Assembly: GCF_014652455.1 (NCBI RefSeq)
Contig: NZ_BMYV01000001.1
Span: 186,001 to 250,000 of the forward strand
DNA: 64,000 nucleotides
From: Litorimonas cladophorae
GTDB taxonomy: Bacteria; Pseudomonadota; Alphaproteobacteria; Caulobacterales; Maricaulaceae
Direction of reading: 5' to 3'
This document shows positions 1 through 64,000 of this stretch, piece by piece. The position numbers and the translations under genes were made by a program. Within the stretch, counting starts at the first letter, position 1. Every line of letters begins with the position of its first letter. The notes beneath the pieces were generated by a model. It saw only the letters and a program-made list of their open reading frames with translations. It had not been told where the DNA came from and did no database searches.

Positions 1-1034
1 TCATGTGGAGCACGCGGAACCGATCCGAGAGCGGCAATGTCGCCGACGGACAGATCGGAACCTCATCCTTCACGGTTTCCAATGGCGTCCCAGTCATTCG
101 AATTTTGGGCGATGATGGCGTCGACACGGATGAGTATGATGTTCACGTGGTCGTGCATGAATTCGGTCATTATTTTGAAAACTCCCTGAGCCGCTCCGAT
201 TCAATCGGTGGCTCTCATAGCTCTAATGATCGTCTTGATGCTCGCGTTGCCTTTGGCGAGGGTTTCGGCAACGCGTTATCTGGCATGATCTTGGATGACT
301 CCTTTTACCGCGATAGCTTTGGGACAAGCCAATCTCGCGGCTTCAGCATCAATGTCGAGAGCAACACATTTGCTTCGGCAGGTTGGTATTCTGAAGGGTC
401 AGTGCAATCGATCCTCTATGATTTGTATGACTCAGTTGATGATGGTGCCGATAGCGCCAGTTACGGTCTGGCACCCATCTACGGGGCTTTCACAGATCCT
501 GATTACAAGGACACGCAAGCCTTCACATCCATCTTCGCTTTCCTAGAAGCCCTCGAAAACCAACCCAATGTTGTCGCTGCTGATGTAACGGCGCTTCTTG
601 CGGCTCAGTCTATTTCTGGCTCAGGTGGGTTCGGTGTAGGTGAGACTAATAATGGCGGCCTTTCTGACGCGCTGCCTGTTTACTTGAATTTGCCAACCGA
701 TGACACGGAAGTGGGTTTCTGCTCCGTCGACAATTTCGGTACCTATAATAAGCACGGCAATCGTCGCTATTTCGAGTTCACGACCCCCGCCGCTGGTCGG
801 TATCGGTTTAGTTTGGCCCGCGACACAGGTGCGACAACCAGCGATCCCGATTTCTTGGTTTACAAAGATGGTGTCCTTATTGCGCGAGGCGAGTCGGGAA
901 CCACGAATGTTGAAAACCAACTCCTCAACCTGACAGCAGGCCAACATGTGTTGGAGGCTTATTCGTTTGAGAATGTCGGGGCAGGTCAAACTCCTGCCGA
1001 TGTTTGTTACACATTGAAAATGGAGGCACAGTAA
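1..1034 (+). CDS. Secreted zinc metalloprotease, 3' part (5' end outside window)
   Basis: The frame is open from the window edge and an ATG at base 3 is probably internal, since no signal peptide is visible. About 55 residues in lies VVVHEFGHYFE, a HEXXH zinc site of the gluzincin type; downstream, an Asp/Ser/Gly-rich stretch and a C-terminal beta-rich domain (about residues 235-343) resembling a bacterial pre-peptidase C-terminal domain are seen. The likely job is an exported or surface protease. The stop is 3 nt before the next ATG, so it is cotranscribed with the lipoprotein that follows. The exact peptidase family cannot be fixed without the missing N-terminus. Confidence 0.7.
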   Translation, partial: MWSTRNRSESGNVADGQIGTSSFTVSNGVPVIRILGDDGVDTDEYDVHVVVHEFGHYFENSLSRSDSIGGSHSSNDRLDARVAFGEGFGNALSGMILDDSFYRDSFGTSQSRGFSINVESNTFASAGWYSEGSVQSILYDLYDSVDDGADSASYGLAPIYGAFTDPDYKDTQAFTSIFAFLEALENQPNVVAADVTALLAAQSISGSGGFGVGETNNGGLSDALPVYLNLPTDDTEVGFCSVDNFGTYNKHGNRRYFEFTTPAAGRYRFSLARDTGATTSDPDFLVYKDGVLIARGESGTTNVENQLLNLTAGQHVLEAYSFENVGAGQTPADVCYTLKMEAQ

Positions 1035-1037
1035 ATC

Positions 1038-1571
1038 ATGTCCTACCTAAAGAAATCCGTCGCGATCGCCGTCCTAGGGAGCCTCGTGGCTTGCACAGCT
1101 GCGTCACAGCCCGATGTTGTCGCCGAGACAAAATCAAAAGTCACGACACCTATGACAACTGTGAAGCCGGGTGCCGATATCTCCATCAATTCTATCCTGC
1201 CTAAGGCTATGGTTGTCGGTGATTTCCAGACCGTTCGTCTTGAGTTTACAGAAGGATATGTCGACGGGACCATGTCCGTCCAGATCGAACCCAGTGAAGG
1301 TCTTCGCCTCTTCGGTGGCTCTACGACAAAATCTTTCGACATGACACAAGCAGTCAAACATAGCTGGGACGTTGATGTCGCCGCCGATACCGATGGCGTC
1401 TATTTCCTGAAAGTTTTTGCTATGGCCGATAATATGCCGCGCAGTTTTTCCGTGCGTCTCGATATTGGCACCGTGACCCAGAAAATGTTCGACGATGCCA
1501 TGCCGGCCGACGGCGAATTGACCGATGGCGGGAAAGTCCGAGCCTTGGACGCGACTGAAACGATTAAATAA
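1038..1571 (+). CDS. Predicted lipoprotein, unknown function
   Basis: A 177-aa protein beginning with a positively charged n-region, a short hydrophobic core and the lipobox LVAC at about residues 16-19, so it is expected to be lipidated and anchored in the outer or inner membrane. The mature part is predicted beta-rich with no family I recognise. It starts 3 nt after the stop of the metalloprotease gene, which suggests translational coupling and perhaps a shared role, such as a surface partner of the protease. Function is unknown. Confidence 0.75.
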   Translation: MSYLKKSVAIAVLGSLVACTAASQPDVVAETKSKVTTPMTTVKPGADISINSILPKAMVVGDFQTVRLEFTEGYVDGTMSVQIEPSEGLRLFGGSTTKSFDMTQAVKHSWDVDVAADTDGVYFLKVFAMADNMPRSFSVRLDIGTVTQKMFDDAMPADGELTDGGKVRALDATETIK

Positions 1572-1616
1572 ACCAACGGCGAAAAATTCACGCCTCACAA
1601 AGGCGTCACTATTCAT

Positions 1617-1646
1617 AGCCTCTCAGACCGATTAGTCTGGGAGGCT
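1617..1646 (+). terminator. Terminator-like hairpin
   Basis: Twelve-base-pair stem (AGCCTCTCAGAC against GTCTGGGAGGCT, one G-U pair) with a 6-nt loop. It is followed by AATTTG rather than a clean T run, so it may be a weak terminator or a processing site between the lipoprotein and the downstream GST gene. Confidence 0.5.
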
Positions 1647-1666
1647 AATTTGTATGGAGAGACCTG

Positions 1667-2515
1667 ATGAGCGAGCAAACACTATCCGAATGGACCCCGC
1701 CTAAGATTTGGAAAAACAAGGAATCTGGCGGGAAGTTCGCAAATATCAATCGTCCAACGGCGGGTTCTACACATGAAAAAGAACTGCCCGTCGGCCAGCA
1801 TGATTTGCAGCTTTATTCGCTTGGGACCCCTAATGGTGTCAAAGTTACGGTAATGTTGGAAGAGCTCCTCGAGTTGGGTGTTACAGAGGCTGAATATGAC
1901 GCCTGGTTGATCAATATTGGCGACGGCGATCAGTTTGGATCGGGCTTTGTTGATGTAAATCCAAATTCTAAAATCCCCGCGCTCATGGACCATTCCGGCG
2001 GCGGCACGCAGCGCGTTTTTGAATCAGGCGCGATCCTGATGTATCTGGCTGAAAAATTCGGTCACTTCCTTCCCGAAAGTGGTGCTGCGCGTGCGGAATG
2101 TCTGTCTTGGCTATTTTGGCAGGTCGGCAGCGCGCCCTATTTGGGCGGTGGCTTTGGTCATTTTTATGCCTATGCGCCGATGAAGATCGAATATTGTATC
2201 GATCGTTTTTCCATGGAAACGAAACGCCAATTGGACGTCTTAGATCAACGTCTCGCGATCAGTGAGTTTATCGCGGGTGAAGACCTCACGGTCGCCGACT
2301 TTGCGATTTATCCGTGGTACGGGGCGATGGCGCGCGGACTTCTCTATGAAGGCGGCGAGTTTCTGCAGGTTGAAAGCTACAAACACTTGCAACGCTGGAC
2401 CCAGCAATTGGCAGCAAGACCAGCATTCCAACGTGGGCAGCTGGTCAACCGCTATTGGGGGGACAAGGGTTTGAAAGAGCGTCACGCGGCTTCGGATTTT
2501 GACGGGTTGATTTAA
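1667..2515 (+). CDS. yghU: Glutathione-dependent disulfide-bond oxidoreductase, YghU-type GST
   Basis: A 282-aa protein of the YghU/nu-class glutathione transferase family, which reduces small disulfides with glutathione. The N-terminal extension with the W-x-P-P-x-I-W motif, the thioredoxin-like domain (about 45-130, with TPNGVKVTVMLEE and NPNSKIPAL) and the helical C-terminal domain are in the family's order, and the length is close to E. coli YghU. The start is supported by GGAGAG 6 nt upstream. It stands alone between two hairpins. Substrate is unknown. Confidence 0.88.
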   Translation: MSEQTLSEWTPPKIWKNKESGGKFANINRPTAGSTHEKELPVGQHDLQLYSLGTPNGVKVTVMLEELLELGVTEAEYDAWLINIGDGDQFGSGFVDVNPNSKIPALMDHSGGGTQRVFESGAILMYLAEKFGHFLPESGAARAECLSWLFWQVGSAPYLGGGFGHFYAYAPMKIEYCIDRFSMETKRQLDVLDQRLAISEFIAGEDLTVADFAIYPWYGAMARGLLYEGGEFLQVESYKHLQRWTQQLAARPAFQRGQLVNRYWGDKGLKERHAASDFDGLI

Positions 2516-2616
2516 TAACCTTCGTCAAAAGGTATTCATTAAAGGTTTAGCTGTAAGCGTTCCCTATTATTCTGGGGGAACGCGCCGGGGTGCAGCACGG
2601 GGCTGTAGGGCCGTTT

Positions 2617-2632
2617 CCTCCAAATTTGGAGG
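2617..2632 (+). promoter_or_regulatory. RBS-occluding palindrome before the outer-membrane lipoprotein
   Basis: A perfect 16-bp palindrome, CCTCCAAATTTGGAGG, whose right half contains the GGAGG ribosome binding site of the gene starting at TTG 2638. As RNA it would form a 6-bp stem with an AATT loop and hide the Shine-Dalgarno. A temperature- or factor-dependent opening is inference. Confidence 0.55.
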
Positions 2633-2637
2633 CTATC

Positions 2638-3384
2638 TTGAAAATTTTGATTTCCGTATTGGGCAGTGCCGCTCTCTTAGCTGGCTGTAGTTCGGCCCCT
2701 AGTTATTCGCCGTCCTGTGGATCACAATGTGGCGCGCAATACCAACCGCAGAGCCAGCCACAATACGCCAATGCAGCACGAAGCCAGTCCAAATTTGCTG
2801 TGGGCTTAGGCGCGGGCACAACAGGGGCAACGCTCGAAGCCAAATTTGCGCCGAACAATAACTTAGCCCTGCGCGGCAGCTATAATTTTTTAGAATTTGG
2901 TGCCGATCAAGATTATGATGGTATCGATTATGAAGGCGATTTGAGCCTGAACACATTTGGCGGCTTTGTCGATGTGGCGCCATTTGGAAACGGATTTGTG
3001 TTGTCTGGCGGGGCCTATATCGGAGACAAGACTTTAGATCTTTTCGCTACGCCTTCCAATAATGTCGAAATTGGTGGTCAGACCTTTACCCCCGCAGAAG
3101 TCGGGTCCCTCAACGGGCAGGCAGAGCTTAAGAATTTTGCGCCTTACGCGGGCATTGGTTATGATAGCTTCATCGCGGGGTCCAGCGACTGGTCCTTCAA
3201 CGCACGCGCGGGTGTGATGTTTACGGGTTCTCCAAAAGTCGACCTCGTCTCGGTCGATGGATTGCTCTCGGATGACGCGACCCTCCGCGCCGAGTTGGAT
3301 ACAGAAATCGCATCCATCGAAGAAGAAGCCGAAGATTATAAATATTATCCAGTGCTCAGCGTCGGTATCGCGCGCCGCTTCTAA
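2638..3384 (+). CDS. Outer-membrane beta-barrel lipoprotein
   Basis: I place the start at the TTG at 2638 because GGAGG lies 5 nt upstream and the protein then opens with a proper lipoprotein signal ending in LLAGC. That gives 248 aa. After a Gln/Ser/Cys-rich linker comes a sequence of alternating hydrophobic residues and Gly/Asn turns, ending in ARRF with a terminal Phe, as in OmpA/opacity-type barrels. Probably a small outer-membrane barrel; ligand unknown. An upstream ATG at 2590 exists but has no binding site. Followed by a strong terminator. Confidence 0.7.
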   Translation: MKILISVLGSAALLAGCSSAPSYSPSCGSQCGAQYQPQSQPQYANAARSQSKFAVGLGAGTTGATLEAKFAPNNNLALRGSYNFLEFGADQDYDGIDYEGDLSLNTFGGFVDVAPFGNGFVLSGGAYIGDKTLDLFATPSNNVEIGGQTFTPAEVGSLNGQAELKNFAPYAGIGYDSFIAGSSDWSFNARAGVMFTGSPKVDLVSVDGLLSDDATLRAELDTEIASIEEEAEDYKYYPVLSVGIARRF

Positions 3385-3412
3385 ACAAGGCATAACGATT
3401 TACGAATTAAGA

Positions 3413-3442
3413 CCCAGCTCAGATATCTGAGCTGGGTTTTTT
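3413..3442 (+). terminator. Rho-independent terminator
   Basis: Perfect 24-bp inverted repeat at 3413-3436 (arms CCCAGCTCAGAT and ATCTGAGCTGGG) followed by TTTTTTATT on the plus strand. It ends the barrel lipoprotein gene and separates it from the convergent operon. Confidence 0.9.
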
Positions 3443-3450
3443 ATTAGGCC

Positions 3451-4377
3451 CTACGCGATCAGCGCGGCCACCACACGACGTTTGCCCGTATAGGGCCGCC
3501 GTCCATGCATAACCCGATAATTATCAAGCAGGGCGACATCTCCGACTTGCCAATTTAAATCAAAACTCAGCTCATCTGCGATCTCGATCGCCTTGCCCAA
3601 GGCTGCGACATCTAAAGGTTCACCGTTACCGAGGGTTACGGATTTCGACGGATCATTACGTGCGTCTTTCCAGCCTCTGAATGCCGCGATGAGCTGATTG
3701 AAAAAACTCTCGCTTCCGTCTGGCAGGGTTCTAATCGCGGGCAGGGCGGGGCTCGTTACGCGCAGCGTATCATCCGAATTCCAGACATACGCATACCCGA
3801 GCTTATCCAAACGAGTTTCGGCCTCCGCTCTGGTCTCGCAGCTGAGCGTGGAGCGCCAACTGCGGCCTTGTCCCGAGTTCGGGTCGTCTTCCCCAGGCAT
3901 GGTATTGCTGTAGCGTACGCCGTGTTCCCGAAGGGCAGCGACGAGATCGGGCGTTTCGGCCTTCAATCGGTCAAAGACAATATCTGAGCGGCAAATGGGG
4001 GTCGAACCGCCAGTTTCAGGCGCGATCATACAAGAAAAGAACAGCTTGCTGGGGAAAAGCGGCGTCTGCGCCATTTCATGATGCAGGAAGATTGATACCT
4101 CTGGCGGGGCTTCATTCGCCGTGAAGATACGCGGTGTCAGGTTGACCCGCACGGCATTGGATAGGCTCTCGCCATAGGTGAAGCCTGCTTCGCCATATGC
4201 TTCAACCGCAGCGTCAACATCTTCGGGCGTCGAGATATCAAACCCGCGGAATAGAACGGTTCCCGAAATCGCCAGCGCGTTATCGACACTGGTTTTATTG
4301 GCTTCTAGCCATGTCGGAAGATGCCCTTGGCCCGATATGACATGCGGAAATTCGGTGCCATTATGAATTTGTATCAC
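3451..4377 (-). CDS. TauD/TfdA-family Fe(II)/2-oxoglutarate dioxygenase
   Basis: A 308-aa protein with the double-stranded beta-helix signature of non-haem iron oxygenases. The first metal motif reads FLHHEMA, giving an HxE rather than HxD site as in AsnO/VioC/SyrP-like enzymes, and the distal His and the 2-oxoglutarate-binding Arg are in VMHGRRPYTGKRRVV near the C-terminus. It would hydroxylate a small molecule with O2 and 2-oxoglutarate. It is the last gene of a four-gene operon, overlapping the oxidoreductase gene by 4 nt. Substrate unknown. Confidence 0.85.
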   Translation of the reverse strand: MIQIHNGTEFPHVISGQGHLPTWLEANKTSVDNALAISGTVLFRGFDISTPEDVDAAVEAYGEAGFTYGESLSNAVRVNLTPRIFTANEAPPEVSIFLHHEMAQTPLFPSKLFFSCMIAPETGGSTPICRSDIVFDRLKAETPDLVAALREHGVRYSNTMPGEDDPNSGQGRSWRSTLSCETRAEAETRLDKLGYAYVWNSDDTLRVTSPALPAIRTLPDGSESFFNQLIAAFRGWKDARNDPSKSVTLGNGEPLDVAALGKAIEIADELSFDLNWQVGDVALLDNYRVMHGRRPYTGKRRVVAALIA

Positions 4378-5441
4378 GTGAAATCTCCATTCTCATCTAA
4401 CGACACCGGTAGGCCCGTTTCGATAGATCGGTGTGCCGCCGCGCCTATTTTGACAGACCATAGCCCGTCCTGCGCGCTTAACGTCGGCCCACGTCCGCTG
4501 ACCAAGGCATCGTGAAAATCTCTTAGCTGAAAATAGGTCGCGCCGTGGTGGTCGCCGGCGGCCAGAACGTCCTTTGGTGTTTCAATTTTTTCCGACCATG
4601 GTTCGCCTCTGAGAGGGGACCAATCCACGATGGCTTCGGGGATAGAGACAGAAAGGCGGCCCTCGGTTCCCACGACATGAAGTCGTTCTTCCTGATGGGT
4701 CAGATTCGCAAACATGCAGAGCTCCAACATGGCGCGTGTACCGCTGGCGAAATCCAACACGACATAGGCATTGTCCAATATGTCAGGTGTGCGTCCGTCA
4801 TAACGTTCGGTCAGGTGGTTCACATCCATGCCACCCGTCGCGTAAATCCGAATAGGATCGCTTTGCAGCGCGTAACGCATCAGGTCGAAAAAATGACAGC
4901 ATTTTTCGACCAGCGTTCCACCCGTATTCTCTGAAAACCGATTCCAATCCCCGACCTTTGGCAAGAAGGGAAACCGGTGTTCGCGGAACGACAGCATTTT
5001 GACGGGACCCGTCAGACCGTGATGCAAGACGTCGATAAATTTCGCGATAGGCGGCATATAACGATATTCTAGTCCGATCCAAAATAAGTTGGGATAAGAC
5101 TTCGCCAGCTGCGCCAAAAACCTCGCATCCTTAACCGTTGTCGCAAGAGGCTTTTCAACGAGGATTGCTGCGCCAAATTTAGCGATGTCTGTGACGACAT
5201 CAATATGGGAGAAATTGGGGGAGGCGATGATGACCGCGTCGGGTTTCGCCTCGCGCATCATCTCCATATAATCAGAAAAAACGCGCACATCTTCGCCTGC
5301 GGCTTTGCCTGACCATTTGCGTGACCCAGCATCGGGATCAGCAAGGGCGATGAGTTTGGCTTCGGGCAGAAGGGCGAGGTTTGCGATATGTTCGCGACCC
5401 ATCATGCCTGCGCCGATTATAGCGTAAGTACGCGTTTCCAT
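4374..5441 (-). CDS. Gfo/Idh/MocA-family NAD(P)-dependent oxidoreductase
   Basis: A 355-aa dehydrogenase. The N-terminal Rossmann fold starts with IIGAGMMGREHI, the EKPLA motif with the catalytic Lys is at about residues 95-99, and the C-terminal alpha/beta domain follows. Family members oxidise or reduce sugars, inositols and amino-acid derivatives. It overlaps the next gene by 4 nt and shares 1 nt with the preceding aldo/keto reductase gene, so the enzymes are translationally coupled. Confidence 0.88.
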   Translation of the reverse strand: METRTYAIIGAGMMGREHIANLALLPEAKLIALADPDAGSRKWSGKAAGEDVRVFSDYMEMMREAKPDAVIIASPNFSHIDVVTDIAKFGAAILVEKPLATTVKDARFLAQLAKSYPNLFWIGLEYRYMPPIAKFIDVLHHGLTGPVKMLSFREHRFPFLPKVGDWNRFSENTGGTLVEKCCHFFDLMRYALQSDPIRIYATGGMDVNHLTERYDGRTPDILDNAYVVLDFASGTRAMLELCMFANLTHQEERLHVVGTEGRLSVSIPEAIVDWSPLRGEPWSEKIETPKDVLAAGDHHGATYFQLRDFHDALVSGRGPTLSAQDGLWSVKIGAAAHRSIETGLPVSLDENGDFT

Positions 5442-6334
5442 TACGGCATGGACTGGCCGCGATAGGCTTCCACAATATCGTAAAATTCGCGACCTGTAAG
5501 ATTGATCTGCGCAGCATAACCTGACTCGGTGATGCGTTGGGGCGTTTGTGTGCCAATGATCGGCACGACATCTGCGCCATGCGCCCGTGTAAAGGCGAGG
5601 GCGGCAACAGATCGGGATATGCCATAGCGCAGCGCGATTTCATCAAGGGCGGCTTGAACGGCTCCGTCTTTCGTCGGCAGGCGACCTCCACCTAGCGGAG
5701 ACCAGGCCAAGACCGTCGCGCCAGTCTCCATGCCGTAATCCAAAGTGCCATCCGTGATGGCGTCTTGCTGTATCGCGGAAAATTCTGGCTGCAATGTCAC
5801 GATTGGCGTGTCGAGATGGGATTGAAGTGCGCGCGTTTGTGCGACCGTGAAATTCGACACGCCGATATGACGAGCCTTACCGCTCTGAAAAATCTCATTC
5901 AGCGCGCGTGCAGTTTCACGCAGGGGCGTTGATAGGTCAGGGCGATGGATTTGGTAGAGGTCAACATAGTCCGTTTGTAGACGCGCAAGCGAGGCGTCCA
6001 TTGCGGCCATGATATAACGATAGGAGCTGTCATAGGGGCGTACGGCATCAATCCCGCCCTTCGTTGTCAGGACCATCTGTTTGCGAAGGCTCGGTGCGGC
6101 GGCGAGGACTTCACCTAAGCGGACCTCGGCTTGACCAAACCCCTTGTCTTCGCGGTCTGGAAACTCGCTAAAGCCATAGATATCCGCAGTGTCGATCAGA
6201 TTCATCCCCGCGTCGAGCGCCGTTCGAATGAGGCGATCGGCCGTTGCAACATCGCGCTGGGCGAAACGCCAGCAACCATAGGCAATTTTTCCGATAGAAA
6301 TATCGGTTTGTCCCAGTTTCAGTCCGGATGTCAT
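5441..6334 (-). CDS. Aldo/keto reductase
   Basis: A 297-aa (beta/alpha)8 NADPH-dependent reductase. The catalytic tetrad is visible: Asp and Tyr in NLIDTADIYGFSE, Lys in LTTKGGID and His in YQIHRPD; a C-terminal cofactor-binding segment (PIIGTQTPQRI) follows. The sequence resembles the YdhF/Tas branch. It sits 11 nt after the GST gene and abuts the Gfo/Idh/MocA gene, in the same operon. Substrate not deducible. Confidence 0.88.
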   Translation of the reverse strand: MTSGLKLGQTDISIGKIAYGCWRFAQRDVATADRLIRTALDAGMNLIDTADIYGFSEFPDREDKGFGQAEVRLGEVLAAAPSLRKQMVLTTKGGIDAVRPYDSSYRYIMAAMDASLARLQTDYVDLYQIHRPDLSTPLRETARALNEIFQSGKARHIGVSNFTVAQTRALQSHLDTPIVTLQPEFSAIQQDAITDGTLDYGMETGATVLAWSPLGGGRLPTKDGAVQAALDEIALRYGISRSVAALAFTRAHGADVVPIIGTQTPQRITESGYAAQINLTGREFYDIVEAYRGQSMP

Positions 6335-6345
6335 TTGAGCTGTCC

Positions 6346-7008
6346 TTAACCTTCGAATTCTTTTGCATCGGCGAAAGCCAGTTGGAAAGCAGGCCGCGAT
6401 TTCATCCGCCCCATATACGCCTTGAAGTCGGGGTGATTACACAATCCATAAGCCCGCGCCCAATTGAGGTTCTGCCCTGTCAAACAGTCAACCGCCGTAA
6501 AGCTATCACCGCAAATGAACTCGCCTTGGTCAAGACGCGCCAGAAGCTGAGGTGCGATTTCATTTTCGATTTTATCGCGGTTGAACTGCGCATATTCTTG
6601 ATTGCGCGCTGTCTTGGGCAGGATGTCTTCATGCAGACGAATATTCCAAAGCATTTGGTCCATCCAAGATCCACCCAAGGCCATCATCTGAAGATATATC
6701 GCGCGGGCGCGGTGATCTTCGGGGCGGGGCGCAAAGCGAAAATCTAAATCGGCTAACCACGTTAAGATGGCTGTGGATTCGGTAATTGTCTGGCTGGTCC
6801 CATCATCATAGTCCACATCCAAGACGGGCACGCCATGACTAGGGTTTTTGGCCAGAAACTCTGGTGTATATTGTTCGCCTTTACGAAGCGCTACGCGGAC
6901 CGTTTTGAAATCCTCACCGCGCATTTCATGCAACAACCATTTCACCCGCGCCGAGCGGGAGAGGGGATAATGATAAAGGGTCAGATTTGAAATATTTGTC
7001 ATAGGCAT
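6346..7008 (-). CDS. Glutathione S-transferase family protein
   Basis: A 220-aa protein with a thioredoxin-like N-terminal domain (LYHYPLSRSARVKWLLHE, NPSHGVPVLD, and the ESTAIL glutathione-binding motif) and an all-helical C-terminal domain. It is the first gene of the leftward operon running to the TauD-like dioxygenase, so conjugation or isomerisation with glutathione probably belongs to the same pathway. Two possible starts, ATG 7008 and ATG 7002, have no strong binding site, so the start is uncertain by two residues. Confidence 0.85.
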   Translation of the reverse strand: MPMTNISNLTLYHYPLSRSARVKWLLHEMRGEDFKTVRVALRKGEQYTPEFLAKNPSHGVPVLDVDYDDGTSQTITESTAILTWLADLDFRFAPRPEDHRARAIYLQMMALGGSWMDQMLWNIRLHEDILPKTARNQEYAQFNRDKIENEIAPQLLARLDQGEFICGDSFTAVDCLTGQNLNWARAYGLCNHPDFKAYMGRMKSRPAFQLAFADAKEFEG

Positions 7009-7101
7009 TGATAAGCCGCAAAAATTAGGAATGCACGAAAAAGCTGCCTTACAACCTCGCGCTGCATTGTAATTCTCTAAAGCCTTTTATATGGCCTGCG
7101 T
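7009..7101. other. Divergent promoter region
   Basis: 93 bp between the leftward GST operon and the rightward DUF3857 gene. It is AT-richer than the flanks and must hold both promoters; I see no clear operator. Confidence 0.4.
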
Positions 7102-9177
7102 ATGCAATCTTTCAGAACTTTTTTCTTTGCTTCTCTTTTCAGTCTAACGGCAGCATCAACGGCACTCGCACAAAATGTTAGGGATTATGTTGAGGTTCGA
7201 CCTCCCGCTAAATGGGTCGAGGTGCAATCTTTGCCGACAACGGTTTTTCCGGCGTTAGAGGAGCTAGGAAGTCGAACGCGATTGCTGTCTTATCAACATC
7301 GGATCGGCGAAACCTATCGCGATCGTTACACGCGCTTAGTTTATGATTTGAATTCGGCAAGTGCGATTGAAGATCGGGGGACGTTCGATGTCAATTTCGA
7401 TCCGACCTATCAATCTGTCATTTTGCACGAGGTTAAAATTATCCGCCCGGAAGGCGCGCGCAATGTGCTGGACCTAGACGAATTCGTTGTATTTCGGTCT
7501 GAAACGGATCGATCAAAAATGATGTATAATGGAGAGCTCACCATCAGCCTCGCGATCCCAGGTCTGCAAATTGGCGATCAATTAGATTATGCCTATACGG
7601 TCTCTGGCAAAAACCCGGCTCTTGGGTCAGGCTATGATGATTTTCAGACGCAATCATACTCTAATCCCGTCCACCGTCTCTTTTCTCAGACCCTTGTCGA
7701 AGAGGGTCTGCCCGTTTTCGTCCAAACACTTGATGGCGGGGAAATGCCAAGTGTCGAGAAGGATGGTGATACGACCAAAATTCGGTTTGTTCGCGATAAT
7801 GTTGCGCCCTTTACAGTCGATGATGACCGCCCAAATTGGGTGTATGGGTGGCCACTTCATCGCGTATCCAGCTATAACAATTGGCGCGATGTGGGGAACC
7901 ACTTTTCGCAATACTATAAGCGGGCCGAAACGCCTGCCGTCCGTGCCGTTGCGCAAAAAATCCGCGACGAAAACCCAGATAAGCCCGCCCAAGCGCGTGC
8001 CGCCCTCGATTATGTTCAGCGTTCCATCCGGTATGTGGCGCTTTCTATGGGCGAAGGCGGGTTCATCCCAAGGCAACCTGATCGTGTTTTAGATCGGCGA
8101 TATGGCGACTGTAAGGATGTCACGTTATTGTTGCTCTCTTTGCTCGCAGAACTTGATATCGAAGCTGATCCGATGCTGGTGGATACGGATGAGTTGGGCG
8201 CGGTTTTTGACGTGAATCCATCCTTGCAAGCTTTTGATCATGTTGTTGTAAGGGCAGAGGTCAATGGCACATTTTACGTCATGGATGCGACGCGTAATCC
8301 GCAGTTGGGCGACCTTTATCATTTTGATCAAGGTAATTTCGGACGGGGCCTTATCCTGCGTGACGGTGATTCCGAAGTCGTTGATCTGAAATCAACGGGC
8401 TATACTTATAAGGTCGAAGCCGTTGATCACTTCGATCTCGTCGCGGCACCAGGCAGCGTTTTATTCACTAATGAATTGACGTATCGCGGCGATGAAGCGG
8501 ACGACATGGTGGACTGGCAGGCCGCCGACGGATTGGAGTCCATTACAGAGTCTATCGCCAATTATATGCGAGACTTTTACCCAACGCTGACTGTCAAAAA
8601 GCCGACCGAGGTCGAGCTCGATAAGGAAAAGGGCGTTGCTGTCGTTCGTACAACATTTGATATCCCAAATGCATGGGACCCTGACCCCGATGACGGGCTA
8701 CAATACTTCAGGGTTCGACCTTACGAAATTCGGTCAGATTTGCCCCAATTCAGTGGCGCGGCGCGAACAACTCCATTTGGAATCTCTTACCCAAAATCCA
8801 CCCGTCAAATTTTGAAAATACAGGTCGATAAAGACTACACCTTCAGTGAAGGCGAGTATGAACATGTCAGTGACGCTTTTGCTTATAAGGAGTTAAATCG
8901 CTACGATACTGAGGCTTCGCTCTATACCGAGACTTATGTCTACCAAGCCAAGCGCGATCATATTCGCGTCGAGGACTTTAAGGCCGACATGGCCGCGATC
9001 AGCGATATTCGTGCCCGAATGGGAATTACGGTGCAAACGGGATTGGAAACGGATTCCGTTGCTGCCAAACCTGCGGGCGTGGGAAAGACCTTACCGATTT
9101 TGCTGATCTTAATGCTGACTGGACTTTTGGGCTGGCTTTTTGTCTTTCAAGGTAAGCGACAGCGCAAAAATAGCTAA
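7102..9177 (+). CDS. DUF3857 and transglutaminase-like domain protein, membrane anchored
   Basis: A 691-aa exported protein. An N-terminal signal peptide ends near STALAQ; a DUF3857 beta domain covers about residues 50-220; a transglutaminase-like domain follows (about 270-400) with the Cys in DRRYGDCKD, His in AFDHVVV and Asp in YVMDATRN forming the papain-like triad. A single membrane helix (LPILLILMLTGLLGWLFVF) and a basic tail close the protein, so the body faces the periplasm. Biochemical role in this family is not established; amide bond cleavage or crosslinking is expected. Confidence 0.85.
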   Translation: MQSFRTFFFASLFSLTAASTALAQNVRDYVEVRPPAKWVEVQSLPTTVFPALEELGSRTRLLSYQHRIGETYRDRYTRLVYDLNSASAIEDRGTFDVNFDPTYQSVILHEVKIIRPEGARNVLDLDEFVVFRSETDRSKMMYNGELTISLAIPGLQIGDQLDYAYTVSGKNPALGSGYDDFQTQSYSNPVHRLFSQTLVEEGLPVFVQTLDGGEMPSVEKDGDTTKIRFVRDNVAPFTVDDDRPNWVYGWPLHRVSSYNNWRDVGNHFSQYYKRAETPAVRAVAQKIRDENPDKPAQARAALDYVQRSIRYVALSMGEGGFIPRQPDRVLDRRYGDCKDVTLLLLSLLAELDIEADPMLVDTDELGAVFDVNPSLQAFDHVVVRAEVNGTFYVMDATRNPQLGDLYHFDQGNFGRGLILRDGDSEVVDLKSTGYTYKVEAVDHFDLVAAPGSVLFTNELTYRGDEADDMVDWQAADGLESITESIANYMRDFYPTLTVKKPTEVELDKEKGVAVVRTTFDIPNAWDPDPDDGLQYFRVRPYEIRSDLPQFSGAARTTPFGISYPKSTRQILKIQVDKDYTFSEGEYEHVSDAFAYKELNRYDTEASLYTETYVYQAKRDHIRVEDFKADMAAISDIRARMGITVQTGLETDSVAAKPAGVGKTLPILLILMLTGLLGWLFVFQGKRQRKNS

Positions 9178-9250
9178 AAGGTCACGTCCCTGTGTTTTGA
9201 CCTTTCTCTCTCAAGAGGTAAGAGCGTCGCCTGAACGACGAGGTATTTTC

Positions 9251-10423
9251 ATGGACGACAATTTTCAAAACGTAGACGCAACGAACGCCGATGTTCGGGA
9301 TGATGTCCAAGATCGTTATGGCGCGGGGGCGCAGGCTGTCGAAGCGGCGCTTTGCTGTCCTGTTGATTACAATCCGCAATATCTCGAAATTATCCCACAA
9401 GATGTCTTGGACCGCGATTATGGCTGTGGTGACCCTTCGCGCTATGTACGCGAAGGCGAGGTGGTTTTGGACCTTGGTTCTGGCGGCGGTAAAATTTGCT
9501 TTATCGCGTCACAAATCGTTGGGCCCAAAGGCCGCGTCATTGGCGTGGATATGACCGATGAAATGCTGGCATTGGCCCGTGAGAATGCCCCGATTATTGC
9601 CGACCGCGTGGGCTATTCAAATGTTGAATTCCGTCGTGGCCATATTGAAGATTTAAAACTTGACCTAGATGCCTTGGATACATGGTTGGCGGCGAACCCC
9701 GTTGGGTCTGCCAAAGACATGGAGCGGATGGACGCTGAAATCCTGCGCCTGAAATCCGAAATGACGATGATCCCCGATAATTCGGTTGACGTGATTGTTT
9801 CGAATTGTGTTTTGAATCTCGTCTCTGATACTAAAAAGAAGCAGCTCTTCGCGGAAATGTTTCGCGTTTTGAAAGTCGGCGGTCGTGTCGCTGTCTCTGA
9901 TATCATTTCTGATGAGGATAGCCCCGAAGCGTTAAAGCAAGACGCGCGTCTCTGGTCTGGCTGCATCTCTGGGGCCTTGACTGAGCTTGGATTTGTTACG
10001 GCGCTGGAAGAGGCGGACTTCCACGGGATTACGCTGGATAAATTTGAGGCCGAGCCTTGGCAGATCGTCGAAGGCATTGAATATCGCTCCGCAACATATC
10101 TCGCCTATAAGGGCAAGCAGGGTGAATGTTTGGAGAAGAACCAAGCCGTCATTTACAAAGGCCCCTGGCGTCAGGTGCAAGATGATGACGGCCATGTCTT
10201 TATGCGCGGCGAACGCTCAGCGGTCTGCGAGAAGACGTTCAAACTGATGCAGCGTGAACCCTATGCCGATATGTTTTTCTCTATCGAGCCGAGTGTTGCG
10301 ATCACCGACCGCATCGAATGGCCAACTGAAGATTGCGGTGTCCGACGCCGTGATCCGCAAGAAACAAAGCAGGGTGCGCCAAAGCTGACGACGGACCCAA
10401 GCCAGAGCGCGTCCTGCTGCTAG
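9251..10423 (+). CDS. arsM: ArsM-like arsenite S-adenosylmethionine methyltransferase
   Basis: The start is the ATG at 9251 with GAGG 7 nt upstream, giving 390 aa. The class I methyltransferase motif is VVLDLGSGGGKICFI. All four Cys positions known to bind As(III) in ArsM have candidates: CCPVDY, DYGCGDPS, SNCVLNL and SGCISGAL. The C-terminus ends in a vicinal SASCC pair, seen in many ArsM proteins. It would methylate arsenite to volatile or less toxic species, or feed arsenosugar synthesis. No arsR, arsB or arsC lies nearby, so it is an orphan arsenic gene. Methylation of another thiol-binding metalloid is possible. Confidence 0.8.
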   Translation: MDDNFQNVDATNADVRDDVQDRYGAGAQAVEAALCCPVDYNPQYLEIIPQDVLDRDYGCGDPSRYVREGEVVLDLGSGGGKICFIASQIVGPKGRVIGVDMTDEMLALARENAPIIADRVGYSNVEFRRGHIEDLKLDLDALDTWLAANPVGSAKDMERMDAEILRLKSEMTMIPDNSVDVIVSNCVLNLVSDTKKKQLFAEMFRVLKVGGRVAVSDIISDEDSPEALKQDARLWSGCISGALTELGFVTALEEADFHGITLDKFEAEPWQIVEGIEYRSATYLAYKGKQGECLEKNQAVIYKGPWRQVQDDDGHVFMRGERSAVCEKTFKLMQREPYADMFFSIEPSVAITDRIEWPTEDCGVRRRDPQETKQGAPKLTTDPSQSASCC

Positions 10424-10488
10424 GGCGGCCTTGAATAAAAATTGTCATGGGGCGGGATCAATTTGGCCGTCTCATGCGTAAGGATATC

Positions 10489-11355
10489 ATGAACATGTTC
10501 CGCTCCAAACGTCTCGCTCTTCTTCTCGCCGCTGGGATTGGTGTCGCCGCCTGTGCGCCCGTCACAGTTCTGAACGGCATCACGCCATCGTCATCTTTCG
10601 ATAAAACGAAGAATGTCGTCTTTGGCGATGGCGAACGCGACACGCTCGATATCTATCGCGCCGAAGATCCAAAAGCAGGCGCCCCTGTTTTGATGTTTGT
10701 TCACGGGGGATCGTGGGATAGCGGTTCGAAAGACATGTATAAATTTCTGGCGGAAGGGTTCACCCGCGAAGGCTATGACATCGTCTTGCCGAATTATCGC
10801 CTATATCCCGAAGCGACGTTCCCCAATTTTTTGGAAGATAACGCGGCGGCGGTAGCCTATACAGCGAAGGAATTTGCTGGGCGTCCTATCGTTTTGATGG
10901 GTCATTCCGCAGGCGCGTATAACGTGTTGATGTTGGGACTGCGTGACGAGTTCTTGGCGATGGAGGGCGTAGAATTATGCACCAGTGTCGCCGGTATCGT
11001 TAGCTTAGCCGCGCCAACTGGCATTGTACCATTGGAGAGCGAACGGCTTATCCAAATCTTCCCTGAGCGCTTTGAAGGTGAAGACGCGGCGCTGAACAAT
11101 GTGTCTAATCCTATGCCACCCCTGTTCCTCGGTCATGGGGAAAGCGATACAACCGTTTATCCGGAAAACTCTAAAGCGCTGGCTGAGAAAGTTGTCGCCC
11201 GCGGCGGTCAAGCCACTGTTGAAGTTTATCCCGGGCAGAGCCACACAGATGTTGTTAAAGTGCTTTCACGTCATTTCGACGGTGGCACAACATTGAAGGC
11301 CGATATCGTGACTTTCATTGATGGCTTGCCCAAAAGTGGCAATTTTTGTCGCTAG
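10489..11355 (+). CDS. Alpha/beta-hydrolase esterase lipoprotein
   Basis: The start at ATG 10489 (or 10495) follows AAGGA and gives a lipoprotein signal with lipobox AAC. The fold is of the BD-FAE/hormone-sensitive-lipase type: oxyanion motif HGGSWDSG, nucleophile elbow GHSAGAYN with Ser, Asp in HGESDTTV and His in GQSHTDVV. It would hydrolyse carboxyl esters in the cell envelope. Its 3' end overlaps the convergent BLUF gene by 4 nt. Natural substrate unknown. Confidence 0.85.
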   Translation: MNMFRSKRLALLLAAGIGVAACAPVTVLNGITPSSSFDKTKNVVFGDGERDTLDIYRAEDPKAGAPVLMFVHGGSWDSGSKDMYKFLAEGFTREGYDIVLPNYRLYPEATFPNFLEDNAAAVAYTAKEFAGRPIVLMGHSAGAYNVLMLGLRDEFLAMEGVELCTSVAGIVSLAAPTGIVPLESERLIQIFPERFEGEDAALNNVSNPMPPLFLGHGESDTTVYPENSKALAEKVVARGGQATVEVYPGQSHTDVVKVLSRHFDGGTTLKADIVTFIDGLPKSGNFCR

Positions 11356-11777
11356 ACCAAGCCCGTTACGCGGGCAAACGTCCGACTGATTGTACCTACC
11401 TCGACGCTAGGGTTTTGGGGAAGGGCATATGGAAAAGATTCCGCACAGAGTTTGAAGGCTCCATTTGTCTTTGGTTCGGTTTGATCTGCACTTCTAAATC
11501 CCATCGACCAATTTGCAAACTCGCGCTTTGCGGCGACGCGCTGGATCAACACAATGACATTGCCTACACGTGGATCGGAGGCAATTTTTTTATAAAGTGA
11601 CAGTACTGCGCTGCGTTCTCCCTCCAAAACTTGGAGAACAGACCCGTCTTTGTAGAGAAGAATCCCAGTGATTCCGCGCGTCTTGTTACGTCGGCGAGAA
11701 GAATTTGCAATTTCCTCTAGCTCTTCGCTGGAGACGTCTCGGGACAACCCGCAAGTATAGATGAGTTGAAAAACCAC
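11352..11777 (-). CDS. BLUF-domain blue-light photoreceptor
   Basis: I choose the GTG at 11777, preceded by AGGGTG, because it puts LIYTCG at residues 5-10, where BLUF domains begin; the longer frame to 11945 adds an unrelated N-terminus. The domain has the flavin-site Tyr (LIYTC), Asn (RRRNKTRGITG), Gln (VLQVLEGE) and the Trp/Met of FANWSMGF, so it should bind FAD and respond to blue light. It is a short stand-alone BLUF (141 aa) with about 40 extra C-terminal residues. Partner unknown. Confidence 0.88.
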   Translation of the reverse strand: MVFQLIYTCGLSRDVSSEELEEIANSSRRRNKTRGITGILLYKDGSVLQVLEGERSAVLSLYKKIASDPRVGNVIVLIQRVAAKREFANWSMGFRSADQTEPKTNGAFKLCAESFPYALPQNPSVEVGTISRTFARVTGLV

Positions 11778-12037
11778 GTGTGGGCACCCTAAATTTTTTC
11801 GGCCCCACGCCGAGTGAAGGTTTCGTGTATCTGTTAAAAGTAAATTCGAGGTTACGGCGTTGTAAAAATGCGCAATTTCTCCAGTTTTTATTCCGAAGAT
11901 ATCGGTTAAGGCTAAAGTCCAGTAAATGAATTGCGATAGTGGCACGGGGGTGTCATACCCGTAGGAGATGTAACTGGATCTAGAGGGCTGAGCTAGAGTG
12001 CGGCTTAGCCTAGCGAGATGGCTTCAAGAAAGGCCGA

Positions 12038-12292
12038 ATGAACCGAATGTCTAACTCACCCGGATTTTTCGCGCTTGCGGCTCTCGCTGGATATTCCATC
12101 GTCATCTGCATTTCATGCCTGACAATTGTCTCTGGATTTTTCGGGGTTTTGATTCAATTTCCCGAGGTTTTAAAACACTTCCTCGGACTTATCGCGATAA
12201 CGAGTATCATCGTCTGCGGTATATTTCTTTGGTTGCGCAAATGTGACGCGCGTGGGCGCTTGGGTCGCGGTATGGAGACACCGCGTAACTGA
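12038..12292 (+). CDS. Small membrane protein, unknown
   Basis: An 84-aa frame with AAGG a few bases before the ATG and two hydrophobic helices (about residues 10-35 and 46-67) followed by a basic tail rich in Arg. It may be a real inner-membrane protein. It has no family I recognise and lies alone between the BLUF gene and the TPP riboswitch, so it could be spurious. Confidence 0.45.
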   Translation: MNRMSNSPGFFALAALAGYSIVICISCLTIVSGFFGVLIQFPEVLKHFLGLIAITSIIVCGIFLWLRKCDARGRLGRGMETPRN

Positions 12293-12330
12293 CCGCCACA
12301 GCTTGCCTAAATACCGACAGTCTGTCACAA

Positions 12331-12436
12331 CCGACTCAGCCGAGGGGCACTTTGATGATGTGGCCTATACCATTTCATTGAGTTGAGACGCACCCTTTGA
12401 ACTTGATCCCGGACTTTGCTTGCAAGGAATGGGCGG
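12331..12436 (+). ncRNA. TPP riboswitch aptamer (THI element)
   Basis: The region carries the ordered conserved blocks of the thiamin pyrophosphate aptamer: GAGGGGCAC at 12342, a long P3 hairpin, TTGAGA at 12383, ACCCTTTGAACTTGATC at 12392-12408 and TTGCTTGCAAGGAA to 12429. P1 can be drawn between CCGACTCA (12331-12338) and TGGGCGG (12430-12436) with one bulged A. Some positions differ from the consensus (GGGGCAC, TTGAGA, TTTGC). The thiC gene two genes downstream supports the call. Confidence 0.85.
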
Positions 12437-12438
12437 AA

Positions 12439-12491
12439 GGACGGTGATCACGGCAACGCCCGCGATCCGTCCGCATGACTGAAGGACGGAT
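12439..12491 (+). promoter_or_regulatory. Expression platform of the TPP riboswitch (RBS switch)
   Basis: ATCCGTCC (12465-12472) is the exact complement of GGACGGAT (12484-12491), which overlaps the AAGGA ribosome binding site of the gene at 12492. The same anti-RBS can instead pair upstream: GGACG (12439-12443) with CGTCC, plus GATC (12446-12449) with GATC (12464-12467). CTGTC at 12322-12326 can extend P1 by pairing with GACGG (12440-12444). These exclusive pairings fit a ligand-off translational switch; the mechanism is inferred. Confidence 0.7.
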
Positions 12492-13046
12492 ATGAAACAG
12501 TTTCTCACTTTGATGGTCGTCGCACTATTTGGGCTTTCGGCCTGCGCAGCGCCCAAGACTGACATGCCTGTCGCAGAAGCTTCGGCGGACCTAGGTATTG
12601 ACGGTGTTTACCTTGTGCGTCACGCCGAGAAAACGACGAGTAAAGACGATCCCGCCCTGACCGAAGCCGGAGAGGCTCGCGCTGAGGTCCTTGCTGATTT
12701 GCTTGCGGATAAGCAGCTTACCCATGTCCACAGCAGCGATACCAAACGCACGCGCGATACCGCCGCACCCTTGGCAGAGCGCCTCGGCCTAGACGTTGAG
12801 CTCTACGACCCGAGTGATCTGCCAGCCATGGCGGCAAAGTTGAAAGCCACACCGGGGCGTCATTTGGTTGTTGGTCACAGCAACACGACACCGCAACTGA
12901 CCGAATTGCTCGGCGGAGACGGCGGCACGGAGATTGTCGAAGCCACCGAATATGACCGCCTCTATTGGGTCACGACATCGCCAGATGAACCTGTTGTGTC
13001 CTACATGACGCGATTTGGCACGCTTTACGTTGCGGATGAGAAGTGA
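12492..13046 (+). CDS. Histidine-phosphatase (phosphoglycerate mutase-like) lipoprotein under TPP control
   Basis: A 184-aa lipoprotein, lipobox LSAC. The histidine phosphatase core is clear: YLVRHAEK carries the phospho-accepting His, followed by the Arg of SSDTKRTRDTA and the second His in VVGHSNTTP. SixA-sized members remove phosphate from small molecules or phospho-His proteins. It is the first gene after the TPP riboswitch, ahead of thiC, so a periplasmic role in releasing thiamin from its phosphates is an attractive inference. RBS AAGGA, 5 nt from the ATG, lies inside the switch. Confidence 0.85.
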   Translation: MKQFLTLMVVALFGLSACAAPKTDMPVAEASADLGIDGVYLVRHAEKTTSKDDPALTEAGEARAEVLADLLADKQLTHVHSSDTKRTRDTAAPLAERLGLDVELYDPSDLPAMAAKLKATPGRHLVVGHSNTTPQLTELLGGDGGTEIVEATEYDRLYWVTTSPDEPVVSYMTRFGTLYVADEK

Positions 13047-13453
13047 GTTTGGAGAAAACATACTCGATCCAAAGCTCGGACCTTAGTATTAAGGCTGAAG
13101 GCCCTTGGAAATCGGCTCAACAAATGGTGGAGTTGTTTACAGCTTACGATTGGGACAGCGAATTGGCTCTGAAGTCGAGACTTGAAGAGCAAGAAGCGGG
13201 TGAAATTTGTCCGCCAGGTTTGATTTTAGTACGACGAGCTGGGACTTTTTTGCATTTGTGTCCTAATTTGGACGGAACAATCACAATTTTTTGCACACAA
13301 AATTTGCCAAGAAAGCTACTCGGAATTTTCAAAGTTACGTGGGACAAACTGGTTACGAAAGAAAACGCCAGTCATGCTCTCGCGCTCCACTCAATCCCCA
13401 AATTTATGGCCGATGATGAAATTTGGCTTCAAACGAATATCAGAGAGAGTTAA
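13043..13453 (+). CDS. Unknown 136-aa protein in the thiamin operon
   Basis: The frame starts with GTG at 13043, overlapping the TGA of the phosphatase gene, and stops 3 nt before thiC, so it is very likely translated as part of the operon. The protein is soluble, mixed alpha/beta, with three Cys (ICPPG, LHLCPN, IFCTQ). I recognise no family. Codon use is AT-richer than in thiC, which hints at later acquisition. A role in thiamin metabolism is suggested only by position. Confidence 0.65.
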   Translation: MSLEKTYSIQSSDLSIKAEGPWKSAQQMVELFTAYDWDSELALKSRLEEQEAGEICPPGLILVRRAGTFLHLCPNLDGTITIFCTQNLPRKLLGIFKVTWDKLVTKENASHALALHSIPKFMADDEIWLQTNIRES

Positions 13454-15328
<1,875 letters not shown>

Positions 15329-15336
15329 ACCCACTG

Positions 15337-15362
15337 CGGGCGTGTTTACCTTGCCACGCCCG
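15337..15362 (+). terminator. Possible terminator hairpin after thiC
   Basis: CGGGCGTG (15337-15344) and CACGCCCG (15355-15362) form an 8-bp stem with a 10-nt loop just after thiC. The following bases, CGTTTCGG, are not a good T run, so termination may be partial. Confidence 0.45.
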
Positions 15363-15404
15363 CGTTTCGGCCGCATGAAAGCTGTATAACGAAAGGACGA
15401 AACT

Positions 15405-15743
15405 ATGCCTTATACGACTTTTTTGAAGCTGACGCTCTGTGCCGGGGCCATGCTTATCCTCGCGGGATGTGCCACGCCCGCGACGACCACAACCGCCGCT
15501 GCGGCCAACACAACGGCGGTTGCCACGACGCCAAATGGCGCGGAACCCATGTTCACCGTCAACTACGTCAAAGCTGCCGATGCAGAGGCAGACCAAATCT
15601 GCAAAGAGCAAGAGATCGTTGGCTCCCGTTTCACGCGCACCCTGTGCGGGACCGCCGAACAATGGGAAGATGTCGCCACCGAGAACCGCAAACAGTTCAG
15701 AGACATCCACCGCAGATCGTCACAACAAACCCGCCCGAATTAG
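15405..15743 (+). CDS. Small lipoprotein, paralogue of the one at 19.7 kb
   Basis: A 112-aa lipoprotein (lipobox LAGC) with a Thr/Ala-rich linker and a compact C-terminal domain: ICKEQEIVGSRFTRTLCGT, then a Trp, then RKQFRDIHR. The same pattern (ICK-x5-GS-x-F-x4-C-x-T-x4-W ... DI-x-R) is found in the protein at 19680-20006, so the two are paralogues. The two Cys of the motif could form a disulfide in the periplasm. Function unknown. A run of ten G follows the last codons. Confidence 0.75.
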   Translation: MPYTTFLKLTLCAGAMLILAGCATPATTTTAAAANTTAVATTPNGAEPMFTVNYVKAADAEADQICKEQEIVGSRFTRTLCGTAEQWEDVATENRKQFRDIHRRSSQQTRPN

Positions 15744-15777
15744 GGGGGGGGGCTTCCGACCTAACGAAGCTTTAGCT

Positions 15778-15846
15778 GGCATGGATGAGATGTCCGAGAA
15801 GTTCGGGGGCCTTAGCGGCGAGATTTATTTGGAGACTGAGGGGTAA
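15778..15846 (+). pseudogene. thiC: Orphan copy of the thiC 3' end
   Basis: Translation gives [22 protein letters not shown] and a stop, matching the last 22 residues of ThiC ([21 protein letters not shown]). The first 26 bases equal thiC bases 15263-15288, the rest is diverged. Nothing upstream in this frame continues the thiC match, so it is a leftover of a second thiC 3' end, probably from recombination with a foreign or duplicated copy. It lies at the left edge of the AT-richer cassette. Confidence 0.8.
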
Positions 15847-15931
15847 GGATTGCTTTCATTTCATTTGCAATTTGGTCCACGGTTTATAAGAGCGTGGTAA
15901 TGTTGGTTTTGATTCTATAACAGGCTGAGCT

Positions 15932-16738
15932 ATGCTTAAAGAATATTCCAACGCTCCTATCAAAGAGGTCACTATGGCCTTACACTTTGACCCAATTAGC
16001 AAACTTAATGTTGTTAAGTTGGTTTCAAATTGTCTTGAGCTGAAAGAGGCCTACGGAGGCTTCAGTCTGGAAGAAGTCCCATTTGTTGAAGTCTCTGCGG
16101 AAACGGAAGCCCGAAAAAATTCAGTTCAGCACTTTAAAATAGCTCATGGCGTTCCCGAATTGGCTTGCCGGTTGATTTCGGAAGATCGAACAATATCAGT
16201 AGTTGTCCAAAACAATCGGTTCTCTGCTACTTGGGTCCGACAAAACGATGGCGGTTATCCTCGGTACGATGAACTAAAGCCGGCGTTTTTCGATAAGTTT
16301 AATCAGTTTAGAAAAATTGTTGAGCGTACGGGCGGGCTTATTCCCAAAATCACGCAATGTGGTATTCAATATGTGAACCATATACTTGATGACAATCTTG
16401 ACGGATTCAAATCATTTAACTTCTTAGATATTTCTGAATTTCAAGACCATGAAGGTGTGAAATTTTCTACGAGTCAAAGGCTTACAAATGAAGAAGAGGT
16501 TGGTAGGCTCTACATGGAGGCTCAAACTGTTTTTTCTCTGGCCCCTGATGTGGCTGGAAACATACGAGAAAGTCGTAACTTAAAATTATCTTTAACTTTC
16601 AGGGGCAAGCCTAAACTTAGTGGCATTGATGGTTGTGCTCCGTTTTTAGATCGTGGTCATCATGCAATCGTTTCCACTTTTTCTAAAAGCTTGAGCGATC
16701 TTGGTCGAAAGCAATTTGGAGAAAGCCAACGTGGTTAG
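15932..16738 (+). CDS. TIGR04255-like protein, first gene of a three-gene cassette
   Basis: A 268-aa soluble protein. The opening YSNAPIKEVTMALHFDP, the middle GIQYVNHIL and the end LDRGHHAIVSTFSKS with a final KQFGE fit the TIGR04255 family of sporadic, uncharacterised proteins as I know it. No enzyme motif is visible. Codon use is clearly AT-richer than in thiC. Its stop overlaps the start of the next gene by 8 nt, so the cassette is tightly coupled. Function unknown. Confidence 0.7.
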   Translation: MLKEYSNAPIKEVTMALHFDPISKLNVVKLVSNCLELKEAYGGFSLEEVPFVEVSAETEARKNSVQHFKIAHGVPELACRLISEDRTISVVVQNNRFSATWVRQNDGGYPRYDELKPAFFDKFNQFRKIVERTGGLIPKITQCGIQYVNHILDDNLDGFKSFNFLDISEFQDHEGVKFSTSQRLTNEEEVGRLYMEAQTVFSLAPDVAGNIRESRNLKLSLTFRGKPKLSGIDGCAPFLDRGHHAIVSTFSKSLSDLGRKQFGESQRG

Positions 16739-17264
16739 TCTTTTAAGTGATATTGTTTATAAAGAGTCCACCGATAGAGGCTTGATTAACCCCGCAAAGA
16801 CTGAATACGTCGGAGGGTTGATTATACACAACAGCAGAAGTGATTGGGATGCGTATCTGAGAACGGAGCTGAATTCACTTTGCAACTTATCGGAGGATTG
16901 GGATGGTTATGGTAGTCCTGCTGTATCGTTTGAAAATGCTGAATTGGGCTTACACCTCCTTAATTCGTTAAAACAAATTGTTGATAATAGCAGCGCTGAA
17001 ATAAGGTCGTACATTCCATCCTCACCATATCTTGTCCCTGTTTCGGGTGGAGCGCTGCAAGCGGAATGGCATTTGGATTCTTATTTTATAGAACTGTTCT
17101 TTGACTCTGATGAGCCAATCCAAGCGATGTTTTACTCATCGGATGATATGATTGATGAGTCTATGGAAATAGATTGTTCTGAAATTCAAACAAATATTAG
17201 GCCTCTAGTTAACTGGTTTAAGCGTGTTCATGAGTTGAATAATGCCAGAGCCATTGCCGTATGA
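16731..17264 (+). CDS. Unknown protein with NWDGYG-type motif, second gene of the cassette
   Basis: I place the start at GTG 16731, with TTGGAG 8 nt upstream; a longer frame opens at 16701 inside the preceding gene. The 177-aa product has LNSLCNLSEDWDGYGSPAVS, then a helical stretch, then a strand-rich part reading VPVSGGALQAEWHLDSYFIELFF. A short Leu/Trp-Asp-Gly-Tyr-Gly segment followed by a Gly-Gly-x-x-Gln-x-Glu-Trp strand recurs in uncharacterised proteins encoded in such cassettes, from memory. It overlaps the third gene by 23 nt. Function unknown. Confidence 0.65.
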   Translation: MVSLLSDIVYKESTDRGLINPAKTEYVGGLIIHNSRSDWDAYLRTELNSLCNLSEDWDGYGSPAVSFENAELGLHLLNSLKQIVDNSSAEIRSYIPSSPYLVPVSGGALQAEWHLDSYFIELFFDSDEPIQAMFYSSDDMIDESMEIDCSEIQTNIRPLVNWFKRVHELNNARAIAV

Positions 17265-17673
17265 TGACGCGAGGAATGTTATTCCTCACGATTCGAGAGA
17301 AATAGTTGATGATGATCTTTTGATCCGCGGCATCCCCGAGGGCCAGATTAAGAATGGAAGAATATCTTCTGGCGCATTCCGAAGCTCGTCGAAGGAAAGA
17401 GACCCTCATCGCGGGATGAGTATAGATATAGAGAAGATTGTTAGCGAGGAAAGTTATCAGTCTGGTCCGTATGTAGGATCCGTACAATTCGCTGTTAGCA
17501 TTCCAAGAGGACATAGCCTTTTGGTCGGATGTGACCCCTTACCTGAAAATGAAGCTCATGGACAGATTTGGCGTGTGGAGGACGGGCCTAAACCTATGAC
17601 AGGCGGTCAGACAAGATCTATTCACAGGTCATGTGTTTGGCATGTTGAGATCGAAGGTGTGAGCATTCGATAA
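17242..17673 (+). CDS. Unknown 143-aa protein, third gene of the cassette
   Basis: A soluble protein starting at ATG 17242 within the end of the second gene. It begins with an acidic DDDLLIRGIPEGQI segment, then SSGAFRSSS, then MSIDIEKIV and a His-containing C-terminal part (EAHGQIW, CVWHVEIEG). The order LLRxIP - SSxAF - DPHRGMSIDI - HAxxxG is one I associate with small unknown proteins that follow NWDGYG proteins. Conserved His, Arg and Asp leave room for an enzyme or nucleic-acid role, but none can be named. Confidence 0.6.
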   Translation: MPEPLPYDDARNVIPHDSREIVDDDLLIRGIPEGQIKNGRISSGAFRSSSKERDPHRGMSIDIEKIVSEESYQSGPYVGSVQFAVSIPRGHSLLVGCDPLPENEAHGQIWRVEDGPKPMTGGQTRSIHRSCVWHVEIEGVSIR

Positions 17674-17837
17674 ACATACTTTTTGTTGAAATTCAACACA
17701 GTAACTCTTTCGATAGCGAACTCTCTCCGTTTTAAAGGCAATAATGTTAAGGCCTAAAATGGCCCGTTAGTCCCAACCCACCTAGCCAAAACCGCCAATC
17801 TCCATCATGTTACGAACGCCGAAACGGAGGGCGCATC

Positions 17838-18060
17838 ATGATTGGATATATCACACTCGGCACATCGGATATTCGGCGCGGAGCCGCTTTCTACGACGCA
17901 TCGCCAAAGAAATGGATACGCCGCGTGTGTAGGGGGCGAAGAGGATGGCTTTATCGCCTGGGGGAAACCTAAGGGATTGAGCCAGTTTACTACTCTCCGC
18001 TCTGCCTCGCGCTGGGCTTTTCTGTCACGACTCTTGTTTGGACATCAAGATCGCTTTGAT
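17838..18060 (+). pseudogene. Broken VOC/glyoxalase-family gene
   Basis: An ATG at 17838 with GGAGG 7 nt upstream starts MIGYITLGTSDIRRGAAFYDA, a typical N-terminus of the vicinal-oxygen-chelate family. After about 21 codons the reading frame must shift to continue as NGYAACVGGEEDGFIAWGKP, which also fits the family. The end of the domain is missing. It is a frameshifted and truncated remnant beside the accessory cassette; a sequencing error alone would not restore a full gene. Confidence 0.6.
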
Positions 18061-18133
18061 GTGGGCCAGATAAACATCCCATTAACCACATTTCGGAACG
18101 TGAATGAAACCATCCTCCGTTAGGGCCTCGCGT

Positions 18134-18562
18134 ATGGCGCTAGTTCAATATATATACACTTCCATTCTGATGACGGAGTTATCGGCGCAGAACGCGTTTG
18201 ATACGTCAACGATGAGCACGAAAATTTGTGAGCAATTTGGCATTACGGGGCGCGTGTTTGCCAATCGGCAAAAGGCACTGGCGATTACCGAAGGGCCCGA
18301 AGAGATTATCGCAAAATATTTTCAATCTGTGAACCGCGACCCGCTCGCGCAGAAAATCCTGCTTCATGTCCAACGTCCCATTCAGACGCGCGAATTTAAC
18401 GATTATTCCGTTTGGCTGAACTTGGGGCAGGCGTTTGAATTTAGCCGCTCTGTGCGGAAATTGACGGCGGCGTCGTTAGAGTCGGCCTGGCCAGACAACC
18501 TGTCCGCCAAGGTCCGAATTATGGCTGATGCCTATTTGGACCCTGAGATGTTGGCGGCATAG
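18134..18562 (+). CDS. Degenerate BLUF-like protein
   Basis: A 142-aa protein (start at ATG 18134) with the BLUF layout: QYIYTS, FDTSTM, FGITGRVFAN, ITEGPEEIIAKYF, then FNDYSVW. Aligned by eye with the BLUF protein at 11.4 kb, the Tyr remains but the flavin-binding Asn becomes Cys (CEQFGITG) and the Gln becomes Ala (ALAITEGP); the Trp/Met pair is also changed. It probably no longer binds flavin and may keep only the protein-contact role of the fold. No partner gene is evident. Confidence 0.65.
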   Translation: MALVQYIYTSILMTELSAQNAFDTSTMSTKICEQFGITGRVFANRQKALAITEGPEEIIAKYFQSVNRDPLAQKILLHVQRPIQTREFNDYSVWLNLGQAFEFSRSVRKLTAASLESAWPDNLSAKVRIMADAYLDPEMLAA

Positions 18563-18752
18563 GGGCCTGAAATGGCTGGCTAAATCGGATCACGCTAGGG
18601 GTTGTAATCCACCCTTAATAAGACCATATGCTGGTTATCGATCTAAGGCCGAACAATCTGGCTTACTTATCTGCGATCGTTTCCCCGTCCAAAGGGGGCC
18701 GACGCTCGCAGTGACTATGTGTATGAATCTTCCCGACATCGACTCCGCCACC

Positions 18753-18767
18753 GCTCCATGTTGGAGC
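18753..18767 (+). promoter_or_regulatory. Leader hairpin of the first cold-shock gene
   Basis: GCTCC and GGAGC form a 5-bp stem 33 nt before the start. The leader also ends in ACGTGAAAGGAAATACCC before the ATG, nearly the same as in the second cold-shock gene, which has a similar hairpin at 23401-23422. A structured leader is common in cold-shock mRNAs. Confidence 0.4.
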
Positions 18768-18800
18768 TTCGGCAAAATAATGACGTGAAAGGAAATACCC

Positions 18801-19016
18801 ATGTCAGATATGAGAACCGGAACTGTTAAGTTTTTCAACTCTTCAAAAGGCTTCGGCTTTATTCAGCCAGAATCCGGCGACGATGTGTTTGTCCACATCA
18901 CTGCTCTTCAGCGTGGCGGCCTTGACGGCTTGCAAGAAGGCGACAAAGTCTCCTTCGACACAGCTATTGATCAGCGTTCAGGCAAAACGTCTGTCGATAA
19001 CATCACAATGGCATAA
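18801..19016 (+). CDS. cspA: Cold-shock domain protein, CspA family
   Basis: A 71-aa single cold-shock domain. RNP-1 (KGFGFIQP) and RNP-2 (DVFVHITAL) are intact, so it should bind single-stranded RNA and DNA as an RNA chaperone. AAGGAA lies before the ATG. A strong terminator follows. It is 60-70 per cent identical by eye to the second copy at 23.45 kb. Confidence 0.95.
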   Translation: MSDMRTGTVKFFNSSKGFGFIQPESGDDVFVHITALQRGGLDGLQEGDKVSFDTAIDQRSGKTSVDNITMA

Positions 19017-19067
19017 GCCATTTGATGTTTCGAAGGCTGACCTAGTCAGCTCTCGTTAGATTAGAAA

Positions 19068-19104
19068 GCGCGTCGTTTCCCCAAGGGGAGGCGGCGCGTT
19101 TTTC
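19068..19104 (+). terminator. Rho-independent terminator of cspA
   Basis: GC-rich stem (CGCGTCGTTTCCCC against GGGGAGGCGGCGCG, two unpaired positions) with an AA loop, followed by TTTTTC. Confidence 0.85.
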
Positions 19105-19170
19105 ATTTTGGGGCGGTGTTTTTAAAGTCTTTCCGTGATTATGGAAACGTGAATCTGTTCGTTTTCAGTG

Positions 19171-19359
19171 GCTTGGACCCAATTTTAAGAGATTGATCCC
19201 CGCGTTCAAAAGCTGTGATATGTTGCTTAAGTTCTTTCGGACACGGGACAGGTAGGAGCTCACCTGCCGTATCGGGAGACGGTGGGTCTGAGCGTTGGGT
19301 GGTGAGACATCCGAGTGTGCCGGGACTTTAGGAGTGAGAGCCGACCCGTCAGTCCAAGT
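19171..19359 (+). ncRNA. Candidate structured RNA, 6S-like rod
   Basis: No gene is supported here, yet nested pairings span the region: GCTTGGAC (19171-19178) with GTCCAAGT (19352-19359); CTTAAGTTC with GGACTTTAGG; CGGACAC (from 19239) with GTGTGCCG; and a 13-bp terminal hairpin, 19258-19293. Several pairs are G-U, which pair only in a plus-strand transcript, so the plus strand is the RNA. A closing stem, open centre and end hairpin of about 190 nt recall 6S RNA, but no sequence hallmark proves it. Confidence 0.5.
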
Positions 19360-19406
19360 GTCTGAACTCGGGGGTTTATGACTGGCCGCTTCTTCAAAAA
19401 CCACTG

Positions 19407-19503
19407 CCGCGTGTTCGTGAATTGGATTTACCACCCAGTTCCCGATATTTGCGTAAAACATTATTTCTATTTTGGTATTCCGTCGCGAATATCGAACACG
19501 CGG
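19407..19503 (+). other. Second structured element before the lipoprotein gene
   Basis: CCGCGTGTTCG (19407-19417) pairs with CGAACACGCGG (19493-19503), and GATATTTGCG (19444-19453) pairs with CGCGAATATC (19484-19493) with one G-U pair. The arms form one long stem interrupted by a 26-nt side insert. A smaller hairpin, GGCTGAC with GTCAGCC, follows at 19527-19553. It may be a leader of the lipoprotein gene at 19680 or an independent RNA. Confidence 0.45.
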
Positions 19504-19679
19504 ACTGTCCCGCTTTATTACCTCGCGGCTGACCTAATATTGGGCAGTCAGCCTATTCCCATGCCCAATGAATCCCTCGTCCGATCTGTATATCTGACCG
19601 TCACGCATGGGCGATTGCAATTTATAAATCTCCGCTTAAAAACAAGGGCCAATCAAAACCCCCCTTGAAGGAGTGCCAT

Positions 19680-20006
19680 ATGCCATCAATGAAATTTACC
19701 CTTATCAGTCTCAGCGCTTCCGCGCTTTTGGGCCTCAGCGCCTGCGCCACGCCGGCGACGCAAACTGCGTCCGCACCTGCCGCGACGACATCTGCTAAAA
19801 CGACAGCCATGACTGACGCACCAACAGAGACAGCCTCTGCTGAAGATTCCAGCCGCCTGATTTGCAAACGTGAAGCTGTTGTCGGATCTAAGTTCAAAAA
19901 GAAAATTTGCGCAACACAAGACGTCTGGGACGAGCGCGCGGCAGCCGACCGTAAAACTGCTGGCGATATCCAGCGCGGCGGTCAATCGCCTGGCGTTACA
20001 TACTAG
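19680..20006 (+). CDS. Small lipoprotein, paralogue of the one at 15.4 kb
   Basis: The start is ATG 19680 with GAAGGAG 6 nt upstream, giving 108 aa with lipobox LSAC. After an Ala/Thr-rich linker the C-terminal domain reads LICKREAVVGSKFKKKICAT, then Trp, then GDIQR, the same pattern as the 15405-15743 protein. It is expected in the cell envelope. Function unknown. Long unexplained structured DNA precedes it. Confidence 0.75.
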   Translation: MPSMKFTLISLSASALLGLSACATPATQTASAPAATTSAKTTAMTDAPTETASAEDSSRLICKREAVVGSKFKKKICATQDVWDERAAADRKTAGDIQRGGQSPGVTY

Positions 20007-20038
20007 GCTGTCCGACACAGGTCAGCATCTATCTACCA

Positions 20039-20078
20039 GAACCCCAAAGGTTGCGAGTCGCGACTTTTGGGGTTTGTC
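20039..20078 (+). terminator. Rho-independent terminator
   Basis: ACCCCAAA (20041-20048) pairs with TTTTGGGGT (20065-20073) enclosing a GC-rich inner stem, followed by TTGTCG. Confidence 0.75.
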
Positions 20079-20275
20079 GTAAAATCTGCGGCACGAAAGA
20101 ACATGGGGAAGATGTCGAAACAAGAGCGCGCCAATCCGCACGAAATGTCCAAGACAGCCCAAGAGGCAGCACCGCAAATTAGAAAGCTTCAGTCTCTAAA
20201 CCTGTTTCAGATTACATTCATTTAACGTCAGATACGCGCGTCCTTCAATTTAACTTTTCGGATGAGGGGATAATC

Positions 20276-21142
20276 ATGGCAGATGATGTAGTAAGCGAGG
20301 TCGCAGACGCGGCAGAAACGGCGAAGGAGTTTCTCTCCTTGGATACCCTCGTGGCATACGGCCAGACAGCTTTGCCTTATGTGTTAAAATTCCTCACAGC
20401 CTTTGTCGTCGTCTGGATTGGCTTTAAGATCGCGCGCTGGGCCGGGAAAGTCGCGAAAAAGAGTTTACTCAAAGCTCCAAATGTCGATGAGACGCTCGCT
20501 CAATTTCTAGGGTCAATGGTCCGCTATGCGATCATGACCGTTGTCGGCGTCGTTGCTATTGGGCAGGTTGGCGTACAAACTGCCTCTCTTGTTGCCCTTG
20601 TGGGTGCGGCTGGCTTGGCCATTGGTTTGGCCTTGCAGGGCACGCTCTCAAATATCGCTGCAGGCGTCATGCTTATGCTCTTCCGTCCTTACAAACTCGG
20701 TGACTTTGTCAAACTCGTCGGCGAAGAAGGTGTTGTCACAGCGATGACAATTTTCACAACAGAGCTGGCGACAGTGGATAACAAGCACGTCATCATCGGA
20801 AACGGCGACGTCTGGGGTTCGACGATTCAAAATTACTCGTCCAAGGGTACACGCCGTGTCGATAATGATTTCGGCATCGATTATGAAGATGACATCAACA
20901 AAGCGATGGACATCGTCACGAAAACGGCTGCGACTCATCCGAAGGTGCACGCTGATCCTGCGCCATGGGTCAAGGTTGTCGGACTGGGCGAAAGCTCCGT
21001 CGATTTGCAAAGCCGCGTTTGGACGGACTCAGACGATTATTGGGACGTAATGTTCGATTTGAACAAAGCGGTCAAAGAAGCCTTCGATGCGGGAGGGATC
21101 ACCATTCCTTACCCAATCAGTGTCGAACTGGACTCTAAATAA
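20276..21142 (+). CDS. mscS: Small-conductance mechanosensitive channel, MscS family
   Basis: A 288-aa MscS of near E. coli length. Three membrane helices: about residues 35-55, 75-92 and 95-120; the third is the Gly/Ala-rich pore helix (VGAAGLAIGLALQG ... AAGVMLMLFRPYKLGD). A cytoplasmic beta/alpha vestibule follows. It should open on hypo-osmotic shock. Preceded by 197 bp without a gene apart from the terminator, and followed by its own terminator. Confidence 0.93.
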   Translation: MADDVVSEVADAAETAKEFLSLDTLVAYGQTALPYVLKFLTAFVVVWIGFKIARWAGKVAKKSLLKAPNVDETLAQFLGSMVRYAIMTVVGVVAIGQVGVQTASLVALVGAAGLAIGLALQGTLSNIAAGVMLMLFRPYKLGDFVKLVGEEGVVTAMTIFTTELATVDNKHVIIGNGDVWGSTIQNYSSKGTRRVDNDFGIDYEDDINKAMDIVTKTAATHPKVHADPAPWVKVVGLGESSVDLQSRVWTDSDDYWDVMFDLNKAVKEAFDAGGITIPYPISVELDSK

Positions 21143-21172
21143 GGCCTCTTTTACTCAACACGTAAACTCACT

Positions 21173-21196
21173 ACACGCCCCCTGTGGGCGTGTTTT
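21173..21196 (+). terminator. Rho-independent terminator of mscS
   Basis: ACACGCCC (21173-21180) pairs with GGGCGTGT (21186-21193), followed by TTTTCATTTT. Confidence 0.9.
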
Positions 21197-21238
21197 CATT
21201 TTAAAAAGCCCGCGTCATAATCAGGGCAGGCAGAATTC

Positions 21239-21733
21239 ATGACATCAATAGAGACGAAAATTGCCGCGTTGGGTTTAGTGCCCCATCCGGAAGGTGGGTA
21301 TTATCGGCAGACCTTTGTCTCATCTCAGACACTCCCAAATGGCCGACCTGCTGCGACATCGATCTTATTTTTGCTCACCCATGATAACTCCTCCAACTTT
21401 CATCGTTTAGACGCCGAAGAAATCTGGTATTATCATGGGGGTGATCCGCTCACCGTTCACATGATTGACGCCTTGGGCGCTTATTCAGAAATTCGAATTG
21501 GACCCGACAGTGAGGCCGGGCAAGTACTACAAGCGGTTGTCCCTCCACATGTCTGGTTCGGGTCCAGCGTGCCTACACCAACCCTGGGTAAAGCAGGCTG
21601 GGCGCTGGTCGGATGCATGGTCTCGCCGGGTTTCAATTTTGCAGGATTCGAGCTAGCGGACCGAGCGTCACTCTCTAGCGCTCATCCTGAACACACGGAA
21701 ATAATCGGCAAGCTCACGCGGGCAACTGATTAG
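21239..21733 (+). CDS. DUF985-family cupin protein
   Basis: A 164-aa single-domain cupin of the YML079W/DUF985 type: LVPHPEGGYYRQTF at the start, FHRLDAEEIWYYHGGDPL as the first cupin motif and a hydrophobic second motif with VGCMVSPGFNFAGFEL. Family members have a sugar- or nucleotide-like ligand pocket but no proven reaction. It stands alone. Confidence 0.9.
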   Translation: MTSIETKIAALGLVPHPEGGYYRQTFVSSQTLPNGRPAATSILFLLTHDNSSNFHRLDAEEIWYYHGGDPLTVHMIDALGAYSEIRIGPDSEAGQVLQAVVPPHVWFGSSVPTPTLGKAGWALVGCMVSPGFNFAGFELADRASLSSAHPEHTEIIGKLTRATD

Positions 21734-21912
21734 CGTTTCAAGGCGAGTTGGGAGCAACGTTCACGTCAGGGATCAGATCGTCTGAAAAAACTCAGCGTGA
21801 CTAACAGGCCGGGCATTTCGTCCCCCCCATATATAGGGGGCTGATCGTGGGCTATCATAAGTTGTATCCTTTTGTCATTGTAAACTACCATCAACACGAA
21901 AAGGAATCGCTT

Positions 21913-22272
21913 ATGAAGCCCCACGTCCTAACGCCTTCTGACAAACATGAGTCGCTCACACTCTCTTTGTCAAATTTGAGACATCTCTACTTGGGTACGG
22001 TCGAGGAACTTCGAGAATGCGCAGATCACATGCCTAGCGATCTGAATGACGATCCGGACATGGATGCGCGTGAAGGTGTCCTATTAGACTTTGAAGGGCA
22101 TCTTCTTGATCAAGCGGCCCGGACACCGGTAAAATCCAAAGAGGACATGATCGCGTTGATGGATATCTGGCTAAACGCTTCTGGTGCCATTGATCAGGCT
22201 CAAAGAAGCCCAGCCGACCGATTAGTTTTGAATATCTTTCGTTGCATCGAGGCGACTTGGCTCGCGGCTTGA
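21913..22272 (+). CDS. Unknown 119-aa protein
   Basis: A start at ATG 21913 is supported by AAAAGGAA 7 nt upstream; an earlier ATG at 21847 has none. The protein is soluble, helical and acidic, with a His-rich opening and MDIWLNASGAIDQ near the end; I recognise no family. It lies convergent to the luxR-type gene, 18 bp apart. A C-rich/G-rich short inverted repeat (CCCCC ... GGGGG, 21822-21840) precedes it. Confidence 0.6.
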   Translation: MKPHVLTPSDKHESLTLSLSNLRHLYLGTVEELRECADHMPSDLNDDPDMDAREGVLLDFEGHLLDQAARTPVKSKEDMIALMDIWLNASGAIDQAQRSPADRLVLNIFRCIEATWLAA

Positions 22273-22290
22273 GCTTAGGTTGCCTAGCTA

Positions 22291-23049
22291 TTAGGTGACT
22301 AAGCTAAAACTGCTTGCCCGTAATGCGGCCGTTACACGATCCTGCACGTCTAATTTTATAAATATTTTTTTGACGTAACCCGTCACGGTGTTGGGCGAAA
22401 TACCTAGTATCGTAGCGATTTCCGGATTCGTTTTGCCGAAAGTAATAAGTTCCAAGACTTCACTTTCCCGGGTCGTGAGGCGCGCTGACACTCGAATGTT
22501 TTCGACGACCAAACAATACCGAAGGTGGAGCGCCTGAAGAATAGACTGGACTTGCCATTGGAAAATATCATCGAAAAATTCGCGAGGTTTGTCGAAACAG
22601 AGAACGAAATATCCGCGACGATGGAAAGGGCCAAAGAGGGGAATAGCAAGGCAATCACCAATGAATTCTAGCGCGTTTTGAAGTCTAATTTTGTGCTTTT
22701 GCAGTGCGAATTCCTCCGTGTTTGCAAGTTCTGACAACCACATGGCCCGAGCTTGAGAGAAAACAAAGTGCATCCCAGGATCATTCTGAGGGGCGTCGCT
22801 GTCAAAATACTCTGCCACTTCGGACGGCACGTTATATGCAAAATATCGGTTCAGACGCTCAAAATTATAAGAACCGACAGCAGGAATGTGATGATAACTG
22901 GCGGTTTTAATGGAGAGATGACGGATAAGTCTGCGCCGTAAGACTTCAACACTTTCGGCCGAACTCAGAGCGTTGATCGCTGCCATATAGCGTTCATTGG
23001 AAATCGTGGGCTCATCGCCGATCAGTGGAAGGCTTCCCAAGGGCGTCAT
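22291..23049 (-). CDS. LuxR-type transcription regulator with autoinducer-binding domain (solo)
   Basis: A 252-aa protein with an N-terminal Autoind_bind-like domain (about 20-170, with EYFDSDAPQNDPGM and the invariant Trp of MWLSEL) and a C-terminal LuxR helix-turn-helix (LTTRESEVLELITFGKTNPE to the end). No luxI is in the window, so it is a LuxR solo that may sense a foreign or host signal. Some of the ligand-pocket aromatic residues of classical LuxR proteins are not evident. Confidence 0.88.
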   Translation of the reverse strand: MTPLGSLPLIGDEPTISNERYMAAINALSSAESVEVLRRRLIRHLSIKTASYHHIPAVGSYNFERLNRYFAYNVPSEVAEYFDSDAPQNDPGMHFVFSQARAMWLSELANTEEFALQKHKIRLQNALEFIGDCLAIPLFGPFHRRGYFVLCFDKPREFFDDIFQWQVQSILQALHLRYCLVVENIRVSARLTTRESEVLELITFGKTNPEIATILGISPNTVTGYVKKIFIKLDVQDRVTAALRASSFSLVT

Positions 23050-23450
23050 TCCTTTACCTATAGTTGACTACTTGTTAACTGTCTAGCCTGAGCGTAATTG
23101 TAAATCTCAAACAGGGAGTCACGTTATACCATCAGTCCGTATCTTGATTGGTACACCGTCAGACACACCCCTCAGAAAATTGCGGATAGGCGACTAAATT
23201 TAGCGCGCGGGATAACATTAAATTTGATTTTGCAAATTTCTAACATCCCGACTGTCGTGAAACCTTCACTTGCTTATCCACAGGGGAAAGCCCATATATT
23301 CCCTATCGAGAACAGGCCTGACGACCGGCCAGATTAGACGTGTCATAATATTTGCGCGTCCTACTGCGTACGCTTTGTATACCTTTTTCGACAATCCCGA
23401 GCGACCTGCGCTTGATGGTCGCGCATTACTACGACGTGAAAGGAATACCC
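23050..23450. other. Gene-free region with luxR and cold-shock promoters
   Basis: 401 bp between the divergent luxR-type gene and the second cold-shock gene. The right end is the cold-shock mRNA leader, with hairpin GCGACC (23401-23406) against GGTCGC (23417-23422). I see no other gene or clear operator. Confidence 0.5.
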
Positions 23451-23672
23451 ATGTCAGACGAAATGAAGGCCGGTACGGTCAAATTTTTTAACACCACAAA
23501 AGGCTTCGGCTTTGTACAACCAGATGATGGCGGCGACGACGTTTTTGTCCATATCACAGCTTTGCAAAGCTCCGGCATTCAAGGCCTCAACGAAGGTGAC
23601 AAGGTCACATTTAATACGGCTGTAAATCAGCGTACAGGCAAGACAGCTGTTGAAACAATCAATATGGCCTAA
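23451..23672 (+). CDS. Cold-shock domain protein, second copy
   Basis: A 73-aa CspA-family protein starting at ATG 23451 with AAGGAA upstream. RNP-1 (KGFGFVQP) and RNP-2 (DVFVHITAL) are intact. The leader just before the start is nearly identical to that of the first copy at 18.8 kb, so the two are a recent duplication or under the same control. Followed by a strong terminator. Confidence 0.95.
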   Translation: MSDEMKAGTVKFFNTTKGFGFVQPDDGGDDVFVHITALQSSGIQGLNEGDKVTFNTAVNQRTGKTAVETINMA

Positions 23673-23723
23673 CCTTTTCCGCAGACCTTAGGGATCACTC
23701 TCTCAGTCAGCGAATTTGTTTGA

Positions 23724-23760
23724 AGGTCCTGCACGGATAAGCCGTGCAGGACCTTTTTTT
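23724..23760 (+). terminator. Rho-independent terminator
   Basis: Perfect 13-bp stem, AGGTCCTGCACGG against CCGTGCAGGACCT, with a 5-nt loop and TTTTTT after it. Confidence 0.95.
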
Positions 23761-23796
23761 ATGGGTTAGGCTCTAAGAAACTTTGGGGAGAGACAC

Positions 23797-24213
23797 ATGA
23801 CACATACGACATTTTTGGCGCCGGTACTGGCGCTCATTATTTGGACGCTTTTGATCTGGGCACTTATGTATGCGCGGCGGATACCCGCCATGCAGAAAGC
23901 CAAGATCGATCCTGACACAGCCAAATCCCCGGATGGCCCGTGGAAACAAGAGCTCCCGCTGAGTGTTCAGGCCTCCGCGCATAATTATAACCATCTAATG
24001 GAACAGCCGACGATCTTTTATGCTTTCATGTTTTACATCACGCTGACGTCGCAAATGACGACGCCTATTCTCTATGCGGCTTGGGCCTATGTCGCGCTGC
24101 GTGTTTTACATAGCTTTGTTCAGGTGAGTGCCGGGAAAGTTATGCTTCGCTTTGGACTGTTCTCAGTCTCAACGCTCGTTTTATTCGCCATTGTGGCGAT
24201 GGTGCTTATCTAG
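23797..24213 (+). CDS. MAPEG-family membrane protein
   Basis: A 138-aa protein with four predicted membrane helices and the family pattern HNYNHLMEQPTIFY in the middle and ALRVLHSF in helix three. MAPEG proteins are small membrane glutathione transferases or lipid peroxidases; the bacterial branch is poorly characterised. RBS GGGGAGAG. It probably shares a transcript with the DUF1330 gene 9 nt downstream. Confidence 0.88.
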   Translation: MTHTTFLAPVLALIIWTLLIWALMYARRIPAMQKAKIDPDTAKSPDGPWKQELPLSVQASAHNYNHLMEQPTIFYAFMFYITLTSQMTTPILYAAWAYVALRVLHSFVQVSAGKVMLRFGLFSVSTLVLFAIVAMVLI

Positions 24214-24222
24214 GGGATACCA

Positions 24223-24513
24223 ATGTCGACCTTTGTTTTTGCGACTGCCGAATACACAGATAAGGCGGAATATAATCGTTACGTTGAGCTATCGACACCT
24301 ATCTTCATGCGTGAAGGGGTCAAGGTTTTGGGAAATGATGAGACGGCTAAATTTTCGGGCATAGATGGCGAGAAAGCGATCTTACTTGAGTTTAGAGATC
24401 AGGCGCACATGAGACATTTCTTTGCTCTGCCAGACTATCAAGCGGCGGCGAAGCACCGGGATGCCGGGGCGAAAATGCGGATGGTGACCTTTAGACGGAT
24501 GCCTGCACTTTAA
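24223..24513 (+). CDS. DUF1330-family protein
   Basis: A 96-aa ferredoxin-like dimeric alpha+beta barrel protein: FVFATAEYTDKAEYNRYVEL at the start, LLEFRDQAHMRHFF and a DYQAAAKHRD segment in the middle. No enzyme activity is established for the family. It ends 23 nt inside the convergent protease gene. Confidence 0.85.
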   Translation: MSTFVFATAEYTDKAEYNRYVELSTPIFMREGVKVLGNDETAKFSGIDGEKAILLEFRDQAHMRHFFALPDYQAAAKHRDAGAKMRMVTFRRMPAL

Positions 24514-25138
24514 CGGCATCCCAAACTGATGACAGCGCAATGAAGTCTGCGCTTTCATCGGGGTCGCGATCATTGTTGAGGTCGGCAGGACTGTTACGTG
24601 TGATGATGATACCGATAGGGCGGCCAGTCTTGGCATCTAAGACAGAGCCACCACTCATGCCTGTGACGACGGGTTCGTCTGGATCAAAAATATGGGCGAT
24701 CCATTGGCCAGGACTACGTTCAAAGTAAACCTGACCCGCGCGGTGTTCCATATTGCGTGAACCGGCCGGGAAACCCTGCATGATGACCTCCTGACCGATT
24801 ACAGGATCTTTAGGCCGTGTCTGAGGTAGGCGACATCCAACCAAGGCCGCGTCTAATCCATCGGGCCATTTCACAATGGACTGGCTTTCCACAAAATCGG
24901 GTAGGTGGTCCTGCGCTTCTGTCAGACAATGTCCCGCGCTTATCCATCCGTCCCAATGCGCGAACCATGATGTATAACATTGGAAGTGTTGCTGATTGTG
25001 GAAGTATCGACGAACGTCCAGCTCGTTAGATCGGGTTGCACCAATGGGATCCATTTGGGCGGGGTGATCTAATAGATTTTCGGATGCGGGCTGCTTGATA
25101 GCCGGTTTTGTGCGGCGAAAAAAACGAAAGAATGACAT
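24491..25138 (-). CDS. Trypsin-like serine protease
   Basis: A 215-aa chymotrypsin-fold protein: His in WISAGHCL, Asp in KWPDGLDAALVGC, Ser in TGMSGGSVLD, the full catalytic triad. There is no signal peptide; a short basic N-terminus (FFRFFRRTKPAIKQ) begins the protein, so it may be cytoplasmic or membrane-associated. Its 3' end overlaps the convergent DUF1330 gene. Confidence 0.85.
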   Translation of the reverse strand: MSFFRFFRRTKPAIKQPASENLLDHPAQMDPIGATRSNELDVRRYFHNQQHFQCYTSWFAHWDGWISAGHCLTEAQDHLPDFVESQSIVKWPDGLDAALVGCRLPQTRPKDPVIGQEVIMQGFPAGSRNMEHRAGQVYFERSPGQWIAHIFDPDEPVVTGMSGGSVLDAKTGRPIGIIITRNSPADLNNDRDPDESADFIALSSVWDAVKVQASV

Positions 25139-25198
25139 GAGAGTGAGTAGACCCCGCCAGACCTAGTCACGCAACTGATTCCCATGTTAGGCGCTGTT

Positions 25199-25699
25199 AT
25201 GAAATTTATTTGCCTCTTTCTCCTTGCTGGTCTCACGGTGGCTTGCACCTCGACCACTCAAACGCCCGCGGCCTTTGCTGCGGAACATCCTGAAGCGCGT
25301 TTATATGACGAGACGCGAGACGCCGCAGCAGATGTAGATGCCGCACTTATCGAAGCGGCGAGCTCCGATAAAAACGCAATCATCGTGATGGGGGCCAATT
25401 GGTGTCATGATAGCCGCGCACTTGCGGGATGGTTTGAGACTGAGCGTTTCCAAACCCTTTTGTCGGAGAACTTCGTTCTACGTTATGTGGACGTGGGGCA
25501 GAAGAACCGCAATATCGACATTGCGAGACGATTTGGGTTGGATGAGGTGGTGGGAACGCCGACAGTTTTCGTGACGGACACTGCGGGCAGGGTCAAAAAT
25601 CTCGAAACTGCGCCAACCTGGCGCAATGCAGCCAGTCGCGATGAAGACGACATATACACCTATTTCGCAAATTTGACCCCTGCGCGGACATCGGACTAA
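25199..25699 (+). CDS. Thioredoxin-like lipoprotein with single active-site Cys
   Basis: Start at ATG 25199 gives 166 aa with a lipoprotein signal (lipobox VAC). A thioredoxin fold follows; the expected CxxC reads NWCHDS, so only one Cys of the pair is left, and the cis-Pro motif is GTPTVFV. It may be a thiol or disulfide-handling protein with a monothiol mechanism, or a non-catalytic relative. Location: periplasm, membrane anchored. Confidence 0.8.
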   Translation: MKFICLFLLAGLTVACTSTTQTPAAFAAEHPEARLYDETRDAAADVDAALIEAASSDKNAIIVMGANWCHDSRALAGWFETERFQTLLSENFVLRYVDVGQKNRNIDIARRFGLDEVVGTPTVFVTDTAGRVKNLETAPTWRNAASRDEDDIYTYFANLTPARTSD

Positions 25700-25723
25700 T
25701 AAAAGCTTAGAGGGAGCACGGCC

Positions 25724-26410
25724 ATGTTCATGGGGCATTACGGACCTGCGGTCTGGGACACACAACGCGGCAAGGGCGAAGTTCTCGTGCCGCTATGGGC
25801 CGGATTTTTGGCGGTTCAATTCATCGATGTCATTTTTGCTCTTTTCGTGATTGTCGGGATCGAGGGTGAAACGCGCATGGTTGGCGGTGCGCCACTTTTT
25901 ACAATTCCGTATTCACATAGTTTGGTGACCGCTCTGGGTTGGTCACTGTTAGGTGGCCTTCTGTTCAAACTGTTGCGTCCGAAATCTGGTGCACGCGGGT
26001 TCTGGGTTGTTTTTGGCTTGGTCTTCTCTCATTGGATCCTCGATCTAATCGTTCACCGTCCTGATCTACCACTATGGCCGGGTAGCGGAGTTGAATTCGG
26101 GCTCGGCGTTTGGAATTTACCAATTGTCGCTTTTGTCCTCGAGATTGGCTTATTAGGCGCAGCCTTTCTTTATTGGATGCGAGTCACGACAGGTCCTCGG
26201 TCCAGTGTCCTAGGGCTGGCGGCAATATTCGTTTTCATGACGGCTCTGCAATATGCCTTTATTTTGGTGCCTGGTTTGCAGGTTCAACAGGGAAATTTTG
26301 ACCCCATAGCAGGTCCACATGGTGTGGCGCTGGGTGGTTTGATGTTGTTCACATATGCGCTGCTTGGGCTGTGGATTGCGTGGATTGAGAGATATCGCAC
26401 GCCTCGCTAG
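25724..26410 (+). CDS. Multi-pass membrane protein, possible metal-dependent hydrolase
   Basis: A 228-aa protein with about six hydrophobic segments. HYG at the start, PYSHSL, and SHWILDLIVHRPDL in the middle give clustered His/Asp that recall YdjM/DUF457-type membrane-bound metal-dependent hydrolases. RBS GAGGGAG. It is convergent with dinB, 2 nt apart. The enzyme activity is unknown. Confidence 0.7.
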   Translation: MFMGHYGPAVWDTQRGKGEVLVPLWAGFLAVQFIDVIFALFVIVGIEGETRMVGGAPLFTIPYSHSLVTALGWSLLGGLLFKLLRPKSGARGFWVVFGLVFSHWILDLIVHRPDLPLWPGSGVEFGLGVWNLPIVAFVLEIGLLGAAFLYWMRVTTGPRSSVLGLAAIFVFMTALQYAFILVPGLQVQQGNFDPIAGPHGVALGGLMLFTYALLGLWIAWIERYRTPR

Positions 26411-26412
26411 CT

Positions 26413-27744
26413 TTAATCATCCGCGCGAGGTTTGCTCGGCAAGCTTTCTGCAATGTTCTTTTCCTTGGCCTGACGTAACCGTAGGCCTCGACCTGTCGTC
26501 ACGGCATCGGCGCCAAATTTGGCGCGGGCAATGTCACTGGCACGTTCTGCCAACCCACGTTTGGCGGACTTGGTGTCCAGCATATCAGCGACATCTCCGA
26601 CGGGTTCCGACAATCCAGAGATACCTGCACCGATTAACCGGTAAGTCTTAAACCCATCGACCTCTGCCTCTAATAGGGGTTCTAAAGCGAAGAAAATGGC
26701 ATCGGCTAATTGTATGGGTTGTTGTAAGGTTCGTCGCCGCGTTATGGATTTGAACTGCCCCGTTTTAAGTTTGAGGGTTACCGTGCGACCCGCCAAATTC
26801 TTCGCCTTAGATCTATCAGCAGTTTTCAAACACACGCCCCACAGCTTGTCTTTTAATTGCTCTATATCCGCGATGTCCGTGTTGAATGTCGTTTCCGCCG
26901 AAACTGATTTTCGATCACTTACAGGGTTTACGCGGCGATAGTCTTCCCCGCGTGCAAGGCGAGCGAGGCGCAGACCATTGTCGCCAAAGCGCTCGGCCAT
27001 TTGCTTATCCGTTTTCTGCCGCACATCCGCGATGGTGCGTAATCCCGCGCGTCCCAGTTTGGCAGCGAAAGCAGGCCCAATTCCGTAAATGAACTCTACA
27101 GTTTGTTTCGCCAGAAAATCTTGGGCATCCGCATGTCCTAAAATGGCGAAGCCGTTTGGCTTGTCGAGATCAGAGGCCGTCTTCGCCAAAAATTTATTGT
27201 AGGAAAGGCCTATCGAGACCGTCACGCCAATGTCTCTCACGATGTCGGATTGTAATTTGATCAAGCTTTGTGCGGGACTGCGTCCATGCAGACGTTCTGT
27301 TCCCGTGAGGTCGAGAAATGCTTCATCAATTGAAAGTGGCTCGACCAGGGGTGTCAGAGCGCGCATCATGTCGCGAATTCGTCCGCCTTCATAAGCATAT
27401 TTATCCATGTGACCCTTGACCACGACAAGGTCTGGACAAAGCTTGAGGGCTTGGAACATGGGCATTGCAGAGCGAACGCCATAGACTCTCGCGTGATAAC
27501 AGGCGGCTGAAACGACGCCCCGTCGTCCGCCGCCTACGACAACCGGTTTATTGCGAATGGTCGGGTCATCACGTTTTTCGACAGAACAATAAAAAGCATC
27601 GCAATCCACATGGGCAATTGAAAGCATGTTGATTTCTGCATGTGCGATAGAGCGTTGTGCCCCACACGCGTCGCAGTTTTCGCCAAGGCGTACTGCGCCG
27701 CCGCAATCGCGACATAGTCGTGGTATCTTTGTAGGGTCTGACAT
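26413..27744 (-). CDS. dinB: DNA polymerase IV, DinB
   Basis: A 443-aa Y-family translesion polymerase. The catalytic acidic residues are in HVDCDAFYCSVE and SIDEAFLDL, followed by the thumb helix-hairpin-helix (GIGPAFAAKLGRAG) and the little finger domain. An N-terminal 40-residue extension carries two CxxC pairs (CRDCGG and CDACG) that look like a zinc ribbon, found in many alphaproteobacterial DinB proteins. It copies damaged DNA with low fidelity. Confidence 0.95.
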   Translation of the reverse strand: MSDPTKIPRLCRDCGGAVRLGENCDACGAQRSIAHAEINMLSIAHVDCDAFYCSVEKRDDPTIRNKPVVVGGGRRGVVSAACYHARVYGVRSAMPMFQALKLCPDLVVVKGHMDKYAYEGGRIRDMMRALTPLVEPLSIDEAFLDLTGTERLHGRSPAQSLIKLQSDIVRDIGVTVSIGLSYNKFLAKTASDLDKPNGFAILGHADAQDFLAKQTVEFIYGIGPAFAAKLGRAGLRTIADVRQKTDKQMAERFGDNGLRLARLARGEDYRRVNPVSDRKSVSAETTFNTDIADIEQLKDKLWGVCLKTADRSKAKNLAGRTVTLKLKTGQFKSITRRRTLQQPIQLADAIFFALEPLLEAEVDGFKTYRLIGAGISGLSEPVGDVADMLDTKSAKRGLAERASDIARAKFGADAVTTGRGLRLRQAKEKNIAESLPSKPRADD

Positions 27745-27955
27745 CTTCTGGATACTTTATGGAATCTTTACAATGTTCACGCAATGTTCCTTTGTGGAAA
27801 CGCTGTGGGTAAGAGCACATCCTACCGATTATGGTTAACCACGTGTAACCGACCAACACACCAAGGCTTAAGGATATTCTGCTACGGGTGGGTCATAAGT
27901 ATAAGATCAAGCTGTGCAAAATAAGATGCAGCTCCTACCTTGGTGAAACGGGAAT
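27745..27955. other. Divergent region between dinB and divK
   Basis: 211 bp carrying the promoters of both genes. A TTAACC ... GTAACC pair at 27835-27850 looks like a weakened CtrA-type repeat, but the second half-site is off the consensus; I do not call it. Confidence 0.3.
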
Positions 27956-28339
27956 ATGTTAAAAAAAATGCCTAAGAAAGTTCTCATCGTCGAAGATAAT
28001 GAGCTGAACATGAAGTTGTTCGCCGATCTTCTTGAAGCGCATGGATATGAAACGCGCCAAACACGCGAGGGACTTAAAGCCATTGCAATCGCCCGTAATT
28101 TCAAGCCCGACCTCATATTAATGGATATCCAACTCCCTGAGGTTTCAGGTCTGGAAGTCACAAAATGGATCAAAGACGACCCGAGTTTAGCATCCATTCC
28201 CGTAATTGCTGTGACCGCATTCGCCATGAAGGGCGATGAAAAGCGTATTCGAGATGGCGGCTGCGAAGACTATATCGCTAAGCCAATCACAGTTTCGTCG
28301 TTCCTGGCGAAAATCCGGAAATTCGCAGAAGTCGCTTAG
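27956..28339 (+). CDS. divK: Cell-cycle response regulator DivK
   Basis: A single-domain receiver, 123-127 aa depending on start (ATG 27956 or 27968). The phospho-acceptor Asp is in [10 protein letters not shown], the acidic pair in IVEDNE and the Lys in AKPIT. DivK shuttles phosphate signals between PleC and DivJ and, through DivL and CckA, lowers CtrA activity. It is followed by pleD, 15 nt apart, the classical pair of Caulobacter relatives. Confidence 0.95.
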
Positions 28340-28354
28340 CCTTAGGAGTCCGCC

Positions 28355-29719
28355 ATGTCTGCGCGTATCCTTGTCGTTGATGACCTTGCACCAAATGTGA
28401 ACTTGCTGCAGGTCAAACTACAAGCCGAATATTACGATGTCCTCACCGCGCGAAGCGGGTATGAGGCGTTAGAGGTCGCACAGAACGAGCGCCTCGACCT
28501 CATCCTTATGGATGCAATGATGCCAGGCATGGATGGCTTCGAAGCCTGTAAGCGCATAAAAAACAATCCCGATACCTGGCATGTACCCGTCATCATGGTC
28601 ACGGCGTTGGAAGAAACAAAAGATCGAATTCGCGGGCTGGAAGCCGGCGCGGATGATTTTGTGACGAAGCCCATTGACGATTTCAACATGATGGCGCGCG
28701 TCCGTTCGCTTTTGCGCCTGAAGATGGTCACTGATCAATTGCTTAGCCATACTGGTCACACGTTAGCCAATTCGCGCAGCTTGCTCGACACGATAGAGAA
28801 GCAACGTGGGCGCATCTTATTGGTGGAAGACCACGAGCTTCACGCGCGAAAAATCTCAAAGCCCTTAAGTGAGCGTCATCAAGTCATCGTTGAAAAGGAT
28901 CCGCTGAACGCAATCAGAATCGCCAAATCAGGCATTGATGCGGTGATCGTGAGTTTAGTCAGCGAAAGTTTTGACGGGCTGCGTGTCTGCGCCTCCATGA
29001 AGTTTAACGAAGAAAGCCGGGATGTACCAATACTCGTCATTGGTGACCCTGATGATGAAACACGGTTCATTCGGGCCTATGACATCGGTATCAATGATAC
29101 GATCATGCGTCCCGTGGAGATACAGGAGCTGAAAGCGCGTGTGCAGACTTTGCTACGGCGAAAGTTTTATTCCGACTCCTTGAGAGAAAATTTTAACGAA
29201 AACCTAGAGATGGTTGTCGCTGATCCGCTGACAGGATTAGGAAATCGTCGATATTTCGACCGCACGATTGAACCGCTTTTTGATGCGCTTGAAACGGGAT
29301 TGACGCCTTTCTCTATTATGGTTTTCGATATTGATCACTTCAAACGGGTGAATGACATCCTAGGCCACGACATGGGCGACCAAGTTTTAAAAGAAATCGC
29401 AGCTCGACTTGTGACAAATATGCGCGCCGTGGACATTGTCGCGCGTTACGGCGGTGAGGAATTCATGATCGCTATGCCAGAGACACGCGCGAGCGAAGCG
29501 CTTGTCGCGGCAGATCGTGTGCGCAGCTTGATTGCTGGAACACCGGTCTTCGTCGATGGTGAAGCTTTACAAGTCACGACCAGCGTTGGGGTGGCCGAAG
29601 TTGAGGCAGGTGAAAACTTGCGCGATGTCTTCAAACGCGCCGATGATGCTTTATATAAAGCCAAGCAGTCAGGTCGGAATAAGGCCATCTCCGCAGAAAT
29701 TCGCAAAGCCGCCGCTTAA
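28355..29719 (+). CDS. pleD: Diguanylate cyclase response regulator PleD
   Basis: A 454-aa protein with two receiver domains (the first with Asp in LILMDAMMPG) and a GGDEF domain. The active site reads RYGGEEF and the RxxD inhibitory site (RAVD) lies five residues before it, so it should make c-di-GMP and be inhibited by it. The second receiver lacks a clear phospho-acceptor, as in known PleD. It controls the swarmer-to-stalked transition. Cotranscribed with divK. Confidence 0.95.
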   Translation: MSARILVVDDLAPNVNLLQVKLQAEYYDVLTARSGYEALEVAQNERLDLILMDAMMPGMDGFEACKRIKNNPDTWHVPVIMVTALEETKDRIRGLEAGADDFVTKPIDDFNMMARVRSLLRLKMVTDQLLSHTGHTLANSRSLLDTIEKQRGRILLVEDHELHARKISKPLSERHQVIVEKDPLNAIRIAKSGIDAVIVSLVSESFDGLRVCASMKFNEESRDVPILVIGDPDDETRFIRAYDIGINDTIMRPVEIQELKARVQTLLRRKFYSDSLRENFNENLEMVVADPLTGLGNRRYFDRTIEPLFDALETGLTPFSIMVFDIDHFKRVNDILGHDMGDQVLKEIAARLVTNMRAVDIVARYGGEEFMIAMPETRASEALVAADRVRSLIAGTPVFVDGEALQVTTSVGVAEVEAGENLRDVFKRADDALYKAKQSGRNKAISAEIRKAAA

Positions 29720-29769
29720 CCCTACTCGGTGATTCCTGAGAAGGGATTGCGAACATATTCCCAAAAACA

Positions 29770-29800
29770 AAAAAGCCGCTCCTTTCAGAGCGGCTTTCTC
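29770..29800 (-). terminator. Terminator of rpmG (bidirectional)
   Basis: AAAGCCGCTC (29772-29781) pairs with GAGCGGCTTT (29788-29797) with a 6-nt loop. On the minus strand the stem is followed by TTTTTTG and more T; on the plus strand by TTTCTCTATTT, so it can also end pleD. Confidence 0.85.
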
Positions 29801-29822
29801 TATTTAGTCCTAGAGGGCGATC

Positions 29823-29990
29823 TTACTTGATCTTACCTTCTTTAAAGTCGACGTGCTTGCGCGCGACGGGGTCGTACTTTTTCTTGACCATTTTTTCGGT
29901 CATCGTACGGGCGTTCTTTTTGGTGACGTAAAAGTAACCAGTGCCTGCTGTTGAGTTCAGGCGGATTTTAATTGTGGTAGGCTTCGCCAT
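29823..29990 (-). CDS. rpmG: 50S ribosomal protein L33
   Basis: Fifty-five residues starting [11 protein letters not shown] and reading [11 protein letters not shown], then VKKKYDP and a Lys-rich end, the full alphaproteobacterial L33. The gene is too short to be noticed by length alone. It is a component of the large ribosomal subunit and is transcribed toward pleD. Start at the ATG at 29990; terminator as above. Confidence 0.95.
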
Positions 29991-30071
29991 GACGGGAGTC
30001 CCTATATTGCAGGTAAATCAGTTGCGCGCGGATAGGCTCTCACGGCGCGGGTGTCAACACAATCTCGGTAA

Positions 30072-30830
30072 TCACTCTTCAGGGAATTGCAGCATCTTGA
30101 ACTCACCGCGGATTGCACGCGAATAGAAGATCGTTTCGGGCGGTCGATCTGCCTTCAAATAACGTTTAAGCACGCCTAGCATCATGTCTGTTGCCCTTTG
30201 CGTCTCCAACGCCTCAATTTCTTCAAATGTGAACCAACCGACGTTCAACAGCTCAGAACTGTCCTTAATGCGCGGCGGATGGCGCTCACCGAGATGTTTA
30301 ACAAAAAACCACGCATCGAATCTCTTGTGGCGATGCGGCGGGGTGACCGCGCGGCCAAATACTTCAACCCCCGAAAGATCAGGGAGCAGCCCCGCTGCAC
30401 GGAAGTCATCATAGCTTTCATTGTTGATATTTCGGTTTGTCTTGGCCTTTGCGCCCAACATCAAACCTGTTTCCTCCCAAGTTTCACGAACGCTTGCCAA
30501 TGCGACCGCCCGAGCACGACGCGGCGGGTATGCCGCTTCAAGGATGCGTTCTGTCCGTGCCGAGAGATCGCCGGCAAAAGGCGCAAAGCTGTCGGCGCGG
30601 TCAACACGCCCGCCTGGGAAGACATAGACGCTAGGCATGAAATCATGCCGTTTGGAGCGTTGCCCCATCAATATTTTTAGATTTTTCCTAGATCCGCAGG
30701 TCAGCACCAGAGTCGAGGCCACACGCGGGCGGGGGGCTCGGTCCAACTCTTTGCGTTTGGCACGCTCCCCATCGGTGATCTTCATTTTTCCTACGAGGAC
30801 GGGACCAGAATCTTTGATTGGATCAGACAT
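30072..30830 (-). CDS. NUDIX hydrolase (NUDT19-like)
   Basis: I take ATG 30830 as start (252 aa); a longer frame adds 40 residues that look unlike the family. The nudix box is visible in ASVRETWEETGLM with the metal-binding Glu pair, after YVFPGGRVDRAD. Longer family members with this layout hydrolyse CoA derivatives or nucleoside diphosphates. It is followed by rpmG and lies after the radical SAM gene, both on the minus strand. Confidence 0.85.
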   Translation of the reverse strand: MSDPIKDSGPVLVGKMKITDGERAKRKELDRAPRPRVASTLVLTCGSRKNLKILMGQRSKRHDFMPSVYVFPGGRVDRADSFAPFAGDLSARTERILEAAYPPRRARAVALASVRETWEETGLMLGAKAKTNRNINNESYDDFRAAGLLPDLSGVEVFGRAVTPPHRHKRFDAWFFVKHLGERHPPRIKDSSELLNVGWFTFEEIEALETQRATDMMLGVLKRYLKADRPPETIFYSRAIRGEFKMLQFPEE

Positions 30831-30960
30831 TAGTGTGTGATGGACCGTCTCTATTCTCGGGGCAAGGTGAGAGTTTGTCGCTTCAATACACGGGGTGGTA
30901 CCCGCAAAATGAATGCTTCTGTAGTTCGCCCTCAGAGGACCGCTGTCCATGTAATTTATC

Positions 30961-32268
30961 TTAAGAGGCTTTTGAGACGGGTGTTGCGCGGTCCTTGGGC
31001 AAGATGTGAAATATGTTACGCTGCCACGGCCCTTTTTCGACTCTTAGGGACGTTACTAAATCAGGAAGTGACGCTTCGATGGACTGGCCTCTACTGCGGT
31101 CTAGGTCGTTAGTAAATTGCACGAATTTTGTCCAAAGTTCCTCATTTTCCTCACGGTCCTGCCGCGCAAATGATCGGAGTAGACGCGAAATTGCGCGGAG
31201 TTCGCGCTTTGAGGGATTGAGCGTCAAGCTGTCCACAGCATCATCAATTTCTACGGCGGCTTGCTCTAGAGTGGCCTGTGGGAGAATATTTGGAGACAGT
31301 CGAGAGGGCGTATGCACCACGCCGAATGTGAATGGTATGCCCATTGCGTCACCGAATTGAGCTGTCCTGACGACCTCAAACACATTTAAGGCACTCAGCG
31401 TGAACCCTATGGATAGCTTTGCATGGGGAAGTCCTTTGAAGCGTATAATCGTGTCGACAATTTCAGACCATTTACTTGGGTAACGGATGTATTCATTCGC
31501 AGGGCCATGTCCGTCTAGGCTCATCCGAAGATGCACTTCTTTAAACTTCGAAAGTCTTGCCAAAACAGGGTCACCAACCCCCGTGCAATTTGTAGGCATC
31601 ATCAAGACTACATTTTGCGCTCTTCCGCTATCAATAAGCGATTGAAGGATTTTGTGGATTTTGGGTATGATTAGCGGCTCACCACCCGAAATTTGCAAAT
31701 GAGTGATCGAGGAACAGGATTCGATGATCTCGGCATAAGCACTTTCGATGTCTTTACTTTCATCTCTGTCGCTTCGATGGCCAAACCAGCCACTATGTAT
31801 AGGATCGGCGGCAATGCGACTGCTCGAAAAGGGATTACACATGCGGCATTGGAGATTGCACAGATTGCCGACAGTGATTGTTAAGCTGCGCAATCGAACA
31901 TCGGAAGATGCATCGATGAGCGTGTCCGCAGGCTGGGTATGGGTCTCGAGTGCGAAGGCGTCATTGTAGATCATTCGCATGCTGCGCCCGCCTGCAGTCT
32001 CCTTTTGGTAACACTTTCGACAACCCGCTATGGACTTACCTTGAAGGGACTTTTCCCGAAGTTCGGTAAAAGGCGCTGATGAAAGTAAATCCTGCCCATC
32101 ATCATTTGTGAGGGTCGTCACCTTCCCCACGTAGGTACAACACGGGCTAACGCCACCTTCTCGGGAGATGGAAAGTCCCCGCCAGAGTCGGGCGCAAATT
32201 TTTGAGGCATCTGTCAATCTTTGAATCCTAAGTCTTGACCTCGACTGTTTTTTTGATCTGCGTAACAA
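30961..32268 (-). CDS. N-twitch radical SAM protein
   Basis: A 435-aa protein. The radical SAM cluster motif CNLQCRMC is at about residue 133, followed by a GGEPL motif. The N-terminal 100 residues have Cys-rich segments (ICARLW, SPCCTY, GCRKCYQKE) of the twitch type, probably binding a second cluster. It starts with a TTG directly after the TGA of the small HTH gene, so the two are coupled. The family includes peptide-maturing and unknown enzymes; no precursor peptide is visible. Confidence 0.8.
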   Translation of the reverse strand: MLRRSKKQSRSRLRIQRLTDASKICARLWRGLSISREGGVSPCCTYVGKVTTLTNDDGQDLLSSAPFTELREKSLQGKSIAGCRKCYQKETAGGRSMRMIYNDAFALETHTQPADTLIDASSDVRLRSLTITVGNLCNLQCRMCNPFSSSRIAADPIHSGWFGHRSDRDESKDIESAYAEIIESCSSITHLQISGGEPLIIPKIHKILQSLIDSGRAQNVVLMMPTNCTGVGDPVLARLSKFKEVHLRMSLDGHGPANEYIRYPSKWSEIVDTIIRFKGLPHAKLSIGFTLSALNVFEVVRTAQFGDAMGIPFTFGVVHTPSRLSPNILPQATLEQAAVEIDDAVDSLTLNPSKRELRAISRLLRSFARQDREENEELWTKFVQFTNDLDRSRGQSIEASLPDLVTSLRVEKGPWQRNIFHILPKDRATPVSKAS

Positions 32269-32448
32269 TCACCGCAGTTTCGCGATCTTCAGCTTATCTG
32301 CTTTGGCACGCGTTTTTGTAGACTCTTCGGACCGCGTTAGGGCTTTGGCAATCGCTTTTAGTCCCATACCTTTTTCCGCCAATCGGTGAAGTTTTTGGAT
32401 CTCTTCTTGTGTCCAAGCTTGGCGATGGCGTTCGAAACGGTCAGACAT
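32269..32448 (-). CDS. Small SANT/Myb-like helix-turn-helix protein, 59 aa
   Basis: A 59-aa frame from ATG 32448 to TGA 32269. It has the pattern WTQEEIQKLHRLAEKG then a recognition-like helix AIAKALTR, as in small SANT/Myb-like HTH proteins, then a Lys-rich tail. The stop is directly followed by the TTG start of the radical SAM gene. It may be a regulator or nucleic-acid partner of that enzyme. Function inferred only from fold and position. Confidence 0.65.
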   Translation of the reverse strand: MSDRFERHRQAWTQEEIQKLHRLAEKGMGLKAIAKALTRSEESTKTRAKADKLKIAKLR

Positions 32449-32703
32449 GAGCGGTTACCTTTTGCTGAAAACAAGATGAACATAGGCAAATGCGATGTAA
32501 GGCCAAGGCTTGAAATTCAACAAATTCTTATATGCCCCGTTCGGCTTTGGTTAGGACTGAGTTCAGTGAATCTTTATTGAGGTGGCGTCTCTAAACTGCG
32601 TGCCTAGCCCCGCTACTACTGAAGCGCCTTTATATCAAAGCCAGCGTTTGATTGACGTCCTTTGAATTCTCGAACAGTGTTTAGAGTAATTGGGGAGATT
32701 GTG
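32449..32703. other. Divergent promoter region
   Basis: 255 bp between the leftward HTH/radical SAM pair and the rightward ligase gene, holding both promoters. I see no clear repeat or operator. Confidence 0.3.
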
Positions 32704-34230
32704 ATGACCAGTGCGTTATACTTTGACGGTGTGAAAACGGAGCGCGACACATTCGAGCATCGTGCGAAATGTTTTGCGACCGTCTTGCAAAACTACGGCG
32801 TCGGCGAAGACGATGCGGTTGCTGTGCTCATGTATAATGACCTGACATATTTGGAAATCATCGAAGCTTGCCGTTATGTTGGCGCGTATTATGTGACTTT
32901 AAACTGGCATAGTTCTGCCCGCGAAATTCAACTTATTCTTGAGGACTCAGAGGCGAAGCTGGTGGTTGGGCATTCAGATTTGACGGAGAAGCTGACCCCT
33001 GAAGTTGGCGTCACTGTTCCGGTGCTCAGCCTGAAAACACCTGCTGCCCTGACATCATCTACGCCCGAAAAATTCTTACCTAAGGGACAAGGAGATTTGA
33101 TCGCATTGATGGAAGCTGCATCGCCGATTACAACTCCGCCGCTGCGTTTTCGAAGCCTCTTGGCTTACACATCGGGGAGTACAGGCCGACCGAAAGGCAT
33201 ACGCCGCGACGTCGATCTTAGCCGTCCTGATACATATGAGACCTATAAAGCGCTGGCGGTAATGTTGTTAAAACTTGCGCCAGGGGATCGATTTTACACG
33301 GCGGCACCGCTTTATCATAGCGCCCCAAATGCGTTGTCTAACTTCACAATTGCTGTCGGATTCGCCGAAATTTACATCGCCCCGAAGTTTGACGCGGAAG
33401 GCTTTCTTGCCGATGTGGAACGCTTTGGCATCACCCATTGCTATATTGTGCCGACAATGATGGTGCGACTGTTGAAGCTACCCGAAGACGTTCGCCGGAA
33501 GTATGACACGTCAACGCTTCGCTTTGGTATTTCGACAGGCTCAGCCTGGCCGCGAGATGTGAAAAAGGCGATGATTGAGTGGTTTGGCCCGATATTTTAC
33601 GAGTCATATGGAGCCAGTGAAATTGGTTTCATTACCTTGATATCATCTCAAGAAGCGCAGCAGAAACCTGGTTCCGTGGGGAAAATCCTAGAAGGTGGTT
33701 CAATCAAAATCCTTGATGATGATGGTGTCGAACTCCCTGTGGGCGAAGCTGGGTCGATCTTTGTTGATCTGCCGCAATTCGGCGACTTCACCTATTCGAA
33801 TTCGGAAGGTGATTTGAAAGGGCAACGTTACGGCAAACACGCAACCGTTGGCGATATCGGCTATCTAGACGAAGACGGTTATTTATATATCAGCGACCGC
33901 AAGAAGGACATGATCATTTCTGGCGGCGCGAATATTTTCCCTGCTGAAATTGAGGCCGCTTTGATTGAAATGCCCGAGGTCTTTGACTGCGCAGTATTTG
34001 GCGCGCCCCATCCTGAATTTGGAGAGAGGGTCGTCGCCGCTGTGCAATGTCGCCCAGGTCATGTCGTGACATTGGAGGCCATTCAGGATTTTCTTGGGCC
34101 GCGAATGGCTAAGTTTAAAATTCCACAACACATGGATATTCACGACGCGTTACCGCGCGAAGATAGTGGGAAAATCTTCAAACAACGACTGCGCGCCCCT
34201 TATTGGGAAGGGTTTGGACGTCAAATCTAA
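32704..34230 (+). CDS. Fatty-acyl-CoA synthetase (AMP-binding)
   Basis: The start is ATG 32704, with GGGGAG 6 nt upstream, giving 508 aa. The AMP-binding core is TSGSTGRPKGI, the gate helix region FYESYGASE follows, then DRKKDMIISGGANIFP with the catalytic Lys in the C-terminal domain (SGKIFKQRL). It activates a carboxylate, probably a medium- or long-chain fatty acid, with CoA. Followed at 53 bp by a second AMP-binding gene. Confidence 0.9.
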   Translation: MTSALYFDGVKTERDTFEHRAKCFATVLQNYGVGEDDAVAVLMYNDLTYLEIIEACRYVGAYYVTLNWHSSAREIQLILEDSEAKLVVGHSDLTEKLTPEVGVTVPVLSLKTPAALTSSTPEKFLPKGQGDLIALMEAASPITTPPLRFRSLLAYTSGSTGRPKGIRRDVDLSRPDTYETYKALAVMLLKLAPGDRFYTAAPLYHSAPNALSNFTIAVGFAEIYIAPKFDAEGFLADVERFGITHCYIVPTMMVRLLKLPEDVRRKYDTSTLRFGISTGSAWPRDVKKAMIEWFGPIFYESYGASEIGFITLISSQEAQQKPGSVGKILEGGSIKILDDDGVELPVGEAGSIFVDLPQFGDFTYSNSEGDLKGQRYGKHATVGDIGYLDEDGYLYISDRKKDMIISGGANIFPAEIEAALIEMPEVFDCAVFGAPHPEFGERVVAAVQCRPGHVVTLEAIQDFLGPRMAKFKIPQHMDIHDALPREDSGKIFKQRLRAPYWEGFGRQI

Positions 34231-34283
34231 TAGCTTTGACATCGGTGGTTTTTGCCACGACAATGAAAACTGCACGTGCATAA

Positions 34284-35891
34284 ATGACCTCAATGGAGCC
34301 TGTCTTGGAGCCGCAAAATTACAAAGCCGAAGAGCTCTCCAAACGGGGGCAGCGCCGTATTCGTCGTAACCTGCTGGAAGCCTTCCTAGATGCCTGCAAA
34401 GCGCATGGTGCGAAAACGAAAATTCTCACGGACGGGGACGGTCGCGTCTTTACCTATGGCGAATTGCGCCAAGCTATTTTTGGATTGTCCTCGCCATTGG
34501 AGCAGGCGACGGAAGACGATAGCAATATCGGCATTTTCCTACCAACGGGTGCGGGTGCGGTTATTGCTTTGCTGGCGGTACATGCGGCGGGGCGTACCCC
34601 AGCGATGCTCAATTTCTCTGCGGGCATAAAAAATCTAAAAGCGGCCGTTGCGACAGCTCCATTGAAAACCGTCGTCACCGCGCGCAAATTTATTGACATT
34701 GCGGGTCTGTCCGCCTTGATCGATGAACTCTCAGACGTCGTGACCGTTCTCTATCTCGAAGATTTAAAAGAAGACATCGGCACCAGGGGTAAAATCCGCG
34801 CTGTCATGGGTCCAATTTTTCCACGCTTATTCATCGGAAACGCGAGCCATGACGAAACAGGCGTCATCCTTTTCACATCTGGTACGGAAGGGAACCCGAA
34901 AGGTGTGGTTCTAAACCATTCGAATATTCTCGCAAATTGTGAACAAATCGAAGAGCATATTGACCTCGAACCGACAGATATATTCTTCAACCCCCTGCCG
35001 ACCTTTCATTGTTATGGCCTGACCGCAGGGACGCTTTGGCCAATTTTTAGTGGGCATCCCGTTGTTTTGCATCCGTCGCCTTTGCAGACAAAAACGATCG
35101 CCAAACGTATTTTCAAAACCAAATCCACCGTCTTGTTTGCGACCGATACGTTCCTCCAGCAATATATGCGCGCGAGTGCCGATGGTGGCTTAAACTCCTT
35201 GCGCATTGCGGTTTGCGGGGCTGAGCGGGTCCGCGATGAAACGCGCAAAACGGCGGAGCAACGCTTCTCGTTTGAGGTCCTCGAAGGTTACGGTGTTACG
35301 GAATGTGCGCCCGTTTTGGCGGCTAATCAGACGGGCGATATTCGCTCTGGGACCATCGGGAAAATGCTGCCAGGAATTGAGACGCGGCTAGAACCTGTCG
35401 AAGGTTTGGAAGACGCGGGTCGTCTTTGGGTGCGCGGTCCAAATATTATGAAAGGCTATATTTCGCCGGATAACCCGGGCCAAGTCACGCCTTTGGTCGA
35501 CGGTTGGCATGATACGGGTGATGTGGTGTCTGTTGATGATGAAGGCTATTATATAATTCGCGGACGGCTAAAGCGCTTCGCAAAAATCGGCGGCGAGATG
35601 GTGTCGCTTACTGTTGTCGAAAATTGTGCGTCCGCCCTGTGGCCTGATAATATGCATGCCGCAGCCATTGTGCCTGATCCACGACGGGGTGAACAAATTA
35701 TATTGGTCACTGATCATCCCAACCCAAAGCGACATGATCTGCTGACCTGGGCCAAAACTCATGGTGTGCCAGAAATCGCCGTCCCGAAAAAAATTCTTTC
35801 GGTAGAGACAGTGCCTGTATTGGGCACAGGCAAGCTAGATTATCTCTCTGTGACATTGGTCGCGAAAGAAGCTCTAGGGGTGAAGGCGTAA
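34284..35891 (+). CDS. AMP-binding acyl-CoA/acyl-ACP synthetase-like protein
   Basis: A 535-aa enzyme of the ANL superfamily: LFTSGTEGNPKGV as the P-loop, YGVTECAPVL, then the hinge GWHDTGDVV and RFAKIGGEMVS. The lysine near the C-terminus reads GTGKLDYL. The sequence resembles the synthetase half of Aas (acylglycerophosphoethanolamine acyltransferase/acyl-ACP synthetase). It may recycle fatty acids or load a carrier. ATG 34284 is used; the RBS is weak. Confidence 0.85.
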   Translation: MTSMEPVLEPQNYKAEELSKRGQRRIRRNLLEAFLDACKAHGAKTKILTDGDGRVFTYGELRQAIFGLSSPLEQATEDDSNIGIFLPTGAGAVIALLAVHAAGRTPAMLNFSAGIKNLKAAVATAPLKTVVTARKFIDIAGLSALIDELSDVVTVLYLEDLKEDIGTRGKIRAVMGPIFPRLFIGNASHDETGVILFTSGTEGNPKGVVLNHSNILANCEQIEEHIDLEPTDIFFNPLPTFHCYGLTAGTLWPIFSGHPVVLHPSPLQTKTIAKRIFKTKSTVLFATDTFLQQYMRASADGGLNSLRIAVCGAERVRDETRKTAEQRFSFEVLEGYGVTECAPVLAANQTGDIRSGTIGKMLPGIETRLEPVEGLEDAGRLWVRGPNIMKGYISPDNPGQVTPLVDGWHDTGDVVSVDDEGYYIIRGRLKRFAKIGGEMVSLTVVENCASALWPDNMHAAAIVPDPRRGEQIILVTDHPNPKRHDLLTWAKTHGVPEIAVPKKILSVETVPVLGTGKLDYLSVTLVAKEALGVKA

Positions 35892-35903
35892 CTAGGCTGG
35901 CCG

Positions 35904-37178
35904 TTAAACCCCAAATGGATCATCAATAGATTTGGACAGTGGCGAGAACAGGACTGGACCTCTCTCGCTCATATAGAGGCAGTCCTCTAGGCGAACGCCA
36001 AATTCACCGGGCAAATAGATACCAGGTTCATTCGAAAAACACATGCCAGCGGCTAGTAGCGTTGTTTCGCCCCGCACAAAATTTACGGGTTCATGTCCGT
36101 CCATCCCAATGCCGTGACCCAAACGATGCGTGAGGCCCGGCGCGGCGTAATCAGGGCCGAAACCTTCGGCGGTGTAATAGGTGCGCACAACATCATCGAC
36201 GCGACCAGCGGGTGTGCCGAGCGTCGCCGTTTCAAGTGCCAATTCTTGCCCGCGTTTCACTGTGTTCCAGACCTTGCGTTGCTGCGCATTGGCTTCGCCC
36301 ATGACCCAAGTACGCGAGATATCGCTCTCATAATCATGCACGCTCGCGCCGCAATCCATCAAAATCACCTCGCCTTCCTTGACGGTGTATTCGATATCAC
36401 TGCCATGCGGGAAGGAGCTGGAGGGTCCGACAAGGCACATGGAAAACTGGACGGTAGCTCCCAGTGCGCGTGTCGCATCGCTCATCATTTTTGAAATGTT
36501 GTGGCGCGTCATGCCGACTTCGACCTGCGGATAGATATGACGATAAGCGGCCATCGTCACGTCATTGGCCGCTTGCATCAACGCGAGTTCGGCGGGCGAT
36601 TTAAACATGCGACACCCGCGCGTTATGGGCTGTCCAGAGACGAGGTCGACGCCAGCATTTTCGGCCTTTAAACCTGTCGATATGAAATTACGAACCGTCT
36701 CTTCAACGGCAATGGGTTTGCTGAGCGCATTGTTTTCGCGCAGATAATCCACGACCGATTTAAACGGCGATTCATCCTCATGCCACGTGCGCACATCATC
36801 CCCAAGTGTCAGGCTTTCGCGAATGGAGGGTTCTTCAAAGAAGGGTGTGATGATCGCAAAAGCGTCCGGTCCGCCATCGGCAAGCAAAACCGCGCCCGTG
36901 AAGCGCTCAGACCGCCACCAGCGAATACCTGTGAAATAAACGAGTGATGATCCCGCCTCGAGAATTAACGCGCCTATGCCCCGTTCACGCATAAGGCTTT
37001 GAGCCTTGGCTATGCGGGACTTGCGTTCCGCGACACTGATGGGCTGGGCATTCGTCGTTAAAGAGGTGAGGGAGGGGGGTGTCAGCGTGTTAGCAGGTGG
37101 ATTTTGACAGCCGACCAAAGACGAGAGCCCTAAAGCGCCTGCGCCGATCAGCATTTCGCGTTTCGAGACTTTTATCAT
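35904..37178 (-). CDS. M24-family metallopeptidase lipoprotein (Xaa-Pro peptidase-like)
   Basis: A 424-aa protein with a lipoprotein signal (lipobox VGC) preceded by KREM, so an envelope enzyme. The creatinase/prolidase N-terminal domain covers about 55-185; the pita-bread domain has metal ligands in LMDCGASV, DISRT, HRLGHGIG, EPGI and RLEDC. It would cleave Xaa-Pro peptides in the periplasm. The export signal is unusual, since most family members are cytoplasmic. Convergent with the second ligase gene. Confidence 0.87.
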   Translation of the reverse strand: MIKVSKREMLIGAGALGLSSLVGCQNPPANTLTPPSLTSLTTNAQPISVAERKSRIAKAQSLMRERGIGALILEAGSSLVYFTGIRWWRSERFTGAVLLADGGPDAFAIITPFFEEPSIRESLTLGDDVRTWHEDESPFKSVVDYLRENNALSKPIAVEETVRNFISTGLKAENAGVDLVSGQPITRGCRMFKSPAELALMQAANDVTMAAYRHIYPQVEVGMTRHNISKMMSDATRALGATVQFSMCLVGPSSSFPHGSDIEYTVKEGEVILMDCGASVHDYESDISRTWVMGEANAQQRKVWNTVKRGQELALETATLGTPAGRVDDVVRTYYTAEGFGPDYAAPGLTHRLGHGIGMDGHEPVNFVRGETTLLAAGMCFSNEPGIYLPGEFGVRLEDCLYMSERGPVLFSPLSKSIDDPFGV

Positions 37179-37211
37179 CTTACCTCAATCCTCAATTTAC
37201 CGTCGCTTAAC

Positions 37212-39446
37212 TTACCGCCGCTTGCGTTTATGTTTTGCGCCGCGGGATTTGTGTCCGCTGGCACTGCGGTGATTGCGTTTCGGTGGTTTTCCTTTTTCGG
37301 GTTTGCTGATCATTTTGAACATCAACCCACCCGTCACAGGCGTGGCCTCTTCGAGTTCGACCTGAACGGCACGACCAAAGCGGTAAGTGTTTCCGCTTTC
37401 TGTGCCCACCAAAGAGCGGGTTTTCTCATCAAATTGAAAAAACTCATGGCCTAATCCGCGTGCGACGATCAAACCATCTGCGCCTGTTTCATCGAGCGTG
37501 ATAAAGAGGCCAAAATTTGTAACACCTGTAATCCGCGCGCCAAATGTTGCGCCGACGCGGTCGGCCAAATAGGCGGCGATATAGCGGTCTTTGGCATCGC
37601 GTTCGGCTACCATGGCTTTGCGTTCTGTCGCAGAAATATGCTCGGCAATTTCTTGCAAGCGGGAGGCGCTTTCTTTGTCCATACCGTCGTTGCCGAGATT
37701 GAAGGTATCGATCAAAGCGCGATGAACAATCAAATCGGCGTAACGGCGGATGGGCGACGTGAAATGTGTGTAGTCCGTCAGGTTGAGGCCAAAATGACCA
37801 CTCTTATCTGTACTATAAACGGCTTGAGATTGGCTGCGTAACACGGCCATGCCCACGGTTTCGGACAGGTCTTTTTTATCCGCTTGCGCGAGAAGTTTAT
37901 TGAGGCGAGACGTCGTTGTGCGTTCGCCCATGCTAAAGCTCATGTCCAGCGCAGGGAGGAAGTCGACCAAGCCTTTGAGCTTTTCGCCCGATGGCACGTC
38001 ATGGAACCGTACAACGGCCGGCGTCTTCTTTTCCGCCAAACTTTCGGCGGCGCAAACATTGGCCTGCACCATAAACTCTTCGATTAGCTTGTGCGCGTCG
38101 AAACGGTCTCTAACTGTGATACCTGTCACTTCGCCTGCTTCATTGATATGGACGCGGCGCTCAGGCAGCTCGATCGCGAGTGGGGCGCGGGCTTCGCGGC
38201 CTTTGAACAATGTGCCATAGGCGGCGTAGATATCTTGCAGAATGTCTAGCACGGGTTCAGCGGCTTCGCCGGCATTCCCATCAAAAGCTTCTTGGGCTTG
38301 TCCATACGTCAGACGTGCGTGACTGCGCATCATGCCACGTTTGAACGTGTGCTTGCGCTTCACCCCAGTTTTGTCGAACACCATGCGAACAGCCATACAG
38401 GCGCGGTCTTCATTTGGTCGTAGAGAGCAGAGGTCGGACGACAATTCGTGTGGCAGCATCGGAACGACAACGTCAGGCAAATAAACGGAGTTGCCGCGCT
38501 CGCGCGCTTCCTTATCGAGCTCCGAGCCTGGCGTGACAAAAGCGGCCACATCGGCAATCGCAACCCAGCAGACCCAACCTCCTTTATTGTCATCAGACTT
38601 ATCCGGATGCGCAAAAATCGCATCATCGAAATCCTTGGCATCAACGGGGTCGATGGTGATGAGCGGTAGATCACGCAAATCTTCGCGCGGGCCTTCAATC
38701 TTTGGCAGTTTAAGGGCTTTGGCCTCTTCTATTACGGCGTCTGGGAACTCCACGCGAATATCGTTTTCGTGCAGACTTATGAGGGAGGCCGCTTTGCCAC
38801 CTTTCGCCGATCCAATGATTTCCGTGATGTTGGCGATACGCAAGTCGCCTTCATTTCGGCGGGAGCTTTGGAACCAGACCAAATCTTGGTCTTCCGCGCC
38901 TTCGGGGACTTTGGCAGGTTTGTAATCGTGACGGGCTTTTTTCGACACAGGTTGGATTCGCCATCCCCGCCCGCCTTTATAAAGTACGCCGAGGTTGGCG
39001 GTCGGTCCCGAACCAAGTTTTTTCATAACGGTGGCGACGGCATCGCCATTGTCGCGCACTTTGATGCGACACAGCGCGCGGTCGCCGATTTTCAACGTGT
39101 CGCGCGTGTCGCGGGTTTTGCGCTTCTTATCACGATTGGCCGTGTCAAAAATCAGAAGTTGCGGCGGGTTACCATCGCCTTTCCAGTTTTCGGGTTCACC
39201 CATCAGGTCCCCGTCATCCAAACGTGTGGCTTTGATAACCATGACGCCGGGCAGGGCGTCGGTTTCCCGATATGTCTTTCGATCCGATTTTTTGATTACG
39301 CCGTCTTCTTCCATTTTACGCAAAAGTTGGCGGAGTTCGCGGCGATCATCCCCTTTGACGCCGAGGGCGCGGGCGAGTTTTTTATTGTCGTAAAAATCAG
39401 GGCGAGCTTTGATTTCGTCAAGGATATTATGGCGGGTAAGTTTCAT
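37212..39446 (-). CDS. rnr: Ribonuclease R
   Basis: A 744-aa 3'-5' exoribonuclease: N-terminal helix-turn-helix, cold-shock domains, the RNB catalytic core (TIDPVDAKDFDDAIFA with the metal-binding Asp), an S1 domain and a basic Arg/Lys/His-rich tail. It degrades structured RNA and helps in tmRNA quality control. In Caulobacter relatives it commonly lies near topA and dprA, as here, though an SDR gene is inserted between rnr and topA. Confidence 0.95.
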   Translation of the reverse strand: MKLTRHNILDEIKARPDFYDNKKLARALGVKGDDRRELRQLLRKMEEDGVIKKSDRKTYRETDALPGVMVIKATRLDDGDLMGEPENWKGDGNPPQLLIFDTANRDKKRKTRDTRDTLKIGDRALCRIKVRDNGDAVATVMKKLGSGPTANLGVLYKGGRGWRIQPVSKKARHDYKPAKVPEGAEDQDLVWFQSSRRNEGDLRIANITEIIGSAKGGKAASLISLHENDIRVEFPDAVIEEAKALKLPKIEGPREDLRDLPLITIDPVDAKDFDDAIFAHPDKSDDNKGGWVCWVAIADVAAFVTPGSELDKEARERGNSVYLPDVVVPMLPHELSSDLCSLRPNEDRACMAVRMVFDKTGVKRKHTFKRGMMRSHARLTYGQAQEAFDGNAGEAAEPVLDILQDIYAAYGTLFKGREARAPLAIELPERRVHINEAGEVTGITVRDRFDAHKLIEEFMVQANVCAAESLAEKKTPAVVRFHDVPSGEKLKGLVDFLPALDMSFSMGERTTTSRLNKLLAQADKKDLSETVGMAVLRSQSQAVYSTDKSGHFGLNLTDYTHFTSPIRRYADLIVHRALIDTFNLGNDGMDKESASRLQEIAEHISATERKAMVAERDAKDRYIAAYLADRVGATFGARITGVTNFGLFITLDETGADGLIVARGLGHEFFQFDEKTRSLVGTESGNTYRFGRAVQVELEEATPVTGGLMFKMISKPEKGKPPKRNHRSASGHKSRGAKHKRKRR

Positions 39447-39538
39447 CTTGCGGCCTTCGGCTTCTAGAAAGCAAACGTCAAGGTGGCGGATTAGTTGCAG
39501 AGCATTGGCATATCCAATGTTTAGCGGGTGCGATGGCC

Positions 39539-40357
39539 CTATTTCAACATACTCATCAGCGCCTTATCGAAGGCCTTGTCGCTCATCCAGCGGCGCATGA
39601 AGAGTGTGGTTCTGGCCATTTTTCCTGCGGCGTAGCGCGTCTTGGGCTTCTTGCTTTTGATGGATTTTAGGACGACGTCTGCGATGACTTGTGGGGAATT
39701 GCTGGGCGCGCCTGTATAATATTTTTTGTTGCCACTCTCGATGGCGACGGACAGCGCCTCATACGGCCCGCCTTTTGAGAGCTCGACCATGGGCCCGGCC
39801 ATGACATCGCTGAATTCTGTTTGGATCGCGCCAGGTTCAATGATTGTGACCTTGATCCCGAATTTTGCTGTTTCGACGCGCAAGCAATCGCTCCAGCCTT
39901 CGAGGGCATGTTTCGTCGCGTGGTACCACGCGCCGAGTGGTGTGTAGACCTTGCCGCCGATGGAGGTGATATTGATGATATGGCCGCCGCCTTGCTCTCG
40001 CATGTGCGGCAAGAGTTTCTGTGTCAGACTCGCTAGTCCGAAAAGATTGACGTCAAATTGACAGCGCGCGTCGGCGATGGAGACTTGCTCAACCGCGCCA
40101 TAAATCGCGTAGCCAGCATTGTTTACGAGCACGTCGATTTTACCTTGCTCTGAGAGAATGCGGGCCACGGCGGCTTCGATTTGGACTTCATCGGTGATAT
40201 CCATGCCGATGACGTGACCACCCATTTGGACGAGATCTTGCATGTTCTCAACACGCCGCGCCGCGCCGTAGACGACATAGCCTTCGTTGATCAGCGTTTT
40301 TGCTGTATACTTTCCCATGCCGGACGACGCGCCAGTGATCAGAACAATTTTGGTCAT
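39539..40357 (-). CDS. Short-chain dehydrogenase/reductase
   Basis: A 272-aa classical SDR: TGASSGMGKYTA cofactor motif, NNAGYAIYG, catalytic Ser in NITSIGGK and Tyr/Lys in AWYHATKHALEG. It uses NAD(P)H to reduce or oxidise a carbonyl or hydroxyl; substrate unknown. It sits between topA and rnr, where related genomes often have none. Confidence 0.9.
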   Translation of the reverse strand: MTKIVLITGASSGMGKYTAKTLINEGYVVYGAARRVENMQDLVQMGGHVIGMDITDEVQIEAAVARILSEQGKIDVLVNNAGYAIYGAVEQVSIADARCQFDVNLFGLASLTQKLLPHMREQGGGHIINITSIGGKVYTPLGAWYHATKHALEGWSDCLRVETAKFGIKVTIIEPGAIQTEFSDVMAGPMVELSKGGPYEALSVAIESGNKKYYTGAPSNSPQVIADVVLKSIKSKKPKTRYAAGKMARTTLFMRRWMSDKAFDKALMSMLK

Positions 40358-40388
40358 GGCGGGTCTCTTTCGTTAAGCGGTACGGTAG

Positions 40389-43031
40389 CTAAGCCTTTGG
40401 AGCCGCCTTTTTGGCAGCGGGTTTTTTCACCGCTGTCTTTTTCGCGGCAGGCTTTTTTGCAGCAGGCTTCTTTTTGGCCGCAGGTTTCTTTTTCGCCGCC
40501 GGTTTTTTCTTAGCGGGCGCCTTCTTCTTTGCAGGTTTTTTCTTTGGGGATTTAGCTTCTTTTTCTGTGATATATTGGACAGCCATTTCAACTGTCACCT
40601 CTTGGGGATCCTGCCCTTTCGGAATGGTCGCGTTGACTTTTTCATATTTCACATAGGCGCCATATTTGCCCTCCATGATTGAGATGGGTGTCTCAGTCTC
40701 TGGGTAATTACCTAGCTCTTTCAAGACTTTACCGCCGCGTCCTCGACCGGGGTTTGCACGTTTGTCCGCAATGCGAGAGACGGCTTCGTTCATGCCAAGC
40801 GTGAACATTTCGTCGGTTTCTTTGAGGCTCACATAGGTCGTGTTATGTTTGATGTAAGGCCCGAACCGCCCCAAAGCTGTAATGATTTGGTTTCCGTCTT
40901 CGGGATGGCTGCCAATCTTACGGGGCAGGTTGATGAGCTTGAGACCTTTCTCCAGATCCATTTCATCATAGGGCCAAGTTTTGGGCAAGCTGGTCCGCTT
41001 AGGTTTCTTCTCGGTTTCCATTTCCACATAGGGACCGAAGCGACCTGTCTTCAGGACAATATCTTTTTCGGTCTCAGGATGCTGACCAAGGATTTTGTCT
41101 TCGGCGGTTGAATCGGGCGCGTCGCTACCGAAAGGACGCGTCATTTTACATTCTGGATAGTTTGAACATCCCACAAATGCGCCAAATTTACCGAGTTTCA
41201 GCGAGAGTTCGCCGTCTTCACATTTTGGGCATTTACGCGCTGGGGTGCCATCTTCTTTCTCTGGGAAGACAATAGATTTCAGAGCAATATTCAACGCGTC
41301 GAGAACATGGGTCACGCGTAATTCTTTAGTGCCATCTACTGTGGCGGAAAATTCGTTCCAGAAATCGTTCAGAAGCGTGAGCCAATCAAGTTCTCCTGCT
41401 GAGACCTTGTCGAGCTGCTCTTCCATATCCGCTGTGTAATTATACTGGACATATTTGGTGAAAAAATTCTCGAGGAAGGCTGTAAGAAGTCGGCCTTTAT
41501 CCGATGGTGTGAACCGACGTTTGTCGAGTTCCACATAGCCGCGATCTTGCAAGACTTTCAGGATGGATGCGTAAGTTGACGGGCGACCGATGCCGAGTTC
41601 TTCCATGCGTTTGACCAGGGACGCTTCTGAATATCGCGGCGGGGGCTGCGTGAAATGCTGATCTGCTTTGACGTCGGACTGTTTGACGGATTGTCCAGAT
41701 TCGACAGCGGGTAGATCATTGTCTTTTTCGTCACTCTCGTCTTTCTTGGCCTGTGTCTCTTCATAGAGTTTCAGGAAGCCATCGAAGCGGACGACTTGGC
41801 CAGTGGCGCGAAGGCCCACCGTTTTCGCGTTATCTTCGATCGTGACAGTGGTGCGTTCCAATTTAGCGGAGGCCATCTGAGAGGCCATGGCGCGTTTCCA
41901 GATCAGCTCATAAAGCTTCTTCATGTCGCCTGATAAATTTAGCGAATCTGGCGTACGATCAAAGCCAGTCGGGCGAATGGCTTCATGAGCCTCTTGGGCG
42001 TTTTTGGCTTTGGTTTTGTAAACACGATGCTGACCTGGCAAATAGTCTTCACCATATTCGTTCTTAATCGTGGCGCGGCAATCGCTGATAGCTTCGCCGA
42101 TCATCGAGATACCATCAGTACGCATATAGGTAATGAGGCCGGTGGTCTCGCCGCCGATGTCAACACCCTCATAAAGGCGCTGCGCTGTTTGCATGGTTTG
42201 TGTGGCCGAGAAGCCAAGTTTTCGTGACGCTTCCTGTTGCAAAGTTGACGTCATAAATGGCGCCGAAGGATTTCGCGTCAGCGGGCGAGCCTCCACATTG
42301 GTTATCGACAGCGAAGCAGCATCAACGGCGGCTTTGGCTTTCGTTGCTAGCTCTTCATTGTTCAATGAGAATTTGTCGAGCTTATCACCGTTCAAGGTAA
42401 CCAGGCGGGCGGGGAAGTTACCTGTGCTGGCGCTCATCAGGCCCTCGACGGACCAATACTCACGGGCGTCGAATTGTTCGATCTCTGTTTCACGTTCTGT
42501 GATCAGTTTCAGCGCAACAGATTGCACACGTCCCGCGGACCGCGCACCTGGCAGCTTGCGCCACAATACAGGGGACAGGGTAAAGCCCACGAGATAATCC
42601 AATGCGCGGCGCGCAAGATAGGCATCGACAAGTTCTTGATCGAGCTGACGCGGATTGGCGATGGCTTCGGTTACAGATTTTTTTGTGATCGCGTTAAAGA
42701 CGACGCGCTCGACAGGTTTGCCTTTGAAAGCCTTTTTCTTGGAGAGCACTTCCAAGAGATGCCACGAGATGGCTTCACCCTCTCTATCCGGGTCGGTTGC
42801 GAGAATGAGCTTGTCGGCATTGCCGAGCGCGACTTCAATGTCCTTGATCCGCTTCTTGGATTGCGTATCGACATTCCAGCTCATAGCGAAGTTATTTTCG
42901 GGATCGACGGACCCGTTTTTGGACGGAAGGTCACGAACGTGACCAAAACTCGCGAGGACCTTATAGTCTTTCCCGAGATATTTTTCGATGGTTTTGGCTT
43001 TGGCCGGGGACTCGACGATGACGAGGTTCAT
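40389..43031 (-). CDS. topA: DNA topoisomerase I
   Basis: The ATG at 43031 starts MNLVIVESPAKAKT; 880 aa. Toprim domain (LATDPDREGEAISWHLL), active-site Tyr in LITYMRTDGIS, a type IA core, a Cys4 zinc finger (CPKCEDG ... GCSNYPEC) and further C-terminal repeats follow. The protein ends with Lys/Pro/Ala repeats of the AKKKPA type, a DNA-binding tail like that of H1. It relaxes negative supercoils. Confidence 0.97.
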   Translation of the reverse strand: MNLVIVESPAKAKTIEKYLGKDYKVLASFGHVRDLPSKNGSVDPENNFAMSWNVDTQSKKRIKDIEVALGNADKLILATDPDREGEAISWHLLEVLSKKKAFKGKPVERVVFNAITKKSVTEAIANPRQLDQELVDAYLARRALDYLVGFTLSPVLWRKLPGARSAGRVQSVALKLITERETEIEQFDAREYWSVEGLMSASTGNFPARLVTLNGDKLDKFSLNNEELATKAKAAVDAASLSITNVEARPLTRNPSAPFMTSTLQQEASRKLGFSATQTMQTAQRLYEGVDIGGETTGLITYMRTDGISMIGEAISDCRATIKNEYGEDYLPGQHRVYKTKAKNAQEAHEAIRPTGFDRTPDSLNLSGDMKKLYELIWKRAMASQMASAKLERTTVTIEDNAKTVGLRATGQVVRFDGFLKLYEETQAKKDESDEKDNDLPAVESGQSVKQSDVKADQHFTQPPPRYSEASLVKRMEELGIGRPSTYASILKVLQDRGYVELDKRRFTPSDKGRLLTAFLENFFTKYVQYNYTADMEEQLDKVSAGELDWLTLLNDFWNEFSATVDGTKELRVTHVLDALNIALKSIVFPEKEDGTPARKCPKCEDGELSLKLGKFGAFVGCSNYPECKMTRPFGSDAPDSTAEDKILGQHPETEKDIVLKTGRFGPYVEMETEKKPKRTSLPKTWPYDEMDLEKGLKLINLPRKIGSHPEDGNQIITALGRFGPYIKHNTTYVSLKETDEMFTLGMNEAVSRIADKRANPGRGRGGKVLKELGNYPETETPISIMEGKYGAYVKYEKVNATIPKGQDPQEVTVEMAVQYITEKEAKSPKKKPAKKKAPAKKKPAAKKKPAAKKKPAAKKPAAKKTAVKKPAAKKAAPKA
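40405..40555 (-). repeat. Imperfect tandem repeat coding the Lys/Ala/Pro tail of TopA
   Basis: Repeated short units code for AKKKPA-type modules at the C-terminus of TopA. The array is low in complexity and may vary in length between strains. Confidence 0.6.
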
Positions 43032-43212
43032 TGCAGTCTCTATTTTAATAATGTCGCGCGGCCTTGGGCGAGGGGCCAAAAAAAGTCAACAGCGACCCGC
43101 AACTCTGGCGTTTGTGACCAAAAAGTTGACTAAAAAATGGAACCTTTTTTCCTACAATACGTTGATTAAATGTTAGAGGTTACAACTTAAGCGGGAATAG
43201 GGAGGATTATTT

Positions 43213-43401
43213 ATGCCCACTCAGAATGAGTTAGCTGAAACATACGCCGCGGACCGACATGATACTAGTCAGATAAAACCGGACGATGCTCTTATCTACG
43301 TCATGGATTTGCTGGAGGAATTGCAGGCGATATCCAAGTTTGGTGGGATGGAAGCTCTCTCTGAGGATATTGCGGCCGTCATCGCGAAATATGTGCCCTA
43401 G
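43213..43401 (+). CDS. Small acidic protein, unknown, 62 aa
   Basis: A start with GGAGG 8 nt upstream of ATG 43213 gives 62 aa: an acidic, mainly helical protein without Cys (DALIYVMDLLEELQ, then ALSEDIAAVIAKYV). It is transcribed opposite to the neighbouring topA and dprA genes, in a 400-bp gap between them. The RBS and coding appearance support a real gene. No family recognised. Confidence 0.55.
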   Translation: MPTQNELAETYAADRHDTSQIKPDDALIYVMDLLEELQAISKFGGMEALSEDIAAVIAKYVP

Positions 43402-43433
43402 TCTCGATTTTTATTGCCTTAGATAGGTAAAAC

Positions 43434-44534
43434 TCACGATAGGCTAAGGCGGCCATCAGGTTCGACAGCGGCATCACCATTGAGTTCTATTTCCATAAGC
43501 GCAGCAGTCACGATTGGTAGTGGCAGGCCCGAGGCGCGAATAATATCATCTCTGGGCGTTGGAGTTGGAGATAAAAGGCGCCTCACGACGATGATGGCGG
43601 CCTTAATGTCTGCTTCGGCACGCGCAGCGTCGAACGGTGCAGGCGTATAATGGGATTTAGGTTCTTGTAGACCCAATGACCTCAAACTTTCCAATACCGA
43701 TATGACATCCCCCGCATTTTCAATCAGATGCGCGCCGTCGCGAATAAGTCGATTGCAGCCTTTTGTGCGAGGGTCGAGTGGCGAGCCCGGCGCGGCCATG
43801 ACTTCGCGGTTCTGTTCTAATGCATAGCGTGCGGTGATGAGAGTACCCGACCGCTCCGCTGCTTCAATCACAACAACGCCTCGTGAAAGCCCTGAGATGA
43901 TCCGATTGCGTCGTGGGAAGTCACGAGCCGTCGCGCGATAACCGAGGGGGCTTTCGCTGACGATCGCTCCATTGCGCGTCATATTTGCGTGTAGGTCGGC
44001 GTTCTCTCGTGGGTATATGTGATCCACACCGCCGCCCAAAACAGCCACTGTGCCTGTTTCAATAGCGCCATGATGGGCTGCAGAGTCGATACCGCGTGCA
44101 AGGCCTGAAACAATTGTGTATCCCGCGCGTCCGAGCTCCGCTGCTAAGTTCCCCGCAAAGCGTTGACCAATGGCCGAGGCATTTCGCGAGCCTATAATTG
44201 CCACGCAAGGGCGATGTAACAGGTCGAGACGACCTAAGACCGATATAACGGGAGGCGGGGGATCAAGCGCGCGAAGATAGGCGGGATAATCTGGCTCAAT
44301 CGCACATATCAGGCGCACGCCCATTCTGTCGGCATAGTCCATTTCCGCTTCCACCTGTTGGGCACTGGGCGGACGGATTTCTTTTTTGCGGATGAGTGAA
44401 GGTAATTCCTCTAACGCGGTTCTGGCATCGCCAAAGCGATTGATTAAATCCCGAAAGGAAACGGGTCCAACATTTTGCGTGCGGATCAGGCGCAGCCAAT
44501 CTCGACGTTCGGTAAAACTCAGTTCGCGGGGCAT
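43434..44534 (-). CDS. dprA: DNA-processing protein DprA
   Basis: A 366-aa protein. N-terminal SAM-like domain, then the Rossmann-like DprA domain: IIGSRNASAIGQRFA, VSGLARGIDSAAHHGA, YPREN and PLDPRTKGCNRLI; a winged helix ends it. DprA loads RecA on incoming single-stranded DNA in transformation. It lies 9 nt after plsY on the same strand, as in many Alphaproteobacteria. Confidence 0.95.
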   Translation of the reverse strand: MPRELSFTERRDWLRLIRTQNVGPVSFRDLINRFGDARTALEELPSLIRKKEIRPPSAQQVEAEMDYADRMGVRLICAIEPDYPAYLRALDPPPPVISVLGRLDLLHRPCVAIIGSRNASAIGQRFAGNLAAELGRAGYTIVSGLARGIDSAAHHGAIETGTVAVLGGGVDHIYPRENADLHANMTRNGAIVSESPLGYRATARDFPRRNRIISGLSRGVVVIEAAERSGTLITARYALEQNREVMAAPGSPLDPRTKGCNRLIRDGAHLIENAGDVISVLESLRSLGLQEPKSHYTPAPFDAARAEADIKAAIIVVRRLLSPTPTPRDDIIRASGLPLPIVTAALMEIELNGDAAVEPDGRLSLS

Positions 44535-44543
44535 CGCGGGGAC

Positions 44544-45146
44544 CTAGCCCTTCTGGCCAATCTTGGTTTCTACGCCGCGCCGCAGTCGATCAATATTTTC
44601 ACGGTGGCGCCAAATGATCACAGCCGACATGACCCCGACCATAACACCTGCACCTTGCGGGAGAAAAACGATGGCCACGATCGTGCAAACAACGCAGGCA
44701 ATCAATGCGCCGAGTGATGAGTATTTGGAGATGAACGCGGTAAAGAGCCAGACCCCAGCCGCAACCAAGCCCACAGGCCAAACTAGGGCAAATAGGCCGC
44801 CGAAAAAGGTCGCAACACCTTTCCCGCCTTTGAACCCAAGCCAAATAGGGTAGCAATGGCCTATCAAGGCGGCGGCGGCGGCGGCGTAACCAAAGGGCAC
44901 ACCAAGCCAGTTTTGTACAAACCAACCTGTAAGGCCGGCTTTTGCCGCGTCCAAGATAAGGGTTAGTGCCGCAATGTCTTTTCGACCCGTACGCAATACA
45001 TTGGTTGCGCCAATATTTCCTGACCCGATCTTACGGATATCTCCCTGTCCCGTAGCTCGGGCCAAAAGTAGGCCAAACGGAATGGATCCGGCCGTGTACC
45101 CAATCACAAGCGTAAGAATCCAGTAGATGAAATTTGGGTCGGTCAT
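44544..45146 (-). CDS. plsY: Glycerol-3-phosphate acyltransferase PlsY
   Basis: The ATG at 45146 gives 200 aa, normal for the family. Five or so membrane helices with the conserved loops GSIPFGLLLA, GSGNIGATNVLR and GFKGGKGVAT. It transfers acyl from acyl phosphate to glycerol-3-phosphate in the first step of phospholipid synthesis. First gene of a pair with dprA. Confidence 0.95.
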   Translation of the reverse strand: MTDPNFIYWILTLVIGYTAGSIPFGLLLARATGQGDIRKIGSGNIGATNVLRTGRKDIAALTLILDAAKAGLTGWFVQNWLGVPFGYAAAAAALIGHCYPIWLGFKGGKGVATFFGGLFALVWPVGLVAAGVWLFTAFISKYSSLGALIACVVCTIVAIVFLPQGAGVMVGVMSAVIIWRHRENIDRLRRGVETKIGQKG

Positions 45147-45268
45147 GACGGCATGGTGCCGCAGCAGAGCAAGGCTGTAAAGCAATGTCCCGCAGAAGTT
45201 CGCGTGACATTAGGTGAGACTGTGAGTTAATTAGATATTGCAGATGAGCGCATGTACGCTCGATCGGG

Positions 45269-45883
45269 TTACTGTCCCGTGTATTTGCTGGCGTCGCCAT
45301 CTGGGCCAAGATTCATGACGTAAAACTGACCAAATTCGATGGTTTGTTTGGCGCGCGCCAGGTTGAAGTTTATCTGAGTTTTGTCGACGGAAAAATCGCG
45401 GGCGGCTTTGCCTGCCACACTGTGCAGTTTCCACTCTGTGCCTAGGTCGATCCGTTCTTCAAAAACGGAGTCATAAGGTTCGACATTTCTCTGAATAGCG
45501 ACACTGATGTCACCCGTATCTTTCCCTTTTGGAGTTTTGGCGGTGCGCGCCCAGAAGGACATTAAAATTACATCGTCTTTGTCGATGGCTGTCGTCATAG
45601 GAATGCGTGTTGCTGTGTCCCACGGGTTTGGCTTTTTTTTCTTCACCGTTACGCGGTATGCCATACCGCCAGGGGCACCTTCCGATTTAACGATGGCGTC
45701 TTTCTTGTCTCCACCATCTGTTCTCCACTCAATATCATAGGGGTTATTGATAAGGGTGCCTGGAAGTGATGCGTTCAGAGCAGCGAGGGCTTCCGCCATT
45801 TCGTCTTGAGCCTGTGCGTCAGTGGCGGTTCCGAAAGCTAGCAGTGCGGCAGCAGACAGAGTGAAAAAAGTGCGCTTCAACAT
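45269..45883 (-). CDS. Secreted beta-sandwich (carbohydrate-binding-like) protein
   Basis: A 204-aa protein with a signal peptide ending near AQAQD. The mature part has DVILMSFWART, RNVEPYDSVF and GTEWKLHS and FGQFYVMNLG, which fit a carbohydrate-binding jelly-roll of the CBM4/9-like kind often fused to plant-polymer esterases, here stand-alone. It has its own palindromic operator 46 nt upstream (45929-45940), the same as before the TonB receptor gene. Ligand likely a polysaccharide; unproven. Confidence 0.6.
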   Translation of the reverse strand: MLKRTFFTLSAAALLAFGTATDAQAQDEMAEALAALNASLPGTLINNPYDIEWRTDGGDKKDAIVKSEGAPGGMAYRVTVKKKKPNPWDTATRIPMTTAIDKDDVILMSFWARTAKTPKGKDTGDISVAIQRNVEPYDSVFEERIDLGTEWKLHSVAGKAARDFSVDKTQINFNLARAKQTIEFGQFYVMNLGPDGDASKYTGQ

Positions 45884-45928
45884 CGAAACATCTCCCCAAA
45901 TCGTTTTTTAAAAACTTAAAACAAATCC

Positions 45929-45942
45929 GACAGCGCTGTCAA
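45929..45942 (-). promoter_or_regulatory. Palindromic operator, LacI-family type, copy 2
   Basis: GACAGCGCTGTC (45929-45940) is a perfect 12-bp palindrome with AA after it on the right. The same core lies in the 18-bp palindrome at 53000. It is 46 nt before the start of the secreted beta-sandwich gene. Confidence 0.65.
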
Positions 45943-45982
45943 TTTAGATCATCTTTGCATTGTCAGCCGGTGCAGGGGAGGT

Positions 45983-46672
45983 TTATTTCAGCAGGCTCTC
46001 TAAATAATTCACCTGCGCTTCGATCTCCTCTTTGGCTTCGCAACGTTTGCATTTGGTCGCAATCTTCTTGAGGGCATTAAATTCTTTGTTCGCATTTTTG
46101 ATGTCGCCTTCTTGATATTCCATCAAGCTGAGCCTGAAGTGGGCATCAAAAATCGTTCGGTTTATTTTCGTTGCGCGAGACAAAGTCTCTTTCGCCTCGG
46201 CCATTTTTCCGAGCTTCAACTGAGACATACCCTTCATATACATTTGATATCCGCGGTTTTCGCAGGTGCGCCTGTTTTTCGCCTCAGACTTTTGGAAGTC
46301 TGTCGAATTCAGCGAAACACTTGGTGCAGTCGGTGGGGCTGTGGAAACAGTTATGCCTGCTCCAGCGCCGGGACCGCCAGAAGGGTTAGGTACCGACACC
46401 GCATCCGCTGTGGTATTCGAGCGAATGGTACTTTCACGCGCGTCTTCCAATCCAGATCTGAAATTCCGCTCCACTCGCAAAGCGCAGAAGGCGTTACGGT
46501 CAAATTCAATCTCGGCGGTTTCATAATCGCCAGCCAACCAAGCCGACATGGCTGGATCAGTTTGCTTGCTTCCCGTCACAACAATTTCGTCAATGACGTC
46601 TGCTTCTTGAGCCTGAACCGTTGCCGCAAAAATAAGTCCAAGGGATATGAAAATTAGGGTTTTAAATTTCAT
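45983..46672 (-). CDS. Secreted TPR-repeat protein
   Basis: Start at ATG 46672 gives 229 aa with a signal peptide ending at AQAQ. The C-terminal half has tetratricopeptide helices (YMKGMSQLKLGKMAEAKETL, ISRAT, then DAHFRLSLMEYQEGDI). Clusters of Cys (CALRVE, RTCENRG, KCKRCEAKE) suggest disulfides in the periplasm. It lies 73 nt after the last halogenase gene and is probably in the same transcript. Role in the locus is unknown. Confidence 0.75.
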   Translation of the reverse strand: MKFKTLIFISLGLIFAATVQAQEADVIDEIVVTGSKQTDPAMSAWLAGDYETAEIEFDRNAFCALRVERNFRSGLEDARESTIRSNTTADAVSVPNPSGGPGAGAGITVSTAPPTAPSVSLNSTDFQKSEAKNRRTCENRGYQMYMKGMSQLKLGKMAEAKETLSRATKINRTIFDAHFRLSLMEYQEGDIKNANKEFNALKKIATKCKRCEAKEEIEAQVNYLESLLK

Positions 46673-46754
46673 GAGGCGCACCTTGTTTCGCGTTTGTCGG
46701 TTTCAAATTTACACAGAATTCTCAGGACACCAAATTAAAGCCTGTTAAATCCCA

Positions 46755-48272
46755 CTAATTTTGTAAGTTAGCTTTGCAGAATTCGTCAATGAAAGACTGA
46801 TGCGTGGGCATTTGATCTAAGCAAGCTTCTGTCACTTGTTTCAATTGCGCCATGCGGGCTTTTAACTCATTTTCTGGAAGAGAGTTTGCGAGCGGATGAT
46901 AGGTTTTGGGTAAAATACCTTGTCCATGCATGACTGCAAACCAGCTGGTTTCTCCGAATATTTCATTGTCATGGCGATAGAGCCGCGCATTGTCCTTATA
47001 CAGAGCGATCCGTGCCTTTAGGGTGTCGGGGATTTCCATATTTTTGCAATATTGCCAAAATGGTGTGTCCTCTCGCTCGGTTGCGTAATAATGCAGGATC
47101 AAGAAATCACGGACTTGCTCATACTCCAACAATGTCCGTTCATTGTAATAATCGATGTTGGACTGCGCGAAATTTTTATCGGGAAAGCTTGCCATTAGAC
47201 GCGCAACCGCCGTCTGTATCAGATGAATTGAAGTCGACTCGAGCGGCTCTAAAAAACCAGCGGCTAGACCTAAAGAGATGACATTTTTGTTCCACGGTTT
47301 TTTGCGAATTCCCGTTTTAAACCTCAAGAAATTTGGGTCGGAAATCGGTGGCCCGTCGATGTCGGCATTCAGGCTTTCTAAGGCTTCATCATCGCTCATA
47401 TATTCGGAGCAGTAGACATGGCCGTTGCCGACGCGTGATTGCAGAGGAATACGCCACTGCCAACCTGCAGATTTGGCCGTTGCGCGTGTGTAGGGCGAGG
47501 GCGCGCCCGTGGACTGGCTGGCGCGCGCGACGGCTCTGTCGCAGGGCAGCATCGCGCTCCAATCTTCATAGCCAGTCTTTAACGTTTGCTCAATCAACAG
47601 CCCTCTGAAGCCCGAACAGTCGATGAAGAGATCGCCCGCATATATGTCGCCATTTTCTAGCGTCACGCTTTTGACATGGCCCGTTTCAGGGTCTTGTTGA
47701 ACGTCCGTTATTTTGCCCTCGGTGCGCGTTACACCCCGCGCTTCAGAAAATTCTCGCATAAATTTCGCATAGAGGGAGGCGTCAAACTGAAAGGCGTATG
47801 TAATTGATTTTAGGGGGGAGTTTTTATACGACATGTCTGGGCGCTGGAATTTACCTTCCTTTGCAGCCAAGACTTGCAGGCAGTAATCATCAACGGAACT
47901 TTGGGGGTCTGTTTGCTTAAATCTGTGCCAGAAGTGATGGAATCTGAGACCTTCCATAGGAATGCCGTAGTCGCCAAAGGGGTGAATATAGCTCTCCCCC
48001 AATTTGCCCCAGTTAACGAATTCAATGCCAAGCTTGAAGGTAGCGTTCGTCTTTTTTACAAAATCGTTTTCGTCTAAACCAAGTAGGCGATTGTAATAAT
48101 TGATATGTGGAATCGTGGCTTCGCCGACACCTACGGTACCAATCGCCTCTGATTCAATCAGGCGAATGTTGATGTCTTTGTCGTTGACGAGTCTGGATAA
48201 ACCCGCCGCAACCATCCAGCCTGCGGTACCGCCACCCACGATGACGATATCTTTGATTTTTAGGTCTGACAT
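46755..48272 (-). CDS. Flavin-dependent tryptophan halogenase-like protein A (fourth in transcription order)
   Basis: A 505-aa FAD enzyme: GGGTAGW nucleotide site, conserved catalytic Lys in TFKLGIEFVNWG (matching PrnA Lys79), WQWRIPLQ and EPLESTSIHLIQ with the Glu of the active site (PrnA Glu346). It would make hypohalous acid from FADH2, O2 and halide, if a reductase is present. Members next to TonB receptors are often not linked to secondary metabolism; their substrate is unknown. Abuts the next halogenase gene without a gap. Confidence 0.85.
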   Translation of the reverse strand: MSDLKIKDIVIVGGGTAGWMVAAGLSRLVNDKDINIRLIESEAIGTVGVGEATIPHINYYNRLLGLDENDFVKKTNATFKLGIEFVNWGKLGESYIHPFGDYGIPMEGLRFHHFWHRFKQTDPQSSVDDYCLQVLAAKEGKFQRPDMSYKNSPLKSITYAFQFDASLYAKFMREFSEARGVTRTEGKITDVQQDPETGHVKSVTLENGDIYAGDLFIDCSGFRGLLIEQTLKTGYEDWSAMLPCDRAVARASQSTGAPSPYTRATAKSAGWQWRIPLQSRVGNGHVYCSEYMSDDEALESLNADIDGPPISDPNFLRFKTGIRKKPWNKNVISLGLAAGFLEPLESTSIHLIQTAVARLMASFPDKNFAQSNIDYYNERTLLEYEQVRDFLILHYYATEREDTPFWQYCKNMEIPDTLKARIALYKDNARLYRHDNEIFGETSWFAVMHGQGILPKTYHPLANSLPENELKARMAQLKQVTEACLDQMPTHQSFIDEFCKANLQN

Positions 48273-49787
48273 TTAAACGGCCGCGCCATAGTTTTTGAGG
48301 AAGTCTTCATGCGTTGGCATTTGGGCAACGGTTTTGGCCATTGCAGTGCGCATGGAATCTAAGCTGTGGTTGACCTGCGCCGCAGGTAAGGATGCGACGA
48401 TCGGATCGGTCGTCTTCGGATAGAGATTTTGTCCTATTCCAACCGCGATCCAGCTAGGTTTAGAGAATAGCTCCCCATCATAGCGAAAGACGCGACCCGC
48501 CTCTTTGAACAAATCAATTTTTCGCTGCAGGCTGTCGGGAATGCTCATGTTTCGGCAGTAGTTCCAAAATGGGCTGTCGTCGCGGTCCGTGGCGACATAA
48601 TGCAAGATCAGAAAGTCCCGCACTTGGTTGAACTCGGTCTCCATTTGCAAATTATACTCGTCGCGAATGATATCTGAGACATCTGCTGTCGGGAACAGCG
48701 AGATGAACCGACTAATTCCGACCTGAATCAGATAAAGAGAAGTCGACTCCAAGGGCTCCAAGAATCCAGCAGACAAGCCGACCGCGATACAATTTTTGTT
48801 CCAAAGCGTTTTTCGATGACCTGTTTTAAACCTGATTTTACGCGGTTCACCTTTCATTGGGCTGTCCAAGCCCGCGAGTAGGATATCAACCGCCTCGTCG
48901 TCATTCATATATTGACTAGAGTAGATGTGACCATTGCCTGTTCTATGTTGCGTTGGGATGCGCCACTGCCAACCCGCTGTTTTTGCAGTGGATTTAGTGT
49001 AAGGTAGCAACTCGCCGACCCGTTCGCTGGCGACGGTTTGGGCGGTATCACATGGCAGCCAATGGCTCCAATCTGTGAAGGGTACACCGAGCGTTTTCTC
49101 TGTTAAAAGGGCGCGGAAACCTGTGCAATCAAAGAAAAAGTCTCCTTCAATAACATCGCCATTTTCTAGCGTTAAGCCCGTAATGTGGCCAGTTTCATTG
49201 TCCTGCGCGACGGTTTCTACAAGGCCTTCAAAGCGTGTGACGCCGCGGGTTTCGGCAAAGTTGCGGAGATACTTCGCGTAAAGCGTCGCATCAATATGAT
49301 AGGCGTAACGCAAGTGCGAGAGGACTGACCGAGGATTGCGGTCTGGCAAAGCGAACTTATTTTGCGCGGCAGCGACGCCGCAAATGCTGTAATTCTCCAA
49401 AGGAAAGGGCTGTCCACTTTTTTTCGCGTGCAGCCAATATTGGTGAAAATCTATCCCCTGCATATCCACGCCATGACTTCCGAAAGGATGGAAATAGGTC
49501 TCGCCTTTTTGACCCCAGTCAATGAACTCAATACCGAGTTTAAACGTGCCATTGGTGGCTTTCAAAAATTCCGCTTCATTGATCCCAAGCATTGCGTTGA
49601 AATTTAACATGTCGGGAATGGTGGCCTCGCCGACGCCGACGGTCCCGATTTTGTCTGACTCAATCAATGTAACACGCGCAGATCCTTTCGGAAGCATCGT
49701 TGAGAGCGCCGCGGCCGTCATCCAGCCTGCGGAGCCGCCCCCTACAATCACAATGTTTTTCAATCTCTTCTGCTGTGGTTCAGCCAT
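48273..49787 (-). CDS. Flavin-dependent tryptophan halogenase-like protein B
   Basis: A 504-aa paralogue. It keeps GGGSAGW, the Lys of TFKLGIEFIDWG, WQWRIPTQ and EPLESTSLYLIQ, so the catalytic residues of the family are intact. It overlaps the third halogenase gene by 8 nt and touches gene A, so all four are translated together. No flavin reductase is seen in the window. Confidence 0.85.
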   Translation of the reverse strand: MAEPQQKRLKNIVIVGGGSAGWMTAAALSTMLPKGSARVTLIESDKIGTVGVGEATIPDMLNFNAMLGINEAEFLKATNGTFKLGIEFIDWGQKGETYFHPFGSHGVDMQGIDFHQYWLHAKKSGQPFPLENYSICGVAAAQNKFALPDRNPRSVLSHLRYAYHIDATLYAKYLRNFAETRGVTRFEGLVETVAQDNETGHITGLTLENGDVIEGDFFFDCTGFRALLTEKTLGVPFTDWSHWLPCDTAQTVASERVGELLPYTKSTAKTAGWQWRIPTQHRTGNGHIYSSQYMNDDEAVDILLAGLDSPMKGEPRKIRFKTGHRKTLWNKNCIAVGLSAGFLEPLESTSLYLIQVGISRFISLFPTADVSDIIRDEYNLQMETEFNQVRDFLILHYVATDRDDSPFWNYCRNMSIPDSLQRKIDLFKEAGRVFRYDGELFSKPSWIAVGIGQNLYPKTTDPIVASLPAAQVNHSLDSMRTAMAKTVAQMPTHEDFLKNYGAAV

Positions 49788-51273
49788 GTTTTTCTTTCAG
49801 ATATCGAAGAAGCCCAGACATATATATATGATGGGGCGGCATTTTCGATGTCACCATATCTATCGCCCCCGACATTTGTTGGAGCTTGTTTTTAAGTTGT
49901 CCCTCGGACACCCGATCCGCAAGCGGATCATATCGAGAAGGCACGCGCCCCATCCCAATATGTAACTGGGTCCAATCTTCTTGGCTGAAGGGCTCATAGT
50001 CATATTGAACCATCACCCCGCGCGTTTTGAATTGTTCGATCTTAGCAAGCAGTTTGTCGGGCAATGGATGTGCCGCGGCCGCCTGATGATAGGCCGAATC
50101 CTCTAATGGTTGGGATGTGAAAAAAGCCGCGTGGAACAGCGCGGCGTGGCTGTAATCATCTGTGAATCGGCGATTATATTCTCGGGCTTCAACTTTCATA
50201 TCGGCCGAGACGGGAATTAATTCCACTAAGCGGTCTAAATCGCGTTGCAAAAGCATCATTGGGGCTGGAGTGAGGGGCTCAAGGGCTGAGGCGCCAAGCC
50301 CAAGCGTTAAACAATTTCCTGCCCAAGGTGTGTCGACAAAACCAATTGGCATTTTAACCGGTGGACCATCGAAACCCGCGTGATCCGCCAATGCGGCCGG
50401 CTCTGAATCAGGTTCATAAATTGTAAGGCGGTGCAAGCCAGTCTGAAGAGGCGTTTCCGATTTCCAGCCATAGTGTTTGGCTGTCAGACTTCTGCATACA
50501 TCGCCCAAGTTGGTTGAGGGCGTGACGCTGGAAACGGCCATTAAGTGGCGATTGGATGGATATTTCGCATCCGCGTGTTTCAGTTTGGATGTCGGGCCTA
50601 GGCAATCTACGAAAAACTCTGCGGTGATGAGCTTGCCGTCGCTTAGGGTTACTGACTTAATCTGGTTCCCGTCTCGTTCAACTGAAACGACATCAGCGCT
50701 CACACGGGAAACGCGTGTCTGTTTGAGTGTCTCAGAAAGCAAATCACGCCAGGCGGACGGCATGAACTGATAACCGTATTCCATATCTGCTAAAGGCGTT
50801 TTTTGTCCCTCTGGTGGATGCGCGAAAACGCCTTTATTGGCGGCCTGCACGGAGATTATATGGGCATCAAGATCCGACATTTCCGGCGATGCGTTCCGCA
50901 GGCGGGTTAGGTAATGGTGGAAGGGCACGCCATTGAAAATGGGAAGGGGACGATGAAAGCTCTGCGTCCAATTTCTCCGCTCCGCACCCCAGTTAACATA
51001 ACGAGTTCCAAGTGAGAACGCGGTGTTGGTTTGGGGGAGAAGGACGGGTTCTGTAATTCCAATGTTGAGTAAGAAATCATAGCTACTCGGAGAGGTGACT
51101 GTGCCGTAGAATATGTCTTCGCCGCTGGGTGTCGGGGACTCCACAAAAACGACTTCGATATTTTGGGGCAGGTCTTGGACGAGTTTCGCCACGCACATCT
51201 GTCCCGCAAGACCATTCCCAAAAACGGCGATCTTCCGAAGCTCATGCGCTGGGTTATGCGGTTCCAGTGCCAT
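49780..51273 (-). CDS. Degenerate halogenase-like protein C
   Basis: A 497-aa paralogue of the same length. The FAD site reads GNGLAGQ instead of GGGTAGW, the catalytic Lys is replaced (AFSLGTRYVNWG), WxWxIP is changed to YGWKSETP and the Glu motif is EPLTPAPMM. It therefore has probably lost halogenase chemistry and may have become a flavoprotein of another kind or a structural partner of A, B and D. It is still in frame and of full length, which speaks for a retained function. Confidence 0.8.
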   Translation of the reverse strand: MALEPHNPAHELRKIAVFGNGLAGQMCVAKLVQDLPQNIEVVFVESPTPSGEDIFYGTVTSPSSYDFLLNIGITEPVLLPQTNTAFSLGTRYVNWGAERRNWTQSFHRPLPIFNGVPFHHYLTRLRNASPEMSDLDAHIISVQAANKGVFAHPPEGQKTPLADMEYGYQFMPSAWRDLLSETLKQTRVSRVSADVVSVERDGNQIKSVTLSDGKLITAEFFVDCLGPTSKLKHADAKYPSNRHLMAVSSVTPSTNLGDVCRSLTAKHYGWKSETPLQTGLHRLTIYEPDSEPAALADHAGFDGPPVKMPIGFVDTPWAGNCLTLGLGASALEPLTPAPMMLLQRDLDRLVELIPVSADMKVEAREYNRRFTDDYSHAALFHAAFFTSQPLEDSAYHQAAAAHPLPDKLLAKIEQFKTRGVMVQYDYEPFSQEDWTQLHIGMGRVPSRYDPLADRVSEGQLKNKLQQMSGAIDMVTSKMPPHHIYMSGLLRYLKEKHG

Positions 51274-51276
51274 GTG

Positions 51277-52815
51277 TCAGAATTGCGCTGGCGCGGAAGG
51301 GACTGTGAGAGGTTCAAACGCTGCCTTAGCTCCATATTGATCTAAATACGCCCCGTGGTCCGGCGTATTTGCGACAGCGGCATGGCTGTCGTGTCTAATC
51401 TTTTCTGTTTTACGCAGAACATCTTCATAGGAGAGCGTGTTAGCGCGACGATCATAGGCGCTCGGTATCAAATTCTGGCCAGCCATGACCGCAACCCAGC
51501 TCGGCGGTAGAAATACACCTTGTTCATAACGCAACAGATAGCCTCGCGCGTTCCAAGCCTCAATCTTCTCCTGAAGGCTTTCAGGCAGCGTCATGTTTCG
51601 GAAATATCGCCACATCTCGCTATCATCACGTTGTGTCGCGACATAATGTAGAAGTAGGAAATCGCGGACACGGTCAAAGTTGAGATCCATACGGCGGTTA
51701 TATTCTACCGCGTCAGACCCTTCGAAATTTGCATCGGGGAACAATTCAATTAACGCCGTGATGCCTTCTTGGATGAGATGAATAGATGTTGATTCAAGCG
51801 GTTCTAGGAACCCGCCCGACAATCCTATGGCAACGACATTCTTATTCCAGAGTTTTCGGCGTTTTCCCGTTTTAAAATAAAGCTGCTTTGGGTCCGCAAG
51901 GGCGGGCCCTTCGAGCGTACTCATCAGCTGGTGGGTGGCTTCGTCATCTGAAATGAACTCATTCCAATACACATGGCCATTGCCCGTGCGATGTTGCAGT
52001 GGAATACGCCACTGCCATCCTGCGGGTCTAGCTGTTGCGCGAGTGTAGGGTAAGCTGGGTCCTGCGGCTTCACAGGGAACAGCAACGGCGCGGTTGCATG
52101 GCAGCCATTGGCTCCAGTCATCATATCCGGTCTTTAATTGTTGTTCTATCAAAACACCGCGAAAACCAGAGCAGTCAATAAAAAGGTCGGCCTCAATCTG
52201 CGTGCCGTTTTCGAGTTCGATGGATTTCACGAAGCCCGTTTCAGGGTATAAGGCGGCGTCAACGACCTTACCTTCTGTTCGGACAACGCCGTTATCTTCG
52301 CAATATGAACGCAAAAATTTTGCGTAAAGTGTTGAGTCAAATTGATAGGCATAACCGAAGTTGGACCCAATTTTCGTATTGTCCGAGCCGGGAATTTGGA
52401 ACTTTCCAGATTCGGCGGCCAAGATTGGAAAAGAGTAGTCATCAAGCCTAAAGTTGTGGCCATTCTGCAACAGTCGGAGCCAAAAATGATGGAAATCGAC
52501 GCCATTTATGGGCTCACCATAGTCTCCAAACGGGTGAATGTAGCTGTCGCCCAAAGCCCCCCAATCGCAAAACTCTATACCAAGTTTGAAGGTGGCGCGG
52601 GTCGCGCGCATGAAGTCGCGCTCATCTATTCCGAGTGCTTGATTGAAGAATCGGATGTGGGGCAGGGTCGCTTCCCCGACGCCCACAGTGCCAATTTGAT
52701 CGGACTCGACAAGCTCTATGGAGATATCCAAGTCTTTGTATTTGTTAGATAGTCCTGCAGCTGTCATCCAGCCGCTGGTGCCTCCGCCTAAAATGCATAT
52801 TTTTTGAATTTTCAT
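51277..52815 (-). CDS. Flavin-dependent tryptophan halogenase-like protein D (first in transcription order)
   Basis: A 512-aa paralogue with GGGTSGW, the catalytic Lys in TFKLGIEFCDWG, WQWRIPLQ and EPLESTSIHLIQ, all intact. It is the first gene of the leftward row of four, 292 bp from the divergent TonB receptor gene, with an operator in between. It ends 3 nt before gene C begins. Confidence 0.85.
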   Translation of the reverse strand: MKIQKICILGGGTSGWMTAAGLSNKYKDLDISIELVESDQIGTVGVGEATLPHIRFFNQALGIDERDFMRATRATFKLGIEFCDWGALGDSYIHPFGDYGEPINGVDFHHFWLRLLQNGHNFRLDDYSFPILAAESGKFQIPGSDNTKIGSNFGYAYQFDSTLYAKFLRSYCEDNGVVRTEGKVVDAALYPETGFVKSIELENGTQIEADLFIDCSGFRGVLIEQQLKTGYDDWSQWLPCNRAVAVPCEAAGPSLPYTRATARPAGWQWRIPLQHRTGNGHVYWNEFISDDEATHQLMSTLEGPALADPKQLYFKTGKRRKLWNKNVVAIGLSGGFLEPLESTSIHLIQEGITALIELFPDANFEGSDAVEYNRRMDLNFDRVRDFLLLHYVATQRDDSEMWRYFRNMTLPESLQEKIEAWNARGYLLRYEQGVFLPPSWVAVMAGQNLIPSAYDRRANTLSYEDVLRKTEKIRHDSHAAVANTPDHGAYLDQYGAKAAFEPLTVPSAPAQF

Positions 52816-52999
52816 AAATTATCTTAGGTAAGCGTGAGGTTGTCTGTCCCATTCAGCGTTCTGGTGCAACGCTTCTCGACGTTATTAATATTGGCTCTTC
52901 CCGTTTTTCAATGTGCCAGTGGGTCGCGTTGACTTTAGGCTTTGCATTCTTTCATTTGCCGGAGTTGACGGTTGAGGATCGTTAGTTTGTTAGATCACG

Positions 53000-53017
53000 T
53001 TTGACAGCGCTGTCAAA
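53000..53017 (+). promoter_or_regulatory. Palindromic operator, LacI-family type, copy 1
   Basis: TTTGACAGCGCTGTCAAA is a perfect 18-bp palindrome in the 292-bp divergent region between the halogenase row and the TonB receptor gene. Its 12-bp core recurs at 45929. The central CG and the symmetry fit LacI/GalR-family sites. A second, weaker repeat (TTGGAC, 8-nt spacer, GTCCAA) lies at 53044-53063. The cognate repressor is not in the window. Confidence 0.7.
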
Positions 53018-53107
53018 CTGAGGCTAGACAACCTTAATCACAATTGGACAGCCAATAGTCCAAGCAAGACAAATTTTTGCTACTGTTTTAGTCGAGGGGA
53101 ATAAATC

Positions 53108-56100
53108 GTGAAAACAAAATCCAGTACAGCTGTAGATAAGTTGAGTAAACTTTCACTACTTGGGACGACTGCGTTAATCGCCAGCTTCGGCATGATGCCA
53201 ATGGCTTATGCTCAAGATGCAGACACCGCCGCCGTTGAAGATGGCGATGTGGTTGTTGCGACAGGCATTCGCCAATCCCTCAAAGAAGCGCGCGATCTAA
53301 AGCGCGATGCAGATACCGCGGTTGATTCGATCACAGCCTCCGACGTGGGATCATTGCCTGACCTCTCTGTTGCGGAAGCTCTGGCCCGTATCCCAGGTGT
53401 TGTTGCTCAGCGTTTTGACATCACCAGCGGCAACGGCGGCGATTTTCCATCTCCAGAAGGTGGCGGTAACTTGATCCGTGGCCTGACTTTGGTCAGCTCG
53501 CAATTCAACGGTCGTGAGTCCTTTTCTGCCAATGGCGGCCGGGCTTTGGACTTCGGTACGGTTCCACCTGAGCTCATCGGTGCTGTTGACGTCTTTAAAA
53601 ACACAACAGCGGATATGCTCGAAGGCGGTATCGGCGGTACGATCAACCTTCGCACGCTAGAACCGTTTGATAAGCAAGGCCTTGTTGCTGTTATCAATGC
53701 TGACGCGACCTACACCGACCTCCGCGACGAGTGGAGCCCAGAGTATAGCATTCTTTTGGGTAACCGTTGGGAAACAGGCGCTGGTGAATTCGGCATTTTG
53801 GGTTCATTCGCTTCATCTGAATTGAAATCTGAACTTCACGGCTTCCAAATTGGTCAAGTTATTCCTTTCGCGACACCGACAGGAACGATTGGTCTGCCAA
53901 GTGGTGTGCAGCTTCGGACGAACGAAGTCGATCGCGCCCGTGACAGCTATTATATCGCGGGTCAGTGGCAAAATCCGTCGGGCGACCTTCGTCTGACAGC
54001 TAAATATTCCCGTATCGAAAATGACACGGATAGCGATGAACGTACGTTGGAATTCTTCAGCGATGGCGAAATGTGGCAGCAATTCGACATTCAAGGTTTG
54101 ACGACGACACCATTTGAATCGACAGGCCTTGCGCAATGTAACGGTTCTAATGACCCAACACCTGCTAACCCAACTTGTGAAGTCACTCAGCCTGTTTCTG
54201 GCCTTTATGAATCCGGTTTGATTTCAAACAGTCTTCGCGACTGGACAGGGGCCCGCGGTGCGAACTTCTCTAACTTGGGTATTCATCAACAAGACAAATC
54301 TACAACAGATGACATGAGCTTGAACATCAAGTGGCGTCCATCCGATCGTCTCTTTGTCAACCTTGACGCCCACCGCACGACAGCTGAGTTTTCCACTCAG
54401 CGTCTTTGGAATGGTTCGCGTTTCTTCTCTGATTTCGAGCTAGACGCTGACATTGATAACCCAGGGCTTCGCTTGATTACTGATCCAACGAACAACCCGA
54501 ACCGCCGTCCAGCTGGTCTTCCAGCAGTGTCTGGTGACCTATCCAACCCAGATAGCGCGTTCTTGCTCTTCGCGGCCGACGAATTCCGCGATAATGACGG
54601 TGAAATGTACGCCGTACGCGGTGACGTCGAATATGAATTCGACAACGACGGATGGTTCGACGCCATTAAATTTGGTGCACGATATGCAGACCGTGAGCAA
54701 ACCAACCGTCAAGCCGGCCTGAACTGGGCTGCCGTCGCTGCCCCATGGGCCGGTGGTTACTTGCCATTCTCCGAGCTTAACACGCCAGGATCAGAAGCTG
54801 TTGATTTTACGGACTTCTTCCGTGGTGGGGTTGTAACGGGTGACAACACGAACGTCGTATTTGCCGATCGTGGATTGTTGCAAGACTATGACGCATTTGT
54901 TGCCGCTATGGCGAGTGATCCAAATGTGCCGAACGGCGTTTCTCAGTTTGGCACGCCACAATATGGCGATTGGGCTCCGCTTCGCACAGATGGAGTCGTC
55001 GACTTCTCACGCGGTCAGACTGGTAACGTTCGCGAGAAGACAACAAACCTTTATACGCGTCTTGATTTCGGCAAAGAATTCGACAGCGGCTTGTCTCTCG
55101 AAGGTAACGTGGGGCTACGCTACGTCCGCACGGAAAATTCCAGCGATGGTACGCTGGCATATGCCGAAATTTCTGACAATCCATCTGTAGATGAAAACGG
55201 AGTCGAAATTCCGAACTCACGCCCGTCATTCTTCTCGCCTGAAACAATCGCATTCTACAATCAGGTGGACGAAGCCTTATTTGCTAAAGGTACAGACGAG
55301 AGGTGGCTCCCGTCATTGAACCTTAAGTGGAACCTGAGCGATCAATCTCTCGTTCGTTTTGGTGTCAGTAAAGTTATCACGCGTCCGAACATCGCGGACC
55401 TAAGAGTTGACGGGACCTTGAGCGGTCAGGGTCAATTCATTCGCGACCCTGATCTCGCTGAAAACGAAACTGGCGCGCCATTGGATATTCGTTATCTGAC
55501 GTCGTTCAGAAGTGGCGGTAACCCGAATCTGAAACCAACTGAGTCGGTTAACTGGGACTTGTCCTACGAGCGTTACTTCGGTGACAATAACTCCTTCTCC
55601 GTTGCCGTGTTCCGCAAAGACATCGAAAACAACATTATCGATGCTTCGCAAACACAAGGTAGCCTTTCGTTGGATGGAAACACGGTTCCAATCGTCTACA
55701 CAGGTAAGTTGAACCAAGATGAGTCGACGGTTCAGGGTGTCGAAATTGCATATCAGCAGTTCTTCGATCAGTGGCCTGGTCTGCTGGGTAACCTCGGCGT
55801 TCAAGCTAACTACACTTACGTTTCTGCAAATGCGAACCCGCCAGCCGGATCCGTGGATGCGAATGGCGATGGTGCACCTGATAGTTTCGAGCGCATCTAC
55901 CGTTATGGCGTCGATAACTTCTTGGGTCTGTCCGAAGACTCCGTGAACTTGATCGGTATCTATCAGGACGACAAACTCGAAATGCGTTTGGCCTATAATT
56001 GGCGCTCCGAATATTTGGGTTCCTACCGCGACTTCGTGACTGGCAACCCAATCTTCCAACAGCCAACTGGCTATCTTGACGGGTCGATCAAATACGACAT

Positions 56101-56254
56101 CACTGAGAACTTCCAGGTGCGGGCGCAAGTCGCGAACATCACGGATGAAAAAGCGAATGCCGAGCAGCAAATCGATGCCGCCGGGCAGCGTTTTGGTCGG
56201 ACAAGCTTCGTTGGCGATCGTCGGATCAAGGTTGGTGCGCGTTACGCGTTCTAA
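53108..56254 (+). CDS. TonB-dependent outer-membrane receptor
   Basis: A 1048-aa receptor starting at a GTG with GAGGGG 8 nt upstream. Signal peptide ends near MAYAQ; plug domain at about 50-190 (DTAVDSITASDVGSLPDLS, ALARIPGV, RGL), then a 22-strand barrel ending in ARYAF with terminal Phe. The length and plug belong to the Caulobacter-type TonB receptors that import sugars and other carbon sources. Next to halogenase genes and under the same operator, so it is the uptake gate of that system. Confidence 0.93.
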   Translation: MKTKSSTAVDKLSKLSLLGTTALIASFGMMPMAYAQDADTAAVEDGDVVVATGIRQSLKEARDLKRDADTAVDSITASDVGSLPDLSVAEALARIPGVVAQRFDITSGNGGDFPSPEGGGNLIRGLTLVSSQFNGRESFSANGGRALDFGTVPPELIGAVDVFKNTTADMLEGGIGGTINLRTLEPFDKQGLVAVINADATYTDLRDEWSPEYSILLGNRWETGAGEFGILGSFASSELKSELHGFQIGQVIPFATPTGTIGLPSGVQLRTNEVDRARDSYYIAGQWQNPSGDLRLTAKYSRIENDTDSDERTLEFFSDGEMWQQFDIQGLTTTPFESTGLAQCNGSNDPTPANPTCEVTQPVSGLYESGLISNSLRDWTGARGANFSNLGIHQQDKSTTDDMSLNIKWRPSDRLFVNLDAHRTTAEFSTQRLWNGSRFFSDFELDADIDNPGLRLITDPTNNPNRRPAGLPAVSGDLSNPDSAFLLFAADEFRDNDGEMYAVRGDVEYEFDNDGWFDAIKFGARYADREQTNRQAGLNWAAVAAPWAGGYLPFSELNTPGSEAVDFTDFFRGGVVTGDNTNVVFADRGLLQDYDAFVAAMASDPNVPNGVSQFGTPQYGDWAPLRTDGVVDFSRGQTGNVREKTTNLYTRLDFGKEFDSGLSLEGNVGLRYVRTENSSDGTLAYAEISDNPSVDENGVEIPNSRPSFFSPETIAFYNQVDEALFAKGTDERWLPSLNLKWNLSDQSLVRFGVSKVITRPNIADLRVDGTLSGQGQFIRDPDLAENETGAPLDIRYLTSFRSGGNPNLKPTESVNWDLSYERYFGDNNSFSVAVFRKDIENNIIDASQTQGSLSLDGNTVPIVYTGKLNQDESTVQGVEIAYQQFFDQWPGLLGNLGVQANYTYVSANANPPAGSVDANGDGAPDSFERIYRYGVDNFLGLSEDSVNLIGIYQDDKLEMRLAYNWRSEYLGSYRDFVTGNPIFQQPTGYLDGSIKYDITENFQVRAQVANITDEKANAEQQIDAAGQRFGRTSFVGDRRIKVGARYAF

Positions 56255-56279
56255 TCTGGAACCATCCAAGTCTAATCTC

Positions 56280-56312
56280 GAAAGAGGGGCCTCAGGGTCC
56301 CTCTTTTTTTTT
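56280..56312 (+). terminator. Rho-independent terminator of the TonB receptor gene
   Basis: AAAGAGGG (56281-56288) pairs with CCCTCTTT (56299-56306) around a 10-nt loop, followed by TTTTTTG. Confidence 0.9.
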
Positions 56313-56519
56313 GCGTACTACAGAGAAGGGTCTCAGCTTCTGGCACGTAAGCGAAAATCGAAAAAGGTGGATGGAAATTTGAGCGTTAAGATCGATTCTC
56401 AAACACAACCGGGCCAATAGGAGGTCTGCCGATTGTCCGCACTGCGAAACAAAGTCTCAAGCAAAGCGTCTCTCGCGAAGCCGCGCGCAGGCGGTGGCCA
56501 TCTAAATGAAGAAGAAAAA

Positions 56520-56593
56520 TGGAGGTACCACCCGGAATCGAACCGGGGTACACGGATTTGCAATCCGGTGCGTCACCACTCCGCCATGGTACC
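56520..56593 (-). tRNA. tRNA-Cys (GCA)
   Basis: On the minus strand a full cloverleaf is drawn: acceptor GGTACCA with TGGTACC, anticodon loop TTGCAAA (anticodon GCA), T arm CCCGG-TTCGATT-CCGGG, discriminator T and an encoded CCA at the 3' end (56520). It reads Cys codons UGC and UGU. Confidence 0.95.
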
Positions 56594-56720
56594 TCACGCA
56601 GTGGAAGCAGGCCTATAATCATTCGCGCAGCTCCCCGCAATAGCTGATTGCGGTGTTCGCAGGCGAGGGCTATAGCGCCTGTAACAGCCTGCAATTTTAC
56701 ATTCCGCGAGTTCTGACCTG

Positions 56721-57374
56721 ATGACTGATTTCTCTGCTGCCCGTGACGCTATGGTCGAGTCCCAAATCCGCACGTCTGATGTCACAGACCTGGCGCTTTT
56801 GGCGGCATTCCGCACGACCCCCCGCGAGTTATTTGTTCCGACAGCGCGCAAAGCTTTGTCTTATTCTGATCGCCATATCGAAACAGATGAGGGCCGTACA
56901 ATGTTAGCCCCACGCGACTTGGCAAAGATGATCCAAGCCGCTGATATTCAAAACACAGATGTGGTTCTCGACCTTGGATGCGGCCGGGGGTATTCGACCG
57001 CTATTTTGGCCCAATTAGCGGAAACCGTTGTAGGCGTGGAAACTGATGAAACGGCTGTGGCGCGCGCTACAGAACTTTTGGTGGATGCGGATGTATCCAA
57101 CGCCGCCGTCGTGCAGGGCGATTTGAAGTCGGGCGCCGCAGAGCATGGCCCATTCGATGTGATCTTTGTCGGCGGCGCGGTATCGGCTGTGCACCAGCCT
57201 TGGTTTAAGCAATTGGCCAATGGCGGTCGTTTGGTCTGCATCACGCAAAATGGTCCCATTGGCCGCGTCAGCGTATTCACAAAATCAGATAGCGCGGTGG
57301 GTGAACGCATCGCTTTTGATGCGAGCGCGCCATATTTGCCTGGGTTCGAGCCAAAGGCCGAATTTGTCTTCTAG
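56721..57374 (+). CDS. pcm: Protein-L-isoaspartate O-methyltransferase
   Basis: A 217-aa class I methyltransferase with the PIMT opening (MVESQIRTSDV), PRELFVP, and motif VVLDLGCGRGYSTAILAQ followed by VVGVETD. It methylates isoaspartyl residues for repair. In Alphaproteobacteria a PIMT-like gene before tolC is typical. The C-terminus is short but complete. Confidence 0.9.
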   Translation: MTDFSAARDAMVESQIRTSDVTDLALLAAFRTTPRELFVPTARKALSYSDRHIETDEGRTMLAPRDLAKMIQAADIQNTDVVLDLGCGRGYSTAILAQLAETVVGVETDETAVARATELLVDADVSNAAVVQGDLKSGAAEHGPFDVIFVGGAVSAVHQPWFKQLANGGRLVCITQNGPIGRVSVFTKSDSAVGERIAFDASAPYLPGFEPKAEFVF

Positions 57375-57480
57375 CGCTTTATATACAATCTTGCATAGCG
57401 GTTGACCTGCCATCTGTGGGTCCCAGACACTGCGTTTGAACGTAGATAAAGCATTCATTTTGCTCTGACGGGAAAACGTC

Positions 57481-59196
57481 GTGACGTTACGTAGATTTGC
57501 CGCAACCTTTTTAATCGCCACCACTTGTTTCTCTGGCGCCGCCCAAGCCGAAGACCTGAGTGACGCGCTGATTTCTGTTTATTCCGAAAATCCTCGCCTG
57601 CTTGCGGAGCGCGCACGCTTGCGTGAAATTGACGAGAGTTATGTTCAGGCGCGGGCGCAGGGGCGTTTTTCTGTCTCTGGATCAGCCTCCGTTACGCAAG
57701 CGTGGGGGCGATTCCCCAATGCGGGTGAAATCGTCCCCGGAGCGACAGGAAGCTTGAGTATTGACGGGGTGCCCAAGCAAGCGGGCTTGCAGATCATTCA
57801 GCCTCTGTATCAAGGTGGTCGTGTTAACGCCCTGAAACAACAAACAAAACTCGGTGTTTTGGCTGCGCGCGAAAATCTTCGAGCACAGGAAAACGCCTTA
57901 TTCCTCGCTGCGGCGAACGCATATGTCGATGTCCGCCGAGACGAGGAGGCGGCGCGTATTCGGCGAAACAACGTGAGTGTTTTATCTCGCCAGCTTGAAG
58001 CCGCGACAGCGCGCTTTGATGTCGGGCAGGGCACGCGTACCGATGTCGCGCAATCCCGATCTCGAATGGCTTTATCCGAGGCGGGATTGGCACAGGCTGA
58101 AGCCCAGCTGGCTAGTTCGCGCGCGACTTATGTTCGTCTTGTCGGGCGTATGCCTAACCTTTTGACGCCGCCACCGAAATTCGCGCTACCCGACGGTGTT
58201 CTCGCGGCGATTGCCGCTGCGCGCGAAAATAATCCGCAGTTGATTGGGGCCTATTTCAACGAGGCCGCTGGCCGTGCTGCGATAAATGTGGCGAAAGCAT
58301 CGGGTCGTCCGACGATTTCCTTGTCTGGTAATCTCGCCCGTCAACGTGATCAGCTCTCCAATATTTCCGCAGTCGATTCGGCTGCGATCACGGCTCAGGT
58401 CACGATTCCCCTTTACTCAGGTGGTGCTAACCGGTCCCGCGTGCGACAGGCAGAACATGCGAAAACCCGACTGGCCTTTGAAACGCGTGACGCGGAGATG
58501 GCGATTGATGAATCGGTCACGCAAATCTGGGCACAACTGACAGCGGCCAGGTCGACTTTGAACGCCGTTCGACGTCAAGAAGAAGCCGCCGACATCGCGC
58601 TGGAGGGGGTCACCTTGGAGCAATCTGTTGGCACCCGTGATCAATTGGATGTTTTGAACGCAGAGCAAGAAGCGCTCAATGCGAAGCTTTCCGTCCTGGA
58701 CGCCGAACGCAATGTTGATGCTGCGACGTTCAGCTTACTCTCAGTCATCGGTGTGTTCGATGCAGAAGGCATTCGTTTACCCGTCGAAACCTATGACAAA
58801 AACGCGAATCTAGACATCATTCGCTATAAGGGTTTGACCGAAGCGGTTGATACCTACGTGCCTGAGTTCGCGCAGCGTATCGGACGACAAATGCCGAATA
58901 TTCCCCGCGAGGCCACCCGCGCGATCCAGAAAACCTATGCGGATAGTCCAATTGAGCAGGGCGTTGACGGCGTAGTCTCACTTTCGGCGGCAGGTACGCA
59001 AGGCTTGAAGTGGGGCGTAGACACCGTGACGGGGCAATCTGCCGATTATGATGATTTGCGAGGTGTCGATTTAACGAGCATTCAGATCGAACCTATTTCG
59101 CCGCCGTCTGTTCCACGATATGACCCCTTGATTGACGCTGATAATGACGGTCAAATCGACGAAATTCACCTGCCAACTGATTCTCCCGTGGATTGA
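57481..59196 (+). CDS. tolC: TolC-family outer-membrane efflux channel
   Basis: A 571-aa protein starting with GTG; signal peptide ends at AQA. Two repeats of OEP domains (about 27-220 and 240-440) with long helices and TolC strands (PLYQGGRVNAL and PLYSGGANRSRVRQ) are visible. A C-terminal extension of about 110 residues with acidic, Pro-rich sequence follows. It is the outer channel of efflux and type I secretion pumps. Before popZ. Confidence 0.93.
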   Translation: MTLRRFAATFLIATTCFSGAAQAEDLSDALISVYSENPRLLAERARLREIDESYVQARAQGRFSVSGSASVTQAWGRFPNAGEIVPGATGSLSIDGVPKQAGLQIIQPLYQGGRVNALKQQTKLGVLAARENLRAQENALFLAAANAYVDVRRDEEAARIRRNNVSVLSRQLEAATARFDVGQGTRTDVAQSRSRMALSEAGLAQAEAQLASSRATYVRLVGRMPNLLTPPPKFALPDGVLAAIAAARENNPQLIGAYFNEAAGRAAINVAKASGRPTISLSGNLARQRDQLSNISAVDSAAITAQVTIPLYSGGANRSRVRQAEHAKTRLAFETRDAEMAIDESVTQIWAQLTAARSTLNAVRRQEEAADIALEGVTLEQSVGTRDQLDVLNAEQEALNAKLSVLDAERNVDAATFSLLSVIGVFDAEGIRLPVETYDKNANLDIIRYKGLTEAVDTYVPEFAQRIGRQMPNIPREATRAIQKTYADSPIEQGVDGVVSLSAAGTQGLKWGVDTVTGQSADYDDLRGVDLTSIQIEPISPPSVPRYDPLIDADNDGQIDEIHLPTDSPVD

Positions 59197-59231
59197 GTCC
59201 CCGTGCGGCTGGACAAGCGGGAAGTGTTGTC

Positions 59232-59246
59232 TTAACGCTTATTTAA
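59232..59246 (+). promoter_or_regulatory. CtrA-type box upstream of popZ
   Basis: TTAA-CGCTTAT-TTAA, an exact TTAA-N7-TTAA match to the CtrA binding consensus of Caulobacter relatives, 72 nt before the popZ start. Consistent with cell-cycle control. Confidence 0.65.
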
Positions 59247-59317
59247 AGGATCAAACGGTCGGGGGACGGCAGGATCGGTCTTTACTATGATGTTGAGCCA
59301 GGTCGGGAACATAACGT

Positions 59318-61054
59318 ATGTCTGAACAGACACCAAATTCGTCAGAGGACCTCAGCGGGGCAGAGCCCAGCATGGAGGACATTTTGGCCTCAATTCGCAA
59401 GATCATCTCCGAGGATGAGCCTGTTGCGATGGAATCTCCCGAAGACGCGGCTGTAGAGCCATTGATCGACGACAGCCTGAACCTCTCTCACCCGCAGCCA
59501 GATAATTTTGCGACGAGTAATTTTGCAACAGGAAATTTGAAGTCAGATGCCGTCCTAGAGGATGACGACGATTTCACCCACGCGGCTGAAGGTGACAGTG
59601 TCGATCTGAATATTGATGATGTGCTCGCGCGCTTGGATGCCGATATGGCCGCCCTAGGGGCCCCAGAAACCGTTGTTTCGAAAGCAACTGTTTCACAGAC
59701 AGTCGAGACAAAAACTTCGGTCACGTCTTCGGATTTGAACGCTGATGATTTCAATCTCGATGAGCTCGGTTTTGATACGGACGAAGATATATTGTCCTTA
59801 TTGGATGAGGACATTCCTTTGATAACTGACACTGAGGTGGTGGCAACGCCCGAAATGTCTGGGCAGGACGACGCAGAAATGAACGCGCTGCTGGAAGACA
59901 TTCTGTCGACTCCAGATGAAGGCCTCCTTCCCGTTTCGGATGCGGTGACGGCCCAACAAAATGACACGACCTTGGCAGATTTGGATGAGCTGGTTTCTGA
60001 CCTGACGCTCGACATTTCGGCAGACGCGGATCTGCCGGTCGCGCGTGCGAACATGGACTCCGTGCGGGTTGAGTCAGGTGAAGATTTGGATCTTGTCAAA
60101 TCACTCATGGCAGATTTGTCCGATGACCCAGATGCATTTTCGGCCGATAACTTTTCGGCAGATGATGACCTAGACGCATTGCTGGCCATCCCTGAGGTCG
60201 AAGACATCAATATTGAAGTGCCGGCAGATGTCACAGAAGACACCGCTGAAATCGAAGCCGAGAGTGCCGCCGAAGAGGAAGATATCTTAGGCGACATTCT
60301 GGATATGACTTTAGAAGATGAGTTGCTCGCTCAGCCTGACGATATCGATTCGACCCAAGATGTGACGCGTCCGCCATCATCCGAGGACGTTGCGGCTTTA
60401 GAAGCTGAAAACGCGGAAGCAAATGAGACTCTCGGCATGGACGACATGTTGGGTGCGCTCGATTTAACGACAGATGTTGACGAAGCCGCGGGCGATGACG
60501 CCTTGCCTAGTCTTACCGATATCGCCGCTGCGGCGGAAGCCGATGCGATGGCCGCTGAAACAATTGAAATTGATTCTGCGACCTCAACAGCCTTCAACCC
60601 GCTCACCGCTATCGCTGGCGTTACAGCCGTCGGTGGTGGATTAGCCGCGTTGCGTGCTGGCGATCAAGAGGCGGACATTACTCCCGAGACAGATGTTGTC
60701 ACAGCCACGACCGACCTGCCGACCACCACGCCGATTATTGAAACCCCGACCCCAATAGAAACCCCGACACCTACAGAAAAAATGTCATCCCAGGAGACTT
60801 CCATGCCCGTACACGCCGTGAAAACAGATGCCATTCTTGACGAAGTCACAGAATCCGCAGCCGCCGGCGCTTTCGCTGAACTCAGTTCCGTTGTCGAAGA
60901 CAAAGCGATTTTCAACGAGCGTGGCCCGCGTATTGGAGATTTGGTTCAGGAAGCTTTACGTCCGATGTTGAAAGAATGGCTCGATGCCAATCTAAAAGGC
61001 ATTGTAGAGCGCGCAGTGGCCAAAGAGGTCAAGCGCATCTCGACCGGCAAATAG
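59318..61054 (+). CDS. popZ: Polar organizing protein PopZ-like (DUF2497), enlarged
   Basis: The N-terminal motif SMEDILASIRKIISEDEP and the C-terminal helical block LVQEALRPMLKEWLDANLKG are those of PopZ, which forms polar condensates that hold the ParB-parS complex and recruit cell-cycle proteins. Caulobacter PopZ is under 200 aa; here 578 aa, because the acidic disordered middle (rich in Asp, Glu, Ser, Thr) is expanded about threefold or more. The gene precedes valS, as in relatives. The expanded linker would change condensate properties. Confidence 0.85.
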   Translation: MSEQTPNSSEDLSGAEPSMEDILASIRKIISEDEPVAMESPEDAAVEPLIDDSLNLSHPQPDNFATSNFATGNLKSDAVLEDDDDFTHAAEGDSVDLNIDDVLARLDADMAALGAPETVVSKATVSQTVETKTSVTSSDLNADDFNLDELGFDTDEDILSLLDEDIPLITDTEVVATPEMSGQDDAEMNALLEDILSTPDEGLLPVSDAVTAQQNDTTLADLDELVSDLTLDISADADLPVARANMDSVRVESGEDLDLVKSLMADLSDDPDAFSADNFSADDDLDALLAIPEVEDINIEVPADVTEDTAEIEAESAAEEEDILGDILDMTLEDELLAQPDDIDSTQDVTRPPSSEDVAALEAENAEANETLGMDDMLGALDLTTDVDEAAGDDALPSLTDIAAAAEADAMAAETIEIDSATSTAFNPLTAIAGVTAVGGGLAALRAGDQEADITPETDVVTATTDLPTTTPIIETPTPIETPTPTEKMSSQETSMPVHAVKTDAILDEVTESAAAGAFAELSSVVEDKAIFNERGPRIGDLVQEALRPMLKEWLDANLKGIVERAVAKEVKRISTGK

Positions 61055-61175
61055 GCCGGATTTGTGGGGCGCAGGCCCTGCTTCACATTGCTAACGGCGT
61101 AGTCTAGAACAACGTCAAGAAATTCACCCGTTCCCTGACTTTTGGGGGCGGGTTTTGCGTTAAATAGAGACCACC

Positions 61176-64000
61176 ATGCTCGATAAGTCATTTGATCCCA
61201 AAGAGGCCGAAGCCCGCATCTATAAAATGTGGGAAGATAGCGGCGCGTTCAAACCGCGCGCGGCCAAGCCAACGGATACTAAAGACGACAATTATTCCAT
61301 CGTGATCCCACCACCCAATGTGACGGGCAGCCTGCATATGGGTCACGCGCTGAATAATACGATCATGGATATCTTGATCCGCTTTAACCGCATGAAGGGG
61401 AAAGCGGTCCTCTGGCAGCCAGGCATGGATCACGCGGGTATCGCGACACAAATGGTGGTCGAGCGTAAACTCGCCGCTGAAGGTAAGTTCCGCAAGAATA
61501 TGAGCCGCGAAGATTTTCTGAACCACGTGTGGGATTGGAAAGCCGAAAGCGGCGGCATGATCGAAAAACAGCTGCGCCGATTGGGCAGCTCTTGCGACTG
61601 GTCGCGCTCGAAATTCACGCTTGGTGCCGCGCCACATGCGGATAAGGCCGAAGTTAAAAACCAGAAGAACATGGCCGACGCGGTCACCAAAGCCTTTGTT
61701 GAAATGTATGAAGCTGGCTTGATCTATCGTGACAAACGCCTCGTAAATTGGGACCCGCATTTCCAGACCGCGATCTCTGATCTGGAAGTCGAGAATATTG
61801 AGAAGAACGGCCATTTCTGGCACTTCAAATATCCGCTGGCTGGCGGCGAGACCTATACTTATGTCGAAAAAGACGAAAACGGGAATGTGACCCTGTCGGA
61901 GGAGCGCGACTATATCTCTATCGCCACGACACGCCCGGAAACCATGCTCGGTGATGGTGCCGTGGCTGTCCATCCCGATGATGAGCGTTATGCGCCGATT
62001 GTTGGGAAGATGGTGCGTCTGCCGCTCGCAGATCGCCTTATCCCGATCATCACGGATGAATATCCTGATATGGATTTCGGGTCTGGCGCGGTGAAGATTA
62101 CGGGCGCGCATGACTTCAATGATTATGAAGTCGCCAAACGCAATGACATTCCGATGTACTCCTTGATGGGGACACGCGGCGAGATGATAGAATCTGAGAT
62201 TATGCCCGCAAAATATGTCGGCATGGACCGCTTTGCCGCGCGCAAAGCCGTGGTCGCCGATATTGACGCCGAAGGCCTGCTCATCCGCGTCGAAGATAAG
62301 AAAATCATGCAGCCTTATGGCGACCGCTCGGGCGTGGTCATTGAGCCTATGTTGACGGATCAATGGTTTGTCGATGCAGAGAAAATGGCGGAAGATGCCA
62401 TGGCCAAGGTCAATGACGGCTCGACCAAATTCGTGCCTGAAAACTGGAAGAAGACCTATGATCACTGGATGGAGAACATCCAGCCCTGGTGTGTCTCTCG
62501 CCAGCTGTGGTGGGGACATCAGATTCCAGCATGGTATGGTCCAGCGGTTGACCCAGAAACTAAGGAAATTGACTGGGAGAATCCAAGGGCAAAGTATTTT
62601 GTAGCGGATAATGAAGCTAACATGCTGGGTGAAGCTGCCCTCTATTATTCAGCAGCTGAAAACGACCTTACATTTGATGTCGTTGAAGATGATTGTGACT
62701 TTAGTTTAGTGGCGCAAGAGCGACGCTTTGATAATATGGTTCCGTTACAACGCGACGCCGACGTCCTAGACACATGGTTTTCTTCGGGCCTTTGGCCGTT
62801 CTCCACGCTCGGTTGGCCCGATAGCACCGAAGAGCTGGCGCGCTTCTACCCGACCTCTGTTCTAGTTACCGCCTTTGACATTATCTTCTTCTGGGTGGCG
62901 CGGATGATGATGCAGGGTTTGCATTTCATGAAAGACGAAAACGGCGAGGGCGTTGTGCCGTTCGACGACGTCTATATTCATGCGCTGGTCCTGGATGAAG
63001 CGGGCAAGAAAATGTCCAAATCCATCGGCAATACGCTCGACCCGCTCGACCTGATTGACGGCGTTTCTGCAGATACACTCGTTGAGAAACGCACACGCGG
63101 ATTGAAGAATCCAGACAAAGCCCCGCAAATCGCCAAGGCGACACGCAAAGCTTATCCCGATGGGTTCGAACCTTACGGTGCCGACGCGCTGCGCTTTACC
63201 CTCGCGAGCCAAGCGGGGCAGGGACGCAATATCCGCCTTTCTGTTGACCGTATCGCGGGCTATCGTAATTTCGGGACAAAGCTCTGGTCTGCGGCCAGCT
63301 TTGGTCAAATGAATGGTTGCACCCCCGTCGCAGGGTTCGATCCGTCCTCGGCAACATTACCTGTCAATAAATGGATCATTTCCGAAACGGCCAAAACTGC
63401 GATGGAAATTTCGCGCTGTATCGACACTTATCGGTTCAACGATGCGGCAGACGCGGCCTATAAATTCACATGGGACACATTCTGTGCGTGGTATTTGGAA
63501 CTGTCCAAGCCGCTGCTCTCTGGCGAAGACGGAACCGACAAAGACGAGACACGCGCGACATTCGCTTGGGTGCTCGATCAAATCCTGAAACTGCTTCACC
63601 CGTTCATGCCGTTCATCACCGAAGACCTCTGGGCGAAAATTGGAAAAGGACGCGACACGCATCTTATCACAGCCCAATGGCCAACTTACGGCGAAGAGCT
63701 GATCGACGTAGACGCCGTTGCGGAATTGGAGTGGTTACAAACGCTGATCACCAACATTCGTTCGGTGCGCGCGGATATGAATATCCCACCGTCAAAGAAA
63801 GCGCCTCTGCTGCTTTGCGGCGATACGCTTGACCCACGTCTCGAAACTTATGCGCCGCAGCTCTCGCCAATGGCGCGTGTGGAGCATGTTGAGCTGGCGG
63901 CGGCAGTGCCAGAAAATGCGCTGCAAACCGTTGTCGACGGCGTGCAATATGCCATCCCTCTGGCAGGCCTTATCGACATGGATGCCGAGCGCAAACGTCT
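61176..64000 (+). CDS. valS: Valyl-tRNA synthetase, 5' part (3' end outside window)
   Basis: Begins at ATG 61176 with MLDKSFDPKEAEARI. The HIGH motif is in PPPNVTGSLHMGHALN, the KMSKS motif in GKKMSKSIG near 63010. Editing (CP1) and anticodon domains follow. Frame stays open to the window end (941 codons). A segment around 62525-62745 is AT-richer in codon use and longer than usual at this point in ValRS (between HQIPAWYG and DVLDTWFSS). It charges tRNA-Val. Confidence 0.97.
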   Translation, partial: MLDKSFDPKEAEARIYKMWEDSGAFKPRAAKPTDTKDDNYSIVIPPPNVTGSLHMGHALNNTIMDILIRFNRMKGKAVLWQPGMDHAGIATQMVVERKLAAEGKFRKNMSREDFLNHVWDWKAESGGMIEKQLRRLGSSCDWSRSKFTLGAAPHADKAEVKNQKNMADAVTKAFVEMYEAGLIYRDKRLVNWDPHFQTAISDLEVENIEKNGHFWHFKYPLAGGETYTYVEKDENGNVTLSEERDYISIATTRPETMLGDGAVAVHPDDERYAPIVGKMVRLPLADRLIPIITDEYPDMDFGSGAVKITGAHDFNDYEVAKRNDIPMYSLMGTRGEMIESEIMPAKYVGMDRFAARKAVVADIDAEGLLIRVEDKKIMQPYGDRSGVVIEPMLTDQWFVDAEKMAEDAMAKVNDGSTKFVPENWKKTYDHWMENIQPWCVSRQLWWGHQIPAWYGPAVDPETKEIDWENPRAKYFVADNEANMLGEAALYYSAAENDLTFDVVEDDCDFSLVAQERRFDNMVPLQRDADVLDTWFSSGLWPFSTLGWPDSTEELARFYPTSVLVTAFDIIFFWVARMMMQGLHFMKDENGEGVVPFDDVYIHALVLDEAGKKMSKSIGNTLDPLDLIDGVSADTLVEKRTRGLKNPDKAPQIAKATRKAYPDGFEPYGADALRFTLASQAGQGRNIRLSVDRIAGYRNFGTKLWSAASFGQMNGCTPVAGFDPSSATLPVNKWIISETAKTAMEISRCIDTYRFNDAADAAYKFTWDTFCAWYLELSKPLLSGEDGTDKDETRATFAWVLDQILKLLHPFMPFITEDLWAKIGKGRDTHLITAQWPTYGEELIDVDAVAELEWLQTLITNIRSVRADMNIPPSKKAPLLLCGDTLDPRLETYAPQLSPMARVEHVELAAAVPENALQTVVDGVQYAIPLAGLIDMDAERKR

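What the first reader, a model, noticed from the sequence alone, without database searches (positions are those of the whole stretch)
15932..17673. Overlapping three-gene cassette of uncharacterised proteins (TIGR04255-like, NWDGYG-like, third small protein)
Three genes overlap by 8 and 23 nt, use AT-richer codons than thiC and the 18-20 kb genes, and sit beside a thiC scar and a broken VOC gene, which marks an acquired block. The first matches the TIGR04255 pattern by my reading; the second has a DWDGYG motif and a GGALQAEWH strand; the third has an acidic DDDLLIRGIP start, SSGAF and conserved His. I recall the three types occurring together in unrelated bacteria, which would make it a mobile functional unit (defence, toxin-antitoxin or stress), but this is memory, not a search.
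Basis: partly seen in the sequence, partly recalled or inferred. Interest (0 to 1): 0.78.

Follow-up and report, generated by a model that had tools for sequence, protein, structure and literature searches.

The report
Three-gene mobile ADP-ribosyltransferase-fold module
A small, horizontally acquired three-gene unit, found in the same order in three bacterial phyla, whose last protein is predicted to have the fold of ADP-ribosylating toxins and whose other two look like its partner and a sensor or stabiliser, so it is probably an uncharacterised phage-defence or toxin-antitoxin system.

Summary
In detail: three overlapping, AT-rich genes (15932-17673) sit between a thiC 3'-end relic and a frameshifted VOC relic; the 59 other relatives searched lack gene 1. 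Gene 1 is TIGR04255 (55.1 bits, cut-off 30). Gene 2 matches the C-terminal part of PADLOC's phage-defence candidate PDC-M32A (28 of 29 family members); gene 3 is a distant relative of PDC-M32B. A gene-1 search gave 28 loci, 25 of them not seeds, and all carry the trio, in Pseudomonadota, Planctomycetota and Actinobacteria; a mycobacterial plasmid adds one. New here: the gene-3 model (pLDDT 93) matches ADP-ribosyltransferase (ART)-superfamily folds (Tpt1, AvrPphF, Tse2, DarT) at modest Z, and its four invariant residues include R29, S60 and H106, placed where an ART active site would be. Gene 2 often ends in Ala-Ala, as the CmdTAC antitoxin ends in LAA. Best reading: a three-part ART toxin-antitoxin or defence module with exchangeable sensors; one trio lies inside a type I restriction operon, as PDC-M32 appears to. 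NAD+ chemistry, toxicity and phage defence are untested. Verdict: real, recurrent variant of a known kind, not found described in the library searched.

The parts
15932..16738 (+). gene 1: TIGR04255 family protein, 268 aa; proposed sensor or stabiliser
   Evidence: TIGR04255 55.1 bits, cut-off 30; model pLDDT 87; guanidino-kinase/AdoMetDC-like matches, Z 9.5 over 183 residues, rmsd 4.1, Foldseek E 1.4e-4
16731..17264 (+). gene 2: DWDGYG protein, 177 aa, GTG start, 8-nt overlap with gene 1; proposed antitoxin/adaptor
   Evidence: PDC-M32A C-terminal part, E 8e-4 for the window copy; 28 of 29 family members match, best 9.1e-13
17242..17673 (+). gene 3: ART-superfamily-fold protein, 143 aa, 23-nt overlap with gene 2; R29, S60, H106 intact; proposed effector/toxin
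   Evidence: model pLDDT 93; VIA-align rows are ART-type folds, best Z 6.2; Foldseek alone weak; invariant R29 S60 P99 H106 in 29 sequences; distant PDC-M32B
   Evidence: ORF; its C-terminal part found in 11 of 18 genomes of the genus, own included
15774..15846 (+). second copy (relic) of the thiC 3' end
   Evidence: blastn to congeners' thiC tails
17838..17970 (+). frameshifted, truncated relic of a VOC/glyoxalase-fold gene
   Evidence: tblastn with the intact congener copy, two frames, E 2.6e-11
18104..18562 (+). BLUF-domain gene, downstream flank; a similar gene directly follows thiC in congener G015
   Evidence: PF04940 E 7.2e-10; L122 layout and blastn

Best explanation
The block is a mobile three-component conflict module that works like a toxin-antitoxin system with an extra regulator. 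Gene 3 is the effector: an ART-superfamily protein expected to bind NAD+ in a pocket lined by R29 (first strand), S60 (second strand) and H106 (at the start of the strand where classical ARTs carry the catalytic Glu), and to modify a target, or cleave NAD+, when released. Gene 2 is its cognate partner and probable antidote, made in coupled amounts through overlapping reading frames and probably proteolytically labile. Gene 1 (TIGR04255) senses the trigger or keeps gene 2 stable. A phage or other stress signal acting on gene 1 would free gene 3. Shown here: operon, recurrence, predicted fold of gene 3, conserved residues, homology of gene 2 (and more distantly gene 3) to PDC-M32. Inferred: NAD+ chemistry, toxicity, who inhibits whom, the trigger, and defence as the purpose.
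For: (1) Whole trio in order in 28 of 28 loci (25 of 25 non-seed), judged by position, size and alignment; genes 1-2 overlap in 26 of 28 and genes 2-3 in 23 of 28 by the longest reading frame. A plasmid trio not used to build the profiles hits all three (E 2e-43, 2.4e-15, 3.4e-8). (2) Of 803 solved chains aligned to gene 3, 28 reach Z 2; the 25 entry rows listed (Z 2.4-6.2) are Tpt1/KptA, AvrPphF, Tse2, CC0527, DarT, TreTu, SdeA, C3-type, RhsP2, 6b and a fungal NADase; I see no clearly unrelated fold among them. Viral Tpt1s also appear in the BFVD list, at E 0.77 and 1.2. (3) Of four invariant columns in 29 gene-3 sequences, three (R29, S60, H106) sit at ART active-site places by strand order in the model; PDC-M32B keeps R9, S37 and H89 invariant in 7 sequences. 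(4) Gene 2 ends in Ala-Ala in 19 of 29 against 19 of 431 ORFs outside the trios; in 21 overlapping pairs its last two residues (0.28 and 0.45 bits) vary less than or as little as the gene-3 residues read from the same bases (0.28, 0.72, 0.99). CmdA, antitoxin of the ART system CmdTAC, ends in LAA and is degraded by ClpP (PMC11618068, passages). (5) PDC-M32A/B lie in operons that look like hsdM-hsdS by eye; one TIGR04255 trio lies in a type I restriction operon by PADLOC profiles.
Against: Foldseek alone gave no confident gene-3 match (best E 0.53), and Z 6.2 is in the range the tool calls common. The third active-site place is His, not Glu. No sequence relative has a solved structure. The Ala-Ala end is absent from 10 of 29, including the window copy (Ala-Val), the planctomycete, actinobacterial and viral-contig copies, and lies in bases shared with gene 3 wherever the genes overlap. 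Gene 2 and the complex were not modelled. Defence neighbours were tied to only 2 of 28 loci. TIGR04255 also occurs with other partner genes or alone (8 of 24 class loci), and in G163 a gene-2 relative stands without a detectable TIGR04255 or gene 3.
Confidence: 0.5

Rival explanations
1. A guard of restriction-modification rather than a general phage sensor: the gene 2-3 core monitors a type I restriction complex (through M32A's N-terminal part or TIGR04255) and fires when a phage inhibits it.
For: M32A-M32B between hsdM-like and hsdS-like genes in L062 (with one further small gene), L063 and L064, and before an hsdS-like gene in L066, by eye; the actinobacterial trio sits between hsdS and hsdR (L098) and a type IIG enzyme is next to L074 (PADLOC profiles).
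Against: Restriction neighbours were tied to only 2 of 28 trio loci (10 of 107 neighbours traced); I see none in the 12-22 kb stretch round the window's trio by reading the ORFs.
Confidence: 0.15
2. Gene 3 keeps an ART fold but no NAD+ chemistry (a binding module), and the trio is a housekeeping or stress-regulation operon that merely travels.
For: His at the third place; among the most divergent relatives the Arg is missing in L006 and the His in L009.
Against: R29, S60 and H106 are invariant across 29 sequences of three phyla whose mean column identity is 42%, and R, S and H are invariant in 7 PDC-M32B sequences too.
Confidence: 0.2
3. A selfish addiction module or anti-host/anti-defence tool of plasmids and phages, not a host defence.
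For: A copy on a 306-kb Mycobacterium plasmid next to mobF, a copy on a viral contig next to a large gene that looks tail-like by eye (L099); PDC-M32 in a Sinorhizobium prophage (PMC12429752, passages).
Against: Among the 25 Pfam families shown for 107 neighbours most are metabolic, with a transposase and ArdC-type domains among them; the own genome has a single TIGR04255 copy, beside thiC.
Confidence: 0.2
4. Gene 1 is an active guanidino-kinase-like enzyme (McsB-like protein-arginine kinase) that marks gene 2 or 3 for ClpP proteolysis.
For: Top structural matches of gene 1 are guanidino kinases including McsB, Z about 9; Foldseek E 3.6e-4 to McsB.
Against: Across 47 TIGR04255 sequences the most conserved places are Y109, Y147, F250, P42 (Gly in the window), F19, P9 and E12; the best Arg, R192, reaches 70%. 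An AdoMetDC/prozyme chain ranks above the kinases in Foldseek. No PDB chain matches the gene-1 profile by sequence.
Confidence: 0.08

Closest known systems
PDC-M32 (PADLOC-DB 2.0 phage-defence candidate, genes M32A and M32B; no function found in the library searched)
   Same: Gene 2 is homologous to the C-terminal part of M32A (28 of 29); gene 3 is a distant M32B (hhalign E 3e-6) with the same invariant R, S and H; same gene order
   Different: The N-terminal part of M32A (about positions 1-260) is absent; a separate TIGR04255 gene takes its place; restriction genes were tied to only 2 of 28 trio loci
TIGR04255 (NCBIfam 'sporadTIGR04255', uncharacterised)
   Same: Gene 1 is a full-length member, 2-251 of 252 positions
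   Different: The family also occurs with other partner genes (HTH protein plus a 240-257 aa protein, or 215 aa plus about 225 aa) and without partners
CmdTAC (toxin-antitoxin-chaperone phage defence, mRNA ADP-ribosyltransferase; PMC11618068, abstract and passages)
   Same: Three components; ART-fold effector; small partner that often ends in Ala-Ala; third component that could sense or stabilise
   Different: Sequence relation not tested here; gene order differs (toxin first by its name, effector last here); CmdC is SecB-like whereas gene 1 is a 268-aa TIGR04255 protein; CmdT uses Y41 as inferred catalytic residue
DarTG and other ART toxin-antitoxin systems
   Same: ART-superfamily effector (DarT Z 4.6) with a partner gene
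   Different: No Pfam family, so no macrodomain hit, for genes 1 and 2; third active-site place is His
Tpt1/KptA (RNA 2'-phosphotransferase, ART superfamily)
   Same: Closest fold match of gene 3 (Z 6.2, 90 residues, rmsd 3.1)
   Different: Gene 3 is one 143-aa domain matching mostly residues about 82-183 of Tpt1; 5-13% identity

Membership tests
TIGR04255 | NCBIfam score above the curated cut-off | tested here: met
   55.1 bits vs 30, profile positions 2-251 of 252
PDC-M32 | full-length M32A gene | tested here: not met
   window gene 2 matches only within positions 296-359 of about 375; gene 1 matches no PADLOC model
PDC-M32 | M32B gene directly downstream | tested here: inconclusive
   window E 0.009-0.016; at most 2 of 29 members per M32B model at E 0.01; profile-profile E 3e-6, probability 88%; my gene-3 profile finds 6 of 8 M32B-like genes at E 2e-5 to 0.0024
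ART superfamily | ART fold | tested here: met
   model pLDDT 93; listed VIA rows are ART-type, Z up to 6.2, 87-109 residues for the rows above Z 4; Foldseek alone weak
ART superfamily | classical R-S-E or H-Y-E triad | tested here: not met
   R29, S60 and H106 invariant; third place His instead of Glu, read from the model's strand order; no per-residue superposition was available; the triad rule is recalled
ART superfamily | NAD+-dependent activity | not testable with these tools
   needs purified protein
TAC (CmdTAC-like) | antitoxin with C-terminal LAA-type ClpXP tag | tested here: inconclusive
   Ala-Ala end in 19 of 29 gene-2 proteins, the window copy ends Ala-Val; the stretch overlaps gene 3 in most
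TAC (CmdTAC-like) | SecB-like chaperone | tested here: inconclusive
   listed fold matches of gene 1 are guanidino kinases and one AdoMetDC-like domain; absence of SecB from a list excludes nothing
DarTG | macrodomain antitoxin | tested here: inconclusive
   no Pfam family for genes 1 and 2 at E 1; gene 2 was not modelled
anti-phage defence system | protects against phage | not testable with these tools
   needs plating assays

The most novel reading that the evidence does not exclude
A new class of tripartite immunity in which an R-S-H ART-superfamily effector and its DWDGYG partner form an exchangeable core that is plugged into different sensors: TIGR04255 (a guanidino-kinase-like fold reused as a sensor), the M32A N-terminal part in type I restriction operons, or helical-repeat extensions. 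TIGR04255 and PDC-M32 would then be two faces of one system.
Probability: 0.35. Interest if true: 0.82.

Novelty: new variant of a known kind. Interest (0 to 1): 0.62.

Why it matters
It gives a testable role to a sporadic protein family with a name but no function (TIGR04255), links it to an unexplained phage-defence candidate (PDC-M32), and offers a specific effector chemistry (NAD+-dependent, ART fold) with named residues. If the core really swaps sensors, it would be a good case of modular evolution of bacterial immunity, next to CmdTAC and DarTG.

Tried and rejected
First genome-contig scan with the window's own gene 1 found nothing; the window protein is divergent (18-28% to the relatives aligned). 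tblastn of gene 1 against plasmids: none; of the L019 gene 3: none. Gene-3 hits on three Mesorhizobium plasmids cover only 38% of the query with no gene listed beneath; not used. A viral scan with the gene-3 alignment A5 found none. Phage records: none for the viral-contig gene 1 or for M32B. PHROGs: none. M32B profile over 289 class genomes: none, and the tool warns that this proves nothing. Rfam: only a tRNA far away at 56523-56593. No SecB match was listed for the gene-1 model, which excludes nothing; gene 2 was not fold-searched. A 'defence island' reading was not kept: of 155 neighbours picked, the 107 nearest were scanned; the PADLOC tally shows 25 of 149 families, and single hits such as Aga_Nuclease and MTase_II were not traced to a locus; no control set was run.

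Class sample of 24 TIGR04255 loci (judged): 4 strong trios (own genome included), 12 with two downstream genes of trio-like size and order but weak or no HMM support, 5 with other partner sets (L002, L003; L004, L005, L021), 3 with none or cut (L007, L011, L020). The sorting is mine, by reading. Gene 3 of five of the twelve compared as a group with the main family gave only E 4.5e-4, probability 33%. For the 47-sequence alignment L014 (in-frame TAA) and L020 (partial) were left out.

In 265 class genomes the gene-3 profile hit 5 (4 full trios; 1, G070, at a contig end, cannot be judged) and the gene-2 profile hit 5 (4 full trios; the fifth, G163, has genes on both sides that look alike by eye, but they do not reach the gene-3 profile or TIGR04255); the first look scored at most 15 (gene 3) or 13 (gene 2) candidates a genome in the rows shown. 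Of 11 M32A matches in 10 genomes one, G128, is a trio; of the ten others fetched, eight have an M32B-like gene next to them, L071 has one by motif only, L065 has none.

No complex prediction was possible.

Full report
OBSERVATION. The three genes lie at 15932-16738, 16731-17264 and 17242-17673 on the + strand and overlap by 8 and 23 nt. The block has 42.4% GC against 51.4% for the window and 56.6% for thiC, and GC3 of 35-41% against 66%; none of 588 equal windows outside the block is as AT-rich. Upstream is a second, diverged copy of the thiC 3' end (15774-15846); downstream is a VOC/glyoxalase-fold relic that changes frame and stops early relative to the intact copy in congener G016. The congener layout closest to an empty site is G015, where a BLUF-like gene follows thiC directly. 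TIGR04255 occurs in 1 of 60 relatives, the own genome, and in 20 of 385 genomes of the class, own included. I take the block to be an acquisition.

FAMILIES. Gene 1 is TIGR04255 (55.1 bits, cut-off 30); it has no Pfam, PADLOC or PHROGs match. Genes 2 and 3 have no Pfam or PHROGs family; gene 2 has only a far-below-cut-off NCBIfam match (11.6 of 223 bits) and gene 3 none. In PADLOC-DB both point to the same two-gene phage-defence candidate, PDC-M32: gene 2 to the C-terminal part of M32A, gene 3 weakly to M32B. With relatives the first link is solid (28 of 29 gene-2 proteins, best E 9.1e-13). The second rests on profile-profile comparison (E 3e-6, probability 88%) and on the gene-3 profile finding 6 of 8 M32B-like genes at E 2e-5 to 0.0024 among the ORFs of 13 loci; directly, at most 2 of 29 gene-3 proteins reach E 0.01 with one M32B model.

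RECURRENCE. A gene-1 scan of public genomes with a three-sequence alignment gave 27 loci and a viral scan one more. All 28 carry two genes of the right size directly downstream on the same strand that align with genes 2 and 3. Genes 1-2 overlap in 26 of 28 and genes 2-3 in 23 of 28, by the longest reading frame. Three loci (L072, L087, L090) are the seeds, so 25 of 25 are independent. The query came from trio loci, so this says that the clade keeps the trio, not that every TIGR04255 gene does. Taxa by record title: mostly alphaproteobacteria, with Chromatiaceae, Methylomagnum, Rugamonas, two Planctomycetota MAGs and one Actinobacteria MAG; the five divergent gene 1s tested, the plasmid's included, all pass the TIGR04255 cut-off (50.8-65.5 bits). 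On a plasmid of Mycobacterium paragordonae the trio follows mobF, and profiles built without it find all three genes (E 2e-43, 2.4e-15, 3.4e-8). MAG records can be mis-binned; Rugamonas and the plasmid are not labelled as MAGs. The less biased class sample of 24 TIGR04255 loci holds 4 strong trios, 12 trio-like arrangements with weak or no HMM support, 5 with other partner sets and 3 without partners or cut (sorted by reading). Conversely, in 265 class genomes the gene-2 and gene-3 profiles each hit five places. Four are the same trios. Gene 3's fifth is at a contig end; gene 2's fifth, in G163, has look-alikes on both sides that no profile confirms.

EXCHANGEABLE SENSORS. Searching 398 genomes of the phylum with M32A gave 10 with a match, 11 places. 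In L062, L063 and L064 M32A and M32B lie between genes that I read as hsdM and hsdS (in L062 with one more small gene); L066 shows M32A, M32B, then hsdS (no family scan of these hsd genes). In L068 the gene-2 domain is fused to helical repeats (weak PPR/TPR matches); L071 may have only a gene-2 and gene-3 pair, by motif. In the actinobacterial L098 the TIGR04255 trio itself lies between hsdS and hsdR of a type I system, and L074 is beside a type IIG enzyme, both by PADLOC profiles. Of 107 neighbours scanned (of 155 picked) I traced 10 to loci; these two loci are the defence neighbours so tied, and no control set was run.

GENE 3 FOLD. The model has mean pLDDT 93 and pTM 0.86. Foldseek alone found nothing confident in the PDB (best E 0.53), and in the viral library two unnamed proteins at E 0.003 and 0.025. 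The VIA-align second look aligned 803 chains, 28 with Z 2 or more; the 25 entry rows shown, Z 2.4-6.2, are Tpt1/KptA (best Z 6.2, 90 residues, rmsd 3.1), AvrPphF ORF2, Tse2, CC0527, DarT, TreTu, SdeA, C3 exoenzymes, RhsP2, protein 6b and a fungal NADase. That CC0527, Tse2, AvrPphF and 6b belong to the ART superfamily is recalled; the fungal NADase I cannot place with certainty. Z 6 is modest by the tool's own warning, but no clearly unrelated fold appears. In 29 sequences only R29, S60, P99 and H106 are invariant. By strand order in the model R29 is in the first core strand, S60 in the second and H106 at the start of the strand that carries the catalytic Glu in classical ARTs; this placement is by secondary structure and recall, since no residue-level superposition was available. 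M32B keeps R, S and H as invariant R9, S37 and H89 in 7 sequences. The window copy keeps all three.

GENE 1 FOLD. pLDDT 87. Best matches are guanidino kinases and McsB (Z up to 9.5, 183 residues, rmsd 4.1) and an AdoMetDC/prozyme chain (Foldseek E 1.4e-4). The conserved residues across 47 members (Y109, Y147, F250, F19, P9, E12 and others) include no arginine above about 70%, so I read it as a reused fold and not a kinase.

GENE 2 TAIL. 19 of 29 gene-2 proteins end in Ala-Ala, against 19 of 431 ORFs of 150 aa or more outside the trios of the same loci (these ORFs are mechanical). The tail is encoded in bases shared with gene 3 in most, so part of this may be forced; but in the 21 overlapping pairs the last two gene-2 residues (0.28 and 0.45 bits) are about as conserved as, or more than, the gene-3 residues from the same bases (0.28, 0.72, 0.99 bits). 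Of the eight outside these 21 one ends in Ala-Ala (L089). In CmdTAC the antitoxin ends in LAA, is degraded by ClpP, and its loss frees an mRNA ADP-ribosyltransferase (PMC11618068: outline, abstract and passages seen). The parallel is of layout, not of homology.

LITERATURE. No paper in the library holds 'TIGR04255' or the DWDGYG/NWDGYG motif words. 'PDC-M32' occurs in one paper, which reports it by PADLOC in Sinorhizobium prophages (PMC12429752, passages). A preprint on embedded defences, which I recall as the source of the PDC names, is cited in PMC13092281 (passages); it is not held and its text was not seen. So novelty is claimed only against this library.

CONCLUSION. The working model is a three-part toxin-antitoxin-type defence module with exchangeable sensors. 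Activity, direction of inhibition and defence remain to be tested.

Noticed in passing
window 15250-15846; L107, L116, L120, L123, L124: The 3' end of thiC looks like a variable insertion site in this genus: tail repeats or relics in 4 of 11 genomes (own, G003, G008, G010), a GmrSD_N (type IV restriction) ORF right after thiC in G006 and an AAA ATPase gene in G014.
   Followed up: partly
L004:1366-3732, L005, L021:1123-3750: TIGR04255 with a different partner set: an HTH protein (PF01381 in L004) and a 240-257 aa protein with a SQTCDIVR-like motif, no Pfam family in L004 or L021.
   Followed up: partly
L002:270-2286, L003:243-2253 (- strand): TIGR04255 with a third partner set: about 215 aa plus 221-233 aa with a 'DGLTCATFI' motif, the last without Pfam family; looks like a papain-like hydrolase by eye only.
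   Followed up: partly
L068:8338-9651 (- strand): Gene-2 domain fused to an N-terminal array of helical repeats (weak PPR/TPR matches), followed by an M32B-like gene: a possible further sensor exchange.
   Followed up: partly
L099:5947-7740: Complete trio on a viral contig just upstream of a 1007-aa gene that looks like a phage tail-tip protein by eye.
   Followed up: no
window 15405-15743 and 19665-20006: Two small lipoprotein-like genes (Ala/Thr-rich leader, alike near the C-terminus by eye) on either side of the cassette.
   Followed up: no
L101:5001-5165 (Mesorhizobium plasmid NZ_AP023252.1): Stretch without a listed gene that resembles the C-terminal third of gene 3 (40% over 55 aa) in three Mesorhizobium plasmids; perhaps a relic.
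   Followed up: no
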